Assembly: GCF_945957465.1 (NCBI RefSeq)
Contig: NZ_CAMFLC010000004.1
Coordinates: 1-64,000 of the forward strand
DNA from: an uncultured Leifsonia sp.
GTDB taxonomy: Bacteria; Actinomycetota; Actinomycetes; Actinomycetales; Microbacteriaceae
Reading direction: 5' to 3'
DNA: 64,000 nt
Below the pieces are notes generated by a model, which worked only from the letters and a program-made list of their open reading frames with translations, was not told where the DNA came from and searched no databases. Positions 1 to 64,000 of this stretch are shown one piece after another; position 1 is the first letter of the stretch; every line of letters begins with the position of its first letter. The position numbers and the translations under genes were made by a program.

Positions 1-401
<401 letters not shown>

Positions 402-420
402 ACGGCCGCACCGACGCCGA

Positions 421-463
421 ACGAGACGGGCCGGACTCCTCCACGGAGTCCGGCCCGTCTCGT
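421..463 (+). terminator. Strong inverted repeat after sucD
   Basis: A perfect 19-bp stem (421-439 with 445-463) and a 5-nt loop (TCCAC) begins 20 bases after the sucD stop. There is no long T-run, as is usual in high-GC actinobacteria. It very probably ends the suc operon. Confidence 0.85.
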
Positions 464-550
464 CTATCCACCGCCCGATTTCCGGGCCTGCCCCTGCCAC
501 CCGTGCCGGCGTTACAGTGAGCCATCACCGCCCGGAAGGGGATGCAGCCG

Positions 551-1936
551 ATGCCGAACATGACGAACGCGGAACTCGCTCGGCGGGTCGCAGCGCTCGA
601 AGCCGAGAACGCCGCTCTCAAGAGCCGGCTCGATGAGAACGCGACGGAGCCGCTCCCCGAGTCGACGCCGACTGTCGAGCCGAAGCACAAGCGCGGCTGG
701 GGGTGGACGCTGCTGGCGGTCGTCCTCATCGTGATCGGTGCCATCCTCGCACCGGTCGCCGTCGTCGCCTCCTGGGCCAAGGTGCAGCTCACCGACACGG
801 ACGCGTTCGTCACCACCTACGCGCCGTTGGCCAAGGATCCTGGCGTGCAGGCCTACGTCACCGATGAGGCGGTGAAGGCCATCCAGGAGCACGTCGACAT
901 CCCCCAGCTGACCTCGCAGGTGATCGACGGCATCACCGGCCTCGGCACGGGGCCGGTGGCCACGAAGGCACTGAATGCGCTGAAGGCGCCCCTCGCGCAA
1001 GGGATCGTTTCGCTGATCCAGACGACCGTCGGCCGGTTCGTGTCGTCCGACGCCTTCGCTCAGGTGTGGCAGGAAGCCCTGCGCGCGAGCCATACCCAGC
1101 TGGTGGCGACCATGCAGGGTGATCCGAAGGCGGCGGTCGCGATCGGCGCGGACGGGTCGGTCGGGGTCCAACTCGGCCCCATCATCGATCGCGTCAAACA
1201 GGTGCTGGAGGATCAGGGCATCTCGTTCGCGGCGCAGATCCCGACGATCGACAAGACGATCACGGTGGCTCAGAACTCCTCCATTCCCACGCTGCAGGTG
1301 TTCTACAACCTGGCCATCGTCGCCGGCGCGTGGCTGCCGTGGGTCTCGATCGGGCTTCTCGCACTGGGCGTGATCGTCGCTCGCCGTCGCTCGCTGGCGC
1401 TGATCGGCGCTGCGTGCGCGCTGGCCGTCGCGATGATCGTGGTGGTCGCGGGCATCGGCATCGGTCAGATCGTCTTCATCGCGTCGGCGTCACCGTCGCT
1501 CGTTCCTGCGGGGGTGGCGAGGACGCTCTACGCGACGGTCTCGACCGCCATGCAGGACACCGGGGTCGCCGTGCTGGTGCTGGCGATCGTCGTCGCCCTG
1601 GTCGCCTGGTACTCCGGTCCGTTCGGCGTGCCTCGGCGTCTGCGCGGCTTCTTCGGGTCGGGCGTGACCTGGGTGCGGGAGGCCGCCGAGCGCCATGGCA
1701 TCACCACCGGCCGCGCGGGCGAGTGGATCTACGCGCAGCGCGTCCTGCTGCGAAGCGCCGTCGCCGTGATCGCGGCGGCGGTCGTGCTGTTCGTGCGTCC
1801 GCTCACACCGTCGCTCATCATCTGGACGCTCGTGATCGCGGCGGTGGTCATCGCGATCCTGGAGCTCGTGCAGAGACCGGTCATCACCGTTCCGGAGGAC
1901 GCTGACGACGATACGCCCGTAGTAACGGCGTCGTGA
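551..1936 (+). CDS. Conserved actinobacterial integral membrane protein, unknown function
   Basis: About 461 residues. The N-terminus (residues 4-28) is a short heptad-like coiled coil rich in Ala, Leu and Glu. One membrane segment follows near residues 50-75, then an extracytoplasmic region of about 170 residues, then four or five hydrophobic segments in the C-terminal half, with an acidic tail. No catalytic motif is recognised. An in-frame ATG lies at 542, but the Shine-Dalgarno GGAAGGGG (534-541) is 9 nt from the ATG at 551, so 551 is chosen. A -10-like TACAGT sits at 513-518. The gene stands alone between the sucD terminator and the convergent ABC cassette. Role unknown. Confidence 0.75.
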   Translation: MPNMTNAELARRVAALEAENAALKSRLDENATEPLPESTPTVEPKHKRGWGWTLLAVVLIVIGAILAPVAVVASWAKVQLTDTDAFVTTYAPLAKDPGVQAYVTDEAVKAIQEHVDIPQLTSQVIDGITGLGTGPVATKALNALKAPLAQGIVSLIQTTVGRFVSSDAFAQVWQEALRASHTQLVATMQGDPKAAVAIGADGSVGVQLGPIIDRVKQVLEDQGISFAAQIPTIDKTITVAQNSSIPTLQVFYNLAIVAGAWLPWVSIGLLALGVIVARRRSLALIGAACALAVAMIVVVAGIGIGQIVFIASASPSLVPAGVARTLYATVSTAMQDTGVAVLVLAIVVALVAWYSGPFGVPRRLRGFFGSGVTWVREAAERHGITTGRAGEWIYAQRVLLRSAVAVIAAAVVLFVRPLTPSLIIWTLVIAAVVIAILELVQRPVITVPEDADDDTPVVTAS

Positions 1937-1969
1937 GCGCCGACTGCTCAGCGCCGAAGTCCGGTGCGG

Positions 1970-3043
1970 TCAACGCGCCTTGAACAGCGCGAAGAGGTCG
2001 CTCTCGCGAACGGTGGAGGCCGCTGATATAACACCGGTGACGAACAGGGCGGCGACGACTCCGGCGGAGAGTGCCAGTGCCGTAGGCAGCGAGCCGGGGT
2101 TCGCCCCCAGCACGAAGGCGAGCGCACCATAGCCCAATCCAGCAACCCCCAGCGCCGGGAGGCCGATGAGTGCGGCTTCGACAGCCATGGTTCCGGCGAC
2201 GAACGCTCGGCTCGCACCCGCGTGCAGCGAACTGGCCAACTCGAGCCGACGGGTCAGCGAGTACACGACTCCGAGGAGCAGTGCCGCGACGACGGCGGCC
2301 GTCGGGGCGAAGCGGCTGGTTCGCTCGACAAAGGCCTTCGCACCGGTGAACTCCTGTCCGACGACCGGATTCAGCGGGTCGATGGACGTCTCTTTCGACG
2401 GTGCATCGGGCGCGAGCGCGGTCAACAGGAGAGGGTCGCGGTCCCGACTGGCCGGCCAAGTGTCCGCCCAGCACTCCGATGCGGTTCCGGTCGCTGGAAC
2501 GATCGCGACGAGAGCGGACGAGAGCCGGGACGCCCCGCTGTCGCCCGGACCGGGGGCGAACGCACCGAGGACCGGCAGCGGACCTTCCCTCGTCATCAGC
2601 ACGCTGCCACGATCGGCACCGAGCTCGGCCGCGAAAGTCGTGGTGAGATACACGCCTCCGCGTCCGACATCGACGATCCCCAGGCGGGCGGCCAGCCCAC
2701 GGCTGATCTCGTAGACGGGAATTGTGCTCGACCCTGGCTCGAGAAGTACGATCGAGTCCCTCTGCGCGAGCGAGCCGGAGGCCGAGAACCCGGCGGCCGT
2801 CGGCAGCTGTTCGCAGCGGTCGCGGTCGACCGCATCGGGCGACGAGAGCACGCGCGTCGCGCCGCCCGCCGCTCGGAACGCTTCCGCCTGGCGCTCCAAC
2901 CCGTCGATCGTGAGGGTGTCGAGCAGGGCGGTCGCGACGATGACCGACGCGAGGACGGCACCGTGGATGAACGAACGCAGCGGACTGGTCGAGGCATTGC
3001 GTCGGCTCTCGCCGACGAGGGAACGGAGTCGGGTGAGCCTCAC
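1970..3043 (-). CDS. FtsX-like ABC transporter permease
   Basis: About 357 residues. One membrane segment lies near residues 25-45, followed by an extracytoplasmic domain of roughly 190 residues, then three hydrophobic segments near the C-terminus; this is the MacB/FtsX-type topology of permeases that drive extracytoplasmic work. The GTG start at 3043 overlaps the ATPase stop as GTGA (3043-3040), so the two are translationally coupled. An upstream in-frame ATG at 3100 would run 57 bases into the ATPase gene and is less likely. It is the last gene of a minus-strand cassette that starts with a small secreted peptide and two lipoproteins. Such permeases usually export or extract a lipoprotein, peptide or lipid; the substrate here is unknown. 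Confidence 0.8.
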   Translation of the reverse strand: MRLTRLRSLVGESRRNASTSPLRSFIHGAVLASVIVATALLDTLTIDGLERQAEAFRAAGGATRVLSSPDAVDRDRCEQLPTAAGFSASGSLAQRDSIVLLEPGSSTIPVYEISRGLAARLGIVDVGRGGVYLTTTFAAELGADRGSVLMTREGPLPVLGAFAPGPGDSGASRLSSALVAIVPATGTASECWADTWPASRDRDPLLLTALAPDAPSKETSIDPLNPVVGQEFTGAKAFVERTSRFAPTAAVVAALLLGVVYSLTRRLELASSLHAGASRAFVAGTMAVEAALIGLPALGVAGLGYGALAFVLGANPGSLPTALALSAGVVAALFVTGVISAASTVRESDLFALFKAR

Positions 3044-3684
3044 GATCGCGGGCCTCGCGCCAGGGCAGGAGACGCGTCGAGCGCCAGCCGACGGCTGCAC
3101 GCGACCACGGTGTCCTGATCGTGGGTCGCCACGACGACGATGGCTCCGATGCCGGCGAGCGATTGCAGCACTCCGTTCACGGTCGCTGCATTGGTGCGGT
3201 CCAATTGGGCGGTCGGCTCGTCGACCAGAAGGAGGTCGGGCTCGGCGGCGATCGCCCGGCAGAGCATCAGACGCTGCGCTTCCCCGCCGGACAGCTGGGC
3301 GAACGTCCGCTTCGCGAGGGCACGGAGTCCCAGCTCATCGAGGATGCGCTCCGCCCTCCAGGCGGCCTCCTGCCGCGGGTTGCCGCGCGCGATGATCGGG
3401 TACACGACGTGGTCGAGCACGGTGCGGCGTGCCTGGCCGTGCGGATTCTGGAAGACCCAGCCGACCGTGTCGACGCCGACGCGGCGGATATGGCCGGCGG
3501 TCGGGGATTCCCAGCCGGCGAGGAGCGAGAGCAGTGTCGATTTGCCCGATCCGGACGGCCCGGTGACAGCCCAGACGTCACCGGCCGTCAACGTCTCGGT
3601 GAGACCCTGGAAGATCGGCGAGCCGGGGCTGAAGGCGTGCGCGACGGCGTGGAGTTCCATGCGCGCGCCGCTGCCCGTGCTCAC
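3040..3684 (-). CDS. ABC transporter ATP-binding protein (LolD/MacB type)
   Basis: About 214 residues, the usual size of a lone nucleotide-binding domain. Walker A is GPSGSGKS, the signature is LSGGEAQR, Walker B is LLLVDEPTAQLD, and the H-loop is in VVATHDQD. The GTG at 3684 overlaps the stop of the upstream adaptor gene as GTGA. An internal ATG at 3660 (MELHAV) is an alternative start that would drop eight residues. It powers the adjacent FtsX-like permease. Both junctions of the three-gene set are stop/start overlaps, so adaptor, ATPase and permease are almost certainly made as one complex. Confidence 0.92.
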   Translation of the reverse strand: MSTGSGARMELHAVAHAFSPGSPIFQGLTETLTAGDVWAVTGPSGSGKSTLLSLLAGWESPTAGHIRRVGVDTVGWVFQNPHGQARRTVLDHVVYPIIARGNPRQEAAWRAERILDELGLRALAKRTFAQLSGGEAQRLMLCRAIAAEPDLLLVDEPTAQLDRTNAATVNGVLQSLAGIGAIVVVATHDQDTVVACSRRLALDASPALARGPRS

Positions 3685-4706
3685 TCGCACGCTTTCGCTG
3701 TCACCGCGGCGCCGATCCGGATGCGTTTCGGGATATCGCCTTCGAAGGTGACGAAGGAGGAGCCGAGCCGGCTCGCTACGACCCGTACGGCCGCCGTGGC
3801 TCCTGCCTCCCGTTGAACGCATCGGTTGTCCGCTACGCCGATCAGACCTCCTGGGGGGACGGCGACGACGCGAAGCGGTGCGACGAGTCGCGCCGAGACT
3901 GAGAGGGGAGAGTCCTTCGGTTTTGCGGCGTTCGCCAGATACTCCGGCGAGGCGGCGACCGCGTCGAGGACGGTGCGGTCGTCGATGACTCCGCTCTCGG
4001 GCATCGCGAACTCCTGGGCGCCGAGCCGGATGGTGCGGTCGCCCGGCACGACCGCGGTGGTCTCTCCGGTCACGAGCCTGAGCGATCGGAGGGTGCCCGG
4101 CAGCTCGACGAATGAGCTCCCGAGTTCATAGCGTTCACCGACGGCGACCTCGCACGAGGAGACCGCGACCGTTCGTGAAGGAAGCCACGCGACGGAGGAA
4201 AGCCGAAGAGTTCCATCGGCGGGTGCGATGCCGGCACGGCGCTGCACCTCCTTCACGGCGTCGCGGACCGCCGCGCTGTACCGGCCCTCGGCATCCACGT
4301 CGAATCCGAGAGCACGCAGCGCCTGCCGCAGCGCAGCCACGTCGGTTCCCTCGTCGCCCGGCGCGAGGTCGCGAAAGAGCGGCGTGCTGGTCGCGAGCGC
4401 CACGATCGGCGCGGCGTCGATGTGTGCGATCACGCCACCGTTCTCGATGGTCCGATCGGACGCGCAGCCGGACGCGGTCACCATTCCGGTGGTGTTCAGC
4501 GCGATGGCGGCGGTGCGGTCGACTTCGGCGATCAGACCCATGGACCGTTCGTCCCGGAATTCGGTTTCGTGGAGTCCGAGCGTGCGCGGGGCGGTCGGGG
4601 TCTGCAGGCTGTCGGGCGCCGATGGCGGGAAGACCGACACGAGGAGAACGCCGGCCGCCAGGCCAGCGAGCGCCGCGGCGGCTGGGAGGAGGGCGCGGCG
4701 GATCAT
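3681..4706 (-). CDS. Peptidoglycan-binding-domain protein, adaptor of the ABC export set
   Basis: 341 residues. An N-terminal membrane anchor (about residues 4-26) is followed by an extracytoplasmic part. A peptidoglycan-binding type 1 segment sits near residues 113-150, with the repeating LRQALRALGF...RYSAAVRDAVKEVQR pattern; the rest is beta-rich and HlyD/MacA-like. Such proteins bridge an FtsX-type permease to the wall in actinobacterial export clusters. The ATG has no clear Shine-Dalgarno but overlaps (ATGA) the stop of a 23-codon ORF, which could couple its translation. It is upstream of, and overlaps, the ATPase gene. The substrate is unknown; the nearby small secreted peptide and lipoproteins are the obvious candidates. 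Confidence 0.78.
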   Translation of the reverse strand: MIRRALLPAAAALAGLAAGVLLVSVFPPSAPDSLQTPTAPRTLGLHETEFRDERSMGLIAEVDRTAAIALNTTGMVTASGCASDRTIENGGVIAHIDAAPIVALATSTPLFRDLAPGDEGTDVAALRQALRALGFDVDAEGRYSAAVRDAVKEVQRRAGIAPADGTLRLSSVAWLPSRTVAVSSCEVAVGERYELGSSFVELPGTLRSLRLVTGETTAVVPGDRTIRLGAQEFAMPESGVIDDRTVLDAVAASPEYLANAAKPKDSPLSVSARLVAPLRVVAVPPGGLIGVADNRCVQREAGATAAVRVVASRLGSSFVTFEGDIPKRIRIGAAVTAKACE

Positions 4707-4774
4707 GTGGCGAGTCCGATCGCTGTGAGGGCGACGGAGGAGTGCGTGAGCTTCTTCCAGGGATGTGGATTCAT
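4703..4774 (-). CDS. Possible 23-codon leader ORF overlapping the adaptor start
   Basis: A short ORF (begins MNPHPWKKL, ends TAIGLAT) fills most of the 84-bp gap between the lipoprotein and adaptor genes and ends in ATGA, where the ATG is the adaptor start. No good ribosome-binding site was found in front of it. It may be a coupling peptide or chance. Confidence 0.2.
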   Translation of the reverse strand: MNPHPWKKLTHSSVALTAIGLAT

Positions 4775-4790
4775 GGTGCTGGGGGCCGAA

Positions 4791-5426
4791 TCAGTCTGCG
4801 AACGTGATGGTCTGGTGAGCGACGAACAGACACATCTGTGCGCGCGCGTCGCGTACGTCGAACGGAAGTGACGAGAAGTCGGTCTTTCCCTCACCGAATG
4901 AGGCCGCGAAGTCGTCGTGACCGAAGCCTTCCGGTGCAAGCCCTTCGCGTACGAGGCAGGCCGCACCGGCGGCCTCGAGGTCGCTCAGGAGATCCGGATT
5001 GCCCTGTTGAACGACGAAGAGTTCATCGATCACCACGAGAGTTCCGATTGAGCAGGCGTAGTCGATGTCCCCGAGTCGCTCGACCGTGAATTCCGCACTC
5101 GGCAGGCCGGGGGTCGCGTGGATCACGCCGTTCGGAAATCGCCGTTCGTCGGCATCGACCCCGGACCGGGCCATGCATTCGCGGTAGCGATCGTGGGCGC
5201 TCTCGTAATCCGCCTGCGAAATCGTGCCGCGCTCGCGCGCTCGAGTCAGCACGTCTGTCTCGAACTCGCTCAGGGTGCCGTTGCTGAGCTGTTCGTCGAT
5301 CAGGGCACCGAACGACGACGCGAGCTTCGCGCCGGATTCGGTCGCTTCCTGTCTAGAGCATGCGCTGGCAGTGGCGATCAGCACGATGGCAGCTGTCGCT
5401 GCCACTGTTCGCTTCCATGTCTTCAT
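4791..5426 (-). CDS. Lipoprotein, copy 1 of a tandem paralogous pair
   Basis: 211 residues. The signal peptide begins MKTWKRT and ends in a TASAC lipobox with the lipid-modified Cys at residue 23. The mature part has the pattern LSEFETDVLTRARERG, YRECM, ACSIGT, AACLVREG and DLPFDVRD-like blocks, with four cysteines besides the lipidated one. All four are conserved in the neighbouring copy, so two disulfides are likely. The ATG at 5426 has GGAAGAG (5433-5439) at good spacing; the ATG at 5429 is too close. Length is identical to copy 2 (211 residues) and most of the mature sequence aligns without gaps. Family not recognised. Its position between a secreted peptide and an ABC export set suggests an accessory or immunity-type role, which is inference. 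Confidence 0.75.
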   Translation of the reverse strand: MKTWKRTVAATAAIVLIATASACSRQEATESGAKLASSFGALIDEQLSNGTLSEFETDVLTRARERGTISQADYESAHDRYRECMARSGVDADERRFPNGVIHATPGLPSAEFTVERLGDIDYACSIGTLVVIDELFVVQQGNPDLLSDLEAAGAACLVREGLAPEGFGHDDFAASFGEGKTDFSSLPFDVRDARAQMCLFVAHQTITFAD

Positions 5427-5494
5427 CATCGACTCTTCCGTTGAGTCGGTCGGTATCGCGGCGATGCGGCGACGGGCCTTGCTCACTCTGGCCT

Positions 5495-6130
5495 TCAATC
5501 CGCGAACCCGATGACGATGCCGGCCACGTAGAGGCACATGTGCACCCGTTCGTCTCGCACGTCGAATGGGAGGTCGTCGTAGTTGGAGCCCGGTCCGTCG
5601 AAGGCTTTGGCGAACTCGTCGCGCGAGAATGATGCAGGCGCGATTCCTTCACGGACAAGACAAGCGGCGCCGGCTTCGTTTCGATCGCGGAGAAGCCCGG
5701 GGTTGCCCTGCTGAACGCTGTAGAGCTGGTCGATGGCGGCGATGGTTCCCACGCTGCATGCGAAGTCCGCATCGGCGAGATCGTCGATCGTGAACGTCTC
5801 GTCGGGACCGGGGGGAGTCGAGTGGATGATTCCGTTGGGATATCTGTGGTCTTGGGCGGCGATTCCCTTGGCAGCCATGCACTCTCGGTATCGATCGTGT
5901 GCGGTTTCGTAGTCGCTCTGCGAGATGGAGCCACGATCCTTGGCGCGAGTGAGTACTGCTGTCTCGAACTCGGTCAGGGTACCGCTGTCGAGCTCCTCCT
6001 CGATCAACGCGAGATAGGTCGCTGCGAGCTTTCCTCCCTGCGAGGGATTTGGGGAACTGCACGCAACCATCGCGAAGATGAGGACAGCTGCGCCGATCAG
6101 GGATGCGGATCGCGTGATTCGGGTCTTCAT
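5495..6130 (-). CDS. Lipoprotein, copy 2 of a tandem paralogous pair
   Basis: 211 residues. The signal peptide begins MKTRITRS and ends in the lipobox MVAC (Cys 24). It shares with copy 1 the blocks GTLTEFETAVLTRA, HDRYRECM, NGIIHSTP, VQQGNP, GAACLVREG, DDLPFDVRDER and the C-terminal FAD, including all four extra cysteines. The 68-bp gap to copy 1 carries no strong hairpin, so the two are probably co-transcribed. A strong inverted repeat (6168-6204) separates this gene from the upstream secreted peptide gene. This is a recent-looking tandem duplication in which both copies are intact, pointing to selection for two versions. Function unknown. Confidence 0.75.
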   Translation of the reverse strand: MKTRITRSASLIGAAVLIFAMVACSSPNPSQGGKLAATYLALIEEELDSGTLTEFETAVLTRAKDRGSISQSDYETAHDRYRECMAAKGIAAQDHRYPNGIIHSTPPGPDETFTIDDLADADFACSVGTIAAIDQLYSVQQGNPGLLRDRNEAGAACLVREGIAPASFSRDEFAKAFDGPGSNYDDLPFDVRDERVHMCLYVAGIVIGFAD

Positions 6131-6167
6131 TGAGGACTTTCGCTGAGAGCTTGAGAACGCTGACTAG

Positions 6168-6204
6168 ACGGGGCCGGGCGGCGCCGAAGCGCACCCGGCC
6201 CCGT
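6168..6204 (-). terminator. Inverted repeat between the peptide gene and the lipoprotein pair
   Basis: An 11-bp perfect stem ACGGGGCCGGG/CCCGGCCCCGT (6168-6178 with 6194-6204) starts 13 bases after the peptide stop. There is no T-run. It could be a full terminator or a partial one that lets the peptide be made in excess over the downstream genes. Confidence 0.65.
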
Positions 6205-6216
6205 GTTTCCCGTGGA

Positions 6217-6546
6217 TCAGCTCTGGACGAGGACGACGTTGTTGCGGTAGACGCGTGCCTTGTGCGTCGTGTTGAAGCCGAGCACCTGTGCATCGCTGTG
6301 GGACGTGCGTTTTGCACCCCAGCGGATGTCGCTTCCCAACTGGGCGTACGCCTGAAGCCAGCCGTCCTGGTTGTTGTTCGACGTCGTCCCCGCATAGGCC
6401 TCGACCCAGGACGACGACACGTAGTGCCAAATGGCCGCCTCCGCCGGCGCCGCCGTGCCCACGACGAGGCCGATCGATGCGGTTGCTGCGACCGCGCCCG
6501 CGGCGATGCGGGAGCGGAGCTTGTTCACTCTGGTGTGTTTCTTCAT
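6217..6546 (-). CDS. Small secreted cysteine-free protein (bacteriocin-like candidate)
   Basis: 109 residues. The basic N-terminus (MKKHTRVNKLRSR), a hydrophobic core and AxA site (APAEA, then AIWHYV) give a Sec signal peptide of about 37 residues. The mature product is about 72 residues, without cysteine, rich in aromatic residues (several Trp and Tyr), Asn and Ser, with net positive charge near its C-terminus. The first ATG with a plausible promoter just upstream is 6546. It is the first gene of the cassette containing two lipoproteins and an adaptor/ATPase/permease set. Size and context resemble lactococcin-972-type loci of Gram-positives, but no clear 972 signature is visible, so that assignment is only a hypothesis. 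It could also be a wall-associated structural peptide. Confidence 0.65.
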   Translation of the reverse strand: MKKHTRVNKLRSRIAAGAVAATASIGLVVGTAAPAEAAIWHYVSSSWVEAYAGTTSNNNQDGWLQAYAQLGSDIRWGAKRTSHSDAQVLGFNTTHKARVYRNNVVLVQS

Positions 6547-6569
6547 AGGCCCAGCGAAGCAGAATCTCA

Positions 6570-6597
6570 GGCATAAATGCAAGAGGTATAGATGCAA
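6570..6597 (-). promoter_or_regulatory. Promoter with a 13-bp direct repeat upstream of the secreted peptide gene
   Basis: Two copies of GGYATARATGCAA (6570-6582 and 6585-6597; 11 of 13 identical, period 15) form an AT-rich island in GC-rich DNA. The first contains the palindrome GCATAAATGC. On the minus strand they give TTGCAT-N16-TATGCC, a plausible -35/-10 about 25 bases before the ATG. The arrangement suggests cooperative binding of a regulator over the promoter, next to the divergent DUF6350 gene. Confidence 0.5.
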
Positions 6598-6683
6598 CAT
6601 GTTTGACGAAGTCCCCTGGGTCGCCGGGGGATCGAAGTGTCGAGCGGGCGGAGGCGACCGCGACCGGTAGGCTCCATCCGGTC

Positions 6684-7973
6684 ATGAGTCGCACAACCGT
6701 CGCCCTGCTCGCCGCGCTCGAGGCGGTCATCGTCGCGGCGGTCGGGATCGGGATCTGCGTGGTCGCGCTCACCGTGCTCTGGGCCGCCCAGTATCACTTG
6801 GCGGGGGACTTCATGGTGGTGTGGAGGGCCGCGGCCGATGTCTGGCTGGTGGGGCACGGCGTCAACCTGACGGTGGCGCTCGACCCGCAGACCGTCGGCA
6901 CGCTGGGGCTCCCCGGCGCCGCGGCTCCCTTCCAGGTGACGATCGCGCTCCTCGGGTTCGCCGCCCTCACGGCCGGACTCGGCGTGCGCACCGGGCTGCG
7001 CGCCGCGGAGACGCCGTACCGCCGTACCGGCGCGATCTCCGCGCTCACCGTGTTCCTCGCCGTGTCCCTGCTGGTGACGCTGACCGCCGGGAGCGCCGTG
7101 GTGACACCGTCGCTGTGGCAGGGGATCGTGCTGCCCCCCTTCGTCTACGCGCTCGGCATCGGAGTCGGCTTCGCGTTCGCAGGGCTGCGCGGCGCATCAG
7201 GGCGCGCCCCCGCACGAGCCGGTGAGCGTTCCGACGATCACGCGGGCCGCGACGACATGGCGTCGACCGGAGGGCGCGACGGCGCGGCCCCCGTCACGGT
7301 CGCCGTCCGTGCCCGGATCGACACCATCCCCGCTCCGGTCCGCGCCGGAGTGCTGGGCGCGATCCGCGCCGGGAGCGCCGCCACCGCCCTGGTCATCGGG
7401 GCGTCCGCCTTCGTCCTCGCCCTGCTCATCTTCGGCAACTACGGCGCGATCATCAGCCTCTACGAACAGCTGCAGACCGGTGTGGCCGGCGGTGTCGCCC
7501 TCACCGTGGCACAGCTCGCCTTCCTGCCCAACCTCGTGATCTGGCTCATGTCGTGGCTCGTCGGGCCCGGATTCGCGATCGGCACGGGTTCCGCGGTGAG
7601 CCCCATCGGTACCGCGCTCGGTCCGTTGCCCGGCGTGCCGCTGTTCGGTGTCATCCCGGCGCACGGGTACACGTTCGGCCTCGTCGGAGTCCTCGTGCCG
7701 CTGCTCGCCGGTTTCGTCGCGGCAGCGCTCCTGCGCGCGACCAGGCGGACGAACGCCGACGGCCCACTCGCCCTCCTGCTGACCGCGCTCGGGATCGGCG
7801 TGGTCGCGGGCATCCAGCTCGGTCTCCTCGCCTGGTGGTCGGCCGGTGCGCTCGGCCCGGGGCGCCTGCACGACGTCGGGCCGAACCCCTGGCTGGTCGG
7901 TGCGCTCGCCGCGGCGGAGGTCGGGATCGCCGCGGTCATCGGGCTGCTGGCCGGAGGGCGCGCACGACGATGA
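6684..7973 (+). CDS. DUF6350 polytopic membrane protein
   Basis: About 429 residues, mostly hydrophobic with roughly ten membrane segments, interrupted by a hydrophilic linker near residues 172-215 (rich in Arg, Ala, Gly, Asp). Position directly upstream of purN-purH and overall composition match the actinobacterial DUF6350 family, which is commonly found there; its role is not established. The start at 6684 follows a -10-like TAGGCT (6668-6673) by 10 nt and lacks a Shine-Dalgarno, so the mRNA 5' end is probably only a few bases long. The gene is divergent from the secreted peptide gene. Confidence 0.75.
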
Positions 7974-8086
7974 GAGCGCCGGGCCCTCGACTGGATCTGC
8001 CGAGGTTCACCCCTTCGGCGGCGGCACGCACGGTCGCGCCGTCGCGGCGGGGGCTGCGTTTGGTCTGAGCGCCCCCGCCGCATGGG

Positions 8087-8098
8087 TAGGCTTGTCGC
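8087..8098 (+). promoter_or_regulatory. Leaderless promoter of purN
   Basis: The -10-like TAGGCT at 8087-8092 ends exactly 6 nt before the GTG start at 8099 and there is no Shine-Dalgarno, so transcription should start at or next to the initiation codon. The same geometry recurs at eight or more other genes in the window. Confidence 0.6.
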
Positions 8099-8692
8099 GT
8101 GCTCTCGATTGTCGTGCTGATCTCCGGCGGTGGGTCCAATCTGCGCGCGCTGCTCGAGGCCGCTTCCGACGCCGAGTTCCCGGCCAGGGTGGTCGCCGTC
8201 GGCGCCGACCGGGAGGCCGACGGGCTCGAGCACGCGGAGGAGTTCGGCATCCCCTCGTTCACGGTGCCGTTCACCTCGTACGACAGCCGCGAGGAGTGGG
8301 GCGACGCCCTTCTCGGGCAGATCCGGCTCTGGGAGCCCGACCTGGTCATCCTGTCCGGCTTCATGCGCCTCGTGCCGCCACGTGTCGTGAAGGCCTTCTC
8401 GCCCAACCTCATCAACACGCACCCCGCCTACCTGCCGGAGTTCCCCGGCGCACACGGCGTCCGCGACGCGCTCGCCGCCGGCGCCACGCAGACCGGCGCC
8501 AGCCTCATCGTGGTCGACGACGGTGTCGACGCCGGCCCGGTGATCAGTCAGGAGCGCGTTCCGATCGTGCCCGGCGACACCGAGGCCAGCCTGCACGAAC
8601 GCATCAAACCCGTGGAGCGGCGCCTCCTGATCGACGCCGTCCTCGACATCGCCAACGGACACATCGACCTCAAGGAGCTCTCCCGAGTATGA
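8099..8692 (+). CDS. purN: Phosphoribosylglycinamide formyltransferase
   Basis: Transfers the formyl group of 10-formyl-THF to GAR, third step of purine synthesis, in the cytoplasm. 197 residues, normal for Pur[13 protein letters not shown] is the phosphate-binding loop near the N-terminus, [15 protein letters not shown] carries the catalytic Asn/His pair, and [11 protein letters not shown] the catalytic Asp. The GTG start at 8099 is supported by the leaderless -10. The stop overlaps the purH ATG (ATGA at 8689-8692), so the two consecutive folate-using purine enzymes are coupled. Confidence 0.96.
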
Positions 8693-10269
8693 GCGGACCC
8701 CGTCACGACGCCAGCCTCTACCGCGAACGGGACACCGTCCCGATCCGCCGCGCGCTGATCTCGGTCAGCGACAAGACGGGCCTGACCGAACTCGCCGCGA
8801 CGCTGGCCGAGGCCGGGGTCGAGATCGTGTCGACGGGCTCGACCGCTCAGACCATCCGCGATGCCGGGTACGCGGTGACCGACGTCGCCACGGTGACCGG
8901 GTTCCCCGAGTCGCTCGACGGGCGGGTCAAGACGCTTCACCCGGCCATCCACTCCGGTCTTCTCGCCGACCTCCGCCTCGCTTCGCACGAAGACCAGCTG
9001 AAGGAACTCGGCATCGAGCCCTTCGAGCTCGTGGTCGTCAATCTCTATCCGTTCGTGGAGACGGTGGCGTCCGGCGCCGTCGGCAACGATGTCGTCGAGC
9101 AGATCGACATCGGCGGCCCCGCGATGGTGCGGGCGTCCGCGAAGAACCACGCCAACGTGGCGATCGTGGTCTCGCCCGCCGACTATTCGGAGGTCGCAGC
9201 CGCGGTCGCCGCCGGCGGGACGAGCTTCGACCAGCGGCGTGCGCTCGCCGCCAAGGCCTTCGCACACACGGCCTCCTACGACGGCGCGGTCGCCGCATGG
9301 TTCGCGGGGGAGGCGCCCTCGACCGACGACTTCGCGGAACGATTCGAAGTGCGCGCCGAACTCAAGCAGACGCTCCGTTACGGCGAGAACTCCCACCAGG
9401 CGGCGGCGCTCTACGCCGATCCGGCCGGCCACGGTATCGCCCAGGCGACCCAGCTCGGCGGCAAAGAGATGTCGTACAACAATTACGTGGACGCCGACGC
9501 GGCCCTGCGCAGCGCGTACGACTTCACGGAGCCCGCCGTCGCGATCATCAAGCACGCCAACCCCTGCGGCATCGCCGTCGCCGCCGACATCGCCGATGCA
9601 CACCGCAAGGCGCACGAGTGCGACCCGGTGTCCGCCTACGGCGGCGTGATCGCGGCCAACCGCACGGTGACCCTGGCGATGGCGGAGACGGTCAAGGGCA
9701 TCTTCACTGAGGTGCTCATCGCGCCCGGCTTCGAGCCGGAGGCGCTGGAACTCCTGCAGACCAAGAAGAACCTGCGGATCCTCCGGCTGCCCGAGGGCTA
9801 CGCGCGCGCCACGACCGAATTCCGGCAGATCTCGGGCGGCGTACTCGTGCAGGACAGCGACCGGTTCGACGGCTTCGACTCCTCCGGCTGGACGCTCGTC
9901 TCGGGCGAGGAGGCCGACGCGGCCACCCGCGCCGATCTCGAGTTCGCCTGGAAGGCGTGCCGGGCGGTGAAGTCCAACGCCATCCTCCTGGCCAAAGACG
10001 GCGCCTCCGTCGGCGTGGGCATGGGCCAGGTCAACCGCGTCGACTCGTGCAACCTCGCCGTCAGCCGCGCGGGCGACCGGGCGGCCGGATCGGTCGCGGC
10101 ATCCGACGCGTTCTTCCCGTTCGCCGACGGCCCGGAGATCCTCATCGCGGCCGGTGTCTCGGCGATCGTGCAGCCCGGCGGCTCGATCCGCGACGAGGAC
10201 GTCATCGCCGCCGCGAAGGCAGCGGGCGTGACGATGTACTTCACCGGGGAGCGGCACTTCTTCCACTGA
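8689..10269 (+). CDS. purH: Bifunctional AICAR formyltransferase / IMP cyclohydrolase
   Basis: Last two steps to IMP: formylation of AICAR with 10-formyl-THF, then ring closure. 526 residues, typical for PurH. The N-terminal IMPCHase domain begins [13 protein letters not shown] and contains [15 protein letters not shown]; the AICARFT domain contains [18 protein letters not shown] and CDPVSAYGG. The start ATG overlaps the purN stop. The product ends TGERHFFH, the usual PurH C-terminus. The frame stays open upstream through purN, but the ATGA overlap and normal length fix the start. Confidence 0.97.
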
Positions 10270-10307
10270 CGCGGGCGCCGGGGAGCCGTGCTCATCCGGG
10301 CGTCCCG

Positions 10308-10336
10308 TTGCATCCCTCGTGGGGTCGGGCGAGAAT
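10308..10336 (+). promoter_or_regulatory. Sigma-70-like promoter of the amino acid dehydrogenase gene
   Basis: TTGCAT (10308-10313), a 17-nt spacer and GAGAAT (10331-10336) lie about 55 bases upstream of the ATG at 10392, which has its own AGGAG (10381-10385). This gene therefore has a normal leader, unlike many neighbours. Confidence 0.45.
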
Positions 10337-10391
10337 GGACGACGGTCCACAAGACCCTCAGCATTCACCGCGATCCCACGAGGAGACACCG

Positions 10392-11447
10392 ATGTCCGTC
10401 CTGCCCGCAGACCTGCCGCACGAAACACTGCACGTTGTGAAGGGGAGGCGCAGCGGCCTCACCATCAGCATCGCGGTGCACTCCACGGCCCTCGGCCCCG
10501 CCCTGGGCGGTTGCCGGGTGTGGAACTACGACTCCTGGCAGGAGGCCGTCGCCGACTCGCTCCGCCTGGCGGAGGGGATGACCTACAAGAACGCCGCGGC
10601 CGGCCTGCGCCGCGGCGGCGGCAAAGCCGTCGTCTATCTGCCGGACGGGCACCAGTTGACCCCCACCGAGCGTTACGAGGTCATGCTCGACCTCGGCGAC
10701 GCGGTGGAGAGCCTCGGCGGCAGTTACATGACCGCGGAAGACGTCGGGACGAGCGCAGAGGACATGTCGGTCGTGGCGACGCGCACCGCCCACGTGTGCG
10801 GCCTCCCGCCCGCCGAGGGCGGCGTCGGCGAGCCGAGCGACGCGACCGCCGCCGGTGTCTACGCGGGCCTGCTCGCGACGCTGGAGCGTGCCACCGGCAG
10901 CCGCGACGTCGCCGGCCGCCGCGTCACCGTGCTCGGCCTGGGGCACGTCGGTTCGATCATCGCCATGCGTCTCGCGAGCGAGGGCGCGGTGCTGACGGTC
11001 ACCGACGTCAACCCGGCCAAGCGAGCCCTCGCCGAGGCGCTCGGCGCCGCCTGGGTCGAGCCCGACGAGGCGCACCGCGTGGAGGGCGACCTGTTCGTGC
11101 CCGCCGGTGTCGGCGGTGTGCTGACCGACGCCGTCATCGACGAGTTGCGGGTGAAGGCCGTCGTCGGCCCGGCCAACAATCAGCTGGCCGACCGCTCCGG
11201 CGCCGAGCGACTCGCTTCCCGCGGCATCCTCTGGGCTCCCGATTTCGTGGTCAACGCCGGTGGCGTGATCTTCCTCTCGATGATGAACGAGGAGAGGCCC
11301 TCCGCCGAGGCCACCCGGGAGCGCGTCGAGGCGATCGGCGACACCGTCGCCCACGTCTTCGACATCGCGGCCGAACGGGGCATCACGACGCTGGATGCGG
11401 CTGACGAGATCGCGCTCGCCCGTCTTCGCGAGCCCGCGCACGCCTGA
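10392..11447 (+). CDS. Glu/Leu/Phe/Val-type amino acid dehydrogenase
   Basis: 351 residues, matching short (about 350 aa) leucine/valine/phenylalanine dehydrogenases and not glutamate dehydrogenase (about 450 aa). The substrate domain shows GPALGGCRVW and MTYKNAAAGLRRGGGKAV with the substrate and catalytic lysines, and YMTAEDVGT. The NAD domain has the GLGHVG Rossmann loop near residue 180. It oxidatively deaminates a branched-chain or aromatic amino acid to the 2-oxo acid, feeding catabolism or branched fatty acid precursors. The exact substrate cannot be read from sequence. It is a single gene with its own promoter and an AGGAG ribosome-binding site. Confidence 0.88.
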   Translation: MSVLPADLPHETLHVVKGRRSGLTISIAVHSTALGPALGGCRVWNYDSWQEAVADSLRLAEGMTYKNAAAGLRRGGGKAVVYLPDGHQLTPTERYEVMLDLGDAVESLGGSYMTAEDVGTSAEDMSVVATRTAHVCGLPPAEGGVGEPSDATAAGVYAGLLATLERATGSRDVAGRRVTVLGLGHVGSIIAMRLASEGAVLTVTDVNPAKRALAEALGAAWVEPDEAHRVEGDLFVPAGVGGVLTDAVIDELRVKAVVGPANNQLADRSGAERLASRGILWAPDFVVNAGGVIFLSMMNEERPSAEATRERVEAIGDTVAHVFDIAAERGITTLDAADEIALARLREPAHA

Positions 11448-11543
11448 CCCGGTCGTTTCGTCCCGCCGCCCCGGACGGCCGGCGGCGGGACGGCGGCCGG
11501 TGCCAGCATTCCCATAGGAACCGGTCGGATAGGCTTGGTTCTC

Positions 11544-12746
11544 ATGACTTCCTCCTGGGGCCGCCGGCTCGTCGCCTCCCTCGTCTCCGCCGTCGCGGTC
11601 GCCGCCGTCGCATTCGTCGCGTCCACGCTGCTGCTCATGGTGGCCAACCAGCTGAACCCGGCTGCGCTCCAGAACATCACCATGTACGTGGGGTGGCCGG
11701 CGCTCGCGGCATTCGTGCTGTCCGCGATCGCGGCCCTTCTCGGAGGCTATGACCGGCGGTGGATCGCCGTCGTGGCCGGAATCCTCGTCGGGCTCGTGAG
11801 CACGTTCATCGGCGAGATCGTCCTGTTCTCCACGCTCAACGTTCCCCTGAACGGTGCGGCCTGGGGGCAGGTGTTCCAGCTGCTGATCTCCTACGAGCTG
11901 CCGTTCTGGCTCGCGGTCGCCGTCGCGTTCCCCACGGCGGGCTTCGCCGTGTTCCGCGCCGTGGAGGGCCAGGGCGGCACGACCGGCCGCAAGGTGGCCC
12001 TCGTCCGCATCCCTGCCGCCAACCTCGCCGACGGCCTGGTGACCCACATCGAGCGGGAGGCCATCGACAGCGAGTTGGCCGACCAGCAGTGGGACGGGTA
12101 CGTCGCCGCGCTCTCCGCCGCCGGCTGGCAGACCGTGGAGGTCGCGAGCGCCGATCAGCTGGCCGACTCGGTCTTCGTTGAGGACACGGCCATCGTCTTC
12201 GGGGACACCGCGGTCATCTCGCGTCCGGGCGCCGACTCGCGTCGCCCCGAGACCGCGGGGACCGAGGCCGCCCTTCGCGCGCAGGGCCTCCGCCTCGAGC
12301 GGATCGAGGAGCCGGGCACCCTCGACGGCGGCGACGTGCTCAAGGTGGGCGACACCGTCTACGTCGGCCGCGGCGGCCGCACCAACGCCGAGGGCATCCG
12401 ACAGTTGCGCGCGCTGGTCGCGCCCCTGGGCTATACCGTCGTCGCGGTCCCCGTGACCAAGGCGCTGCACCTGAAGACCGCCGTCACGGCTCTTCCGGAC
12501 GGCACCGTGATCGGGTACGAACCGATCGTGGACGACCCGCGGATCTTCGAGCGCTTCCTGCCCGTGCCGGAGGCCCACGGCACCGCCGTGGTGGTGCTCG
12601 ACGACGAGACCGTGCTGATGTCGTCGTCCGCCCCCGCTTCGGTGGCGCTCGTCGAGGACCTCGGCTACACGGTGGTGCAGGTCGACATCTCGGAGTTCGA
12701 GAAGCTCGAGGGCTGCGTCACCTGTCTCTCCATCCGGATCCGCTGA
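11544..12746 (+). CDS. Membrane-anchored DDAH-like amidinohydrolase
   Basis: About 400 residues in two parts. Residues 1-140 hold about four membrane segments. From about residue 150 a full dimethylarginine dimethylaminohydrolase-like domain follows: FVEDTAIVFGDTAVISRPG, LDGGDVLKVG, KALHLKT with the catalytic His, and EGCVTCLSI near the C-terminus with the catalytic Cys. DDAH enzymes convert methylated arginine to citrulline and a methylamine; most bacterial members are soluble and about 250-260 residues. The membrane domain fused in front is unusual. TAGGCT (11530-11535) lies 8 nt before the ATG and there is no Shine-Dalgarno, suggesting a near-leaderless mRNA. Confidence 0.8.
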   Translation: MTSSWGRRLVASLVSAVAVAAVAFVASTLLLMVANQLNPAALQNITMYVGWPALAAFVLSAIAALLGGYDRRWIAVVAGILVGLVSTFIGEIVLFSTLNVPLNGAAWGQVFQLLISYELPFWLAVAVAFPTAGFAVFRAVEGQGGTTGRKVALVRIPAANLADGLVTHIEREAIDSELADQQWDGYVAALSAAGWQTVEVASADQLADSVFVEDTAIVFGDTAVISRPGADSRRPETAGTEAALRAQGLRLERIEEPGTLDGGDVLKVGDTVYVGRGGRTNAEGIRQLRALVAPLGYTVVAVPVTKALHLKTAVTALPDGTVIGYEPIVDDPRIFERFLPVPEAHGTAVVVLDDETVLMSSSAPASVALVEDLGYTVVQVDISEFEKLEGCVTCLSIRIR

Positions 12747-12757
12747 CCGGCGGCTCC

Positions 12758-13231
12758 TCAGTCGCCTGAGGTGTCTCGGGTGCAGGGGATGCTGCCCGCC
12801 AGCTGGGCGGTCGTCGAGGTGGCACCTTCGAACGGGTCGGTGTACTGGCCGATCATGCCGTCGAAGCGCACCCGCCCGTCCTCGAGCCGGAAGGCCGCCG
12901 TCGAGAAGAACGAGCCGCCGTCACCGGTGGTGAGGTTCGTGCCGAAGCTGCCGTTGCGCAGGTCGGCGACGATCTGACCGCCGGCGCGTGAGGTCGGGTC
13001 GTTGCGCACGACCACGCGCCCGTTCGCTCGGACGACGCACGTCGCGTGGTGGAGGAAGACCTCCACGGTGCGCGCGTGCGCGCCCTGCACGCGCAATTCC
13101 ATCGCGGTGTGGGTCAGTGACCGGGCGGCGGTCCACGCCACGCCCGCGCTCGCGTACAGCCCGAGGATCAGTGCCACGAATACCGCGAACGCTCCGATCA
13201 CCGACCAGAACGGGAGCGAGCGCCACACCAT
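12758..13231 (-). CDS. Small single-pass membrane protein, unknown
   Basis: 157 residues. There is one N-terminal membrane segment (about residues 8-30), then an extracytoplasmic domain of about 120 residues with two cysteines (in HHATCVVR and IPCTR) that could form a disulfide. Family not recognised. TAGGCT on the minus strand (13243-13238) lies exactly 6 nt before the ATG, the leaderless arrangement. It is convergent with the DDAH-like gene, with only 11 bases between the stops. Confidence 0.65.
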   Translation of the reverse strand: MVWRSLPFWSVIGAFAVFVALILGLYASAGVAWTAARSLTHTAMELRVQGAHARTVEVFLHHATCVVRANGRVVVRNDPTSRAGGQIVADLRNGSFGTNLTTGDGGSFFSTAAFRLEDGRVRFDGMIGQYTDPFEGATSTTAQLAGSIPCTRDTSGD

Positions 13232-13291
13232 CCCTGCAGCCTAGCGGCCGCCCTCGCAACCGGCGCGGCACGACCGTCCCCGAACTTGCTC

Positions 13292-13321
13292 TTGCGTTCG
13301 GGGCGATGCTGGGAATATTCT
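13292..13321 (+). promoter_or_regulatory. Promoter of the leader ORF and ABC exporter
   Basis: TTGCGT (13292-13297), an 18-nt spacer and TATTCT (13316-13321) lie in a locally AT-rich patch (GGAATATTC). The predicted start near 13328 leaves a leader of about 325 nt before the first exporter gene, long enough for the leader ORF and hairpins described below. Confidence 0.5.
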
Positions 13322-13376
13322 GTAGGGCTGCCTTGTCGCAGCGTTCGGATGACGCATCGGGCCTTGGGAGGACGCC

Positions 13377-13466
13377 ATGACAACGACTGAGAAGACACGA
13401 ACCGTGACCGTGTTCGGGCTCGTCGCTGCCGCGTACGCGTCCCCGGAGCCGGCCCCCGCCTGGTAG
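13377..13466 (+). CDS. 29-residue leader peptide upstream of the ABC exporter
   Basis: ATG at 13377 with an excellent Shine-Dalgarno (GGGAGGA, 13366-13372) opens a 29-codon ORF that begins MTTTEKT, has a small hydrophobic middle (VFGLVAAAY) and ends in the proline-rich PEPAPAW before TAG. The stop codon lies exactly in the loop of a hairpin (13458-13475). This is the architecture of attenuator leader peptides that stall ribosomes in the presence of an antibiotic and turn on a downstream resistance or exporter gene. An alternative is that the peptide itself is a cargo or signal. Stalling is inferred. Confidence 0.6.
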
Positions 13467-13563
13467 GTCCCAGGCAGGAACGCGCTTCCGGCTGACTGTC
13501 GCCGGCACACCGCCCGGGCATCCGTGGCCCGGGCTCGTCGCGCCCACGCGAACGACTCCTTTT
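13458..13563 (+). promoter_or_regulatory. Attenuator-like hairpin series before the ABC exporter
   Basis: Successive stems are GCCTGG/CCAGGC (13458-13463, 13470-13475) enclosing the leader stop codon; GCCCGGG/CCCGGGC (13512-13518, 13528-13534); and TCGTCGCG with CGCGAACGA (13535-13542, 13547-13555, one bulge), followed by CTCCTTTT ending at 13563, the only intrinsic-terminator-like T-tract in this stretch. A further palindrome, CGGGTCGG-AG-CCGACCCG, lies near 13586-13603. The layout fits conditional termination controlled by translation of the leader ORF. Confidence 0.5.
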
Positions 13564-13653
13564 GGCGACCTCTCAGCACGCTTCACCGGGTCGGAGCCGA
13601 CCCGCGCTACGAAACAGAATTCACGCAACGCACAACTAGAGAAGACGGAACTC

Positions 13654-15498
13654 ATGTCCATCGCTGAAACGCATCAGCACCCACCCCAAAGAGAAGACCA
13701 GAAGCGGTCGGGAACCGTCCGCACGCTTCTGCGCATCCTCCCGTTCGCCAAGTCGGCGGCACCCCGCATCGTCCTCGGCATGGTCGCCGCGCTGCTGGCG
13801 AGCCTGGTCGCGCTGCTCATCCCGCAGGTGCTCCGCTGGCTGGTCGACGGCCCGCTGTCCACCGGCGACCCCTCGGCGGTCTGGCCCGCGGCGCTGCTCG
13901 TCGTCGGGCTCGGCGCCGCCGAGGCCGTGTTCATCTCGCTCCGCCGGTGGTTCGTGCTCACTCCGGGCACGCACGTCGAGGCGCGGATGCGCAACTCCCT
14001 CTACGAGAAGCTGCAGGACCTGCCTGTCGCGTTCCACGACCGCTGGCCGAGCGGGCAGCTGCTCTCGCGCGCCGTGAGCGACCTGAGCCTGATCCGGCGC
14101 TGGCTGTCGTTCGGCATCGTGCTGCTCGTCGTCAACGTCGTGACCATCATCGTCGGTTTCGCGATCCTGATCGGCTGGAACTGGATCCTCGGGCTGATCT
14201 TCCTGGTCCTGTCCGTCCCGTTGTGGATCTACGGCTTCGTGTTCGAGAAGAAGTACTCCGTCGTCGCGCGCCGCAGCCAGGATCAGGCCGGCGACCTCGC
14301 GACCGCCGTGGAGGAGTCGGTGCACGGCATCCGGGTGCTCAAGGCATTCGGTCGCGGCAAGCACGCCCTGGAGAAGTTCGAGTCGCAGGCGGAGCAGCTC
14401 CGCGGCACGGAGATCGAGAAGGCGAAGGCGGTGGCCGGCCTCTGGCTGTGGCTGTTGATGATCCCGGACATCGCCTTCGGCATCTGCCTGGTGGTCGGTG
14501 TGTGGCTGGCCGCGCAGGGAGAGCTGTCGGTCGGCGAGCTGGTCGCGTTCTTCGCGACCGCGACCGTGCTCCGGTTCCCGATCGAGTCGATCGGCTTCCT
14601 GCTCGCGATGACATTCGACACGCGAACCGCCGCCGACCGCTTCTTCGAGGTGCTGGACGAGGTCAACACGATCACGGACCCGGCCGACCCGAAGCGCATC
14701 ACCGATCCGCGCGGGGAGCTCGTCTTCGACGACGTGCACTTCCGCTACCAGGACTCCCCTGAGCGCTTCCCCGACCTCCTGAACGGCATCGATCTCACGG
14801 TGCAACCGGGGGAGACGATGGCGCTCGTGGGCCTCACGGGCAGCGGCAAGTCGACGCTGACGGCTTTGACCACCCGTCTGTACGACGTGACGGGAGGTTC
14901 GGTGCGCGTCGACGGCGTGGACGTGCGAGACCTGACGCGCTACGACCTGCGGAAGGCCATTGCCATGGCCTTCGAGGACGCGACGCTGTTCTCGGCGTCG
15001 GTGCGTGACAACGTGCTGCTCGGCCGCGACGGGCTCGACCCCGATTCGGCGGAGGCGGAGCGCGTCCTCACGGAGGCGCTCGAGATCGCCCAGGCCGGGT
15101 TCGTCTACGAGCTGCCCGAGGGTGTCGACACCAAGGTGGGTGAGGAAGGACTCAGCCTCTCCGGGGGACAGCGCCAGCGTCTCGCCCTCGCTCGTGCGGT
15201 GGCGGCCGCGCCCAGCATCCTGGTGCTCGACGACCCGCTGTCGGCGCTCGATGTCGACACCGAGGCGCTGGTGGAGGCCGCCCTGCGCCGGGTGCTCGCC
15301 TCCACGACGGCCCTGGTCGTCGCGCACCGTCCGTCGACGGTCACGCTCGCCGACCGGGTGGCCCTGCTGGAGGACGGCCGGATCACCGCCGTCGGCACCC
15401 ATCATGAGCTGCTCGCATCCAACGAGCACTACCGTTTCGTCCTCTCCTCCCTCGAAGAGGAGCAGGACGAGGAGATCCTTCAGGAGGTGAACCTGTGA
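13654..15498 (+). CDS. Heterodimeric ABC exporter, subunit 1 (degenerate Walker B)
   Basis: 614 residues: six-helix ABC_membrane domain (about 35-330) then the nucleotide-binding domain. Walker A is GLTGSGKST and the signature is the canonical LSGGQRQR, but the Walker B is [11 protein letters not shown], with Asp where the catalytic Glu belongs, and the Q-loop reads [10 protein letters not shown] without the usual Gln. Paired with subunit 2 this makes one active and one degenerate ATP site, as in TM287/288 or BmrCD-type multidrug exporters. The mRNA leader carries a small ORF and attenuator hairpins. The gene overlaps subunit 2 by GTGA. The substrate is probably a drug or peptide but cannot be read from sequence. 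Confidence 0.9.
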
Positions 15499-17309
15499 GC
15501 ACCGCGACCGTTCTGGGCGTCGAGGGCGAAGAGCGCAACGACCTCAGCAAAGAGGAGAGCAGGCAGATCCGTCGGCGCTCGCTGCGCCTGCTCGGCTCGC
15601 TGCTGCACCCGCTGCGCCTGCGGCTGGTGCTGACCGCGATCGTCGTCGTGGTCAGCACAGCCGGCCAAGTCGCCGGCCCGGCGATCATCGCCTTCGGCAT
15701 CGACAACGGGATCGCGGCTCTGCACTCGCAGAACTGGCTCCCGGTCGCCGCCGCCGGCGTCGCCTACCTGCTCACCGGCATCATCGGCGCTGTGCTCATC
15801 GCGTGGTACACCGTGCTGAGCGCGCGGATCAGCCAGGCGATCCTGATCGACCTGCGCAAGCGGGTCTTCCTGCACACGCAGAAGCTCTCGCTCGAGTTCC
15901 ACGAGTCGTACACGTCGGGCCGCATCATCTCGCGGCAGACGAGCGACCTGGACTCGATCCGCGAGCTGCTCGACTCCGGCATCAACCAGCTGGTGCAGGG
16001 CTTCCTGTACATGCTGTTCATCGCCATCGCGCTGTTCTGGCTCGACTGGCTGAGCGGTGTCGTGCTGCTGTGTTCGCTGGTGCCGCTGTACCTGCTCACG
16101 CGGTGGTTCCAGAAGCGCTCGCAGGTGCTGTTCCGCATCTCGCGGGTGGCGTCGGCGAAGCTGATCGTGCACTTCGTGGAGACCATGACCGGCATCCGCG
16201 CGGTCAAGGCGTTCCGCAAGGAGAAGCGCAACGAGAAGGAGTTCGGCGGCCTCGTCGAGGACTACCGGGATGTCAACGCACGGGTGATCCAGCTGTTCGG
16301 GATCTTCGACCCCGGCCTCGTGATGATCGGCAATGTGACGGTCGGAGTGGTTCTTCTGGTCGGTGGCTTCCGGGTCGCGGAAGGGCAGCTCGCCATCGGT
16401 GTGCTGCTCGCCGCGCTGCTCTACACGCGCCGGTTCTTCGACCCGATGGAGGAGATGGCGATGTTCTACAACTCCTACCAGTCGGCGGCGGCCGCGCTCG
16501 AGAAGATCTCGGGCGTGCTGGAGGAGGAGCCGAGCGTACCCGACCCGGTGAAGCCGGTCGACCTCTGGACAGCCGAGGGACATGTGAGGTTCGACGATGT
16601 GACGTTCGCCTACAAGCGCGACCGCGTCATCCTGCCGGAGTTCAGCCTCGACATCCCCGCCGGGCAGACGATCGCACTGGTCGGTTCGACCGGCGCGGGC
16701 AAATCGACCCTGGCGAAGCTGATCTCGCGGTTCTACGACCCGAGCGCGGGGACCGTCGCGCTCGACGGCGTGGATCTGCGCGATATGCACCCGAAGGACC
16801 TGCGCCGGGCGATCGTCATGGTCACCCAGGAGGCGTACCTGTTCAGCGGGTCGGTGGCCGACAACATCGCGCTCGGCAAGCCGGACGCGACGAGGGACGA
16901 GGTGGTGGAGGCCGCGCAGGCGGTCGGCGCGCACGAGTTCATCACGGGCCTGCCGAACGGCTACGACACCGACGTGAACAAGCGCGGCGGTCGGGTCTCG
17001 GCGGGTCAGCGCCAGCTGATCTCGTTCGCCCGGGCGTTCCTGGCGAACCCGGCGGTGCTCATCCTGGACGAGGCGACCAGTTCGCTCGACATCCCGAGCG
17101 AGCGCCTGGTGCAGGAGGCTCTGCAAACGCTGCTCGCCGACCGCACCGCCGTGATCATCGCGCACCGCCTGTCGACGGTCGCGATCGCGGACCGGGTGCT
17201 CGTGATGGAGCACGGCCGGGTCGTCGAAGACGGCTCGCCGGACGAGCTGATCGCCGGCACCGGTCGCTTCGCCCAGCTGCACGCCGCGTGGCGGGACTCG
17301 CTCGTCTGA
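15495..17309 (+). CDS. Heterodimeric ABC exporter, subunit 2 (catalytic Walker B, altered signature)
   Basis: 604 residues, with an ABC_membrane domain then the nucleotide-binding domain. Walker A is GSTGAGKST, the Q-loop has [10 protein letters not shown], and Walker B is canonical [11 protein letters not shown] with the catalytic Glu; the signature motif is VSAGQRQ in place of LSGGQ. This complements subunit 1 exactly: the consensus site pairs this Walker A/B with the LSGGQ of subunit 1, and the degenerate site pairs the DD Walker B with VSAGQ. The GTG start at 15495 lies behind AGGAGGTG and overlaps the previous stop (GTGA). Confidence 0.92.
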
Positions 17310-17328
17310 TCACGGGCCGAGGTGGTAC

Positions 17329-17375
17329 CGACAGGCCCCGGCCCTCCCTTCGGGGAGAGGATCCGGGGCCTGTCG
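17329..17375 (+). terminator. Terminator after the ABC exporter
   Basis: A 13-bp perfect stem CGACAGGCCCCGG/CCGGGGCCTGTCG (17329-17341, 17363-17375) with further pairing inside (CTCCC/GGGGAG). It lies between convergent genes and may serve both strands. Confidence 0.8.
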
Positions 17376-17442
17376 CCGTGGACGGGGCGGGCCGAGGGGT
17401 TGGAGTGGGTTGAGTCGTCGGTCCGTCCGGCCAGGTCCGGGG

Positions 17443-18438
17443 TCAGGTGCGTGCGGCGCTGCGGAGCACCCGGTGGTCGGAGACGCCGCGGTTGCGCAGC
17501 AACGGCAGGCGACGTAACAGCGAGGAGCCGTCGGCGTCGAGGACGACGACCTCCGCGCCGGCGTCGATGCACGCGCTCGCGACCGCGGGTTCCACATCGC
17601 GGCGGACGTCGGCTGCGACGACGGTCAGGCAGCCGGCGGTGATGGATCGTCCCGCCGACGCCGTCACCGTGATCCGCGAGGTGGCGGGTGCGATGATGCC
17701 GCGGATCGCGCGGGCCAGTTCCGCGCGCTCCGACGGGCGTCCGTCGGCGCGGCCCGGGAATCCGTCGCCGAGGTCGAGCAGCCGGAGCCGCTGCCCTGTT
17801 GCGGCCTCCACATCGGCGGCGACGCCCATCGCGCGCACGATCTCGGCCACGTACTCGGCAGGGCCGGCGTCCTTCGGCAGGGTCAGCGACAGGCCGGCGA
17901 TCCGAGCGCCGAGGCCGTGGGCGGAGCGGGAGGCGGCGACGATGGCGGTGGGCGTCATTCCCGGAGAAGCGCGGTGCGCCGGTCGCGGGGTGAGTCCCGG
18001 CTCGAGCTTGAGGACGACCTGCAGGTCGTCGGGTGCGCCCGCGAAGACCTCCAGCGCGCGATGCCCGTCGATCACGAAGCGACGCACCCCGGCGTCGTAG
18101 GCGGCGCGAGCCTCGTGCGGGTGCGTCAGCGGGGTGGCGTGCAGGACGTGGCGCCCGGAGCTGCCGGCGAGGAGCAGTGCGGGCAACGCCCGGTCGTGCG
18201 TGACCTCGAAACCGCCGTCGACCTGCGCGATAGCCGCCAGCAGTGCGGGATGCGCGAGGGCGCTCACGTCGTAGTGGACGTCGACCCACGGGAAGTCATC
18301 CCGCAGCGCGCGGTAGCGGCGGCGGGCCCGGTCGAGGTCGATGACCACCAGGGGGAGGTCGTGGACGCCCACCGCGACCGCCTCGGAGGCCTGATCGGCG
18401 GCTCCGTTCGGGTCGACGGTTCGGGTTGCGGTGGGCAT
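17443..18438 (-). CDS. Ornithine/DAP decarboxylase-like protein lacking the PLP lysine
   Basis: 331 residues, shorter than real group IV decarboxylases (about 400-430). The alpha/beta-barrel half aligns by eye: HYDVSALAHPALLAAI takes the place of the usual YAVKAN...VL block, so the Schiff-base Lys is Ser59. LLDLGDGFPG replaces the GGGFPG phosphate loop, and SAGRSI replaces EPGR. The C-terminal sheet domain with the CDS-type motif is missing. It is therefore probably a non-catalytic paralogue, perhaps a sensor, or decayed. The ATG at 18438 has a strong GAGGAGG ribosome-binding site. It is divergent from the receiver/two-component operon. Confidence 0.65.
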   Translation of the reverse strand: MPTATRTVDPNGAADQASEAVAVGVHDLPLVVIDLDRARRRYRALRDDFPWVDVHYDVSALAHPALLAAIAQVDGGFEVTHDRALPALLLAGSSGRHVLHATPLTHPHEARAAYDAGVRRFVIDGHRALEVFAGAPDDLQVVLKLEPGLTPRPAHRASPGMTPTAIVAASRSAHGLGARIAGLSLTLPKDAGPAEYVAEIVRAMGVAADVEAATGQRLRLLDLGDGFPGRADGRPSERAELARAIRGIIAPATSRITVTASAGRSITAGCLTVVAADVRRDVEPAVASACIDAGAEVVVLDADGSSLLRRLPLLRNRGVSDHRVLRSAART

Positions 18439-18600
18439 CGCATCCTCCTCGGTTCGGGTCGGCGGGTTCAGCGCGAGACGGTGAGCTTGCCTCATATCTT
18501 CGGGCTGGGCGACGACACCCCGCATCCGGGGGACCACCCGAATGCCCCTACGTGCTGGCACGGATGCGCTACGCCCGTCCGCCCGGAGAGAATCGTCAGC

Positions 18601-18948
18601 ATGTGCCTCCGTGTTGTGATCGTCGACGACCACGCGCGGTTCCGTGCTCAGGCCGCCGAGCTCCTCACACTGGAGCGCTTCTCCGTCGTCGGTGACGCCG
18701 AGACCGGTGCCCGCGGCATCGAGTTGAGCCGTTCGCTCGCGCCCGATCTGGTGCTCCTCGACGTGGGGTTGCCCGACGCCAACGGATTCGATCTGGTCGC
18801 GGCGATGCGTGCGACAGGAGCCGCCGTGGTGCTGACCTCCAGTCGATCGTCGCGCGACTACGGCACGCGCGTCACCGACAGCGGGGCGGACGGCTTCATC
18901 AGCAAGGCGGAACTCAGCGGTGAGGCGATTCGCAGCCTGCTAATGTAA
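18601..18948 (+). CDS. Stand-alone response regulator receiver domain
   Basis: 115 residues, only a CheY-like receiver: DD at residues 9-10, phospho-acceptor Asp54 in LLDVGLP, Ser/Thr switch in VVLTSS, Lys102 in FISKAEL. There is no output domain. A GGAGAG ribosome-binding site precedes the ATG at 18601. It is followed 4 bases later by the LuxR-type regulator and then the kinase, so it may act as a phosphate sink or second target of that kinase. The conserved DNA-binding tail of NarL-type relatives is absent and no frameshifted remnant is seen downstream. Confidence 0.8.
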   Translation: MCLRVVIVDDHARFRAQAAELLTLERFSVVGDAETGARGIELSRSLAPDLVLLDVGLPDANGFDLVAAMRATGAAVVLTSSRSSRDYGTRVTDSGADGFISKAELSGEAIRSLLM

Positions 18949-18952
18949 GCGC

Positions 18953-19639
18953 GTGGTCGGGGGAGAGAACTCGGATTCCCGCCCGCTCCGGGTTGCGATC
19001 GCCGATGACGCCGTGCTGTTGCGCGAGGGGATCGGTCAGCTCCTGCGGGCGGGTGGAGTGGACGTCGTCGCGTCGGTGGACACGGCGGAGCAACTGCTGC
19101 AGCTCCTCGCCGACGGTGACCACCGGATCGACGCCGTGGTGCTCGACATCCGGATGCCGCCCACCCACACCGACGAGGGGCTGCGCGCCCTCGAGACGCT
19201 GCGCGCAGCCGGCTCCACGGTCGGGGTGTTGCTGCTGTCCATGTACACCACCGCCGCGTTCGCGATCCGGGCGATGAGCGCCGGCAGCGGCACGGGCTAC
19301 CTGCTGAAAGACCGCGTTGCCGATGGCGACACCCTGGTCAACGCCGTGCGCACGGTGGCGGGCGGCGGTTCCGTCGTCGACCCCGAGGTGGTGCAGCTCC
19401 TCGTCTCCGCTCGGTCGTCCGAGGCCGCCGTCGAATCGCTGTCCGGCAGGGAGGTCGACGTCCTGCGACTGATGGCGGAGGGTCTCTCGAACGCAGGCAT
19501 CGCCTCGGCCCTCCACCTCAGCCTGCGAACCGTCGAGTCGCACATCGGGCACATCATGAACAAGCTCGACATCGAGGACACCACGGAAGGTCACCGGCGC
19601 GTGCTCGCTGTGCTGCGCTTCCTCGGCCGGGACAGCTGA
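18953..19639 (+). CDS. NarL/LuxR-family response regulator
   Basis: 228 residues. The receiver domain (1-125) has DD near residue 18-19, phospho-acceptor Asp65 in VVLDIRMP and Lys in YLLKDRV; the C-terminal HTH_LuxR (about 160-220) has LSGREVDVLRLMAEGLSNAGIA and LRTVESHIGHIMNKL. The GTG start at 18953 is preceded at exactly 6 nt by TAATGT (18941-18946), which overlaps the stop codon of the receiver gene, so this gene may be transcribed both with its neighbour and from its own leaderless promoter. Partner of the kinase 5 bases downstream. Confidence 0.9.
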   Translation: MVGGENSDSRPLRVAIADDAVLLREGIGQLLRAGGVDVVASVDTAEQLLQLLADGDHRIDAVVLDIRMPPTHTDEGLRALETLRAAGSTVGVLLLSMYTTAAFAIRAMSAGSGTGYLLKDRVADGDTLVNAVRTVAGGGSVVDPEVVQLLVSARSSEAAVESLSGREVDVLRLMAEGLSNAGIASALHLSLRTVESHIGHIMNKLDIEDTTEGHRRVLAVLRFLGRDS

Positions 19640-19644
19640 GGGCC

Positions 19645-21432
19645 ATGAGCGCCGCACGGCTCTCCCTGCGGGCGTTCGCCGTCACGGTGACGATCGCATC
19701 GAACGTGCTCGCCCAAGTCGCCAGCGCGATCACCGGCGACTACGGTCCCCGTCCTCAGGGACTCGGCTGGGCCGTCGTCTTCGTCGCTGTCGCCGTCGAC
19801 TACGTGGTCTGCGCGGTGATCGCGTGGCGCGCGGTGCGCAGCCCGGTGCCCGGCTGGCTGATGGTCGGCGCGGCGTTCTTCTGGTCGGCGGGCGCCTGGT
19901 ACCCGCTGACGAGGGACATCCCCTGGCTGTGGCCGCTGGTCGAGGGCGTCACCGACCTGTGGGCGGTACTGGTCGGGGTCCTCGTCCTCACGTATCCCTC
20001 GGGGCGCCTGACGTCACAGTTCGACCGCGTCGTGGCGTACACGCTGAGTGCGGCGTTCCTCGTCCGGTTCCTCGGCATCCTCGTGTTCTCCTCGCCCACG
20101 GTCGCGGAGTGCGGATGTGTGGCGAATCCCTACGTGCTGGTCCCCAGCCACGACGCCGACTACTGGCTCGGCATCGCCTGGCGCGTCGTCGGCGTGGTAC
20201 TCCTGCTGACCGTCGCGGTACGGCTGTCGGTGCGCTGGATGACCAGCACCCTTCCCGCACGGCGCGTGGCGTTCGTGATGCCGCTGGCCCTGCTGCTCTG
20301 GTGCTACGGCACCGTGCAGGACTCGCTGAGCTTCGCGCTCGGGTGGGACGGCGGTTGGCTCCAGTTCGTCCCTCCCGTCGCCATCGCGCTCATCCCGCCG
20401 GCTTTCGTGGGCGGCGTGTTCTACGCGCGCGGGCTGCGGTCCCGGGTCGCGGATCTGGTGATCGTCGCCCGCGACAAGGTCGATCGCGGGCTCTGGGAGT
20501 CGAGTCTGGCCCGCACGCTGCACGACAACTCCCTGCGCGTCTTCTGGTGGGACGAGCACCGTCGCGGCTATCGCACCAGCCGCGGTGACGCCGTCCCGGA
20601 CGGCGAGCGGGTCGACCGGCCGGGTCGCTCCACCCTCGCCATCGACTCCGATCAGGGCCCGATCGCGCTCATCGAGCACGACGTCGCACTCGCGCAGGAC
20701 GACCGGCTGCTCGACGCCGTGTCGTCCGCCCTGCTGCTGTCGGTCGACAACGACCGGCTGCGCGCCCGGCTGGAGCAGACCATCCAGGAGCTGCGGGAGT
20801 CGCGCCTGCGGATCGTGGAGGAGGGTTACCTCGCTCGGCGGAGACTCGAGCGCGACCTCCACGACGGTTCGCAGCAGCAGCTGGTGTCGCTCGCGATCAG
20901 CCTGCGCATCGCGGCCTCCAAAGCGTCCGCGGCCGGCGAGGACGAACTCGTCGGCGACCTCGAGAGGGCGTCCGCCCAGCTCGCCGATGCGCTGCGCGAG
21001 CTGCGGGAGCTCGCTCGCGGCATCCACCCCACCGTGCTGACCGACGGCGACCTGCGATCGGCGCTCGAGGAGCTGGCCCAGCGCAGCCGGACACCGGTGG
21101 AGGTGCACGTCGAACTCGACGACAGGCTGCCCGACGTCGTCGAGGAGACCATCTACTACTGCGTCTCCGAGTGCCTCGCGAACGCGGCCAAGCACGCCGA
21201 GGCGCGCAACTGCGCCGTGCTCGTCACCCGCGCAGGCGACCAGATCACGGTGACGGTCAAAGACGACGGCCGGGGAGGTGCGCGCGTCGAACCGGGCGGC
21301 GGCCTGGAGGGCCTTCGCGACCGCGTCGAGACCGTGGGAGGCCATGTCGACGTCCGCTCGGTCGTCGGCCTGGGCACGATCGTCGAGCTGGTCGTGCCGG
21401 CGCACGCGTCCGAGGGCGGCAGGCCGTCGTAA
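19645..21432 (+). CDS. Membrane sensor histidine kinase, HisKA_3 (DesK/NarX) family
   Basis: 595 residues. The N-terminal sensor has about eight hydrophobic segments up to residue 270, with an external loop holding two close cysteines (AECGCVAN). A GAF-like or linker region follows, a coiled coil near 370-400, then HisKA_3 with the phospho-acceptor His406 in RDLHDGSQQQ, and an HATPase with ECLANAAKHA (N-box) and DDGRGG / GGLEGLRDRV (G boxes). It autophosphorylates and passes phosphate to the adjacent NarL-type regulator and perhaps the stand-alone receiver. The signal is unknown. Confidence 0.9.
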   Translation: MSAARLSLRAFAVTVTIASNVLAQVASAITGDYGPRPQGLGWAVVFVAVAVDYVVCAVIAWRAVRSPVPGWLMVGAAFFWSAGAWYPLTRDIPWLWPLVEGVTDLWAVLVGVLVLTYPSGRLTSQFDRVVAYTLSAAFLVRFLGILVFSSPTVAECGCVANPYVLVPSHDADYWLGIAWRVVGVVLLLTVAVRLSVRWMTSTLPARRVAFVMPLALLLWCYGTVQDSLSFALGWDGGWLQFVPPVAIALIPPAFVGGVFYARGLRSRVADLVIVARDKVDRGLWESSLARTLHDNSLRVFWWDEHRRGYRTSRGDAVPDGERVDRPGRSTLAIDSDQGPIALIEHDVALAQDDRLLDAVSSALLLSVDNDRLRARLEQTIQELRESRLRIVEEGYLARRRLERDLHDGSQQQLVSLAISLRIAASKASAAGEDELVGDLERASAQLADALRELRELARGIHPTVLTDGDLRSALEELAQRSRTPVEVHVELDDRLPDVVEETIYYCVSECLANAAKHAEARNCAVLVTRAGDQITVTVKDDGRGGARVEPGGGLEGLRDRVETVGGHVDVRSVVGLGTIVELVVPAHASEGGRPS

Positions 21433-21445
21433 CGGCCCGGGCGCA

Positions 21446-21871
21446 CTACTTCCGGGTGGCGGGGCGGGCGGCGTAGAGCTGCGAGCCGATCGCGAACACG
21501 CTCCAGTTGCCGGGACACAACGAGACCTTCTCGGGGATCCCTGTCGTCGGCCACCAGCTGTCCTGGATCGTCGGCTTCGGAGCGGTCGTCACCTTCGTGC
21601 ACACCTTGGGCGCGAGCTGCTTGGCGGATGCGTACGTCATGATCGCTTCGCCGGTCTGCGTGTCGTAGTCGATCCGGATCACGGTGGCGTCGTCGGGCAT
21701 GAAGGACGGAGCCGCGACCGTCGGGTGGCTCGCCGCCTTGTAGTCCTTCACCGTGTCGTAGATCGCCGGTTCGACGTGCGGCGTGAACGCGGCCACGACG
21801 GAGCACCCGGAGAGAGCGGCGACGAGGGGCACGGCTGCGACGGCAAGGCCGAGTCGACGGGTACGGGGCAC
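21446..21871 (-). CDS. Small lipoprotein, unknown
   Basis: 141 residues. Signal peptide with an ALSGC lipobox at about residue 23, then a short mature domain with two further cysteines. Function not recognised. The GTG at 21871 (MPRTRRLG) is chosen because AGGAG lies 5 nt upstream; an in-frame ATG at 21904 has no ribosome-binding site. It converges on the histidine kinase gene with a 13-base gap. Confidence 0.6.
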   Translation of the reverse strand: MPRTRRLGLAVAAVPLVAALSGCSVVAAFTPHVEPAIYDTVKDYKAASHPTVAAPSFMPDDATVIRIDYDTQTGEAIMTYASAKQLAPKVCTKVTTAPKPTIQDSWWPTTGIPEKVSLCPGNWSVFAIGSQLYAARPATRK

Positions 21872-21965
21872 GGACGCTCCTGGCGGGATCAGGGACAGAT
21901 CCACTCAGTCAACACCATGAACCTGAGCGCTGCATCGGCCGGGAGGATGATTCGGCCGCTGCGCG

Positions 21966-22295
21966 TCAGCCGGCGTGCCGGGCGACCGCCAGATCGACCC
22001 GATAGGGCCGGTCGCCGCCGCCGAGAAGCGGTGTGCCCTCAGCCCGGTAGTGCTGCAGCGCGATGTGCTCGTGGTTCGCCGGCGGGTGACCGCTCGCCCG
22101 GACCACACGCCACCACGGCACCTGCGACCCGTAGTACGCCATCACCTGGCCGACCATACGGGAGGCGCGGGAGCCGAGCGTCGCGGCGACGTCGCCGTAG
22201 GTCATCACGCGCCCGGGCGGGATGCCCTCGACGACGGCGAGGACCCGGGTCGCGAAATCCTCGCCCTCCACGGAGCCGTCAGAGGTCGAGGGCAC
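21966..22295 (-). CDS. MGMT-fold alkyltransferase-like (ATL) DNA-binding protein
   Basis: 109 residues, the DNA-binding half of O6-alkylguanine-DNA alkyltransferases: GRVMTYGDVAATLG carries the helix-turn-helix and arginine finger region. The active-site PCHR motif reads PWWRV, so the acceptor Cys is replaced by Trp. Such ATL proteins bind alkylated guanine without repairing it and flag it to nucleotide excision repair. The GTG start at 22295 overlaps the end of the GNAT gene by 17 bases; a second in-frame GTG lies at 22271. Confidence 0.82.
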   Translation of the reverse strand: MPSTSDGSVEGEDFATRVLAVVEGIPPGRVMTYGDVAATLGSRASRMVGQVMAYYGSQVPWWRVVRASGHPPANHEHIALQHYRAEGTPLLGGGDRPYRVDLAVARHAG

Positions 22296-22731
22296 CGATC
22301 GTCTCGCCGTACTGCGTCTCGCCGACGGGCTGGAAGCCGGTGCGGAGGAAGAACTGCTCGGGCCCCAGCTCGCCCGACTCCCAGATCACGTAGAGGCGCT
22401 GCACACCGCGCTCGCGCGCCTCGTCGGCCAGCGCCCGCACCGCGAAGGTGCCGATGCCGCGGCCCTGGTCGTCCGCGTCCACGTTGATCCGCCAGAGGAT
22501 CGCCTTGAACTCGTCGTGCTCCGCGTGCGGGTTGAAGTCGCCCATGATGAAACCCACGACGTCGTCGCCGTCGAGGACGACGCGCTGCCAGGAGGTCGTC
22601 GGGTCGGCCACAGCGGCCGCGGCCGAGTACGACACGGGAGCGATGAACTGCTCCTGACCAGGCTTCAGCGAAAGCGCGTTCGCCGCCACGACGGTCTTCG
22701 CGCTCAACTCTTCCAGTCTCAACTCAGCCAT
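22279..22731 (-). CDS. GNAT-family N-acetyltransferase
   Basis: 150 residues, one GNAT domain. The acetyl-CoA loop is DQGRGIGTFAVRAL (the Q/RxxGxG/A pattern), preceded by LWRINVDAD; a FFLRTGF motif is near the C-terminus. Substrate unknown; the start MAELRLEEL resembles spermidine/diamine or RimI-like relatives only loosely. TACCCT on the minus strand (22743-22738) ends exactly 6 nt before the ATG at 22731 with no Shine-Dalgarno, so it is probably leaderless. Overlaps the ATL gene downstream. Confidence 0.85.
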   Translation of the reverse strand: MAELRLEELSAKTVVAANALSLKPGQEQFIAPVSYSAAAAVADPTTSWQRVVLDGDDVVGFIMGDFNPHAEHDEFKAILWRINVDADDQGRGIGTFAVRALADEARERGVQRLYVIWESGELGPEQFFLRTGFQPVGETQYGETIGALDL

Positions 22732-22878
22732 AACGAAAGGGTAACGTGCGCGGCGCGACCCGCATAGTCGGCGGCAGCGCTGACCGAATGCTGGCAGAAG
22801 TGTCTCGATGTCAAGATAGTTGCCCGACTCGGGTAAGCTGTCTCCGGCTGAAACACGGCACAGACCCCAGGAGAACCA

Positions 22879-24093
22879 GTGGACAAGATCAAGGTTGATG
22901 GAACGGTCGTCGAGCTCGACGGCGACGAGATGACGCGGATCATCTGGAAGGCGATCAAGGACTCGCTCATCCACCCGTACCTCGATGTGAACCTCGAGTA
23001 CTACGACCTCGGCATCCAGAAGCGCGACGAGACCGACGACCAGATCACCATCGACGCGGCGCACGCCATCCAGAGGCACGGCGTCGGCGTGAAGTGCGCC
23101 ACCATCACCCCCGACGAGGCCCGCGTGGAGGAGTTCGGCCTCAAGAAGATGTGGAAGAGCCCGAACGGCACCATCCGCAACATCCTCGGCGGCGTCGTGT
23201 TCCGCGAGCCGATCATCATCTCGAACATCCCGCGTCTGGTCCCGGGCTGGAACAAGCCGATCGTCATCGGCCGTCACGCCTTCGGCGACCAGTACCGTGC
23301 CACCGACTTCACCTTCGACGGCCCGGGAACCCTCACCATCAGCTTCCAGCCGAACGACGGCGGCGAGGCGCAGAGCTTCGAGGTCTACCAGGCCCCGGGC
23401 GCCGGCGTCGCGCTCGCCATGTACAACCAGGACGAGTCCATCCGCGATTTCGCCCGCGCGTCGTTCAACTACGGCCTCGACCGCCAGTACCCGGTCTACC
23501 TGTCGACCAAGAACACCATCCTCAAGGCCTACGACGGCCGGTTCAAGGACCTCTTCCAGGAGGTCTTCGACACCGAGTACAAGGAGAAGTTCGACGCCGC
23601 GGGCCTCACCTACGAGCACCGCCTGATCGACGACATGGTCGCCTCCAGCCTCAAGTGGGAGGGCGGCTACGTCTGGGCCTGCAAGAATTACGACGGCGAT
23701 GTGCAGTCCGACACCGTCGCCCAGGGTTTCGGCTCGCTCGGCCTGATGACCTCGGTGCTCACCACGCCCGACGGCAGCGTCGTGGAGGCCGAGGCCGCGC
23801 ACGGCACGGTGACCCGCCACTACCGCCAGCACCAGCAGGGCAAGCCGACCTCCACCAACCCGATCGCCTCGATCTTCGCCTGGACGCGCGGCCTCGCGCA
23901 TCGCGGCAAGCTCGACGGCAACCAGGACCTGATCGACTTCACCCACACCCTCGAGGACGTCGTGGTGAAGACGGTCGAGGAGGGCAAGATGACCAAGGAC
24001 CTCGCCCTTCTCGTCGGCCCGGAGCAGACGTTCCTCACCACGGAGGAGTTCCTGGACGCGATCAGCGAGAACCTCAAGGCGCGCATGGCGTAA
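22879..24093 (+). CDS. icd: NADP-dependent isocitrate dehydrogenase
   Basis: Oxidative decarboxylation of isocitrate to 2-oxoglutarate with NADPH formation. 404 residues, the homodimeric eukaryotic-like type: [14 protein letters not shown] at the N-terminus, [13 protein letters not shown] substrate loop, LIDDMVA metal site and [11 protein letters not shown] cofactor region. The GTG start is behind AGGAGAACCA. A -10-like TAAGCT is at 22834-22839. A strong hairpin follows the stop. A 70-bp piece of this gene (23712-23781) is found again at 25815-25884. Confidence 0.97.
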
Positions 24094-24114
24094 CGCCCCG
24101 CGCAGACATTCGCG

Positions 24115-24153
24115 CCGAGTGTCGGCTCCGATGCGTTCGGAGTCGACACTCGG
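24115..24153. terminator. Bidirectional terminator between icd and the XRE-cupin gene
   Basis: CCGAGTGTCG/CGACACTCGG outer stem with CTCCGA/TCGGAG inner stem (one G-T step) and TGCGT loop, centred between the convergent stops. Confidence 0.85.
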
Positions 24154-24162
24154 CACATGTCT

Positions 24163-24789
24163 TCAACCGGCCGCTGCGTCTGCGTCGCCCGTGCGCGCCG
24201 GCCGTGCGCGCAGGTGGACGCGTTCGCCCTGCTTGCCGAACAGGCTGAGGAACTCCACGGCGTCCTCTCCCGCTCGCTCGAACCAGTGCGGCACGCGGGT
24301 GTCGAACTCGGCGGCCTCCCCGGGGCCGAGCTCGATGTCGTGCTCACCGAGAACGAGGCGAAGCCGGCCGTTCAGCACGTAGAGCCACTCGTAGCCCTCG
24401 TGGGTCTTCGGGTCGGGGACCCCGGGGGCCGGCCGGCCCCCGGAGATGACCGTTTTGAACGCGTGGATTCCACCGGGCCGGCGGGTGAGCGGGATCACGG
24501 TGCGGTCGCCGTGCTGCACCGGCCGCAGGTGCACGCGGGGATCGCCGGTCTGCGGCGCATCCACCAGTTCGTCGAGCGTGACGCCGTGGGCGCGAGCGAG
24601 GGGCAGCAGCAGTTCGAGGGTCGGTCGGCGTGAGCCGGACTCGAGCCGGGAGAGCGTGCTGACCGAGATGCCGGTCTCGGCGGAGAGGTCGGCGAGCGTC
24701 AGATCGCGCCGGGTCCGCAGGGCGCGGAGGCGATCGCCGACGGCGCCGAGGCTGCGGCCCGAGTCGGGGTCGTTCGTCATGGCCTCCAT
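24163..24789 (-). CDS. XRE-family regulator with cupin sensor domain
   Basis: About 208 residues. The HTH_XRE domain (about 15-70) has LRTRRDLTLADLSAETGISVSTLSRLE; the C-terminal cupin (about 120-190) has HEGYEWLYVLNGRLRLVLGE and the acidic AEFDTRVPHWF block. This design is common in regulators that repress a divergent metabolic gene and sense a small molecule in the cupin. An ATG at 24780 (MTNDPD) is an alternative, but its GGAGG is only 2 nt away, so 24789 is preferred. Two palindromes in the 58-bp intergenic space (24790-24829) are its likely operators, and the divergent oxidoreductase its likely target. Confidence 0.85.
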   Translation of the reverse strand: MEAMTNDPDSGRSLGAVGDRLRALRTRRDLTLADLSAETGISVSTLSRLESGSRRPTLELLLPLARAHGVTLDELVDAPQTGDPRVHLRPVQHGDRTVIPLTRRPGGIHAFKTVISGGRPAPGVPDPKTHEGYEWLYVLNGRLRLVLGEHDIELGPGEAAEFDTRVPHWFERAGEDAVEFLSLFGKQGERVHLRARPARTGDADAAAG

Positions 24790-24829
24790 TTTGCCATTCC
24801 GGCAAAGAAAGTTGCCAAGACCATTGGCA
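24790..24829. promoter_or_regulatory. Two palindromic operators in the XRE / oxidoreductase divergent promoter
   Basis: TTTGCC-N5-GGCAAA (24790-24795, 24801-24806) and TGCCAA-N5-TTGGCA (24813-24818, 24824-24829) share the TGCC/GGCA core and are 23 bases apart, abutting the regulator start. They are well placed for autoregulation and control of the divergent gene. Confidence 0.65.
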
Positions 24830-24847
24830 GGCACCGAGTCTGGAGTC

Positions 24848-25849
24848 ATGGACGACTTCGATGTGATCGTGATCGGCGGCGGCGCGGCCGGGCTCAGCGC
24901 CGGACTCATGCTGGCTCGTGCCCGCGTCTCCGTGCTGGTGGTGGACGCGGGTGCCCCGCGGAACGCGCCGGCGGGGGAGGTGCACGGACTGTTCGGCCGT
25001 GACGGCACGCCTCCCGGCGAACTGCTCGCACACGGCCGCGAGGAGGTCCGCGGCTACGGCGGCAGAATCTGCTCCGGTACCGTGACCGACGCCCGCCCGG
25101 GCAGCACCGGTGACGGCACCGGCACCGGCTTCGTGGTGACCGTGGACGGGCATCGGTGCTTCACTGCGCGCCGGATCGTCGTGGCCACCGGACTCGTCGA
25201 CGACCTGCCTGACATCCCGGGCCTCCGCGAGCGCTGGGGCGCCGAGGTCGTGCACTGCCCGTTCTGCCACGGCTGGGAGGTGCGCGACACTGCGATCGCC
25301 GTGCTCGCGCTGAACGCCCGGGCGACGCACCAGGCCCTGCTGTTCCATCAGTGGAGCCCGGACGTCACGGTGTTCGTGAACGATCAGCCGGGTGTAGCCG
25401 AGGAGGTCGCCGCGCACGGCATCCGCGTCGTCGAGGGTCCGGTCGCCGCCGTGGAGCTGCGAGACCGACGCGTAGCGGGCATCCGCCTCGCCGACGGCGA
25501 CGTGCACGAGGTCGAGACCGTGGTCATCGCTCCGCGCTCGCGCATCGTCGCCCCGTTCCTCGACGGTCTCGGCCTCGCGCCCGTCGAGCACCCAGCGGGC
25601 ATCGGCGAATACCTGCCGGCCGACGCGCAGGGGCGAACCGGGGTTCCGGGTGTCTGGGCTGCCGGCAACGTGACCGATCCGTCGGCGCAGGTCGGTGGGG
25701 CCGCCGCCGCCGCAGCCCTCGTCGCAGCACAGCTCGCGATGGAGTTCGCGCTCGAGAAGGTGGCGCAGGCGGAGACCTCGACCGGCTCGCGGGGCCGAGC
25801 TCCGCGCGTTCTGTCACCGTCGCCCAGGGTTTCGGCTCGCTCGGCCTGA
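24848..25849 (+). CDS. Thioredoxin-reductase-like FAD/NAD(P) oxidoreductase with altered C-terminus
   Basis: 333 residues. The FAD loop is VIVIGGGAAGLSAG at the N-terminus; the redox-type motif HCPFCHGWEV holds a CxxC in the position used by thioredoxin-reductase relatives; GVWAAGNVTDPSAQVGGAAAA is the second FAD contact. The ribosome-binding site CTGGAG precedes the ATG. It probably reduces a disulfide or small molecule under control of the divergent XRE-cupin protein. After about residue 310 the family-like sequence ends, and the last ~12 residues are read out of frame through a copied piece of icd, ending at a TGA inside it. The enzyme core is complete. Confidence 0.82.
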   Translation: MDDFDVIVIGGGAAGLSAGLMLARARVSVLVVDAGAPRNAPAGEVHGLFGRDGTPPGELLAHGREEVRGYGGRICSGTVTDARPGSTGDGTGTGFVVTVDGHRCFTARRIVVATGLVDDLPDIPGLRERWGAEVVHCPFCHGWEVRDTAIAVLALNARATHQALLFHQWSPDVTVFVNDQPGVAEEVAAHGIRVVEGPVAAVELRDRRVAGIRLADGDVHEVETVVIAPRSRIVAPFLDGLGLAPVEHPAGIGEYLPADAQGRTGVPGVWAAGNVTDPSAQVGGAAAAAALVAAQLAMEFALEKVAQAETSTGSRGRAPRVLSPSPRVSARSA

Positions 25850-25884
25850 AGGCCTCGGTGCTCAGCGCGCCCGATGGCGGCGTC
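25815..25884 (+). pseudogene. icd-derived fragment
   Basis: 70 bases match icd 23712-23781 with only 6 mismatches by direct alignment (64/70), including 35 identical bases at the start. In the icd frame it reads [10 protein letters not shown]...SVL..PDG, as the gene does, with substitutions mostly at third positions. It supplies the final codons and stop of the preceding oxidoreductase in another frame. The upstream and downstream flanks do not match icd. Confidence 0.85.
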
Positions 25885-25941
25885 CGCGCCGCGGTCTTCC
25901 GACGTTCGCGACGAATCGCGAGACCCGTGGCAGGACTCGGC

Positions 25942-26730
25942 TCAGCGCGCCGTCCAGCCGCCGTCGATCGCCAGGGTCTGGCCGGTGATGAGTGAGGCCG
26001 CGGGCGACGCCAGGAAGGCGACCGCGCCCGACACCTCGGCTGGCACGCCGATGCGGTGGAGCGCCGCGATGCGCTCGATCGTGTCGGCGCGGAACGCGGC
26101 GTCGGAGAGCGCTTCGGACGTCCCGTCCGTCGCGATGAACGTCGGCGCGACCGCGTTCACGCGGATGCCGTAGCCGCCCCACTCGACGGCCAGGCACCGG
26201 GTGAGGTGGACGACCGCGGCCTTGGCCGTGCAATATGACGACTCGAGCGGGAGGGCGACGAGGCCGGCCTGGGAGGCGATGTTCACGATGGCACCGCCGC
26301 CGCTCGCCCGCATGCTCTTCGCGAGGTGCTGCGACAGGAAGAAGGTCGAGCGGGTGTTCAGCCGCCAGACGTGATCGAAGTCGTCCTCCGTCACCTCCAG
26401 CGCCGGCGCGTTGATGCCGCCTCCCGCGTTGTTGACGAGGATGTCGATCGGCCCCAGCTGGGCCGTCACCGCATCGATCGCGGTTCGGCAGGAGTCCAGG
26501 TCGAGCACGTCCAGGTGGATGGCCTGTGCTGTGACGCCGAAGGCATTCAGCTCCTCGACCAGGGCTGCGGAGCCCTCCGGGTCGCGGACGCCGAGCACGA
26601 CATCGGCCCCCTGCCCCGCCAGTTCGAGGGCGATCTCGCGACCGAGGCCGCGGCTGGCCGCGGTCACGAGTGCGCGTGAGCCGGTGAGGGCGAACGGAGT
26701 GCGGGTGGCAGGGGAGGGCGAAGCAGTCAT
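25942..26730 (-). CDS. Short-chain dehydrogenase/reductase
   Basis: 262 residues, classical SDR. The cofactor loop is TAASRGLGREIA; ILVNNAGGG, the catalytic Ser in IVNIASQ and YCTAK follow with normal spacing; the end LITGQTLAIDGGWTAR is typical of FabG-like enzymes. Substrate unknown. No Shine-Dalgarno is evident before the ATG at 26730. It is divergent from the ROK repressor of the amino-sugar island and could be in its regulon. Confidence 0.88.
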   Translation of the reverse strand: MTASPSPATRTPFALTGSRALVTAASRGLGREIALELAGQGADVVLGVRDPEGSAALVEELNAFGVTAQAIHLDVLDLDSCRTAIDAVTAQLGPIDILVNNAGGGINAPALEVTEDDFDHVWRLNTRSTFFLSQHLAKSMRASGGGAIVNIASQAGLVALPLESSYCTAKAAVVHLTRCLAVEWGGYGIRVNAVAPTFIATDGTSEALSDAAFRADTIERIAALHRIGVPAEVSGAVAFLASPAASLITGQTLAIDGGWTAR

Positions 26731-26835
26731 GCTCTGGGGTGTCGTCCGTCCCGGCCCGAATCGGAAACCCCCGGCCGGCGAGCCGTTGGTCGCGTCCCTG
26801 TGTAACGAGTTCGTTTCGCCGCTTGCGTTTCATTT

Positions 26836-26854
26836 GTTCGTAAGCTTTACTAAC
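26836..26854. promoter_or_regulatory. ROK repressor operator
   Basis: GTTCGTAA-GCT-TTACTAAC (26836-26854): 8-bp half-sites match as GTTmGTAA/TTACkAAC with one mismatch pair. It lies 4 bases before the ROK ATG and covers the -10-like TAAGCT (26841-26846), so binding would shut off the regulator and probably the SDR promoter. Confidence 0.7.
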
Positions 26855-26858
26855 AAAC

Positions 26859-28040
26859 ATGACCACGATGGATGTGCGGGGAGGCAACGGCGGGCTCGGT
26901 CCCGGCCGGGCGCTCCGGCCGCGCGCCAAGGTCCTCCCGGAACACGCGCGCAGCCACAACCGGTCGCTCGTCCTGCAGACGCTCTACCGTTCCGGGCGGC
27001 TGAGCCGCGCCGACATCGCCCGCGAGACCGGCCTCACCCGGGTCACCGTATCCGACCTGGTCGCGGAACTCCTGAGCGAAGGCCTCGTGATCGAGCTCGG
27101 CCAGCGGGAGGCTGCCCGCCCGGGCAAGCCCGCCGTGCTGCTGGACATCAACCGCACGGCGCACCAGATCATCGGCGTCGACCTGAGCGACCACGACCGG
27201 TTCCGCGGCGCCGTGATGGACCTCGACGGCGAGCTGCTGCACTCCGCCGAGGTCCCGCTGGAGGACGGAGCCGGCCGCGCGGCGACCGGGGACGACGCGC
27301 TCGCGAAGGTCGTCGAGCTGGTCCGCCACCTCGTCGACAGCGCGACGGCCCCCATCCTCGGCATCGGAGTCGGCTCGCCCGGCGTCGTCGACCTCACCGG
27401 CACCATCCTCACCGCGCCGAACCTCGGCTGGACGGGCGTGCCGTTGCAACAGGACCTCCACCGCCTCACCGGACTGCCGGTCGTGGTCGCCAACGACGCG
27501 AACGCCGCAGCGCTCGCCGAGCACAGCTATGGCGGCGCCACCGGCGACATGATGCTCATCCGGGTCGGCCACGGCATCGGCGCCGGCCTGATCATCGCCG
27601 GAGCCCTCGTCTACGGGAGCCACTTCGCGGCGGGCGAGATCGGCCAGGTGATGGTCGGCACGGATCTCGGCCTCGACGCCACCTACAACCGCGACCAGGT
27701 GCTCGAGCACTGGCTCAGCGTGCCCCAGCTGCGCCGCGGCATCCACGCGGCCGAGGAAGCCGGCGACGACACGACGCCCGTCCTCCGCGAGGCCGGCAGC
27801 CGCCTGGGGATCGCACTGGCCCCCGTCGTCGGCGCCCTGAACCTGTCGGAACTCGTGCTGAGCGGGCCGACGGACCTCCTCGATGGCCCTCTCGCCGAGG
27901 CGACCATCCACACGCTCCGGAACCGCACGATGGCGGAGAACCACGCCGATCTCGCGGTCCGGATGACCACGCAGGGGCAGGACATCGTCCTGCGCGGCGC
28001 GGCCGTACTCGTCCTGTCCGGACAACTCGGGGTCTCGTAG
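26859..28040 (+). CDS. ROK-family transcriptional repressor of the GlcNAc/chitooligosaccharide island
   Basis: 393 residues. The N-terminal winged HTH (about 28-85) has LYRSGRLSRADIARETGLTRVTVSDLVAEL. The ROK fold that follows has VGSPGVVDLTGTI, NDANAAALAEHSYG and GHGIGAGLII, but the cysteine zinc cluster of ROK kinases is missing, and it keeps only part of the ATP site, as in NagC/XylR-type repressors. The next gene is the sugar-binding protein of an ABC importer, 97 bases downstream. An overlapping palindrome at its start suggests autoregulation; the effector is likely an amino sugar or its phosphate. Confidence 0.88.
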   Translation: MTTMDVRGGNGGLGPGRALRPRAKVLPEHARSHNRSLVLQTLYRSGRLSRADIARETGLTRVTVSDLVAELLSEGLVIELGQREAARPGKPAVLLDINRTAHQIIGVDLSDHDRFRGAVMDLDGELLHSAEVPLEDGAGRAATGDDALAKVVELVRHLVDSATAPILGIGVGSPGVVDLTGTILTAPNLGWTGVPLQQDLHRLTGLPVVVANDANAAALAEHSYGGATGDMMLIRVGHGIGAGLIIAGALVYGSHFAAGEIGQVMVGTDLGLDATYNRDQVLEHWLSVPQLRRGIHAAEEAGDDTTPVLREAGSRLGIALAPVVGALNLSELVLSGPTDLLDGPLAEATIHTLRNRTMAENHADLAVRMTTQGQDIVLRGAAVLVLSGQLGVS

Positions 28041-28137
28041 CACAGCACCGCGATCCACGACCCCTGCACCGACGGTGTGACGCAACCGCCCACACTGACC
28101 CACCCAAGAAAGCCCGAACACAATGAAGGGAACAGCA

Positions 28138-29487
28138 ATGAAGAGAAAGCTCGTCGGCCTCGCCGCTGTGGCTACGGCTTCCGCTCTCGTGCTCGCCGGA
28201 TGCGCCTCAGGTGGAGGCCAGGCTCCGAGCACGGACGGGAAGGGCAAGACGATCACGCTGTGGCTCGTCGGCTCCGACACTCCTGACGCGCTGCGGACCT
28301 ACCTGAAGACGGAGTTCAACAAGGAGACCGGCGCGACGCTCAAGATCGAGCAGCAGGACTGGGGAGACATCGTCACGAAGCTGACGACCTCGCTGCCCGA
28401 CGCGAACAACACCCCCGACGTGACGGAGATGGGCAACACGCAGTCCCCGACCTTCACGAACGTGGGCGCGTTCCTCGACATCTCGGACATGTACAAGGAC
28501 CTCGGCGGCGACAAGCTGCTGCAGTCGTTCGTCGACGCCGGGAAGGTCGACGGCAAGAACTACACGCTGCCGTACTACTTCGGCTCGCGCTACATGTTCT
28601 ACCGCAAGGACGTCTACAGCGCGGCCGGTGCAACGGTGCCGACCACACTCGACCAGTTCAACAGCACCGTCGCCGACATCACGGCCAAGAACCCGAAGGG
28701 GATCCCGAACTTCTCCGGCTTCTTCCTCGGCGGTCAGGACTGGCGCGACGGCATCTCCTGGATCTTCGCGAACGGCGGCGACATCGCCAAGAAGGAGGGC
28801 TCCAAGTGGGTCGCCACCCTCGACTCGCCGGAGTCGCAGAAGGGCCTCCAGCAGCTGCAGGACATCTACAAGAACGCGTCCAAGGCCCCGAACGATGCCA
28901 AGGACTCGAACCAGTACATCTACCTGAACGACACCGACCAGACGGTGGACGCCAACGGCAACAAGACGGGTGACACCTCGCTCGCCGCCGCCACCATCAT
29001 GGCTCCGGGCTGGGCGCACTGGTCGATCGGCGACCTGTCCACCAAGGACGGCAAGGCGGTCCGCACCTGGAACGACAACACCTTCGGCACGTACGTGCTG
29101 CCGGGCAACGACGGCAAGCCGGCGCCGGTCTTCGCCGGCGGCTCCAACATCGGCATCTCGGCCAAGTCCAAGAACCCGGGTCTGGCCAAGACGCTGCTGA
29201 AGATCATCTTCAGCAAGGAGTACCAGGAGCTGCTGGGCAAGAACGGGCTCGGCCCGGCGAACTCCGACTACGTGTCCTCGCTCGGCGACGACCAGTTCGC
29301 GAAGGCGCTCATCGAGTCGGCCTCCAACTCGAAGCTGACCCCGGCCGCTCCGGGCTGGGCGTCCGTCGAGGCGGCGAACGTGATGGAGGAGTTCTTCTCC
29401 AAGATCCGCGACTCGTCCGACCTGAAGGGTCTCGCCCAGCAGTACGACACGAAGATCGACGCTCTTCTCAACGTGAAGAACGGCTGA
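28138..29487 (+). CDS. Sugar ABC transporter substrate-binding lipoprotein (island 1)
   Basis: 449 residues. The signal peptide ends in a LVLAGC lipobox (Cys near residue 22); the rest is a family 1 (CUT1-type) extracellular solute-binding protein, with ITLWLVGSDTP at the start of lobe 1 and a long C-terminal helix region. An upstream in-frame ATG at 28123 is passed over because AAGGGA (28126-28131) serves the ATG at 28138. First gene of the importer operon. Given the downstream hexosaminidase, ROK kinase and nagB, the ligand is probably N,N'-diacetylchitobiose or a related GlcNAc oligosaccharide (compare DasA/NgcE systems). Confidence 0.92.
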   Translation: MKRKLVGLAAVATASALVLAGCASGGGQAPSTDGKGKTITLWLVGSDTPDALRTYLKTEFNKETGATLKIEQQDWGDIVTKLTTSLPDANNTPDVTEMGNTQSPTFTNVGAFLDISDMYKDLGGDKLLQSFVDAGKVDGKNYTLPYYFGSRYMFYRKDVYSAAGATVPTTLDQFNSTVADITAKNPKGIPNFSGFFLGGQDWRDGISWIFANGGDIAKKEGSKWVATLDSPESQKGLQQLQDIYKNASKAPNDAKDSNQYIYLNDTDQTVDANGNKTGDTSLAAATIMAPGWAHWSIGDLSTKDGKAVRTWNDNTFGTYVLPGNDGKPAPVFAGGSNIGISAKSKNPGLAKTLLKIIFSKEYQELLGKNGLGPANSDYVSSLGDDQFAKALIESASNSKLTPAAPGWASVEAANVMEEFFSKIRDSSDLKGLAQQYDTKIDALLNVKNG

Positions 29488-29515
29488 TCGGCTCCACCTA
29501 GCAGTACCGAGCGGG

Positions 29516-29555
29516 GCGAGGGCGCGGAAGCAGCACCACCCTTCCGCGCCCTCGC
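29516..29555 (+). terminator. Intra-operon hairpin after the binding-protein gene
   Basis: Perfect 15-bp stem GCGAGGGCGCGGAAG/CTTCCGCGCCCTCGC with a 10-nt loop, between the binding-protein and first permease genes. It probably stabilises the upstream mRNA and limits read-through, so binding protein exceeds permease, as in other sugar importers. Confidence 0.75.
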
Positions 29556-29615
29556 TCCTGCCCGCAGACTCTTCCCAGAACCCGGCTTTCCCTACACCCC
29601 GGAAGGAGGACCGCC

Positions 29616-30572
29616 GTGACCACCACCAGCGAAACCGTGACCGCCTCGTCCACCGCGAGCGCACCCCGACCGATCGCTCCCCGCAAGCGCAAGGGCCGCA
29701 TCACGCCGTACGCCCTGCTGCTGCCGGCCATCCTCATCCTGCTGCTCGCGCTCGGCTACCCGATCGTCTGGCAGCTCATCACGTCGATGCAGCACTTCGG
29801 GCTCGCCCAGCAGTTCGGCCGGCCCGCGCCGTTCGTCTGGTTCGACAACTACGTCACCCTGTTCTCCGATCCCTATATGTGGGTCGTGGTCGGGCGCTCG
29901 ATCGTCTTCTGCCTGGTCACCGCCGCCGTCACGGTCGTGATTGGGGTCGGTCTCGCCCTGCTGATGACCGGCATCTCGCGGTTCCCCCGCATCTTCCTGC
30001 AGATCACGCTGCTGCTCGCCTGGGCCATGCCCGTCGTCGCCGCCATGACCGTCTGGAACTGGTTGTTCGATTGGCGCCGCGGCGTCATCAACAGCGTGCT
30101 GACGTCGTGGGGGCTGGACTTCCAGAACCACAACTGGCTGCAGAACCCGCTCTCGTTCTTCTTCGTGGCCGGTGTCATCGTGACCTGGATGAGCGTGCCG
30201 TTCGTCGCGTTCTCCGTCTACGCCGGACTCACCCAGGTGTCGTCCGAGGTGCTGGAGGCCGCCCAGATGGACGGGGCGAAGGGCCTCCAGCGGCTGCGCT
30301 ACATCATCCTGCCGATGATCCGTCCGGTGCTCGGCATCGTGCTGCTGCTCCAGATCATCTGGGACCTGCGGGTCTTCACCCAGATCAAGCTGCTGCAGGA
30401 CAAGGGCTCCATCGCCAGCGAGACCAACCTGCTCGGAACCTACATCTATCAGCTCGGCGTCGGCTCCAGCGACTTCGCGATGGCGAGCGCCGTCTCGGTG
30501 TTCGTGCTCGTTCTGACCGTCGCCCTCAGCTGGTTCTACGTCCGCCACCTGCTCAAGGAGGACCAGTCGTGA
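29616..30572 (+). CDS. Sugar ABC transporter permease 1 (island 1)
   Basis: 318 residues, CUT1 MalF-type permease with six membrane segments. The EAA loop reads EVLEAAQMDGAKGLQRLRYIILPMI. GTG start at 29616 behind GGAAGGAGG. Its stop overlaps the start of the second permease (GTGA). No ATPase gene is present in the cluster, so a shared MsiK-type ATPase encoded elsewhere is expected, as in streptomycete chitobiose importers. Confidence 0.93.
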   Translation: MTTTSETVTASSTASAPRPIAPRKRKGRITPYALLLPAILILLLALGYPIVWQLITSMQHFGLAQQFGRPAPFVWFDNYVTLFSDPYMWVVVGRSIVFCLVTAAVTVVIGVGLALLMTGISRFPRIFLQITLLLAWAMPVVAAMTVWNWLFDWRRGVINSVLTSWGLDFQNHNWLQNPLSFFFVAGVIVTWMSVPFVAFSVYAGLTQVSSEVLEAAQMDGAKGLQRLRYIILPMIRPVLGIVLLLQIIWDLRVFTQIKLLQDKGSIASETNLLGTYIYQLGVGSSDFAMASAVSVFVLVLTVALSWFYVRHLLKEDQS

Positions 30573-31456
30573 CCACCGTCACCTCGGCGACCACCGTCGC
30601 CGCCGACCGCAAGCTCAAGCAGCGGGTCCGTCCCGGCCGCATCCTCCTCGGCGTCCTCGCCGTCGTGCTCGGGCTGATCTGGGTCTTCCCGGTGTACTGG
30701 ATGCTCAACTCGTCGCTGCTGCCGAACGTGGTGCTGCAGAGCTCGACACCCACCTGGCTGCCGTTCGGCGGCTCGTTCGACAACTTCACCGCCGTCATCC
30801 AGGGCGGGACGTTCTTCCCCGCGCTCGGGATGAGCCTGGTGGTCGCTCTCGTCACCGTCGTGTTCTGCCTCGGGTTCGCCTTCCTGGCGGCGCTCGCGAT
30901 CAGCCGGTTCAGGTTCCGCGGCCGCACGTCGTTCGTGCTCGCGGTCCTCCTCATCCAGATGCTCCCCGCCGAGGGGCTGTTCATCGCCCAGTACAAGCTG
31001 ATGGGGTCCCTCGGCCTCCTCAACACGGTCGTCGGAGTCAGCATCATCTACATCGCGGCGGTCGTGCCGTTCACCATCTGGATGCTGCGCGGCTTCGTCG
31101 CGGGCATCCCCGCCGACCTCGAAGAGGCCGCGATGGTCGACGGGCTCAGTCGCACGCAGGCGTTCCTGCGCATCACCTTCCCCCTGCTCGCCCCGGGCCT
31201 GGTCGCTTCGGGCGTCTACGCCTTCCTCCAGGCGTGGAACGAGTTCACGGTCGCGCTGGTCATCCTGCAGGAGAACAGCAGCCAGACCCTGCCGCTCTGG
31301 TTGCGCGGCTTCATCCAGCAGTCGGCGTCGCGCGCGACGGACTGGGGCCAGGTGATGGCGGCATCCACTCTCGTCGCCGTGCCTGTCATCATCTTCTTCC
31401 TCATCGTGCAGGGGCGGATGACCAGCGGCCTGGTCAGCGGGGCGGTCAAGGGGTGA
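30569..31456 (+). CDS. Sugar ABC transporter permease 2 (island 1)
   Basis: 295 residues, MalG-type permease with six membrane segments. The EAA loop reads DLEEAAMVDGLSRTQAFLRITFPLL. GTG start (30569) behind AAGGAGG, overlapping the previous stop. Forms the membrane pore with permease 1. Confidence 0.93.
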   Translation: MTTVTSATTVAADRKLKQRVRPGRILLGVLAVVLGLIWVFPVYWMLNSSLLPNVVLQSSTPTWLPFGGSFDNFTAVIQGGTFFPALGMSLVVALVTVVFCLGFAFLAALAISRFRFRGRTSFVLAVLLIQMLPAEGLFIAQYKLMGSLGLLNTVVGVSIIYIAAVVPFTIWMLRGFVAGIPADLEEAAMVDGLSRTQAFLRITFPLLAPGLVASGVYAFLQAWNEFTVALVILQENSSQTLPLWLRGFIQQSASRATDWGQVMAASTLVAVPVIIFFLIVQGRMTSGLVSGAVKG

Positions 31457-31461
31457 GCGGG

Positions 31462-33066
31462 ATGTCGGTCACCCGCTCCGACGCGATCGCAACGCCCACC
31501 CCGACCGACACCGCGCTCCGCCGCCGCATCGCGGCGACCCTCCTTCCCGGCTTCGTGGGCACGACGCTGCCCGCCTGGCTGGAGGCGAGGCTGCGCGACG
31601 GTCTGGGCGGGGTGTGCCTGTTCGGGCAGAACGTGGAGTCGGCCGCGCAGCTGCGCGCCCTCACGGACGCCGTCTACGCCGCCAACCCGAACGCGATCGT
31701 CGCGATCGACGAAGAGGGCGGGGATGTCACCCGGCTCTACTACGACAGCGGCTCGCCCTTCCCCGGCAACGCCGTTCTCGGCCGTCTCGGCGACGAGTCG
31801 TACACCGAGGCGGTCGCCCGGCGCGTCGGCGAGGAGCTCAACGCCGTCGGCGTGAACCTCGACCTCGCCCCCGACGTCGACATCAACTCGAACGCGGACA
31901 ACCCCGTCATCGGCGTGCGCAGCTTCGGCTCCTCGCCCGAGACGGTGGCCGCTCAGGGCGCCGCGTGGACGCGAGGACTGCAATCGGCCGGCGTCGCCGT
32001 CTGCGCCAAGCACTTCCCGGGACACGGCGACACGGCTCAGGACTCCCACCTGGAGCTGCCCGAGGTCGACCTCACGGCCGATCAGCTGCGCGAGCGCGAA
32101 CTGCTTCCGTTCCGTGCCGTGGTGGAGGCCGGGGCGCGGACCGTCATGACCTCGCACATCCTGCTGCCGCGCATCGACCCCGACCTCCCGGCCACCTTCA
32201 GCCCTGCGGTCGTCGAGGGCATGCTGCGCGGCGAGCTCGGCTTCACGGGCGTCGTCGTCACCGACGCGCTCGACATGCACGGAGCGAGCGGCGAGCGCGG
32301 CATCCCCGAGGCCGCCGTGCTCGCGCTCGCCGCCGGCTGCGATCTGCTGTGCATCGGAACGGAGAACACCGACGCGCAGCTCACCGAGATCGAGGACGCG
32401 ATCGCCGCGGCGATCGTCGGCGGCCGGCTCACGGCGGAGCGCGTCGAGGAAGCCGCAGGCCGGGTCCTCGCGCTGGCTGAGGGCGTGCGCGTCGACGCCG
32501 CTGCATACGCGGCAGAGCCGCGGCCGGCAGGCCCCCGGGGACTCGCGGGCGACATCGACGACGAGGATGTGCGCCGCGCGCTCGATGCCTTCGACATCTC
32601 CGGGTACGCGTGGGCGTGGTTGAGAGAACATCACGGCCACTACTCGATCGTGCGCGTCGACACGGTCGCCAACATCGCCATCGGCCAGGCGCCCTGGGGG
32701 CCGTTCGCCGAGGTGGCGGCGGGTTCGACGCACGAGGGCGCCGGTGAGGGGACGGACTCCCGGTTCGCCGCCGGCCCGCTGGTGGTGTTCACCGAAGGCG
32801 ACCACCCCGACCTGGTGCTCGCGGCCTCCGCGCCCGTGCTGGTCGTGGGCAAGGACAACCATCGCCACGCCTTCGCGCGCGCGGCGATCGACCGCCTGCG
32901 GTCGGAGCGCGACAGCGCGCTCGTCGTCGACATGGGCTGGCCCAGCGACGACCGCGCCTACGCGGACATCGCGACCTTCGGGGCCTCACGCCTCATCGGG
33001 CGAGCGCTCATCGAACTCCTCGACCGTGATCTTGGTGCAGATGCGGATGCGGGGGAGTCTCCGTGA
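31462..33066 (+). CDS. Cytoplasmic GH3 beta-N-acetylglucosaminidase (NagZ-like with C-terminal extension)
   Basis: 534 residues with no signal peptide. The (beta/alpha)8 domain (1-340) carries the NagZ-type motif KHFPGHGDTAQDSH, whose His acts with Asp as general acid/base, and VVVTDALDM with the nucleophile Asp. A C-terminal domain of about 190 residues follows, beyond the length of E. coli NagZ (341) and similar to actinobacterial two-domain GH3 GlcNAcases. It probably cleaves imported chitobiose or muropeptide sugars to GlcNAc. ATG 31462 is preferred; GTG at 31453 overlaps the previous stop but is too close to AAGGGG. Ends in GTGA overlap with the kinase gene. Confidence 0.88.
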   Translation: MSVTRSDAIATPTPTDTALRRRIAATLLPGFVGTTLPAWLEARLRDGLGGVCLFGQNVESAAQLRALTDAVYAANPNAIVAIDEEGGDVTRLYYDSGSPFPGNAVLGRLGDESYTEAVARRVGEELNAVGVNLDLAPDVDINSNADNPVIGVRSFGSSPETVAAQGAAWTRGLQSAGVAVCAKHFPGHGDTAQDSHLELPEVDLTADQLRERELLPFRAVVEAGARTVMTSHILLPRIDPDLPATFSPAVVEGMLRGELGFTGVVVTDALDMHGASGERGIPEAAVLALAAGCDLLCIGTENTDAQLTEIEDAIAAAIVGGRLTAERVEEAAGRVLALAEGVRVDAAAYAAEPRPAGPRGLAGDIDDEDVRRALDAFDISGYAWAWLREHHGHYSIVRVDTVANIAIGQAPWGPFAEVAAGSTHEGAGEGTDSRFAAGPLVVFTEGDHPDLVLAASAPVLVVGKDNHRHAFARAAIDRLRSERDSALVVDMGWPSDDRAYADIATFGASRLIGRALIELLDRDLGADADAGESP

Positions 33067-33965
33067 GGCTCGGCATCGACATCGGCGGCACCAAGACCGA
33101 CGCCGTGGCCGTCGACGACCGCGGAGCGCTCGCCCAACGGGTGCGTCTCGCGACGGGCTTCGGGCACGTGGCCGTCGTCGAGACCGCTGTCACCGCCGTC
33201 GCCCGCATCGGCGAGCTCACCGGGCTGGCGGCCGGCGGCTTCTCGTCGATCGGCATCGGCATCCCGGGGATGGTCGACAACGACTCGGGACAGGTCGCGC
33301 ACGCCGTCAACCTCGGCGTGGAGAGCCTCGCGCTGGGCGGCGAGCTGGCCGGGAGGCTGGGCGTCGGCGTGCGGGTGGAGAACGACGTGAAGGCGGCAGC
33401 GCTCGGAGCGTTCCACGTGCTGGGGCTGGCCGGGTCGATGGCCTACCTCAACCTCGGCACGGGGATGGCCGCCGGCATCGTCGTCGACGGCCGGCTCTGG
33501 CGCGGCGCGACCGGCGTCGCCGGCGAGATCGGCCACCTTCCCGTCGACCCCGCCGGTGCGCTCTGCCGGTGCGGGCAGCGCGGGTGCCTGGAGACCATGG
33601 CGAGCGGCTCGGGCATCGCCCGGCAATGGCGCACCGACGACCCGCTGCCCGCGCGCGCACTGTTCGCCGCAGCGGCCGACGGAGACCCGGACGCCCGCGC
33701 GATCGCCGCTAGGCTGGCTCAGGGCATCGCCGCAGCGGTGCGGGTCCTCGTGCTGACGGTGGACGTCGACACCGTGGTGATCGGCGGCGGCCTCCGGCAT
33801 CTCGGGGACCGGCTGCTCAGCGATGTCCACGAGGTGCTCGACGGCTGGGCGCGGACGTCCCCGTTCCTCGCGTCGCTCGCGCTGTCCCGGCGTGTGCGCC
33901 TCGTCCCCGAAGGAACCCCAGTGGCAGCGCTCGGTGCGGCGCTCGTAGGAGGATGTGATGGCTGA
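33063..33965 (+). CDS. ROK-family sugar kinase, probably N-acetylglucosamine kinase
   Basis: 300 residues. Phosphate-1 loop GIDIGGTKTDA, catalytic region ENDVKAAALG, and the ROK zinc cluster CRCGQRGCLE. Sits between the hexosaminidase and nagB with stop/start overlaps, so the likely job is GlcNAc to GlcNAc-6-P. GTG start at 33063. ROK specificity (GlcNAc versus glucose or ManNAc) cannot be fixed from motifs alone; context argues for GlcNAc. Confidence 0.88.
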   Translation: MRLGIDIGGTKTDAVAVDDRGALAQRVRLATGFGHVAVVETAVTAVARIGELTGLAAGGFSSIGIGIPGMVDNDSGQVAHAVNLGVESLALGGELAGRLGVGVRVENDVKAAALGAFHVLGLAGSMAYLNLGTGMAAGIVVDGRLWRGATGVAGEIGHLPVDPAGALCRCGQRGCLETMASGSGIARQWRTDDPLPARALFAAAADGDPDARAIAARLAQGIAAAVRVLVLTVDVDTVVIGGGLRHLGDRLLSDVHEVLDGWARTSPFLASLALSRRVRLVPEGTPVAALGAALVGGCDG

Positions 33966-34743
33966 AGTCGTCGTCGTGGCGGACAAGGAGGCGGCGGGGG
34001 AACTCGCTGCCGAGTCGATCCACCGGCTGATCGCCGCCAAACCCGACGCAGTGCTCGGGTTGGCGACCGGGTCCACCCCGCTGCCCGTCTACCGGGCGCT
34101 GGCCCGGCGGATCGGCGAATCCGGCCTCGACGTCTCGCACGTCCGCGGTTACGCGCTCGACGAGTACGTCGGCCTGCCCGCGGGGCACCCGGAGTCCTAC
34201 CGCGCGGTCATCACCCGGGAGGTCGTGGAGCCGCTCGGGCTCACCCCGTCGCTCATCCACACCCCGAACGGCGCCCGCGAGACGATCGAGCACGCCGGCA
34301 CCGACTACGAGAAGGCGATCGCCGAGTCCGGCGGTGTCGACGTGCAGATCCTCGGCATCGGCACCGACGGCCACATCGGCTTCAACGAGCCCGGCTCCTC
34401 GTTCGCGTCGGTGACCCGGGTCAAGACCCTCACCGAGCAGACCCGGCGCGACAACGCCCGGTTCTTCGACAGCGAAGACGACGTGCCCATGCACTGCATC
34501 ACCCAAGGCCTCTCCACCATCCTCCGGGCGCGGCACCTGCTGCTGCTCGCGTTCGGCGAGGGCAAGGCGGAGGCGCTCGCCGGTGCCGTGGAAGGGCCGG
34601 TGTCGGCCTCCAACCCCGGCTCGGCCATCCAGCTGCACCCGCACGTCACCGTCCTCGTCGACGAAGCCGCCGCCTCCCGGCTGCGCAACATCGACTACTA
34701 CCGGTACGCCTACGACCACAAACCGGCCTGGCAGCAGCTCTAG
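33958..34743 (+). CDS. nagB: Glucosamine-6-phosphate deaminase
   Basis: GlcN-6-P to fructose-6-P and ammonia. 261 residues, standard length. Motifs: LGLATGSTPLPVY phosphate loop, LDEYVGLPAGHPESY, and GIGTDGHIGFNEPG with the catalytic Asp/His/Glu set. The ATG at 33958 has AGGAGG (33948-33953); GTG at 33955 is too near. Overlaps the end of the kinase gene by 8 bases. Last gene of the plus-strand island 1 operon, followed by hairpin repeats. Confidence 0.96.
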   Translation: MAEVVVVADKEAAGELAAESIHRLIAAKPDAVLGLATGSTPLPVYRALARRIGESGLDVSHVRGYALDEYVGLPAGHPESYRAVITREVVEPLGLTPSLIHTPNGARETIEHAGTDYEKAIAESGGVDVQILGIGTDGHIGFNEPGSSFASVTRVKTLTEQTRRDNARFFDSEDDVPMHCITQGLSTILRARHLLLLAFGEGKAEALAGAVEGPVSASNPGSAIQLHPHVTVLVDEAAASRLRNIDYYRYAYDHKPAWQQL

Positions 34744-34768
34744 CCGGGCTGGGCCGCACCAGGCCCCG

Positions 34769-34957
34769 CGGCGAACGGAGGAGATCCGGCCAGCCCGGCC
34801 GCCGATCTCCTCCGCACGCTGCTTTTCGACCGCGCACCGGCCTGGAAATCCTCCGTTACCGACCCCGGCGGCGAACGGAGGAGATCCCGTGCGACACGCC
34901 CGGGAACGGCAACCAACGGAGGAGATGGCGGGCTTCGGAAGGTGGGAAACCTCCGTT
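34769..34957. repeat. Cluster of six AACGGAGGAGAT-type repeats forming hairpins
   Basis: CGGCGAACGGAGGAGATCC occurs twice, exactly 100 bases apart (34769-34787, 34869-34887), and a third plus copy AACGGAGGAGAT is at 34915-34926. Inverted copies lie at 34804-34814 (GATCTCCTCCG), 34847-34857 (AATCCTCCGTT) and 34950-34957 (CCTCCGTT). Plus and minus copies pair as three hairpins; the first (GGAGGAGATC/GATCTCCTCC with an inner CGGCC/GGCCG stem) directly follows nagB. It fills the whole gap between the convergent nagB and nagA genes and probably terminates both. Confidence 0.8.
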
Positions 34958-34980
34958 GCCCGCGCGACCGGGCGGCGCCG

Positions 34981-36132
34981 CTAGAGCAGGTGGCCGTCGG
35001 CCAGCACGCGCTGCACGCGCCACTCGTGGTCGAGCAGCACCGCGTCCGCGGCGAAGCCGGTGCCGAGCCGGCCGAAACGGTGGCCTTCGCCGAGCGCCTG
35101 CGCCGGGGTGTGCGTGAGCGCGGTGACGGCGGTCACGGGGTCGATGCCGACGAGGCTGATCGCGTTGCGGAGGGCCACGTCCTGCGTGAGGGTCGAGCCG
35201 GCGATCGTCGTGGTGCCGGAGAGCACCGCGAGCCCGTCGCGCACGCTGACGTTCAGGCCGCCCAGCCGGTAGTCGCCGTCCGAGGCGCCCGCCGCGGCCA
35301 TCGCGTCGGTGACCAGCGCGACCCGGCTCGGAGCCTCCCGGAACAGCAGCCCCGCCACCGACGGGTGCACGTGCAGGCCGTCGAGGATGAGCTCGAGCGT
35401 GACCTCCGGGTTCTCGATGGCGGCCATCACCGGCCCGGGAGCGCGGTGGTGGATGCCGTTCATCGCGTTGAACGCGTGCACCAGGAGGCGCGCGCCGACC
35501 TCGAAAGCCCGGCGGGTCTGCTCGTAGTCGGCTGCCGTGTGCCCGACGCCGACCACCACGCCGGCCTCGATGAAGACGCCGATGGCCTCCAGGGCGTTCG
35601 GCAGCTCCGGCGCGATCGTGGCCGTGCGCAGCGTGCCGCGCGCCGCCCCGATCAGCTCCTCCACCATCTCGGGCCCGGGCTCGCGCAAGAAGGCGTCGTC
35701 GTGCGCTCCCCGGCGCTCGCGGGCGAGGAAAGGACCCTCCAGGTGCGAGCCGAGCACCATCGGGTCGACGGCGGCGAGGTCGGCGACCACGCCGAGGCTC
35801 TCTCGGAGCGAGGCGAGCGGATTGGCGACGTGCGAGACGAGTGCGCGCGTCGTGCCGTGTGCGCGGTGCGTGGCGAGCGCCGCGAGCATCTCCTCGGGGC
35901 CGTCGTCGTAGGGGTGCCCGCCGCCGCCGTGGCAGTGCAGGTCGATGAAACCGGGCGTCAGCCAGTGGCCGCCCGCGTCGATGACCTCCACGCCGGGCGC
36001 GCGTGCGGCTTCGTGCCACCCGGTTCCGGACCCGGTCGCCTGGATGCGGTCGCCGTCGACCGCCATCCAGAACTCGTCGACCAGTCCGCTCGCATCCACT
36101 TTGCGGGCGTCATGGACGACGACGCCGCTCAT
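34981..36132 (-). CDS. nagA: N-acetylglucosamine-6-phosphate deacetylase
   Basis: GlcNAc-6-P to GlcN-6-P and acetate, feeding NagB. 383 residues. Metal-site motifs: PGFIDLHCHGGGG, the Glu in LGSHLEGPF, VGHTAADYEQ, HAFNAMNGIHHRAPG, and catalytic Asp in LVTDAMAAAG. The ATG at 36132 overlaps the stop of the small membrane gene upstream (ATGA). It is convergent with nagB and not in the importer operon. Confidence 0.95.
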   Translation of the reverse strand: MSGVVVHDARKVDASGLVDEFWMAVDGDRIQATGSGTGWHEAARAPGVEVIDAGGHWLTPGFIDLHCHGGGGHPYDDGPEEMLAALATHRAHGTTRALVSHVANPLASLRESLGVVADLAAVDPMVLGSHLEGPFLARERRGAHDDAFLREPGPEMVEELIGAARGTLRTATIAPELPNALEAIGVFIEAGVVVGVGHTAADYEQTRRAFEVGARLLVHAFNAMNGIHHRAPGPVMAAIENPEVTLELILDGLHVHPSVAGLLFREAPSRVALVTDAMAAAGASDGDYRLGGLNVSVRDGLAVLSGTTTIAGSTLTQDVALRNAISLVGIDPVTAVTALTHTPAQALGEGHRFGRLGTGFAADAVLLDHEWRVQRVLADGHLL

Positions 36133-36506
36133 GCGAACTCGCGCCGTCCGTTGATGACGCCGCTCACCGTGGCCACCACGGCGAACACCAGCGCGACGAT
36201 CGGCTGCCCCAGACTCCACCAGGCGAACGCCGCAGACCCCATGACGACGAGCTCGACGACCGCCTTGACGAACGCGTCGACGTGCAGAACGGCCTTCGGC
36301 GACCGGAACAGCGCCCAGAGCAGGATGGCGAGCGCGGGAGCGGCGATGCCGACCACGATGTTCCACGGCAGCGGCCAGGCGACGAAGCCCCAGATGCCGA
36401 GCGAGACGATCGCGAAGATCTCCAGCAGGAAGCGCAGGATGTCGTTGGCCCGCAGGGCGACGGGGCGCTCTGCATTGGGGGTGCTCGGGTCGTGCGTGGG
36501 GGTCAC
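36129..36506 (-). CDS. Small membrane protein, DUF2568/YrdB-like
   Basis: 125 residues with four hydrophobic segments and a conserved-looking LRFLLEIFAIVSLGIWGF start. Matches the YrdB-like DUF2568 family by pattern; function unknown. GTG at 36506 is preceded at exactly 6 nt by TACACT (36518-36513) with no Shine-Dalgarno, so it is a leaderless candidate that also drives nagA through the ATGA overlap. Confidence 0.72.
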   Translation of the reverse strand: MTPTHDPSTPNAERPVALRANDILRFLLEIFAIVSLGIWGFVAWPLPWNIVVGIAAPALAILLWALFRSPKAVLHVDAFVKAVVELVVMGSAAFAWWSLGQPIVALVFAVVATVSGVINGRREFA

Positions 36507-36529
36507 CGGACCAGTGTAGCCGCGCGGTC

Positions 36530-37447
36530 TCAGCGGAAGATGATCGTGCGCGCTCCGTCGAGAAGCACGCGGTCCTCCGCGAACCATTTGACCGCCTGGG
36601 TGAGCGTTCGGCTCTCCTCGTCCTGGCCGATCGCGACCAGCTCGGACACACTGCGCGAGTGATCGACCCGCACCACGTTCTGCTCGATGATCGGCCCCTC
36701 GTCGAGGTCGCTCGTGACGAAGTGCGCGGTCGCCCCGATCAGCTTCACACCGCGGGCATGCGCCTGCCGGTACGGGTTGGCGCCCTTGAAACCGGGCAGG
36801 AACGAGTGGTGGATGTTGATCGCCCGCCCGGCGAGCTTCTCGCACAGCTCGGGGGAGAGGATCTGCATGTAGCGGGCGAGCACGACCAGTTCGATGTCGT
36901 GCTCCTCGACGGCCTCCAGGATGCGCGCCTCGAAGGCGGCCTTCGACGCGGGATCGGTGACGGGCCGCGACTCGAACGGCACCCCGTAGAACCCGGCCAG
37001 GTCGCGCAGGGTGCCGTGGTTCGAGAGCACGAGCGGGATCTCGACGGGCAGCTGGCCGGCGCGCTGCCGGAACAGCAGGTCGTTGAGGCAGTGCGCGGCG
37101 GTGGAGGCCAGGACGAGGGTGCGCAGCGGCCGGCCGACGTTGTCGACGTTGTGCGTCATCCCGAATCGCTCGACCACGGGGGCGAGGGCGCGCTCGAACT
37201 CGGCACGGTCGGCCTCGGACTCGACCTGCAGCCGCATGAAGAACCGGCCGGTGTCGGTGCTCGCGAACTGCTGGCTCTCGGTGATGTTGCCCCGCGCGGC
37301 CACGATCGCGCCCGACACGGCGTGCACGATCCCGGGCTGATCCGCGCAGCTGAAGGTCAGCACCCAATGGTTCGCAGTGCCGGTGGCGCTGGAAGGGCCG
37401 GTGGCGCTGGAAGGTCCGGTGGAGCTGGAAGGGCCGGTGGAATCCAT
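36530..37447 (-). CDS. purU: Formyltetrahydrofolate deformylase
   Basis: Hydrolyses 10-formyl-THF to THF and formate, balancing one-carbon pools. 305 residues. The ACT domain (about 25-105) begins VLTFSCADQPGIVHAVSG; the formyltransferase-like domain has SNHGTLRDLAG, INIHHSFLPGFKGANPY and the HFVTSDLDEGPII region with the catalytic Asp. The first ~20 residues are a low-complexity TGPSSA repeat encoded by an 18-bp DNA repeat and are not part of the family. TACCCT ends exactly 6 nt before the ATG at 37447 (leaderless). Confidence 0.93.
   Translation of the reverse strand: MDSTGPSSSTGPSSATGPSSATGTANHWVLTFSCADQPGIVHAVSGAIVAARGNITESQQFASTDTGRFFMRLQVESEADRAEFERALAPVVERFGMTHNVDNVGRPLRTLVLASTAAHCLNDLLFRQRAGQLPVEIPLVLSNHGTLRDLAGFYGVPFESRPVTDPASKAAFEARILEAVEEHDIELVVLARYMQILSPELCEKLAGRAINIHHSFLPGFKGANPYRQAHARGVKLIGATAHFVTSDLDEGPIIEQNVVRVDHSRSVSELVAIGQDEESRTLTQAVKWFAEDRVLLDGARTIIFR
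37379..37432. repeat. 18-bp tandem repeat inside purU
   Basis: Three copies of about GCCGGTGGCGCTGGAAGG (37379-37396, 37397-37414, 37415-37432) plus a partial fourth. In frame it adds six residues per unit to the purU N-terminus, so copy number can change without a frameshift. Confidence 0.85.
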
Positions 37448-37482
37448 CCGTCCAGGGTAGCGGGCCGCGCTGGGGCACTCGG

Positions 37483-37511
37483 TTGACGCCACGTGGCCGG
37501 TGCACTTGGAT
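37483..37511 (+). promoter_or_regulatory. Leaderless promoter of the NCS1 permease gene
   Basis: TTGACG (37483-37488), 17-nt spacer, TTGGAT (37506-37511), then exactly 6 nt to the ATG at 37518. Best -35 of the leaderless set; it supports ATG 37518 over the GTG at 37500, which lies inside the promoter. Confidence 0.6.
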
Positions 37512-37517
37512 CGGTTC

Positions 37518-38987
37518 ATGACGAGCGGTGAAGACCGGCCCGACCGCGTCGGCGGTGCGGCGACGGCGTTCGGTGTGGAGCTCAACGGGCTCAACACCAT
37601 CCACGAGAGCGAGCGCCGCGGGCGGGCGCGCGACCTGTTCTGGCCGTGGTTCGGCGCGAACGTCTCGGTGTTCGGGCTCAGCTACGGGTCGTTCCTGCTC
37701 GGTTTCGGGATCTCGTTCTGGCAGGCCACGCTCGTGGGCGTCGTCGGCATCGTCGCCTCGTTCCTGCTCTGCGGTGTGATCGCCCTCGCGGGCAAGCGCG
37801 GCTCGGCGCCCACGATGGTCCTGAGCCGGGCGGTGTTCGGGGTGGAGGGCAATCGCGTCCCTTCCGCACTGTCGTGGCTCCTCACCGTGGGCTGGGAGAC
37901 CGTTCTCGCGGCGCTCGCCGTGCTCGCGACCGCGACGGTGTTCACCCGGCTGGGCTGGGAGGGCGGCACGGCGACGAAGGTCGTCGCGCTGATCGTCGTC
38001 GTGGCGCTGGTCGTGGCCGGCGGTGTGATCGGCTTCCACCTCATCATGCGCATGCAGGTCGTGATCACCATCGTCACCGGGGTGCTCACCGTGTTCTACA
38101 TCGCCTTGGTCCTCGGTCACATCGACCTCGGCGCCGTGGGCGCGCCGCCGGCCGGCGATGCGCCGCACGTGGTCGGCGGCTTCGTGTTCATGCTGACCGG
38201 CTTCGGGCTCGGCTGGGTGAACGCCGCCGCGGACTACTCCCGGTACCTGCCGCGCTCCACGCGCAGCGGCGGCGTCGTCGGCTGGACCACGTTCGGGTCG
38301 TCGCTCGCGCCCGTGCTCCTGCTGATCTTCGGGATCCTGCTCGCCGGGTCGTCCGAGTCGCTCTCGAAGGCGATCGCGGCCGACCCGATCGGTGCCCTGG
38401 CCTCGCTGCTGCCGACGTGGTTCCTGGTGCCGTTCGTGATCGTGGCGGTGCTCGGCCTGGTCGGCGGGGCCGTGCTCGACATCTACTCCTCCGGGCTCGC
38501 GCTCCTCAGCGTCGGCGTGCGGGTGCCGCGGTTCGTGGCGGCCGGGATCGACGGCGTGATCATGACGGCGGGCGCGATCTACGTGGTGTTCTTCGCGAGC
38601 GACTTCCTCGGTCCGTTCCAGGGCTTCCTCATCACCCTGGGAGTGCCGATCGCCGCGTGGTGCGGCGTCTTCGTCGCCGATGTCGCGCTGCGCAGGCGCG
38701 ACTACGCCGAGGCCGAGCTCTACGATCGCCGCGGCCGATACGGATCGGTGCGCTGGCTCCCGATCGCGCTGATCGCGGTGGGGACGGCGGTCGGCTGGGG
38801 CCTGGTCACGAACGGCGCGGCCGCATGGCTGAGCTGGCAGGGCTACCTGCTCGGTCCGCTCGGTCTCGGCGGGACGACGGGGGACTGGGCGTATGCGAAC
38901 CTCGGGGTGCTCGTCTCCTTGGTGATCGGGTTCCTCGGGATCGTGGTGTTCGGCCGGGCGACGATCCGCCGCCAGGAGGAGCGTTGA
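37518..38987 (+). CDS. NCS1-family permease (cytosine/purine/allantoin type)
   Basis: 489 residues, about 12 membrane segments. N-terminal hydrophilic stretch with ELNGLNTIHESER, then FWPWFGANVSVFGLSYG, and GFGLGWVNAAADYSRYLPR, all typical of CodB/PucI-like transporters. It imports a nucleobase or related heterocycle with a cation. Operonic with the hydrolase downstream (TTGA overlap), so a linked import and hydrolysis of a small nitrogen compound is plausible. Confidence 0.88.
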   Translation: MTSGEDRPDRVGGAATAFGVELNGLNTIHESERRGRARDLFWPWFGANVSVFGLSYGSFLLGFGISFWQATLVGVVGIVASFLLCGVIALAGKRGSAPTMVLSRAVFGVEGNRVPSALSWLLTVGWETVLAALAVLATATVFTRLGWEGGTATKVVALIVVVALVVAGGVIGFHLIMRMQVVITIVTGVLTVFYIALVLGHIDLGAVGAPPAGDAPHVVGGFVFMLTGFGLGWVNAAADYSRYLPRSTRSGGVVGWTTFGSSLAPVLLLIFGILLAGSSESLSKAIAADPIGALASLLPTWFLVPFVIVAVLGLVGGAVLDIYSSGLALLSVGVRVPRFVAAGIDGVIMTAGAIYVVFFASDFLGPFQGFLITLGVPIAAWCGVFVADVALRRRDYAEAELYDRRGRYGSVRWLPIALIAVGTAVGWGLVTNGAAAWLSWQGYLLGPLGLGGTTGDWAYANLGVLVSLVIGFLGIVVFGRATIRRQEER

Positions 38988-39568
38988 CCGGGCAGGCGCT
39001 CGTCGTCGTCGACATGCAGCAGGTCTTCGGCGACCCGGCGAGCCCCTGGTTCACGCCCCGGTTCAGTGAAGCGGAGGCCGTGATCGCCGGACTGCTCCCG
39101 GCCTTCGGGTCTCGAGCGGTGTTCACCCGGTTCGTCGCCCCCGAGCGACCCGAGGGTGCGTGGGAGCGGTACTACGAGCAGTGGCCGTTCGCCCTCGTGC
39201 CCGCGGACGACCCCCTCTACGACCAGGTGCTCGCGTTCCGCGACACCGGACATCCGGTCGTGACGCTCCCGACCTTCGGCAAGTGGGGGCCGGCGCTGCA
39301 GGAGGCGATCGGCGACGCCGACGAACTCGTCCTGACCGGCGTCTCGACCGACTGCTGCGTGCTGTCGACGGCGGTCGCGGCGGCGGACGCGGGTCTGCGG
39401 GTTCTCGTGGTCGCCGATGGCTGCGCGGGGATCACCGACGCGGATCATCGGCGCGCACTCGACGTCATGGCGTTGTACGCGCCGTTGATCGAGATCGTGA
39501 GTAGCTCCGAGGTGGCCGGTCGGCGCGCTCAGCGGGGGAGCGTCGACCGCTCAGCGCGGGACGGGTGA
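38984..39568 (+). CDS. Isochorismatase-family cysteine hydrolase
   Basis: 194 residues. The catalytic triad is visible: Asp in LVVVDMQQVF, Lys in TFGKWG and Cys in VSTDCCVLST. The start is TTG at 38984, overlapping the permease stop (TTGA), with AGGAGGAGCG just upstream. The family includes nicotinamidases, ureidoacrylate and carbamoylsarcosine amidohydrolases; coupling to an NCS1 permease favours a nucleobase-degradation substrate but does not prove it. The last 18 bases overlap the 3' end of the convergent nagA-like gene. Confidence 0.87.
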   Translation: MTGQALVVVDMQQVFGDPASPWFTPRFSEAEAVIAGLLPAFGSRAVFTRFVAPERPEGAWERYYEQWPFALVPADDPLYDQVLAFRDTGHPVVTLPTFGKWGPALQEAIGDADELVLTGVSTDCCVLSTAVAAADAGLRVLVVADGCAGITDADHRRALDVMALYAPLIEIVSSSEVAGRRAQRGSVDRSARDG

Positions 39569-40711
39569 GCCTCCCGACCACACCTGCAGCACGTGGAGGT
39601 CGTCGTCCAGCAGGACGGCATCGGCCGCGTAGCCGGGAGCGAGGCGACCGAGATCCGCGGCCCGCCCGACGGCGGCGGCGGGTGTCTCGGTGAGGGCCAG
39701 CACGGCCTCCTCGATCGTCACACCGACCTCCTGCACGGCCCGGCGCAGCGCGTCGTCCTGCGTGAGCGTGGAGCCCGCGATCGAGCCGCCGTCGGCGAGC
39801 CGGGCGACTCCGCCGCGCACCTGGACGCGCAGGGCGCCCAGAAGGTAGTCGCCGTCCGACTCCCCGGCCGCCGCCATGGCGTCCGTGATCAGCGCGACCC
39901 GGCCGGGAGCCGAAGCGAACGCCATCCGCACCACCTCCGGGTGCACGTGGATGCCGTCGTTGATGACCTCGACGGTCACGCCGGGCGTGTGCGTCGCGGC
40001 CGCGACCGGGCCGGGCGCACGGTGGTGGATTCCGTCCATGCCGTTGAAGGCATGAGTCAGGATCGTCGCCCCGGCGTCGAAGGCCGCGCGTGTCTGCTCG
40101 TAGTCGGCGCCGGTGTGGCCGATCGCGACCGCCACGCCTGCGTCGGCGAACGCGCGGACAGCCTCCATGCCACCGGGCAGCTCCGGGGCGATGGTGACCT
40201 GACGGAGCGTGCCCCTGGCCGAGTCGAGCAGCAGTTCGATGTCCGCCGCCGTCGCGGACCGGAGCAGAGCCGGATCGTGCGCGCCCTTGTGGGCGACGTC
40301 GAGGAACGGGCCTTCGAGATGCGAGCCGAGCACCCGCGGGTCCTCCGCGGCGAGAGCGGCGACGACGCCGACGCGTTCGGCGAGCTCGGGCAGCGTCGCG
40401 GTGACGAGCGACAGGACGGACCGCGTCGTGCCGTGCCGTCGGTGGACGGCGAGCGCGGTGCGGATCGCGTCGGCTCCGTCGTCGAAGGCGGCGCCGCCCC
40501 CGCCATGACCGTGGATGTCGATGAAGCCGGGAGTGAGCCATCCGCCGTCGGCATCCGTCACGACGGCCTCCGGTGCGCCGGCGACGGCGGCCATCCAGTC
40601 GTCACCCGTTCCCACCGCGCCGACCCGGTCGCCGTCGAACAGCACCCAGGCGTTATGCACGATGCGGCCATCGCTGACGAGACGGGCGGAATGGATCACA
40701 TGCACGGTCAT
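39551..40711 (-). CDS. Second N-acetyl-hexosamine-6-phosphate deacetylase (NagA/AgaA-like)
   Basis: 386 residues, same family as the nagA at 34981-36132: PGFIDIHGHGGGG, LGSHLEGPF, IGHTGADYEQTRAAF, HAFNGMDGIHHRAPG, LITDAMAAAG. The main difference is HGH in place of HCH at the first metal site, seen in many NagA enzymes. Last gene of a minus-strand operon with a ROK kinase, PfkB kinase and class II aldolase, so GalNAc-6-P (AgaA role) is the likely substrate. Ribosome-binding site GGAGAGG before the ATG. Confidence 0.88.
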   Translation of the reverse strand: MTVHVIHSARLVSDGRIVHNAWVLFDGDRVGAVGTGDDWMAAVAGAPEAVVTDADGGWLTPGFIDIHGHGGGGAAFDDGADAIRTALAVHRRHGTTRSVLSLVTATLPELAERVGVVAALAAEDPRVLGSHLEGPFLDVAHKGAHDPALLRSATAADIELLLDSARGTLRQVTIAPELPGGMEAVRAFADAGVAVAIGHTGADYEQTRAAFDAGATILTHAFNGMDGIHHRAPGPVAAATHTPGVTVEVINDGIHVHPEVVRMAFASAPGRVALITDAMAAAGESDGDYLLGALRVQVRGGVARLADGGSIAGSTLTQDDALRRAVQEVGVTIEEAVLALTETPAAAVGRAADLGRLAPGYAADAVLLDDDLHVLQVWSGGSPVPR

Positions 40712-40721
40712 CCTCTCCAAC

Positions 40722-41507
40722 CTACGCGACGATGACCTCGACACCCTGTTCGGCGAAGGCCGCGCGCTGGTCCGCCGTGATGCCGTCGTCGGTGATCAAC
40801 GTGGTCAGGATCGTCGGGCCGCCCAGCGTCGCGAAGGCCTTCCGGCCGATCTTGCTCGAGTCCGCGACGACGACGGCGCGCGTGGCCCTGCGCGCCATCA
40901 GCGAGTTCACGCTCGCCTCGCCTTCGTCGTGCACGGTCGCCCCGACGACGGGGTCGATGCCGTTGACGCCGATGAAGGCGATGTCCATCGTGATCTTCTC
41001 CAGCACGACATCGCTGTAAGGGCCGACGAGTTCGTACGAACGCGCGTGCACGACGCCGCCGGTCACCACCGTCTTGATCTGCGGGCGCATCACGAGCTGC
41101 GCCGCGATGTTGATCGCGTTGGTGACGACGGTGAGATTGGGATGCGGCGAGGGCTCCATGAGGTCGGGTCGTGAGCCCAGCACGCTCGCCACCGCGGTGC
41201 TGGTCGTGCCGCCGCACAGGCCGACGACCGACCCCCGTGGCACGAGAGCGCTCGCAGCCTGGGCGATCCGCAGCTTCTCCGGCGCGTGCTGCTCGCGCTT
41301 GTAGCGGATCGGCAGGTCGTAGGCCACCGATTGCCCCACGGCGCCGCCCCTGGTGCGCGTCAGCAGCTGCTGCGACGCGAGAGCGTCCAGGTCGCGCCGC
41401 GCGGTCGCCGCGGACACGTCGAGCTTCGCGACGATGTCGTCGACCTCGATCTGACCCGTCTCCGCGAGGAGATCGAGGACCGCGTTGAGGCGTTCCGCTC
41501 TGTTCAT
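40722..41507 (-). CDS. DeoR-family regulator of island 2
   Basis: 261 residues. N-terminal DeoR HTH (VDDIVAKLDVSAATARRDLDAL), followed by the sugar-phosphate sensor domain (VGLCGGTTSTAVA, MDIAFIGVNGID, VVVADSSKIGRKAF). Comparable to AgaR/LacR. It lies inside the operon it likely controls; its ATG overlaps the aldolase stop (ATGA). Candidate operators are the TGATTGYTTWTG motifs in the divergent promoter region 44318-44628. Confidence 0.92.
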   Translation of the reverse strand: MNRAERLNAVLDLLAETGQIEVDDIVAKLDVSAATARRDLDALASQQLLTRTRGGAVGQSVAYDLPIRYKREQHAPEKLRIAQAASALVPRGSVVGLCGGTTSTAVASVLGSRPDLMEPSPHPNLTVVTNAINIAAQLVMRPQIKTVVTGGVVHARSYELVGPYSDVVLEKITMDIAFIGVNGIDPVVGATVHDEGEASVNSLMARRATRAVVVADSSKIGRKAFATLGGPTILTTLITDDGITADQRAAFAEQGVEVIVA

Positions 41508-42376
41508 GGGTGTGCCGTCTCCGTTTCGTCCGGCGTGCGCGTCGCGACGTCGAACAAGGTCAGCAGCCGTGCCGCCTCCGCCGCAACGGCGGCGCGTCCC
41601 TCACGCAGGTAACGGCGCGAGTCGACCACGTCCGGATTCGCGTCGAGGTAGGCGCGGATCGCGTTCGTGAAGAACCGGTTGAGGTGGGTGGAGACGTTGA
41701 CCTTGGTGATGCCGGAGCGGATCGCCGCCTCGATCGTCTCATCCGCGACGCCCGAGGAGCCGTGCAGGACGAGCGGAACCGGTACGGCGTGTCGCAGCGA
41801 CGCGATCAGTCCGAGGTCGAGCCGGGCCGTGCGCTCGGTCATGGCGTGCGAGCTGCCGACGGCGACCGCCAGCGCGTCGACGCCGGTCTCCGCGACGAAT
41901 CGGCGCGCCTCGTCCGGGTCGGTGCGCACACCGGGAGCGTGGGCGCCGTCCTTGCCGCCGATCTCGCCGAGCTCCGCCTCGACGGAGACATCGTTGGCGT
42001 GCGCGTACTCCACCACGCGGACGGTGGCCTCCACATTGGCGTCGTACGGCAGCGTCGAGCCGTCGAACATGACGGAACCGAAGCCCAGGTCGATCGCCCG
42101 CCGGGTCAGCTGCTCGTCCTCCGCGTGGTCGAGGTGCACGGCGACGTGCGCCGACGACTCCGAAGCGAGGGCCAGCGCTCCCTGCGCGATGGGTTCGAGC
42201 GCGCCGTGATACCGCACGCAGTTCTGCGAGATCTGCAGGATGACCGGGCGCCGTGCTTCCTCGGCGGCTGCGACGAGCGCTTCCGCGGTCTCGAGATGGA
42301 TCACGTTGAAGGCTGCGACACCGGTGCGCGCCGTCACGGCGCCGTGCAGGAGGTCGAGAGTCGGAACGAGGGGCAT
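41504..42376 (-). CDS. Class II fructose/tagatose-bisphosphate aldolase family protein
   Basis: 290 residues, the GatY/KbaY size class. Zinc ligands and catalytic motifs: VHLDHAED, SVEAELGEIGG, VLHGSSGV and ITKVNVSTHLN. Splits tagatose-1,6-bisphosphate or fructose-1,6-bisphosphate into DHAP and glyceraldehyde-3-P. Beside a PfkB kinase and deacetylase, tagatose-bisphosphate is the likely substrate. GGAG lies before the ATG. Confidence 0.9.
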   Translation of the reverse strand: MPLVPTLDLLHGAVTARTGVAAFNVIHLETAEALVAAAEEARRPVILQISQNCVRYHGALEPIAQGALALASESSAHVAVHLDHAEDEQLTRRAIDLGFGSVMFDGSTLPYDANVEATVRVVEYAHANDVSVEAELGEIGGKDGAHAPGVRTDPDEARRFVAETGVDALAVAVGSSHAMTERTARLDLGLIASLRHAVPVPLVLHGSSGVADETIEAAIRSGITKVNVSTHLNRFFTNAIRAYLDANPDVVDSRRYLREGRAAVAAEAARLLTLFDVATRTPDETETAHP

Positions 42377-42407
42377 GGGGATCTCCGGTCGGTCGGCGTT
42401 CGCGGGG

Positions 42408-43316
42408 TCAGGCGAGTACGAGGCGGGCCTCGTACTCGGGGAAGGCGGGGTCGAGCTCGCCCGCGAGCGGGGCGACGACGGCGGCGGCCGACCAGGCGGT
42501 GGCGCGTCGCACGAGGGTCTGCGGGTCGGCGACCCCGGAGGCGAGCGCGGTCGCGACCGCCGCCACGGCCGCGTCCCCGGCCCCGGTGGCATTGCCCCTG
42601 AGCGGCTGCGGCAGTCGCGCGGAGAAGACGTCCGTCGCGGTCACCGCGAGCATCCCCTCGGCGCCCAGCGAGACCAGGACCAGCCCGGCTCCGGCGGTGA
42701 GCAGGGCGCGCGCGCCGACGACCGGATCGTCGGTGCCGACGGTGTCGGCGAGCTCGCGACGATTCGGCTTGAGGACGTCGGCGCCGGCTTCGGCGGCGGC
42801 GAGCAGCGGCCGGCCGGTCGCGTCGATGACACTGGGGACGCCGCGCCGGCGGGCGACTGCGACCAGGTCGGCGTAGAACCCGTCGGGCGCGCCGGGCGGG
42901 AGGCTGCCGGAGCCGACGATCGCCGTCGCCGGCACGGCGAGCCGCTCGACGGCCTCCGCCAGTGCCGTCCACTCGGTGGGCGACAGCCCGCCGCCGGCCT
43001 CGTTGAGGATCGTCGTCACCCCGGAGCCCTCGTCGACGATCGCGACGCTGCTGCGCGTGGCCGCGGCCACCGGGATGAGCTCCGACGGAAGTCCTGCCGC
43101 TTCGAGGTCGTCCGCGAGCCGCAGCCCGGCAGCGCCGCCCGCCGTCGTCAACGCGAACGCGGCGCCGCCCGTCTGCGCGATGACCCGTGCGACGTTGAGG
43201 CCTTTGCCCCCGGCACGGGCGGCCGGCGCCTCGACGCGGTGCGTCTCGCCCGGCTCGAGCGCCGCGACGCGGTAGGTGAGGTCGATCGCGGGGTTGGGGG
43301 TGACGGTCAGGATCAT
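42408..43316 (-). CDS. PfkB-family sugar-phosphate kinase (tagatose-6-P / fructose-1-P kinase type)
   Basis: 302 residues. N-terminal TVTPNPAIDLTY and GGKGLNVARV, and C-terminal GNATGAGDAAVA with the catalytic Asp and anion hole, identify the LacC/FruK subgroup. In this operon it would make tagatose-1,6-bisphosphate for the aldolase. Its ATG overlaps the end of the ROK kinase gene (ATGA). Confidence 0.9.
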   Translation of the reverse strand: MILTVTPNPAIDLTYRVAALEPGETHRVEAPAARAGGKGLNVARVIAQTGGAAFALTTAGGAAGLRLADDLEAAGLPSELIPVAAATRSSVAIVDEGSGVTTILNEAGGGLSPTEWTALAEAVERLAVPATAIVGSGSLPPGAPDGFYADLVAVARRRGVPSVIDATGRPLLAAAEAGADVLKPNRRELADTVGTDDPVVGARALLTAGAGLVLVSLGAEGMLAVTATDVFSARLPQPLRGNATGAGDAAVAAVATALASGVADPQTLVRRATAWSAAAVVAPLAGELDPAFPEYEARLVLA

Positions 43317-44317
43317 CGGGCTCCCTCGCGGACGGGTGCGGCGACCGGAGCGGACAGAGCCTCTCGTGCTCGCAAGGCGGCGCCGATCACGCCGGCGTTC
43401 TCACCGATGCGGGCCGCCAGCAGCGCCGGCCGCCGGTGGAAGGTCAGGATGCCGTCGAGGCGCTGGGCGAGCGGGACGAACAGGTCGTCGCCGGCCTGGG
43501 CGAGCCCGCCGCCGATGACGATCGCCTCCGGGGCGAGCAGCGCGACCGTGTGCGACAGGTCCAGCGCGAGGGCGTCGAGGGCGGAATCCCAGATGGCGCG
43601 GGCCGCCGGGTCGCCCGCCGCCGCGCGCTCCAGGACCTCCCGCGATCCCGAGGCCGGAACGCCGCTGAGCGCGGTGTAGCGGCGCGCGATCGCGGCTGCT
43701 GAGGCCACGGCCTCCAGGCAGCCGCGTCCCCCGCAGGCGCAGTCCGGGCCGTCTGCGACGCGGGAGTGCCCGACCTCCCCGGCCATGCCGCCGCCGGTGA
43801 AGAGCGTCCCGTCGATGAAGATCGCTGCGGCGATGCCCGTGCCGATGGCCATCACCACCACGTCGCGGAACCCCTTGGCGGCTCCCAGCCGGTACTCCGC
43901 TTCGCCGGCGGCGCGCACATCGTGGCTGAACGAGACCGGAAGCGCGAGCGCGCCCGCAGCGCGTTCCCGGAACGGGTAGTCGCGCCAGCCGAGGTTCTCG
44001 GCGAGCACACCGACGCCGCGCGCCTCGTCCACGTGACCCGGTACGACCAGTCCTGCCGCCAGCGGCTCGATCTGCGGGTGTGTGCGGCGGAACTCGTCGC
44101 GCAGCGCGGCGGCCGCCGCCACCACAGCGTCACCGGTTTCCGCGCCGGCCAGCGGCGTGGGGCGCCGGAGGAGCTCGACGATACGTCCGGAGGCGTCCAC
44201 CAGGGCCGCTTTGAGGTCGGTGCCTCCGACGTCGAACGCCAGCACCGGATGCCCGGCGCCCAGCCGGTCATCGAGTCGGTCGTCGAGTCGGTCGTCGAGT
44301 CGGGGGTCGGACGCCAC
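43313..44317 (-). CDS. ROK-family sugar kinase (island 2)
   Basis: 334 residues. LAFDVGGTDLKAAL phosphate loop, HDVRAAGEAEYRLG, GTGIAAAIF, and the zinc cluster CACGGRGCLE. First gene of the minus-strand operon; it probably phosphorylates the sugar brought in by the divergent ABC importer (GalNAc is the favoured guess). The GTG start at 44317 has GAGGAG upstream. Residues 6-19 are a DDRL repeat from a 12-bp tandem repeat and look dispensable. Confidence 0.88.
   Translation of the reverse strand: MASDPRLDDRLDDRLDDRLGAGHPVLAFDVGGTDLKAALVDASGRIVELLRRPTPLAGAETGDAVVAAAAALRDEFRRTHPQIEPLAAGLVVPGHVDEARGVGVLAENLGWRDYPFRERAAGALALPVSFSHDVRAAGEAEYRLGAAKGFRDVVVMAIGTGIAAAIFIDGTLFTGGGMAGEVGHSRVADGPDCACGGRGCLEAVASAAAIARRYTALSGVPASGSREVLERAAAGDPAARAIWDSALDALALDLSHTVALLAPEAIVIGGGLAQAGDDLFVPLAQRLDGILTFHRRPALLAARIGENAGVIGAALRAREALSAPVAAPVREGAR
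44271..44306. repeat. 12-bp tandem repeat at the start of the ROK kinase gene
   Basis: Three copies of TCGAGTCGGTCG (44271-44282, 44283-44294, and 44295-44306 with a diverged end). In frame it encodes repeating Arg-Leu-Asp-Asp at the N-terminus. Confidence 0.8.
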
Positions 44318-44628
44318 TGCTCACTCCTCTGCGACGACGGTTCGGTCGTCTCAATGATTGCTTATGAGCGTAACCGTTGTCTAGTGATCATTTTCGATCG
44401 CCGCACCCGGCGGCGGAGGAGATCGGGCATGCCGTGTTTCCGATATGTAAAGAAGTTGAACAAATTCCTTGACGCGGCCCGCGCGATGCGCAAGTATTCG
44501 AGCAACCAATGAGTGCATCTGATTGTTTTTGCTCAAAACAAATCACGAAGCATCATCCAGGAACGCACCGTCGCGCACCGCAACAGTCCTGCGACGGTCG
44601 TGACCCAGAGCGAGAGTGAGGAAAGTCG
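44318..44628. promoter_or_regulatory. Divergent promoter/operator region of island 2
   Basis: 311 bases without a gene, far more AT-rich than the surroundings. TGATTGYTTWTG occurs at 44355-44366 and 44520-44531 (10 of 12 identical), one near each operon, and the second sits in a 26-bp imperfect palindrome (44520-44545; arms TGATTGTTTT and AAACAAATCA). These are good candidates for the DeoR-family regulator encoded in the minus operon. A TTGACG (44469-44474) may be a -35. A GGAGGAGATC stretch at 44415-44424 echoes the repeat cluster at 34.8-35 kb. Confidence 0.6.
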
Positions 44629-45870
44629 ATGAAGAAGTCTGTGCGGTGGGGAGCCACTGTCGCCACGGCGGCGGTCGCCACCCTGACGCTCGCGTCCTGC
44701 GGGTTCAGCGGGGGATCGGGCGGCTCCGGCGGCAGTTCCAGCAACCTGAATCTGATGGTCGCCAGCTACTCCGACAACACCAAGGCCGAGTGGCAGCAGA
44801 TCATCAAGGACTTCGAGGCCAAGAACAAAGGCGTCACGGTCAACCTCGACGTCGAATCGTGGACCGACATCAACAACGTCATCAAGACCAGGATCCAGGC
44901 CGGCAAGCAGCCCGACATCCTGAACATCGACGCGTTCGCCGGATTCGCAGCAGACGACCTGCTCTATCCGGCGAAGGACATCGTCTCGGCGAAGACCCTC
45001 GACGACTTCCAGCCGGCGTTCAACAAGAACGCCAGCATCGACGGCACCCAGTGGGGTCTGCCGTTCATCGCCTCCGCCCGCGCACTGTTCTACAACAAGG
45101 ACGACTTCGCCAAGGCCGGCATCGCCGAGCCCCCGAAGACCTGGGCCGACTTCGAAGCGGACGCCGCCAAGCTCAAGGCCGCCGGGGTCACCCCCTACGG
45201 CATGCCGCTCGGCTCCGAAGAGGCGCAGGCCGAGACCGCGATCTGGTTCTACGGCGCGGGAGGCGGCTACGGCGACCCGAAGACGCTGACCATCGACAGC
45301 GCCGAGAACGTCGCGGGCGCGACCGAGATGCAGAAGATCATCAACCAGGGCTTCACGGAGGCGAACCCCGGTTCGACCAACCGCACCCCGCTGATGAACG
45401 TCTTCATCCAAGGTCAGCTGGGAATGCAGATCGGCCTCCCGCCGATCGTCGGCCAGATCAAGGACAAGAACCCGTCGCTCAAGTACGGGATCGCACCGAT
45501 CCCGACCAAGGACGGCTCCTCCTTCACCCTGGGCGTCGCCGACCACCTGATGGCCTTCAAGAACAAGACCGACAAGAAGGACTCGATCAAGAAGTTCCTC
45601 GACTACTTCTACTCGCCGGCGGTCTACACCAAGTGGGTCGGCGAGGAGGGCTTCCTTCCGACGACCAAGTCGGGCGCTGACTCGATGGGCTCCGACGAGA
45701 CCATCAAGCCGTTCCTCGACCTGCTGCCGAACGCCAAGTTCTACCCGTCGACGAACCCGAACTGGTCGGCCGCCCAGGGCGCCATCCAGAGCCAGATCGG
45801 TCAGCTCGGGCAGGGCGCCGACCCGTCGACGCTCCTGAAGTCCATCCAGGCGAAGGCCATGGGCCAGTAG
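44629..45870 (+). CDS. Sugar ABC transporter substrate-binding lipoprotein (island 2)
   Basis: 413 residues. The signal peptide ends in a LTLASC lipobox (Cys near 25), then a Gly/Ser linker (GGSGGSGGSSS) and a CUT1-type binding protein (NLMVASYSDNT, WGLPFIASARALFYNKDDF). GAGGAAAG ribosome-binding site. It leads the plus-strand importer operon divergent from the GalNAc-type catabolic operon, so it should bind the same sugar or an oligosaccharide of it. Confidence 0.92.
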   Translation: MKKSVRWGATVATAAVATLTLASCGFSGGSGGSGGSSSNLNLMVASYSDNTKAEWQQIIKDFEAKNKGVTVNLDVESWTDINNVIKTRIQAGKQPDILNIDAFAGFAADDLLYPAKDIVSAKTLDDFQPAFNKNASIDGTQWGLPFIASARALFYNKDDFAKAGIAEPPKTWADFEADAAKLKAAGVTPYGMPLGSEEAQAETAIWFYGAGGGYGDPKTLTIDSAENVAGATEMQKIINQGFTEANPGSTNRTPLMNVFIQGQLGMQIGLPPIVGQIKDKNPSLKYGIAPIPTKDGSSFTLGVADHLMAFKNKTDKKDSIKKFLDYFYSPAVYTKWVGEEGFLPTTKSGADSMGSDETIKPFLDLLPNAKFYPSTNPNWSAAQGAIQSQIGQLGQGADPSTLLKSIQAKAMGQ

Positions 45871-45877
45871 CAGCGGC

Positions 45878-46834
45878 ATGAGCTCGACCATCGAAACCAC
45901 CACGGCGGGGACGGCCACCGGCCGTCCCCGCCGCGGAGCGCCACCGGCCCGGCACGGCAACTCCACCACGCTGTGGAACGCCGTGCCCTGGACACTGCCC
46001 GCTCTGATCCTCATCTTCGGCGTGGTGCTGTTCCCCGCCGGCTACATGATCTTCAACTCGACGCGCAAGATCTCGGTCGCCGGCGTCGACCACGGGTCGG
46101 TCGGCCCGCAGAACTACGTCACCGTGCTCTCGCGCCCGGAGATCCCCGGCATCCTGCTCAACACCCTCATCTGGGTCGTCTCGGTCGTGGTCATCACGGT
46201 CGTGATCTCCTTGGCGCTGGCGCAGTTCCTCGACAAGAGCTTCCCCGGGCGCCGCTGGGTTCGGATGGCGATCATCGTCCCCTGGGCTGCGAGCGTGGTC
46301 ATGACCACGACCGTGTTCGTCTACGGCCTCGACCCGTTCTACGGCATCATCAACAAGTTCCTGGTCGACATCCATGTGCTCGCGCAGCCGTTCGGCTTCA
46401 CCAAGGAGCCGGTGCCGGCGTTCCTCTCGTCGATCGCGATCGCGGTGTTCGTGTCGCTTCCCTTCACGACCTACACGATCCTCGCGGGCCTCGCCGGAAT
46501 CCCGGGCGACATGCTCGAAGCGGCTAAGGTCGACGGCGCAGGCGCGGTGCGGTCGTACTTCGGCGTCACCCTTCCCAACCTGCGGGCGGCGATCGCGCTG
46601 GCCAGCCTGATCAACATCATCAACGTGTTCAACTCGCTGCCGATCCTCAAGCTGATGACCGGGGCGATCCCCGGGTACAAGGCGGACACCACGACCACCT
46701 ATGTGTTCAAGCTGCTGCAGAACGAGCAGCGCATCGACCTCTCGAGCGCGCTCAGCGTGATCAACTTCCTGATCGTGCTCGTGGTCGTGGCGCTCTACCT
46801 GTGGATCGTCAAGCCGATGAAGGAGGTCTCGTGA
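45878..46834 (+). CDS. Sugar ABC transporter permease 1 (island 2)
   Basis: 318 residues, MalF-type, six membrane segments. EAA loop: DMLEAAKVDGAGAVRSYFGVTLPNL. Begins 7 bases after the binding-protein stop. As in island 1, no ATPase is encoded nearby, so a shared MsiK-type ATPase is expected. Confidence 0.92.
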   Translation: MSSTIETTTAGTATGRPRRGAPPARHGNSTTLWNAVPWTLPALILIFGVVLFPAGYMIFNSTRKISVAGVDHGSVGPQNYVTVLSRPEIPGILLNTLIWVVSVVVITVVISLALAQFLDKSFPGRRWVRMAIIVPWAASVVMTTTVFVYGLDPFYGIINKFLVDIHVLAQPFGFTKEPVPAFLSSIAIAVFVSLPFTTYTILAGLAGIPGDMLEAAKVDGAGAVRSYFGVTLPNLRAAIALASLINIINVFNSLPILKLMTGAIPGYKADTTTTYVFKLLQNEQRIDLSSALSVINFLIVLVVVALYLWIVKPMKEVS

Positions 46835-47733
46835 CCGCACCGGCACCCGTCGCACTCTCGGGCCACGGGCCCGCCTCGACGGCAGCTCCGCGCCGACCCC
46901 GCTCGCGCTTCTCATGGCGCCTCACGGGCAAGGTGATCGCGGGCATCGTGATCGCCCTGGTCTTCATCGCGCCCTACCTGATCATGCTGGTCGGCTCGTT
47001 CAAGAGCAGGGACAACATCCTGGCCGTGCCGCCGACCTACCTGCCGACCCAGTGGCACCCCGAGAACTACCTCACGATGTGGTCGACGCCCGAGACGCCC
47101 CTCCCGCTCAACCTCATCTCGACGATCGTCATCTCGGTGTTCGCGACGGTGCTGGTGCTCGTGGTCTGCGTCCCGGCGGCGTACTACACGGCGCGGTTCC
47201 GCTTCCCCGGGCGGGGCGTCTTCCTCTTCCTCGTCATCGTGACCCAGATGCTGCAGCCCACCGTGCTGGCGACGGGCCTGTTCAAGGAGATGGTCGCGCT
47301 CGGCATCAACGACACCTGGCTCGCGATGATCCTCGTCAACGCGGCGTTCAACCTCGCCTTCGCGATCTGGATCATGCACACCTTCTTCGCCGGGGTGCCG
47401 AAGGAGGTCGACGAAGCGGCCCAGCTCGACGGGGCAGGAAAATGGACGGTTCTCCTGCGGGTGCAACTGCCGTTGGTGTGGCCCGGGATCGTGACGGCGA
47501 TCATCTACACGTTCGTCGCATCCTGGAACGAGTTCGCGGCCAGTCTCGTGATCCTGTCCACCGACGCCAACCAGCCGCTGTCGGTGGCGCTCACCAAATT
47601 CGTCGGCCAGTACGACGCGGCGTGGCAGTACGTGTTCGCGGTGTCCATCGTCGCGGTCATCCCGGTCGTCATCCTGTTCGCGCTCATCGAGAAGCGGCTG
47701 GTGGGCGGCCTGACAGCGGGCAGCGTCAAGTAA
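46831..47733 (+). CDS. Sugar ABC transporter permease 2 (island 2)
   Basis: 300 residues, MalG-type, six membrane segments. EAA loop: EVDEAAQLDGAGKWTVLLRVQLPLV. GTG start behind AAGGAGG, overlapping the previous stop (GTGA). Confidence 0.93.
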   Translation: MTAPAPVALSGHGPASTAAPRRPRSRFSWRLTGKVIAGIVIALVFIAPYLIMLVGSFKSRDNILAVPPTYLPTQWHPENYLTMWSTPETPLPLNLISTIVISVFATVLVLVVCVPAAYYTARFRFPGRGVFLFLVIVTQMLQPTVLATGLFKEMVALGINDTWLAMILVNAAFNLAFAIWIMHTFFAGVPKEVDEAAQLDGAGKWTVLLRVQLPLVWPGIVTAIIYTFVASWNEFAASLVILSTDANQPLSVALTKFVGQYDAAWQYVFAVSIVAVIPVVILFALIEKRLVGGLTAGSVK

Positions 47734-47760
47734 CCGCGCCCTCTGACCTCCTGCCGGGGG

Positions 47761-47788
47761 CACCCGCGCGTGTGGCGCGACGCGGGTG
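47761..47788 (+). terminator. Hairpin after the island 2 importer operon
   Basis: CACCCGCG/CGCGGGTG (47761-47768, 47781-47788) with a 12-nt loop, 27 bases after the last permease stop. Confidence 0.6.
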
Positions 47789-47868
47789 CACCCCTCGGCT
47801 TCCTTCCCTCTCCAGGCCGGGATGTCGACCCCCTCGCCGCGGGTGCTCGCGGGGGTAGCATCGGATCG

Positions 47869-49113
47869 ATGACGGCCGGTACCTCCAGTTCGCTGCGCCC
47901 GGCGGATCCCGCTGGTCCCGCGCTCGATGTCGGCCATGTGCGGCTGTTCGGCCGGGACGTCGTGTGGTGGGCGGGCATCCTCGGCGTCTACGCGGTCTCA
48001 CGCGTCGTCACGACGGTGTTCATGTTGACGCTCTACCTCGTCGCCGGCGTCATGCACTGGGAGGGGGGCAGCCCGCAAGCCCACCCCACCTTCCTCGGAT
48101 TCGCCGGCACCTGGGATGCCTCGTACTACCGTCGCATCGTCGAGCACGGGTACCCGGCGACGCTTCCGACGGACGCCGACGGTGACGTGCAGCAGAACGA
48201 ATGGGCGTTCCTCCCGCTGTACCCGCTCGTCGTGCGCGGCCTCATGGCGGCCACCGGGCTCGGCTTCGCGCCGGCCGGCGTTCTCATCGCGGTGTTGTGC
48301 GGGGCAGGGGCGGCGCTGGTGCTGTACCGGCTCGTGGCTTCGCGCGTCGGAGCGGTGAGCGGCCTGTGGGCCGCGGTGTTCTTCAGCTTCGGCCCGCTGT
48401 CGTTCGTCCTGCAGATCGCCTACGCCGAGAGCATGTTCTTCCTCCTGCTGTTCGGCGCACTCTGGGCGATCATGGCGCGCCGGTACTGGGCGATGATTCC
48501 GCTGGGGGTGGCAGCGGCCTTCACACGCCCCGGCGAGCTCGCCCTGCCGCTGACGCTCGGCATCGTCTACGTGATCCGAGCCCTGCGCGCGCGTCGCGGC
48601 AGCGCGACGTTCGGCGCCCGCGAGCGCGTCGCGATGATCGTGGCTGGAGCCGTCACGGCGGTCGCCGGCCTGGCGTGGCCGCTGGTCGCAGCCTCGGTCA
48701 CCGGGACGCCAGGGGCCTACGTCGAGACCGAACTGTCCTGGTGGACGGGGTTCATCGGCCGGGTCGCTTTCGTCCCGCTGACGCCGTGGTTCCTCTTCAC
48801 CTGGCGCTATGCGAGCGTCGCGGGCGCACTCCTGGTCGTCGCGGTCATCGCCGGATACGCCTGGCTGCTCAACCGGCCGAGCGTCCGGGCGCTCGGGACC
48901 GAGGTCGTCGCGTACGCCTCCAGCTATGCGCTCTACCTCTTCGCCGTGTTCCTGCCGCAGCAGAGCCTGTTCCGGCTGCTGATGCCTCTTGCGCCGCTCG
49001 CCGGAGCTGCCGGCCTCACGCACAACGTGCGCGCGCGACGCATCGTGCTCGTCGCGGGGGTCGCACTGCAACCGGTCGCGCTCGTCCTGCTGTGGTTCAT
49101 CGGTTACCCTTGA
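47869..49113 (+). CDS. Gpi18/PIG-V-like membrane mannosyltransferase
   Basis: 414 residues with about ten membrane segments. The first external loop has TWDASYYRRIVEHGYP, the WDxxxY/W-type motif of PIG-V-like GT-C glycosyltransferases, followed by NEWAFLPLYPL, also typical. It would transfer a sugar from a polyprenyl-phosphate donor to an envelope acceptor. TAGCAT (47856-47861) lies 7 nt before the ATG and no Shine-Dalgarno is seen. Confidence 0.78.
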   Translation: MTAGTSSSLRPADPAGPALDVGHVRLFGRDVVWWAGILGVYAVSRVVTTVFMLTLYLVAGVMHWEGGSPQAHPTFLGFAGTWDASYYRRIVEHGYPATLPTDADGDVQQNEWAFLPLYPLVVRGLMAATGLGFAPAGVLIAVLCGAGAALVLYRLVASRVGAVSGLWAAVFFSFGPLSFVLQIAYAESMFFLLLFGALWAIMARRYWAMIPLGVAAAFTRPGELALPLTLGIVYVIRALRARRGSATFGARERVAMIVAGAVTAVAGLAWPLVAASVTGTPGAYVETELSWWTGFIGRVAFVPLTPWFLFTWRYASVAGALLVVAVIAGYAWLLNRPSVRALGTEVVAYASSYALYLFAVFLPQQSLFRLLMPLAPLAGAAGLTHNVRARRIVLVAGVALQPVALVLLWFIGYP

Positions 49114-49147
49114 GCGCCTTTCGCGGACCGGCGTTCATCGGGCTCGT

Positions 49148-51550
49148 TCACACTTCCCCGGCGAGCGCGAGCGCGGCGAGCTCGCGCCGATCCCGCAGCC
49201 CCAGCTTGCGGATGATCCGGGCAGCGATGCCCTCGACCGTGCGGGCGCTGAGGTGCAGTCTCGCCGCGATCTCGCGGTAGACCAGGCCGTCGGCCACGAA
49301 CCGGACGATCTCCCGCTCTCTGTCGGTCAGCACGACAGGTGTCGTGAAGAAGCCGGTGTCGTCCCTGCTCGCGGTGGCGAGCCGTGCGAGGCCGACCGCG
49401 CGGAGGCGGCGTGCGAGCGCGCCGGGGGCGTCGTCGTCGTGCCGCGTGCGAGCGACGACCTGCGCGAGGTGAGCGTCGAACAGCTCCGACTGCTGGCCGG
49501 CGACCAATGCCCTCGCCTCCTCCACCCCGTCCTCGCCGGCGGTGTGCTCGAGCGCGGTGAGCAGCGCGAAGGCGGCCGCCGCCTCCTGCTGGTTCGTGCG
49601 GAGCCGGCCCGCCAGCCTGTGGAGCAGTGCGGCCGCACGGTCGGAACGACCCCGACCGGCAGCGAGTGCGGCGTCGATCCAACCCAGTGCCGCCTCGGTG
49701 GCGGTCGACTGCGGGGCCGGGGCCGGGGCCGCGGCGAGCTCGGAGCGGATGCGCTCGGCACGCGCGAGGTCGCCCTCGCGCGCTGCGATGACGGCGGCGA
49801 GCCCGCGGAGTCCGGCTTCGACGGCCGAGCCGGGAACCGGCGGGGCGCCGAGGGCGCCCACCATCGCGATCGCATCGGCGGCATCCTCCGTGCGGCCCGC
49901 GATGGAGTGGCTCAGGCCGGCGGCGAGGCTGTGGAGTCGCCATGCCGCGACGTCCAGGCGTTCCCGGGCATCGGCCGCTCCGCGTGACGCCCACTTGATA
50001 GCCTCGGCACTGCGTCCTGCCCCGAGGAGCGCGAGACCGTGCAGGCCGTCGGAGAGCGAACGGGCGATTGCGCAGGGGAGCGTGCGGATCCGCTCGTGAA
50101 CGTGGAGTGCGTCCGAGAACCGGCCGCGCTGGAGGGCGACGGCCTGGGCTGCGAGGAGACATCTGGCGCGAACGGCCGGCGGCAACTCGGCCTCGTCCTC
50201 CGGGCGGTGCCCGTGAGGTGGGCCGGCGGTCGTCTGCGGCATCGCGCCGACCTCCGCGGCGAGCAGGGCCACGACGGCATCGGCGGCACGTGAGTACGGG
50301 CGGCCCAGCGCGGCGGCGGCAGCGTGCAGGGCGGTGGAGGCCGTCGCGAGGTCTGTCCCGCTCCCGAGCGCGCGGCGGGCGCGCAGCTCGGCCAGGGCCA
50401 GGAGCGCGAGAGGGTCGTCTCCGGACTCGTCGGCGCACGCCAAGACCGCATCGAGGTCGTCCGCGCCGCCAGGGGCCACGCCGCTCGGCGCCATCAGAGC
50501 CCGCGCCAGGGCGAGCGCCGACCGGGGCGTCGGCGAGCGCCGCCATGCCTCGGCTGCGGCTGCACGGCGGGCATCGGCCTTCTCGTGGACGAGCTGAGCG
50601 AAGAGCGCTTCGGGAGCGGGGGCGGTGTCGTTGGCGCGTCGGAAGTGCTCGCGCAGCAGGGGAGGATCGAGCACGAACCTGTTCCTGCCTCCGTGGTCGA
50701 TGGTCTTGACGATGCCGGTCGTCAGGAGCCCGTGCAGTGCCGTGTCCGGACGCGCGCAGAGAGCGGCGGCCTCGTCGGCCGACGCCAGCGCGATGGCTTC
50801 GGCGGCCGATCTCTCGGTGGGTGTGAGGTGGGCGAGGTGGTCGGTCGCCAGTCCGCGCAGCGATGGACTCCAGAGCTCTCCGTCCGCTGTCCAGATTCCG
50901 TCGCGCCGCGCGATCGTTCCCTCCACCACAGCGACCTGGACGGTGGAGAGAGCGACCCCCACATTGCCGAAGGTGAGGGCGTAGAGGCGGCTCATCGTGG
51001 CGGCGTCGAGGGGAGAGCCGAGGCGGCCGGCGACTGCCGCCGCCAGTTCGTCGTAGGAAAGCGACGGCAGCTCCACGACATGACCGGAATCGCCCGCCAC
51101 CACCGGACGGGCGCGCGTGCGCAGCACCGGCGTGCCTGTCGCGCGCCGAACCGCGTCGATGGCGCCCGTCGACGCATCGTCGACGAGATCGGCGTCGTCG
51201 ACGAGGACGACGGCGCCGCTGCGTGCGACGGCCCCTGTCAGCACGTCGATCGCGTGCTGCAGCGGGGAGGCGGCGCGGCGTTCCTGTCCTGCGCCCGCGC
51301 CCAGCCCGGCCGCGTGCAGCGCCGCCAGCGGCGTGGCGGCGAGCGACCGCACGCCGTTCACGCGGACGGCCGGACGCTGGGCGCTGGACGCGGAGGCGGC
51401 CACGGCCTCGACGATGCTCGTCCGCCCGCTGCGGCGGGGACCCACCACGTCCACGTCCATCCCGGCGGAGAGCAGAAGTTCGCGGGTGAGCGCGAGTGCG
51501 CGTTCGCGTCCGACGAGCTGCGGCGCGGCTGCGGTGGGGGAATCGGTCAA
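49148..51550 (-). CDS. Large LuxR-family regulator with degenerate NTPase domain
   Basis: 800 residues. The N-terminal P-loop-like segment VVGPRRSGRTS (about residues 35-45) has Arg in place of the Walker A Lys, with a plausible Walker B VVLVDDADLVDD; a long alpha-helical, Ala-rich middle (TPR-like) follows; the C-terminal HTH_LuxR (about 735-795) has LTDREREIVRFVADGLVYREIAARL and SARTVEGIAARIIRKLGL. LAL/MalT-like layout. The start is TTG at 51550 with CCGGAG upstream. Divergent from the DUF4012 gene, its possible target. No autoinducer synthase is nearby. Confidence 0.83.
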   Translation of the reverse strand: MTDSPTAAAPQLVGRERALALTRELLLSAGMDVDVVGPRRSGRTSIVEAVAASASSAQRPAVRVNGVRSLAATPLAALHAAGLGAGAGQERRAASPLQHAIDVLTGAVARSGAVVLVDDADLVDDASTGAIDAVRRATGTPVLRTRARPVVAGDSGHVVELPSLSYDELAAAVAGRLGSPLDAATMSRLYALTFGNVGVALSTVQVAVVEGTIARRDGIWTADGELWSPSLRGLATDHLAHLTPTERSAAEAIALASADEAAALCARPDTALHGLLTTGIVKTIDHGGRNRFVLDPPLLREHFRRANDTAPAPEALFAQLVHEKADARRAAAAEAWRRSPTPRSALALARALMAPSGVAPGGADDLDAVLACADESGDDPLALLALAELRARRALGSGTDLATASTALHAAAAALGRPYSRAADAVVALLAAEVGAMPQTTAGPPHGHRPEDEAELPPAVRARCLLAAQAVALQRGRFSDALHVHERIRTLPCAIARSLSDGLHGLALLGAGRSAEAIKWASRGAADARERLDVAAWRLHSLAAGLSHSIAGRTEDAADAIAMVGALGAPPVPGSAVEAGLRGLAAVIAAREGDLARAERIRSELAAAPAPAPQSTATEAALGWIDAALAAGRGRSDRAAALLHRLAGRLRTNQQEAAAAFALLTALEHTAGEDGVEEARALVAGQQSELFDAHLAQVVARTRHDDDAPGALARRLRAVGLARLATASRDDTGFFTTPVVLTDREREIVRFVADGLVYREIAARLHLSARTVEGIAARIIRKLGLRDRRELAALALAGEV

Positions 51551-51587
51551 CGGCGAACTCCGGGGGTGAAGGAACGGTAGAGATCAG

Positions 51588-51601
51588 ACTTGCACGCAAG
51601 T
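51588..51601. promoter_or_regulatory. Palindrome in the LuxR / DUF4012 divergent promoter
   Basis: ACTTGC-AC-GCAAGT, perfect 6-bp arms, in a short AT-richer patch 38 bases before the LuxR-type gene. A plausible dimer binding site. Confidence 0.45.
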
Positions 51602-51744
51602 AATACGCAGAATGCCAATTCCAGGCACGTAATGTCGCGGACGGGCCACGGTTTGTGGGTGGGGAGGCCCGTTGTTCTCCGGATTCGCGGGTCCGCGCCG
51701 CATGTCGGACGACAGCATGGATTCGTACTGAAGGGACCCGAGGC

Positions 51745-53550
51745 ATGAGCGATCGAGTACGCCGTCGAGTGACGGCGCCGCGCTCGGCGAAGACGAGGCG
51801 CATCGTCCTCGCCGTCGTCGGCGCCCTGGTGCTCGTGGTCGTCGGCTCCGCGGCCTGGATCGGCGTGCGCCTGGCGATGTCGTACGGGCACCTCTCCGTC
51901 GCGAGGGCGGAAGCCGCACGCATCGTAGCGTCGGTATCCGCCGATCCTGCCGCGGCAGCAGCCTCGCTCGACCGGCTGCGCGGCCTCGACAGCCGCCTGG
52001 GCGACGCGCGCGAACTGACGTCCGACCTCGTGTGGCGCTCCGCCGAGGTGCTCCCATTCGTCGGCGACGATCTCCGTGTGTACCGCCTGACCGTCGAGGC
52101 CGTGGCGATCGCGGTCGGCGAGGGGCTGGAGCCGGCCGCCGCCGACTTCTCGACGCTCGCGACCTCCGTCTCGCTGTCCGCCCACACCGTCGATGTCGGA
52201 GCCGTCGCCTCGACCGCGGGCAGCCTCCGTTCGGCCGCCGACGCACTGGGGCGCAGCGAGAACACGCTCGCCAGCGCCCAAGCGGACGCGGAGTCGGGAG
52301 CGCTCGTGGCGGAACTCGCCTCCGGCGTGCGCGAAGCGCGCGAGCTGGTCGGCGGCCTGCACGCCACGGTCTCCGATCTCTCCATCGCGGCCGAGGTGCT
52401 GCCCGCCGCCCTCGGCGCCGAGGGCGCCAAGCGCTATGCGATCCTGTTCAACAACAACGCAGAGCTCAGGACGACGGGCGGAATCGCGGGCGCGATCTCC
52501 GAGCTGACGACCGAATCCGGTCGATTCGAACTCGGCCGCCAGCTCGTGCCCGATGACCTCAACCCGGGCGAGGGCGACGGGATCGCGGTCTCGCCCGAGG
52601 AGCGCGCGTTGTTCGGCGTTCAGCTGGGCGAGTACATCCAGAATGTCAACCTGACCCCCGATTTCGCGCGGGCCGGAGAGTTGACTTCCGCCCACTGGCG
52701 CAACTCTCAGGGCGTTGCGCTCGACGGGGTGATCTCGATCGACACCGCCTCGATCTCGCATCTGCTCGGCGCCACAGGGCCGGTGACCGTCGCGGGCCTC
52801 CGGCTCGACTCCCACACGGCGACGGACGTTCTTTTGACGCAGGTCTATCGCGAGATCGGTGACCGCGCCCAGCAAGACGCGTTCTTCGCCGAGCTGACGC
52901 GTGTCGTGTTCGACAAGCTCTTCAGCGGCTCCACGCCGCTCGTCGCGCTCGCTAAGCAGTTCGGCGCCGCAGCAGGCGAGGGTCGGATCTCCGTCTGGTT
53001 CGCCGACCCGCGACTGCAGGGCGTGACGGCAGGCGGCCCGCTGGGCGGCCCGCTCGCGCAGCTGCGCGACGACGGGGCACCTGTCGGGGTGTTCTTCGCC
53101 GACGGCACGGCCGGGAAGATGGACGGGTATCTCGAGGGGACGGTCACCGCGACCTGCTCGGCGAAGAAGGACTCCCGGTCCATCGCGGCGACGGCCACCC
53201 TCGCCTCCACGGCACCGGACGACATCGCGACGGCGCCGTGGGTGGTCACGGGGCCGGGAGTGAGCGGTCTGCCCACAGGGCACATCCGAACGATGGTGCA
53301 GATCGTCGGAACCGACAGCCTCCGTCCGGTGCGCACCACCGTCGACGGCGAGGAGGTCAGCACGACGACCCGCATGATCGGCGGCAGCCCGGTCGTGGTC
53401 GCTCTCATCGACCTCGCACCAGGCCAGGTGTCGGTCGTCGAGACCGAGTTCACCGTCCTTCCCGAGCGCACCCCCCGTGTCGACCGAATCATCGCGACGC
53501 CTACCGCCACCCCGTTCGAGCACTACGCCGAGCGCGGAACCTGCGGCTGA
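51745..53550 (+). CDS. DUF4012 membrane-anchored extracytoplasmic protein
   Basis: 601 residues. One N-terminal membrane helix (about 20-42), then a long extracytoplasmic region. The block RYAILFNNNAELRTTGGIAGAISEL is the hallmark of DUF4012, followed by a domain related to LytR-type envelope proteins only in general style. Starts at ATG 51745 with GAAGGGA upstream. Next to a LAXTG-anchored surface protein and a PIG-V-like transferase, so an envelope polysaccharide or surface-assembly role is plausible but not shown. Confidence 0.8.
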   Translation: MSDRVRRRVTAPRSAKTRRIVLAVVGALVLVVVGSAAWIGVRLAMSYGHLSVARAEAARIVASVSADPAAAAASLDRLRGLDSRLGDARELTSDLVWRSAEVLPFVGDDLRVYRLTVEAVAIAVGEGLEPAAADFSTLATSVSLSAHTVDVGAVASTAGSLRSAADALGRSENTLASAQADAESGALVAELASGVREARELVGGLHATVSDLSIAAEVLPAALGAEGAKRYAILFNNNAELRTTGGIAGAISELTTESGRFELGRQLVPDDLNPGEGDGIAVSPEERALFGVQLGEYIQNVNLTPDFARAGELTSAHWRNSQGVALDGVISIDTASISHLLGATGPVTVAGLRLDSHTATDVLLTQVYREIGDRAQQDAFFAELTRVVFDKLFSGSTPLVALAKQFGAAAGEGRISVWFADPRLQGVTAGGPLGGPLAQLRDDGAPVGVFFADGTAGKMDGYLEGTVTATCSAKKDSRSIAATATLASTAPDDIATAPWVVTGPGVSGLPTGHIRTMVQIVGTDSLRPVRTTVDGEEVSTTTRMIGGSPVVVALIDLAPGQVSVVETEFTVLPERTPRVDRIIATPTATPFEHYAERGTCG

Positions 53551-53569
53551 TCGGACCCGGTCCGATCAG
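53547..53569 (+). terminator. Hairpin over the DUF4012 stop codon
   Basis: CTGATCGGAC/GTCCGATCAG, 10-bp perfect stem, 3-nt loop, overlapping the TGA (53548-53550). There is no T-run; it may act as a partial terminator or RNA processing site ahead of the next gene. Confidence 0.5.
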
Positions 53570-53629
53570 CCGTTCCGACCCACACAGAACCGTTCCGACC
53601 CACACAGAACCGTTCCGACCCACACAAAA
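53570..53629 (+). repeat. Three 20-bp tandem repeats in the leader of the LAXTG gene
   Basis: CCGTTCCGACCCACACAGAA at 53570-53589 and 53590-53609, with a third copy at 53610-53629 whose end differs and runs into the AGGAG ribosome-binding site (about 53630). Confidence 0.9.
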
Positions 53630-53639
53630 GGAGAACCCC

Positions 53640-54290
53640 ATGCGAAAGACGATCTTCGGCGGCCTCGTCGCCCTAGCGGTGGCCCTGGCGCCGGCCGCAG
53701 GTGCGAACGCCGCACCATACCCGCCCGGCGCGGGCGACGCACTCCACGGCACGCTCAGCTCGCTCGTCGGCGCGCCCGGCGACACGATCACCTACACCGC
53801 GGCGCCAGAGACCTACGCCGCCGGTGAGACACTCACCCAGAAGATCCGGGGCGTCGAGGCGCACACCATGACGCTGGCATCCCTGAAGACCGCGCCGGCG
53901 ACAGAAGGCACGTTCGCCAAGCCCGCGGCGGCCGACGGGTCGCACACCTTCACGTTCGTCATCCCGATGAGCGCTCAGGACGGCGACCAGTACGAGCTCG
54001 ACGTGATCCTCGCCTCCGGCGAGGTGTGGGACCACTTCGTGGTCACGACCGTCGTCCGCGCGGCGGGATCGACCGATCCCGGCACGGGTGACGGAACGGG
54101 CGCCGGCACCGGCACCGGCTCGGGCACAGGCTCGAGTTCGGCCTCCGGTTCCGGCTCGGGCGGTTTGGCGATGACCGGCTCGGACATCGCCGTCACCGGC
54201 ATCGCGACGGGTGCCGTCCTGCTGTTCGTGGGCGGTCTCGTGCTTCTCATCGTCCGTCGCCGTCGTGCGCGAGCCGGCGCCGCGGCCTGA
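53640..54290 (+). CDS. Secreted surface protein with LAXTG (class E sortase) sorting signal
   Basis: 216 residues. Signal peptide MRKTIFGGLVALAVALAPAA with cleavage near GANA; an extracytoplasmic domain (about 26-140); a Gly/Ser/Thr-rich linker (about 143-178); then LAMTG, a hydrophobic helix and a RRRRAR tail. LAXTG is the motif of class E sortases of high-GC actinobacteria, so the protein is probably covalently anchored to the wall. No sortase gene is in the window. AAAAGGAG precedes the ATG at 53640. Confidence 0.85.
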   Translation: MRKTIFGGLVALAVALAPAAGANAAPYPPGAGDALHGTLSSLVGAPGDTITYTAAPETYAAGETLTQKIRGVEAHTMTLASLKTAPATEGTFAKPAAADGSHTFTFVIPMSAQDGDQYELDVILASGEVWDHFVVTTVVRAAGSTDPGTGDGTGAGTGTGSGTGSSSASGSGSGGLAMTGSDIAVTGIATGAVLLFVGGLVLLIVRRRRARAGAAA

Positions 54291-54347
54291 TCAGACCTGA
54301 CGAGCACGAGGCGACGAAGGCCACGTCACGACCGTGACCTCGCTCGG

Positions 54348-54385
54348 CGGTGAGCCGGCGGCCCACCGGGGTCGCCGGCTCACCG
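54348..54385. terminator. Terminator between LAXTG gene and GH20 gene
   Basis: CGGTGAGCCGGCG/CGCCGGCTCACCG, 13-bp perfect stem, 12-nt loop, between convergent genes. Confidence 0.8.
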
Positions 54386-54427
54386 CTGTCGGGCAGGGAG
54401 CCGTGGTACGGACCGATCACGCACGCG

Positions 54428-55939
54428 TCAGCCGACGACGACCTCCGGCCACGGCACCCCGGGCACCCGTCGGTACGACGTGCCCGACGCATCCCAGTGC
54501 TCGGCGAGGCGCCCGACACGGGAGGCGAAGTCATCGAAGTCGCGCGCCGTCTCGACGGCTCCGGTGTCGGCGGGCGCAGACGACCAGCCGATCTCGGCGA
54601 TCGCGGCGATGCGCGGGAAGACCATGTCCTCCACCTCCTCGACCGTCGCGATCGTCTCGGTCCAGAGCGGGGCTTCGACGCCCAGGATGTGGGCGTCGCC
54701 GAGCCCGGGGACGATCCGGGCCGGATCCCACTCGTACGAGCTGCGCAGGTCGGTCGGCCCGTCAGCCCAGTCCTGGCCGATCACGTCGCCCTCCTCGTAC
54801 ACGATGTCGAGGTAGGCGACATCCGCCGGGGACATGATCACCGCGCCGCCGCCGCGGACGAACGAGAGCGTCTCCTCGGCGGCGCCGTTCTGCGGTGTGC
54901 GGAACGACCAGTACTGGCCCACGGTCCCCGTCGGGAGCTCGGCGCTGCGGCCCATCTCGTGCCAGCCGATCGGGATCTTGCCCGACTCGGCGACCGCCTC
55001 CGCCGCCTGCCGGATGAAGGTCAGGAAATCCTGCACCGGCGTGCTCAGGCACTCGTCCCCGCCGATGTGCAGGTACGGTCCCGGAGTGAGGGCGGCGAGC
55101 TCCCCTATCACGTCACGGACGAACCGGTCGGTCACCGGGTCGCCGGTCTGCAGAGTGCTGAAGCCGACCTCCGACCCGGTGTACAGCGCCGGTGCTACGC
55201 CGTCCGGGTTCAGCTCCGGGTACGACGACAGCGCAGCGTTCGTGTGGCCGGGCATGTCGATCTCGGGCACGATCGTGACGCAGCGCTCCGCGGCATAGTC
55301 GACCAGGTCGCGGTACTCGCCGGCTGTGTAATATCCGCCGCGGCTGCCATCGCTCCCCGTCGATCCGCCGTGGCGGGTCAGCTCGGGCCATGATGCGATC
55401 TCGATCCGCCAGCCCTGGTCGTCGGTCAGATGCAGATGCAGGTGGTTCAGCTTGAGCAGAACGATGGCATCGATGAACCGTTTGACGTCGGCCGGCGGGA
55501 AGAAGTGGCGGGCGACGTCGAGCATCGCGCCCCGGTACGCGAAGCGCGGATGGTCGCTGATCCGCACGGCCGCCACGGTCAGCGGGTCGCCGTCGCACAC
55601 GGCCGGCACCAGCTGGCGAAGCGTCTGCACGCCCCAGAACGCGCCGGCCGCGGTCGCCGCGCCGATGCGGACGCCCTCGGCGGCGACGTCCAGGGTGTAG
55701 CCCTCGGCAGCGTGGCCGGCGGGGCCCTCGTCGTCGGCGATCACGATGGCGATGTCACCGAACGCGGGAGGCTCGTGCACGACGGCGAGGTCGCGTCGGC
55801 AGTCCGAGGCCAACTCGTCCCGCAGCAACCGCCCGACCACGTCGGCTCCGGAGCCCGCGACGATGATCCGTGCGCCGGGGAGGAGGGTGAAGGGCGCGTC
55901 GCCCGTGTTCTCGAGCAGGGCGGGGCGCGGCACGACCAC
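54428..55939 (-). CDS. GH20 beta-N-acetylhexosaminidase
   Basis: 503 residues with no signal peptide. The GH20b-like N-terminal domain (to about 120) is followed by the catalytic barrel: LDVARHFFP, LNHLHLHLTDDQGWRIEI, PEIDMPGHTNAAL, and HIGGDE with the Asp-Glu pair of substrate-assisted catalysis. It would split GlcNAc/GalNAc from imported oligosaccharides in the cytoplasm, complementing the GH3 enzyme of island 1. GTG start at 55939 behind AGGAG. Confidence 0.92.
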   Translation of the reverse strand: MVVPRPALLENTGDAPFTLLPGARIIVAGSGADVVGRLLRDELASDCRRDLAVVHEPPAFGDIAIVIADDEGPAGHAAEGYTLDVAAEGVRIGAATAAGAFWGVQTLRQLVPAVCDGDPLTVAAVRISDHPRFAYRGAMLDVARHFFPPADVKRFIDAIVLLKLNHLHLHLTDDQGWRIEIASWPELTRHGGSTGSDGSRGGYYTAGEYRDLVDYAAERCVTIVPEIDMPGHTNAALSSYPELNPDGVAPALYTGSEVGFSTLQTGDPVTDRFVRDVIGELAALTPGPYLHIGGDECLSTPVQDFLTFIRQAAEAVAESGKIPIGWHEMGRSAELPTGTVGQYWSFRTPQNGAAEETLSFVRGGGAVIMSPADVAYLDIVYEEGDVIGQDWADGPTDLRSSYEWDPARIVPGLGDAHILGVEAPLWTETIATVEEVEDMVFPRIAAIAEIGWSSAPADTGAVETARDFDDFASRVGRLAEHWDASGTSYRRVPGVPWPEVVVG

Positions 55940-56036
55940 GGATGCTCCTCACGACGTCAGGGGGATACTCGGGGTGTCGGCCGGCACTGCCCGCCCGCGG
56001 GACGGCCACCAGCGAGTATTGCAGGGCTCCTAACTA

Positions 56037-56069
56037 ATGAGCAAGCCTCCGGCCGATGAGCAGGCCTCC
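56037..56069. repeat. 14-bp direct repeat upstream of glyA
   Basis: ATGAGCAAGCCTCC (56037-56050) and ATGAGCAGGCCTCC (56056-56069), 13 of 14 identical, period 19, ending 18 bases before the TATGCT -10-like box of glyA. Possible regulator binding site in the GH20/glyA divergent region (55940-56221). Confidence 0.5.
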
Positions 56070-56086
56070 AGCGTGCGCGCCTTTGC

Positions 56087-56092
56087 TATGCT
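56087..56092 (+). promoter_or_regulatory. -10 element of the glyA transcript
   Basis: TATGCT at 56087-56092 places the transcript start near 56099, exactly where the first strand of the ZTP aptamer P1 helix begins. The matching -35 position is poor. Confidence 0.5.
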
Positions 56093-56096
56093 TGCT

Positions 56097-56190
56097 CACG
56101 TCGCGACTGGCGCTCAGATGGTCACCATCGGGGAGCGACGACGGTACCTCGAACGAACGGATGGATTCGGCCGCGCGCCTGGGTCGATGC
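56097..56190 (+). ncRNA. ZTP (pfl) riboswitch upstream of glyA
   Basis: Senses ZTP/ZMP (AICAR phosphates), the alarm for 10-formyl-THF shortage. The conserved core reads CGACTGGCG (56104-56112), hairpin GATGG-TCA-CCATC (56117-56129), then GGGGAGCGACG, with P1 formed by CGTCGC (56099-56104) and GCGACG (56135-56140). After a variable linker, the second subdomain has CGCCTGGG (56176-56183) inside a CGGCC/GGTCG stem; it would form the pseudoknot. This matches the pfl consensus part by part. The expression platform is not obvious: no T-tract terminator lies before the GTG at 56222, so translational control is possible. Confidence 0.87.
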
Positions 56191-56221
56191 AGTATTCATC
56201 CCTGTTTTGAAGGAGCCGATT

Positions 56222-57547
56222 GTGACCGACACCCTTCCGTCCACTTTCACCGCACCGCTGGCGGAGGTCGATCCGGAGATCGCGGAGGTGCTGGCTCTCG
56301 AGCTCGGCCGCCAGCGCGACTACCTGGAGATGATCGCCTCCGAGAACTTCGTGCCGCGCGCAGTGCTCGAGTCGGTCGGTTCCGTCCTGACCAACAAGTA
56401 CGCCGAGGGCTATCCCGGCCGCCGGTACTACGGCGGCTGCGAGTACGTCGACATCGCCGAGCAGCTGGCGATCGACCGGGCGAAGAGCCTGTTCGGCGCC
56501 GAGTACGCGAACGTCCAGCCTCACTCGGGTGCGTCCGCCAACGCCGCCGTCCTGTCGGCGATCGCGACCCCGGGCGACACGATCCTCGGCCTCGAGCTCG
56601 CGCACGGCGGCCACCTCACGCACGGCATGAAGCTCAACTTCTCGGGCAAGCTCTACAACGCGGTCTCCTACGGTGTCGACCCCGAGTCGTTCCTCGTCGA
56701 CATGAACGTGGTGCGCGACAAGGCGCTCGAGCACAAGCCGCAGGTCATCATCGCCGGCTGGTCCGCGTACCCGCGCCAGCTCGACTTCGCAGCCTTCCGC
56801 GAGATCGCCGACGAGGTGGGCGCCAAGCTGTGGGTCGACATGGCGCACTTCGCCGGACTCGTGGCCGCTGGTCTGCATCCGTCTCCCGTGCCCTACGCGG
56901 ACGTCGTCAGCTCGACCGTGCACAAGACCATCGGCGGTCCGCGGTCCGGCTTCATCGTCAGCCGCGACACCGAGCTGGCCAAGAAGCTCAACTCGAACGT
57001 GTTCCCGGGACAGCAGGGCGGCCCCCTCATGCACGTGATCGCAGCCAAGGCGACCGCGTTCAAGCTCGCCGCGACCGACGAGTTCAAGGACCGCCAGGAG
57101 CGCACCATCCGCGGGGCCAAGCTGCTCGCCGAGCGCCTGACCGCGGACGACTCGCGTGCCGCGGGCGTCGACGTCCTCACCGGAGGCACCGATGTGCACC
57201 TCGTCCTCGCCGACCTCCGCACGTCAGAGCTCGACGGTCAGCAGGCGGAGGACGTCCTGCACGAGGTCGGCATCACGGTCAACCGCAACGCAGTGCCCTT
57301 CGACCCGCGCCCGCCGATGGTGACCTCCGGTCTCCGCATCGGCACTCCGGCGCTCGCGACGCGCGGATTCGGCGACGTCGAGTTCACCGAGGTGGCGGAC
57401 ATCATCGCGCTCGCGTTGCGCCCCGGTGCCGACCTCCCGGCACTGCGTGCCCGGGTCGACGCGCTCACCGCGGCGTTCCCGCTCTACCCGGGGCTGACCC
57501 CGTCGGGTCAGGACGCCTTCCCGGTCGAGCTCCCGTCTTCGATCTGA
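56222..57547 (+). CDS. glyA: Serine hydroxymethyltransferase
   Basis: Serine plus THF to glycine plus 5,10-methylene-THF, PLP-dependent. 441 residues. [32 protein letters not shown] and the PLP lysine Lys235 in [14 protein letters not shown] are as in the family. GTG start at 56222 behind GAAGGAG; a TTG upstream at 56207 overlaps the ribosome-binding site and is rejected. Controlled by the ZTP riboswitch and probably linked with folD through read-through of the hairpin at 57590-57628. Confidence 0.97.
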
Positions 57548-57589
57548 CCGCCCCTCGGCAGCAGCCGAGTACGCGAATAATCAGCCAGA

Positions 57590-57628
57590 AACCGTCGAGT
57601 ACGCGGACTATCCGCGTACTCGACGGTT
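57590..57628 (+). terminator. Long perfect hairpin between glyA and folD
   Basis: AACCGTCGAGTACGCGGA with its exact complement, an 18-bp stem and CTA loop (57590-57607, 57611-57628). A diverged half copy (CCGAGTACGCGAATAATC) lies at 57565-57582. It should terminate or strongly process glyA mRNA, making folD expression partly independent. Confidence 0.8.
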
Positions 57629-57650
57629 CGCAACGAGTGTGGAGGCCGGC

Positions 57651-58532
57651 GTGACGGCGAAGATTCTGGACGGCAAGGCGACCGCGGCCGAGATCAAGGC
57701 GGAGCTGAAGGAGCGCGTCGCGCGGCTGCGCGAGCAGGGCGTCGTGCCCGGGCTCGGCACGATCCTGGTCGGCGACGACCCGGGGTCGCAGTGGTATGTC
57801 GCGGGCAAGCACCGCGACTGCGCGGAGGTGGGCATCGCCTCCATCCGCCGGGATCTGCCGGCGGACATCTCGCAGGCCGAGCTCGAGGCCGTGATCGAGG
57901 AGCTCAACGACGACCCGGACTGCACGGGCTTCATCGTTCAGCTTCCGCTGCCGCGGCACATCGACACGGACGCCATCCTCGAGCTCGTCGACCCCGCCAA
58001 GGACGCCGACGGCCTCCACCCCACCAACCTGGGACGGCTCGTGCTCAACGTGAACCGCCCGATCACGACGCCGCTGCCCTGTACGCCCCGCGGCGTCATC
58101 GACCTGATGCTGCGCCACGGCATCGACCTGAGCGGCAAGGACGTCGTGGTCGTCGGTCGCGGGGTGACCGTGGGCCGGGCGATCGGCTCGCTCCTCACCC
58201 GGCGCGAGTACAACGCGACCGTCACGCTGACGCACACCGGCACGGCCGACCTGGACGCCCATTTGAGGCGCGCCGACATCATCGTCGCAGCGGCCGGTGT
58301 CGCCGGCCTGGTCTCCGCCGACAACGTCAAGCCGGGCGCCGTGGTGCTCGACGTGGGCGTGAGCCGCATCGAGGACCCGGTGACGGGCAAGAGCAAGGTC
58401 GCCGGAGACGTGGCGGCGGACGTCGCCGAGGTGGCCTCGTGGATCTCGCCCAACCCCGGCGGGGTCGGGCCCATGACGCGCGCGCTGCTGCTGCAGAACG
58501 TCGTCGAGTCCGCCGAGCGGGCCCTGGCATGA
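57651..58532 (+). CDS. folD: Methylene-THF dehydrogenase / methenyl-THF cyclohydrolase
   Basis: Interconverts 5,10-methylene-THF and 10-formyl-THF, with NADP. 293 residues. [20 protein letters not shown] holds the catalytic Lys, [11 protein letters not shown] and [14 protein letters not shown] the family signatures, and NPGGVGPMT the C-terminal one. GTG 57651 has GGAGG at correct spacing; the GTG at 57639 overlaps that site. Next to glyA it completes a one-carbon unit module. Confidence 0.96.
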
Positions 58533-59020
58533 CCGACGACGGCGCCGAGCGCACGCACCCCGCCGTCGAGCGGGTGGAGGCCGCCCTCCTGGAGGCCGGG
58601 ATCGAGCCGCGCGTGCGCTGGTTCGAGTCGGCGACGCCGACCGCGGTCTCCGCGGCGGCCGAGCTGGGCGTCGAGGTCGGGGCGATCGCCAACTCGCTGG
58701 TGTTCACCATCGACGGCGAGCCGCTGCTCGTCATGACCTCCGGAGCGCACCGGGTCGACACGGCCTTCCTGGGCGAGCGGCTCGGGGGCCGCATCCGTCG
58801 CGCGGACGCGGACACCGTGAAGGCCGCCACCGGCCAGACGATCGGCGGCGTCGCGCCGCTCGGCCATCCCGAGCGGCTGCGGACCGTCGTGGATGTCGCA
58901 CTGGCCGGCTATCCCGAGGTCTGGGCGGCCGCAGGCCACGCGCACACGGTCTTCCCGACGACGTTCGACGAGCTCGTCCGCATCACCGCTGGCGAGCCCG
59001 GCCCGGTCGTGCCCGCCTGA
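58529..59020 (+). CDS. YbaK/ProX-family aminoacyl-tRNA deacylase-like protein
   Basis: 163 residues, a single YbaK domain ([45 protein letters not shown]). Family members hydrolyse mischarged tRNAs such as Cys-tRNA(Pro) or Ala-tRNA(Pro). The conserved Lys of the active site is not at the usual place by eye, so activity is uncertain. ATG overlaps the folD stop (ATGA), so it is co-expressed. Confidence 0.88.
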
Positions 59021-59040
59021 CTAGCGCGAGGGACCGCCGA

Positions 59041-59131
59041 GGGGCGCCTTAACGCCCCTAAAACCCGCTCTTAAGGGCGCGAAGGCGCCCTTCGGCGCCC
59101 CCTCGGCGCCCCTTCGGCGCCCCTTCGGCGT
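59041..59131. repeat. Hairpins and GGCGCC-based tandem repeats between convergent genes
   Basis: GGGGCG-CCTTAA-CGCCCC (59041-59058) and AAGGGCGC-GAAG-GCGCCCTT (59073-59092) are terminator-like. The second runs into four tandem units of about 11 bp (GGCGCCCCTTC type) up to 59131, each containing the palindrome GGCGCC. Confidence 0.75.
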
Positions 59132-59643
59132 CAGCCGGCGGGATGCTCGGTGACGTGCACGAGGTACGCTCCCGCGTTGCGGAGGATGCCGGCGCGCTCC
59201 TCGTCGCTGAGCTCGCGGCGTACCTTGCCCGGCACGCCGGCGACCAGGGATCCGGGCGGGATCACCGCCCCCTCCAGCACGACGGTGCCTGCGGCCAGCA
59301 ACGACCCGGCGCCGACCACGGCGCCGTTGAGCACGGTGGCGTGCATCCCCACCAGCACACCGTCTTCGATGGTGCAGCCGTGCAGCACCGCGTTGTGGCC
59401 GACGGAGACGTCGGAGCCGATGGTCAGCGGGAAGCCGCGGTCGACGTGGCAGGACACGTTGTCCTGGAGGTTGCTCCGTTCGCCCACGACGATGTCCTCG
59501 GCCTCCGCGCGCAGGACGGCGTTGTACCAGACGCTGGAGCCGGGCAGGAGGTGCACGCGGCCGGCGAGCACGGCGCCGGCGGCGACGAAGGCGTCGTCGG
59601 CGACGCGCGGGGCGGAGCCGTCTGCAAGGGTCACGAGAGTCAT
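59131..59643 (-). CDS. Gamma-carbonic anhydrase-like hexapeptide-repeat protein
   Basis: 170 residues, left-handed beta-helix: repeated hexapeptides from VADDAFVAAGAVLAGRV through VVEGAVIPPGSLVAGVPG. Metal-ligand histidines fit the gamma-CA pattern (SCHVDRG, VGHNAVLHGC). Many of these proteins have unproven activity. TAGGGT on the minus strand ends exactly 6 nt before the ATG at 59643 (leaderless). Confidence 0.9.
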   Translation of the reverse strand: MTLVTLADGSAPRVADDAFVAAGAVLAGRVHLLPGSSVWYNAVLRAEAEDIVVGERSNLQDNVSCHVDRGFPLTIGSDVSVGHNAVLHGCTIEDGVLVGMHATVLNGAVVGAGSLLAAGTVVLEGAVIPPGSLVAGVPGKVRRELSDEERAGILRNAGAYLVHVTEHPAG

Positions 59644-59740
59644 GCACTCACCCTAGAGCGCCCATCCAGATGCGCGAGGGGCACGTCGTCGTCGGTTCCA
59701 CGCTTCGTACGCGACATCGACGTGCCCCTCGGCGACCGGG

Positions 59741-60529
59741 TCACTCGTTCACGACGACGAAGCGCTTGCGGACGATGCGCTCGCCGGGCTCGCCGCGCAG
59801 GTCGTCGAGCGCCGAGCGCACGCGGTCCAGGATGCGCGGAGGGAGTGCGAGCGGCAGCTCGTCCGGCTGGTCGAGTGTGCCGGGCGGGTAGATCTCGCCG
59901 GGGGTCGTCGACATCTCGACATGGGCGCCGCGGAGCTCTCTGACGGGCGCTGTCGGGGCGTCCCGGAAGTGCTGCAGCCGTTCGATCGTCGCCGCGAACT
60001 GAGCGAGGTCGCGCACATAGAGGTGACCGGGGAGCACGGTGTCGCCCGTGAACAGGATGCCCGTCTCCCGATCGAAGAAGGCGACGGCGGACGGCTCGTG
60101 ACCCGGGCCTGCGATCACGTCGACGATGCGCCTGCCGAGCGAGAACTCCACGGTCTCGTGCGGCCAGGAGTGGAAACCGAAGAACGCGATCACCTGCGCA
60201 GGGGTCGTGCCGACGACGGTGGTCCCCGGCCGGACCGACAGGAGGGCATCCCCGGCGATGTGGTCGCGATGGGCATGGCTGTGGGCGACGACAAGCGGGT
60301 ACGGACGGGTGAACACCGCCGGGTTGCGCCGCAGCCAGGTGTCTGTCAGAGAGTCGATCGTGGCCCGTAGCGGGAAGACCGCCTCGTCGCCGGTGGCGCC
60401 GGTGTCGATCAGGAGGGCACGCTCCCGGCCGAACAGCAGGAACAGGAACGGTGCCTCCCAGTGCGACGACTTGGGCTGACGGAGCTGGACGGTGTCCGGG
60501 CTCAGCCAGGTGATCTGCGGGTCGCTCAT
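59741..60529 (-). CDS. Metallo-beta-lactamase-fold hydrolase
   Basis: 262 residues. The zinc motif is HSHAHRDHIAG (HxHxxDH form), then GPGHEPSAVAFFDRETGILFTGDTV with the later His and Asp ligands. Substrate unknown; the glyoxalase II-like layout covers thioesterases and lactonases as well. CAGAAT lies exactly 6 nt before the ATG and no Shine-Dalgarno is seen. It follows the galK stop by 44 bases and could also be read from the gal transcript. Confidence 0.87.
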   Translation of the reverse strand: MSDPQITWLSPDTVQLRQPKSSHWEAPFLFLLFGRERALLIDTGATGDEAVFPLRATIDSLTDTWLRRNPAVFTRPYPLVVAHSHAHRDHIAGDALLSVRPGTTVVGTTPAQVIAFFGFHSWPHETVEFSLGRRIVDVIAGPGHEPSAVAFFDRETGILFTGDTVLPGHLYVRDLAQFAATIERLQHFRDAPTAPVRELRGAHVEMSTTPGEIYPPGTLDQPDELPLALPPRILDRVRSALDDLRGEPGERIVRKRFVVVNE

Positions 60530-60573
60530 CGTCCCATTCTGGCGAAGCGAGGTGTCTGTTGGATGAACTCGGC

Positions 60574-62957
<2,384 letters not shown>

Positions 62958-62959
62958 GC

Positions 62960-63011
62960 TTACCTTTCGTTTGCGAAAGTAAATGTACCCAATTGCTTGC
63001 GTATTGACAAG
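62960..63011. promoter_or_regulatory. gal operator and galT promoter
   Basis: Palindrome CTTTCG-TTTG-CGAAAG (62964-62979), flanked by TTA/TAA, overlaps the galT ribosome-binding site. On the minus strand TTGTCA, 17 nt, TACATT forms a near-consensus promoter just upstream (about 63010-62982). Repressor bound at the palindrome would sit at the galT transcription start. Confidence 0.7.
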
Positions 63012-63039
63012 AAAACACAAGCACAGGAGCATTGCGGGT

Positions 63040-63825
63040 ATGACCGAACCCCTGCCTGCAGCGCTGCGCCGCGAGCGGATGCTCGAGCTGATCGGGCGCG
63101 CGGGCTTCGTGCGCGTCGCCGAGTTGAGCGAGGAGTTCCAGGTCTCCGACGTGACGGTGCGCAGCGACCTCGACGCTCTCGACTCGCAGCAGAGCATCCG
63201 CCGCGTCCACGGCGGGGCCGTCCTCCGCAGCGCGGGCACGCGCGAGGTGAGCTTCGAGGAGGCGCTGGAGTCCTCCGCCGACGAGAAGCGGCGGATCGGG
63301 GAGGCCGCCGCCGCCCTGGTCGAGCCCGGCAGCAGCGTGCTGCTCGACGTCGGAACGACCACGGCGGCGATCGCGAGCGCTCTCGCCGACCGCGACGAGC
63401 TGGACGACGTCACGGTCATCACGAACGGGCTCACGATCGCCCTCGAACTGGAGCGTGCCATCCCGCGGTTCCAGGTGGTGGTGACCGGTGGGACGCTGCG
63501 CCCGCTGCAGCACTCCCTCGTCGAGCCGCTCGCGTCCACGCTGCTGGAGCGCGTGCACGCCGACATCGCGTTCATCGGCTGCACCGGCGTGCATCCCACC
63601 GGAGGCATTACCAACGTCAACCTTCCGGAGGCCGACCTGAAGCGCGTGATGGTCTCGACCTCGGGCCGCGCCCTGGTGGTCGCCGACGGGTCCAAACTCG
63701 GCCGCACCCACGTCGGCCGCATCGCCGCGATCGACGAGGTGGCCGGACTGCTCACCGGGGAGTCGGCGGACCCGGACGACGTCGCGGCGCTGCGGGCCGC
63801 GGGCCTGCCCGTGACCATCGCCTGA
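63040..63825 (+). CDS. DeoR-family regulator of the gal locus
   Basis: 261 residues. HTH: VRVAELSEEFQVSDVTVRSDLDAL; sensor domain: VLLDVGTTTAAIA, ADIAFIGCTGVHP, VVADGSKLGRTHVGRIA. ATG 63040 has AGGAG (63025-63029) upstream; an in-frame ATG at 62983 is inside the promoter region. It is likely to repress the divergent galTK and perhaps the epimerase gene that follows. Confidence 0.93.
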   Translation: MTEPLPAALRRERMLELIGRAGFVRVAELSEEFQVSDVTVRSDLDALDSQQSIRRVHGGAVLRSAGTREVSFEEALESSADEKRRIGEAAAALVEPGSSVLLDVGTTTAAIASALADRDELDDVTVITNGLTIALELERAIPRFQVVVTGGTLRPLQHSLVEPLASTLLERVHADIAFIGCTGVHPTGGITNVNLPEADLKRVMVSTSGRALVVADGSKLGRTHVGRIAAIDEVAGLLTGESADPDDVAALRAAGLPVTIA

Positions 63826-63841
63826 GGCATACGCTGTCTCC

Positions 63842-64000
63842 ATGCGCGCACCGACAGGAGAACAGTACGAACTCGAGTTCGGCGATCTGACCGCCACCAT
63901 CACCCAGGTCGCGGCCGGCATCCGCACCCTCCGCTACGGAGGGGTGGACCTCGTCGAACCGTTCCCCGAGGATTCCACTCCTCCCGCTGCCGACGGCATT
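63842..64000 (+). CDS. Aldose 1-epimerase-like protein, 5' part
   Basis: Only the first 53 codons are in the window. The start (YELEFGDLTATITQVAAGIRTLRYGGVDLVEPF) has the N-terminal strand pattern of GalM-like mutarotases, and context (gal locus) agrees. TACGCT (63830-63835) ends exactly 6 nt before the ATG at 63842, giving a leaderless promoter separate from the DeoR gene. It would convert beta- to alpha-galactose for GalK. Confidence 0.7.
   Translation, partial: MRAPTGEQYELEFGDLTATITQVAAGIRTLRYGGVDLVEPFPEDSTPPAADGI

What the first reader, a model, noticed from the sequence alone, without database searches (positions are those of the whole stretch)
1970..6600. Secreted peptide, twin lipoproteins and a peptidoglycan-binding ABC export set: candidate antagonism or envelope system
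Six minus-strand genes stand together: a 109-aa Sec-secreted, cysteine-free, Trp/Tyr-rich peptide under an unusual repeat-bearing promoter; two 211-aa paralogous lipoproteins with four conserved extra cysteines; then a wall-binding adaptor, ATPase and FtsX-like permease joined by GTGA overlaps. A small secreted peptide plus dedicated ABC set resembles lactococcin-972-type bacteriocin loci, but the peptide lacks an evident 972 signature and the twin lipoproteins are not a family I recognise. Hypothesis: the peptide is a toxin or wall-active factor, with lipoproteins and transporter giving immunity or delivery.
Basis: partly seen in the sequence, partly recalled or inferred. Interest (0 to 1): 0.8.

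Follow-up and report, generated by a model that had tools for sequence, protein, structure and literature searches.

The report
Bacteriocin-like peptide locus with lipoprotein module
A Leifsonia bacterium carries a small secreted peptide next to two anchored lipoproteins and a wall-binding pump, a gene set that in its relatives often accompanies peptides of a known growth-inhibiting family, so it is probably a weapon with its self-protection kit; whether it really inhibits anything has not been tested.

Summary
The six-gene minus-strand operon is real. Full-length homologues of the peptide were found only in two other Leifsonia genomes, both with the same cassette; in 20 of 20 sampled Leifsonia genomes without it the flanking genes are adjacent. 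Lipoprotein, wall-binding adaptor, ATPase and 4-TM permease form one cassette, found at 32 permease places in 16 of 28 Leifsonia genomes. Upstream of the lipoprotein (after the permease in one) lies a small secreted peptide: 26 of 31 intact, 3 broken, 2 absent. The commonest occupant is the lactococcin-972 family (TIGR01653, 14 of 24 scanned), to which the window peptide is not detectably related. In 249 Microbacteriaceae, 23 of 34 TIGR01653 places have this lipoprotein directly downstream; of seven places without it that were opened, six have the canonical large membrane protein plus ATPase. Peptide divergence follows lipoprotein divergence beyond the transporter's, as expected of a cognate immunity protein. 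Best reading: Sec-secreted bacteriocin-like peptide, specific immunity lipoproteins, MacAB-like clearing pump (the logic of NisI plus NisFEG). Activity untested.

The parts
6217..6546 (-). 109-aa Sec-secreted, Cys-free peptide (mature part about 72 aa); lineage-restricted 'D-type' occupant of the peptide slot
   Evidence: ORF and leader; relatives in L109 and L110; dN/dS 0.19 and 0.34; no Pfam, NCBIfam or PDB family
6573..6597 (-). direct repeat TTGCAT.TAT x2 (15 nt apart) in the upstream region, candidate operator or promoter element
5495..6130 (-). lipoprotein 1 (211 aa), lipobox Cys plus four conserved Cys; candidate cognate immunity lipoprotein
   Evidence: no credible Pfam/NCBIfam/PDB match; mostly helical model pLDDT 77.9, no PDB fold match at E 1e-3
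4791..5429 (-). lipoprotein 2, tandem paralogue of lipoprotein 1
   Evidence: 56% identity to lipoprotein 1; two or more lipoproteins in 7 of 44 clusters of the family sample, this one included
3681..4706 (-). membrane-anchored adaptor with peptidoglycan-binding domain (PF01471), perhaps set in a lipoyl/HlyD-like frame
   Evidence: profile 114-161 PG-binding; 56-99 weak lipoyl-like match only
3040..3684 (-). ABC ATPase, GTG start overlapping the adaptor stop (GTGA)
1970..3043 (-). 4-TM permease with large extracellular domain (MacB/FtsX-like topology), GTG start overlapping the ATPase stop
542..1936 (+). 464-aa membrane protein gene, left flank; not part of the cassette
   Evidence: in 20 of 20 sampled Leifsonia genomes without this cassette it lies directly beside the right flank
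6603..7973 (+). DUF6350 gene, right flank; not part of the cassette
   Evidence: PF19877 E 1.4e-77; empty site

Best explanation
An accessory bacteriocin-type locus. The peptide is exported by Sec (shown: leader; inferred: export) and acts outside the cell on competing, probably closely related, bacteria, most likely at the wall/membrane face, since the slot's commonest occupant is of the lipid-II-binding lactococcin 972 kind (inferred). The membrane-anchored lipoproteins bind the peptide and keep it from its target in the producer: the specificity-giving immunity proteins (inferred from covariation). The adaptor, ATPase and 4-TM permease form a MacAB-like, wall-anchored pump that takes peptide off the outer membrane face and pushes it into or past the wall (inferred from architecture and from YknWXYZ and Spr0693-0695). 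The logic is that of NisI plus NisFEG, built from parts with no sequence match to them found here.
For: Same cassette with recognised lactococcin-972 peptides: 14 of 24 slot peptides scanned in the genus match TIGR01653; a profile of 12 such peptides matches Lcn972 2LGN at 2.9e-9; two further peptide-lipoprotein pairs in this genome carry such peptides over the family cut-off. 23 of 34 TIGR01653 places in 249 Microbacteriaceae have the lipoprotein within 600 nt downstream on the same strand. Seven of the eleven without it were opened: six have a 657-709 aa ORF with 8-9 hydrophobic segments right after the peptide, then an ATPase; of four such ORFs tested three match TIGR01654 'bacteriocin-associated integral membrane protein', all below its curated cut-off: the two modules look interchangeable. 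Slot test: 23 of 31 automatically, against 1 of 30 antisense and 13 of 400 random places. Peptide distance follows lipoprotein distance with the ABC genes held constant (r 0.49, 0 of 999) but not the reverse (0.12, 211 of 999). Lipoprotein ORF open in 5 of 5 cassettes whose peptide is broken or absent. Presence/absence at one site, with cassette proteins 54-79% identical to the relatives' while the left flank is 90%.
Against: No activity data. The peptide has no detectable homology to any known bacteriocin, and its fold prediction failed (pLDDT 40.6). Eleven of 34 TIGR01653 places lack the lipoprotein, and the lipoprotein also occurs without peptide or cassette ABC genes. Partial Mantel tests are permissive (recalled) and the 14 cassettes are related. 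dN/dS is below 1 for every gene kept in the table: no sign of positive selection.
Confidence: 0.68

Rival explanations
1. Dedicated delivery: the ABC set is a maturation or export machine that moves the Sec-translocated peptide from membrane to surface, and the lipoproteins are its chaperones; self-protection lies elsewhere.
For: Lipoprotein and ABC genes share history (Mantel r 0.80-0.93 over 27 cassettes); ABC ORFs are short only in 3 of the 5 cassettes that lack an intact peptide, as if pump and peptide decay together; Spr0693-0695 has been modelled as a tube into the peptidoglycan layer (PMC5768738, passages).
Against: A Sec leader needs no dedicated exporter; the ABC genes are full-length in 2 of the 5 cassettes without an intact peptide (L086, L095), and five order-level loci (L222-L226) have lipoproteins and ABC genes with no peptide found by profile or by the secreted-ORF rule on the right strand.
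Confidence: 0.17
2. Signal or envelope-homeostasis factor: the peptide is a pheromone or wall-active factor of the producer, the lipoproteins its receptor or inhibitor.
For: Some sister cassettes lie beside response regulator or kinase genes (L071, L075, L093); purifying selection on the peptide.
Against: Accessory presence/absence at one site; slot shared with recognised bacteriocin peptides; no regulator inside this operon.
Confidence: 0.12
3. The peptide is a lactococcin 972 homologue diverged beyond recognition, so the locus is simply another Lcn972 locus with a swapped immunity module.
For: Same slot, leader and length; all-beta pattern of six strands in a very low-confidence model.
Against: No TIGR01653 or PF09683 match for it; mature profile against lcn972-like profile hhalign P 0.37; the GG.W.YG and Y.H....H signature of the lcn972-like slot peptides is not seen in it.
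Confidence: 0.3

Closest known systems
Lactococcin 972-type loci (peptide / TIGR01654 membrane protein / ATPase; streptococcin B scbABC, mediterrocin)
   Same: Sec-secreted precursor of about 100 aa first in the operon, followed by putative immunity and ABC genes; homologous cassettes carry true members of the peptide family.
   Different: Window peptide does not match the family; the large 7-9 TM protein plus ATPase is replaced by lipoprotein(s), wall-binding adaptor, ATPase and 4-TM permease.
LanI/NisI plus LanFEG lantibiotic immunity
   Same: Logic (proposed): small specific immunity lipoprotein together with an ABC pump that clears the peptide.
   Different: No sequence relation found (no credible Pfam or NCBIfam match); mostly helical Cys-bearing lipoprotein in the model; no lanthionine enzymes among the six genes; pump of MacB topology with a wall-binding adaptor.
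YknWXYZ (SDP toxin self-protection, Bacillus) and Spr0693-0695 (MacAB-like, pneumococcus)
   Same: Adaptor, separate ATPase and 4-TM permease with extracellular domain in a Gram-positive; for YknWXYZ, protection against a peptide toxin.
   Different: Adaptor here carries a PG-binding domain; lipoprotein added; permease not recognised by Pfam FtsX or MacB_PCD.

Membership tests
Lactococcin 972 peptide family (TIGR01653, PF09683) | Match to the family profile | tested here: not met
   No hit for the window peptide up to E 1; the same search rings for 14 of the 24 slot peptides scanned
Lactococcin 972 peptide family (TIGR01653, PF09683) | Remote homology to lcn972-like peptides | tested here: not met
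   hhalign P 0.37 on mature parts; full-length probability 19%, leader region mainly
Lactococcin 972 peptide family (TIGR01653, PF09683) | Beta-sandwich fold | tested here: inconclusive
   AlphaFold pLDDT 40.6, six strands; no fold search run on it
Lactococcin 972 peptide family (TIGR01653, PF09683) | Lipid II binding, septum inhibition | not testable with these tools
   needs purified peptide
Canonical Lcn972 locus | TIGR01654 integral membrane protein | tested here: not met
   none of the six window proteins matches TIGR01654 in the rows shown; 3 of 4 tested large ORFs of lipoprotein-less TIGR01653 loci do, below cut-off
Canonical Lcn972 locus | TIGR03608 ATPase above cut-off | tested here: not met
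   114.5 bits against cut-off 254.85
MacAB/YknXYZ-like (type VII) ABC system | 4-TM permease, one N-terminal and three C-terminal segments around a large extracellular domain | tested here: met
   hydropathy segments 28-46, 245-263, 280-311, 321-339
MacAB/YknXYZ-like (type VII) ABC system | FtsX / MacB_PCD profile match | tested here: not met
   0 for the window permease; 1 of 26 members each, best E 7e-4 and 2e-4
MacAB/YknXYZ-like (type VII) ABC system | HlyD/MacA-type adaptor | tested here: inconclusive
   only a weak lipoyl-like match at profile 56-99 (2jku, E 0.005); PG-binding domain clear
LanI immunity lipoproteins | Sequence match to a LanI or other known lipoprotein family | tested here: not met
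   no LanI-type family among the Pfam and NCBIfam matches of 33 members; PDB profile search best E 0.2

The most novel reading that the evidence does not exclude
A swappable-warhead bacteriocin system of Actinomycetota: a fixed module (four-Cys lipoprotein as specific immunity, wall-anchored MacAB-like pump) serves several sequence-unrelated small secreted peptides, lactococcin 972 being only the commonest and the window peptide a new class, with stand-alone lipoprotein arrays acting as orphan immunity in non-producers.
Probability: 0.45. Interest if true: 0.75.

Novelty: new variant of a known kind. Interest (0 to 1): 0.62.

Why it matters
[quoted passage not shown] Here a second module with a different make-up stands in for those genes beside peptides of the same family, with a lipoprotein that covaries with the peptide: a directly testable immunity candidate. 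The lipoprotein profile also gives a handle for finding bacteriocin-like peptides that family models miss, such as the window's.

Tried and rejected
Filing the peptide as lactococcin 972: rejected on profile and profile-profile tests. Linking it to the 'CGWARAEVGR'-type slot peptides (L140, L093, L227, L229), which looked similar by eye: scores of -1.2 to 2.0 bits one way and -0.7 to 2.2 the other, far below the best shuffles (12.8-15.4), rejected. Structure of the peptide: pLDDT 40.6, not used for a fold search. Lipoprotein fold: 0 PDB matches at E 1e-3, best 0.23. Plasmids: no match for either of two lipoproteins queried. Promoter consensus scan: none. A GCAT/ATGC excess upstream of 24 slot peptides (43 against 29.5 in shuffles, 0 of 200) exists, but a shared spaced motif was not shown (2 against 0.45, 17 of 200). 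Eight weak family-level hits of the peptide profile are leaders of other proteins, one of them (L106) a small secreted Cys-bearing protein; none has the lipoprotein in its 1.5-kb flanks. The purH row was in a wrong frame and is dropped.
Full report
What is there. The window is contig C4 of a 4.06-Mb genome; 28 genomes of its genus are held, and the two named records with the same peptide are Leifsonia (sp. TF02-11 and L. shinshuensis DP-L11). Adaptor, ATPase and permease overlap by GTGA; the two lipoproteins are 56% identical. The peptide ORF is under purifying selection (dN/dS 0.19 and 0.34, dS 0.71 and 0.87).

Distribution of the peptide. In the genus the peptide occurs in 3 of 28 genomes. 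In a family sample of 398 genomes 10 have a match at E 1e-3, but only two (own and G008; G017 is not among the rows) are full-length; the other eight are leader-region or patchy matches in other proteins, none with the lipoprotein in its 1.5-kb flanks. The genome-contig scan, which uses two short patterns and is therefore not exhaustive, gave two loci, both with the cassette; the tool may leave out the window's own record. In 20 of 20 sampled Leifsonia genomes lacking it, the 464-aa membrane protein gene and the DUF6350 gene are adjacent (-16 to 43 nt between BLAST ends); in L109 and L110 (L068 is the same record as L110) 4.5 and 3.9 kb lie between them, the cassette. Five of the 25 genomes without it were not sampled.

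The cassette. The permease query finds 32 places in 16 of 28 genomes. All 31 places outside the window were fetched; 31 of 31 have ATPase and permease matches, 30 of 31 the adaptor, the exception (L079) being a contig end. All 30 others have the lipoprotein; in one (L093) peptide and lipoprotein follow the permease. Short ABC ORFs occur in three cassettes: L071 (adaptor), L075 (ATPase, permease), L089 (adaptor, ATPase). The lipoproteins form one family: C24, C84 and C199 (lipoprotein 1 numbering) are invariant in 33 sequences, C125 and C157 kept in 90% or more. The Pfam and NCBIfam matches of the 33 are scattered and weak, and the best PDB match of the profile has E 0.2. The AlphaFold model (5 sequences) is mostly helical, pLDDT 77.9, with no PDB fold match at E 1e-3.

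Beyond the genus. In 249 Microbacteriaceae the lipoprotein profile matches 63 genomes at E 1e-3; 52 places in 33 genomes are below 1e-20 (the first look scores about a dozen candidates per genome, so these are lower bounds). TIGR01653 has 34 places in 27 genomes; 23 of 34 have the lipoprotein directly downstream. Of the eleven without, seven were opened: six (not L244) have a 657-709 aa ORF with 8-9 hydrophobic segments right after the peptide and an ATPase about 2 kb away; three of four such ORFs tested match TIGR01654 (E 1.9e-13 to 5.1e-24, all below the curated cut-off). The 44 lipoprotein clusters include 23 with TIGR01653 and 7 with two or more lipoproteins. In 297 genomes of the order 43 match at 1e-8, in 296 of the class 4 including the own genome at 1e-15. 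Of the order- and family-level loci opened, L222-L226 carry two to four lipoproteins with the ABC genes and no peptide found, L220 and L221 four and three lipoproteins without the cassette's ABC genes; other lone lipoproteins lie among unrelated genes (L234, L251).

Covariation. Distances among lipoprotein, adaptor, ATPase and permease correlate at 0.80-0.93 over 27 cassettes (0 of 999 permutations each; L071, L075, L079, L089 left out). Lipoproteins are closer within a peptide class (0.604) than between classes (0.738; 0 of 999; classes assigned by me). Over 14 lcn972-like cassettes peptide distance correlates with lipoprotein distance given the mean ABC distance at 0.49 (0 of 999), the reverse at 0.12 (211 of 999); the strongest single reverse value is for the ATPase, 0.21 (67 of 999). 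Dropping four near-duplicates gives 0.51 (2 of 999) and 0.05 (410 of 999). Partial Mantel tests are known to be too permissive (recalled), so this is support, not proof.

How it most likely works. Shown: leader, gene order and overlaps, conserved module, slot shared with recognised bacteriocin peptides, covariation. Inferred: co-transcription, toxicity, immunity by lipoprotein binding, clearance by the pump. [quoted passage not shown] mediterrocin has a signal peptide, and its locus a DUF1430 seven-TM protein thought to confer immunity (PMC12345188); most partial streptococcin clusters lack the bacteriocin gene and keep immunity and/or transporter genes (PMC6120550), to be compared with 5 of 31 cassettes here, of which two keep full-length ABC genes; YknWXYZ protects against SDP (PMC4887032, abstract and outline); Spr0693-0695 is a MacAB-like pump with four TM helices per permease subunit (PMC5768738); LanI lipoproteins are highly specific and NisI binds nisin (PMC7530257; NisFEG as partner pump is recalled). 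Lcn972-like operons in Brevibacterium with two transmembrane proteins and an ATPase (PMC5719810) and in Curtobacterium with ABC and hypothetical genes (PMC10456417) have been reported, so parts of this module have probably been seen without being named.

Novelty. Searches for lactococcin 972 with ABC transporter, peptidoglycan-binding, lipoprotein, immunity, lipid II, Leifsonia, Microbacteriaceae and other actinobacterial genera, and for immunity lipoproteins, showed no listing that announces this lipoprotein; only open PMC papers are held and most listed papers were not opened. I therefore rate it a new variant of a known kind: a bacteriocin-type locus with an accessory module that I could not find described, and an unclassified peptide.

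Noticed in passing
L220-L226 (unnamed order-level genomes): Two to four copies of the lipoprotein side by side, in some loci on both strands, with ABC genes but no peptide found (L222-L226) or without the cassette's ABC genes (L220, L221): look like orphan immunity arrays.
   Followed up: partly
L086, L089, L095 peptide slots: Peptide gene broken while the lipoprotein ORF stays open (L089 lipoprotein has lost one conserved Cys, and its adaptor and ATPase ORFs are short).
   Followed up: partly
L071, L075, L093 near the cassette: Response regulator and kinase-like genes beside the cassette; L071 and L075 have no peptide and an extra small lipoprotein before the adaptor.
   Followed up: no
G000:C81 end (L099) and G000:C63 end (L079): A lactococcin-972-like peptide plus lipoprotein near one contig end and ATPase plus permease near another: possibly one cassette split by assembly.
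   Followed up: no
L251 5669-6238: Lone lipoprotein gene near purH/purN-like genes, perhaps the same chromosomal neighbourhood as the window cassette.
   Followed up: no
window 6573-6597 and upstream regions of 23 sister peptides: GCAT/ATGC tetramers are over-represented in the 90 nt before the peptide start codons (43 against 29.5 in shuffles), perhaps a shared regulator.
   Followed up: partly
L229 5257-6881, L238, L248: Peptide-lipoprotein pairs with a gap of about 1 kb before the ABC genes (L229) or with none of the cassette's ABC genes found in the stretch (L238, L248).
   Followed up: no
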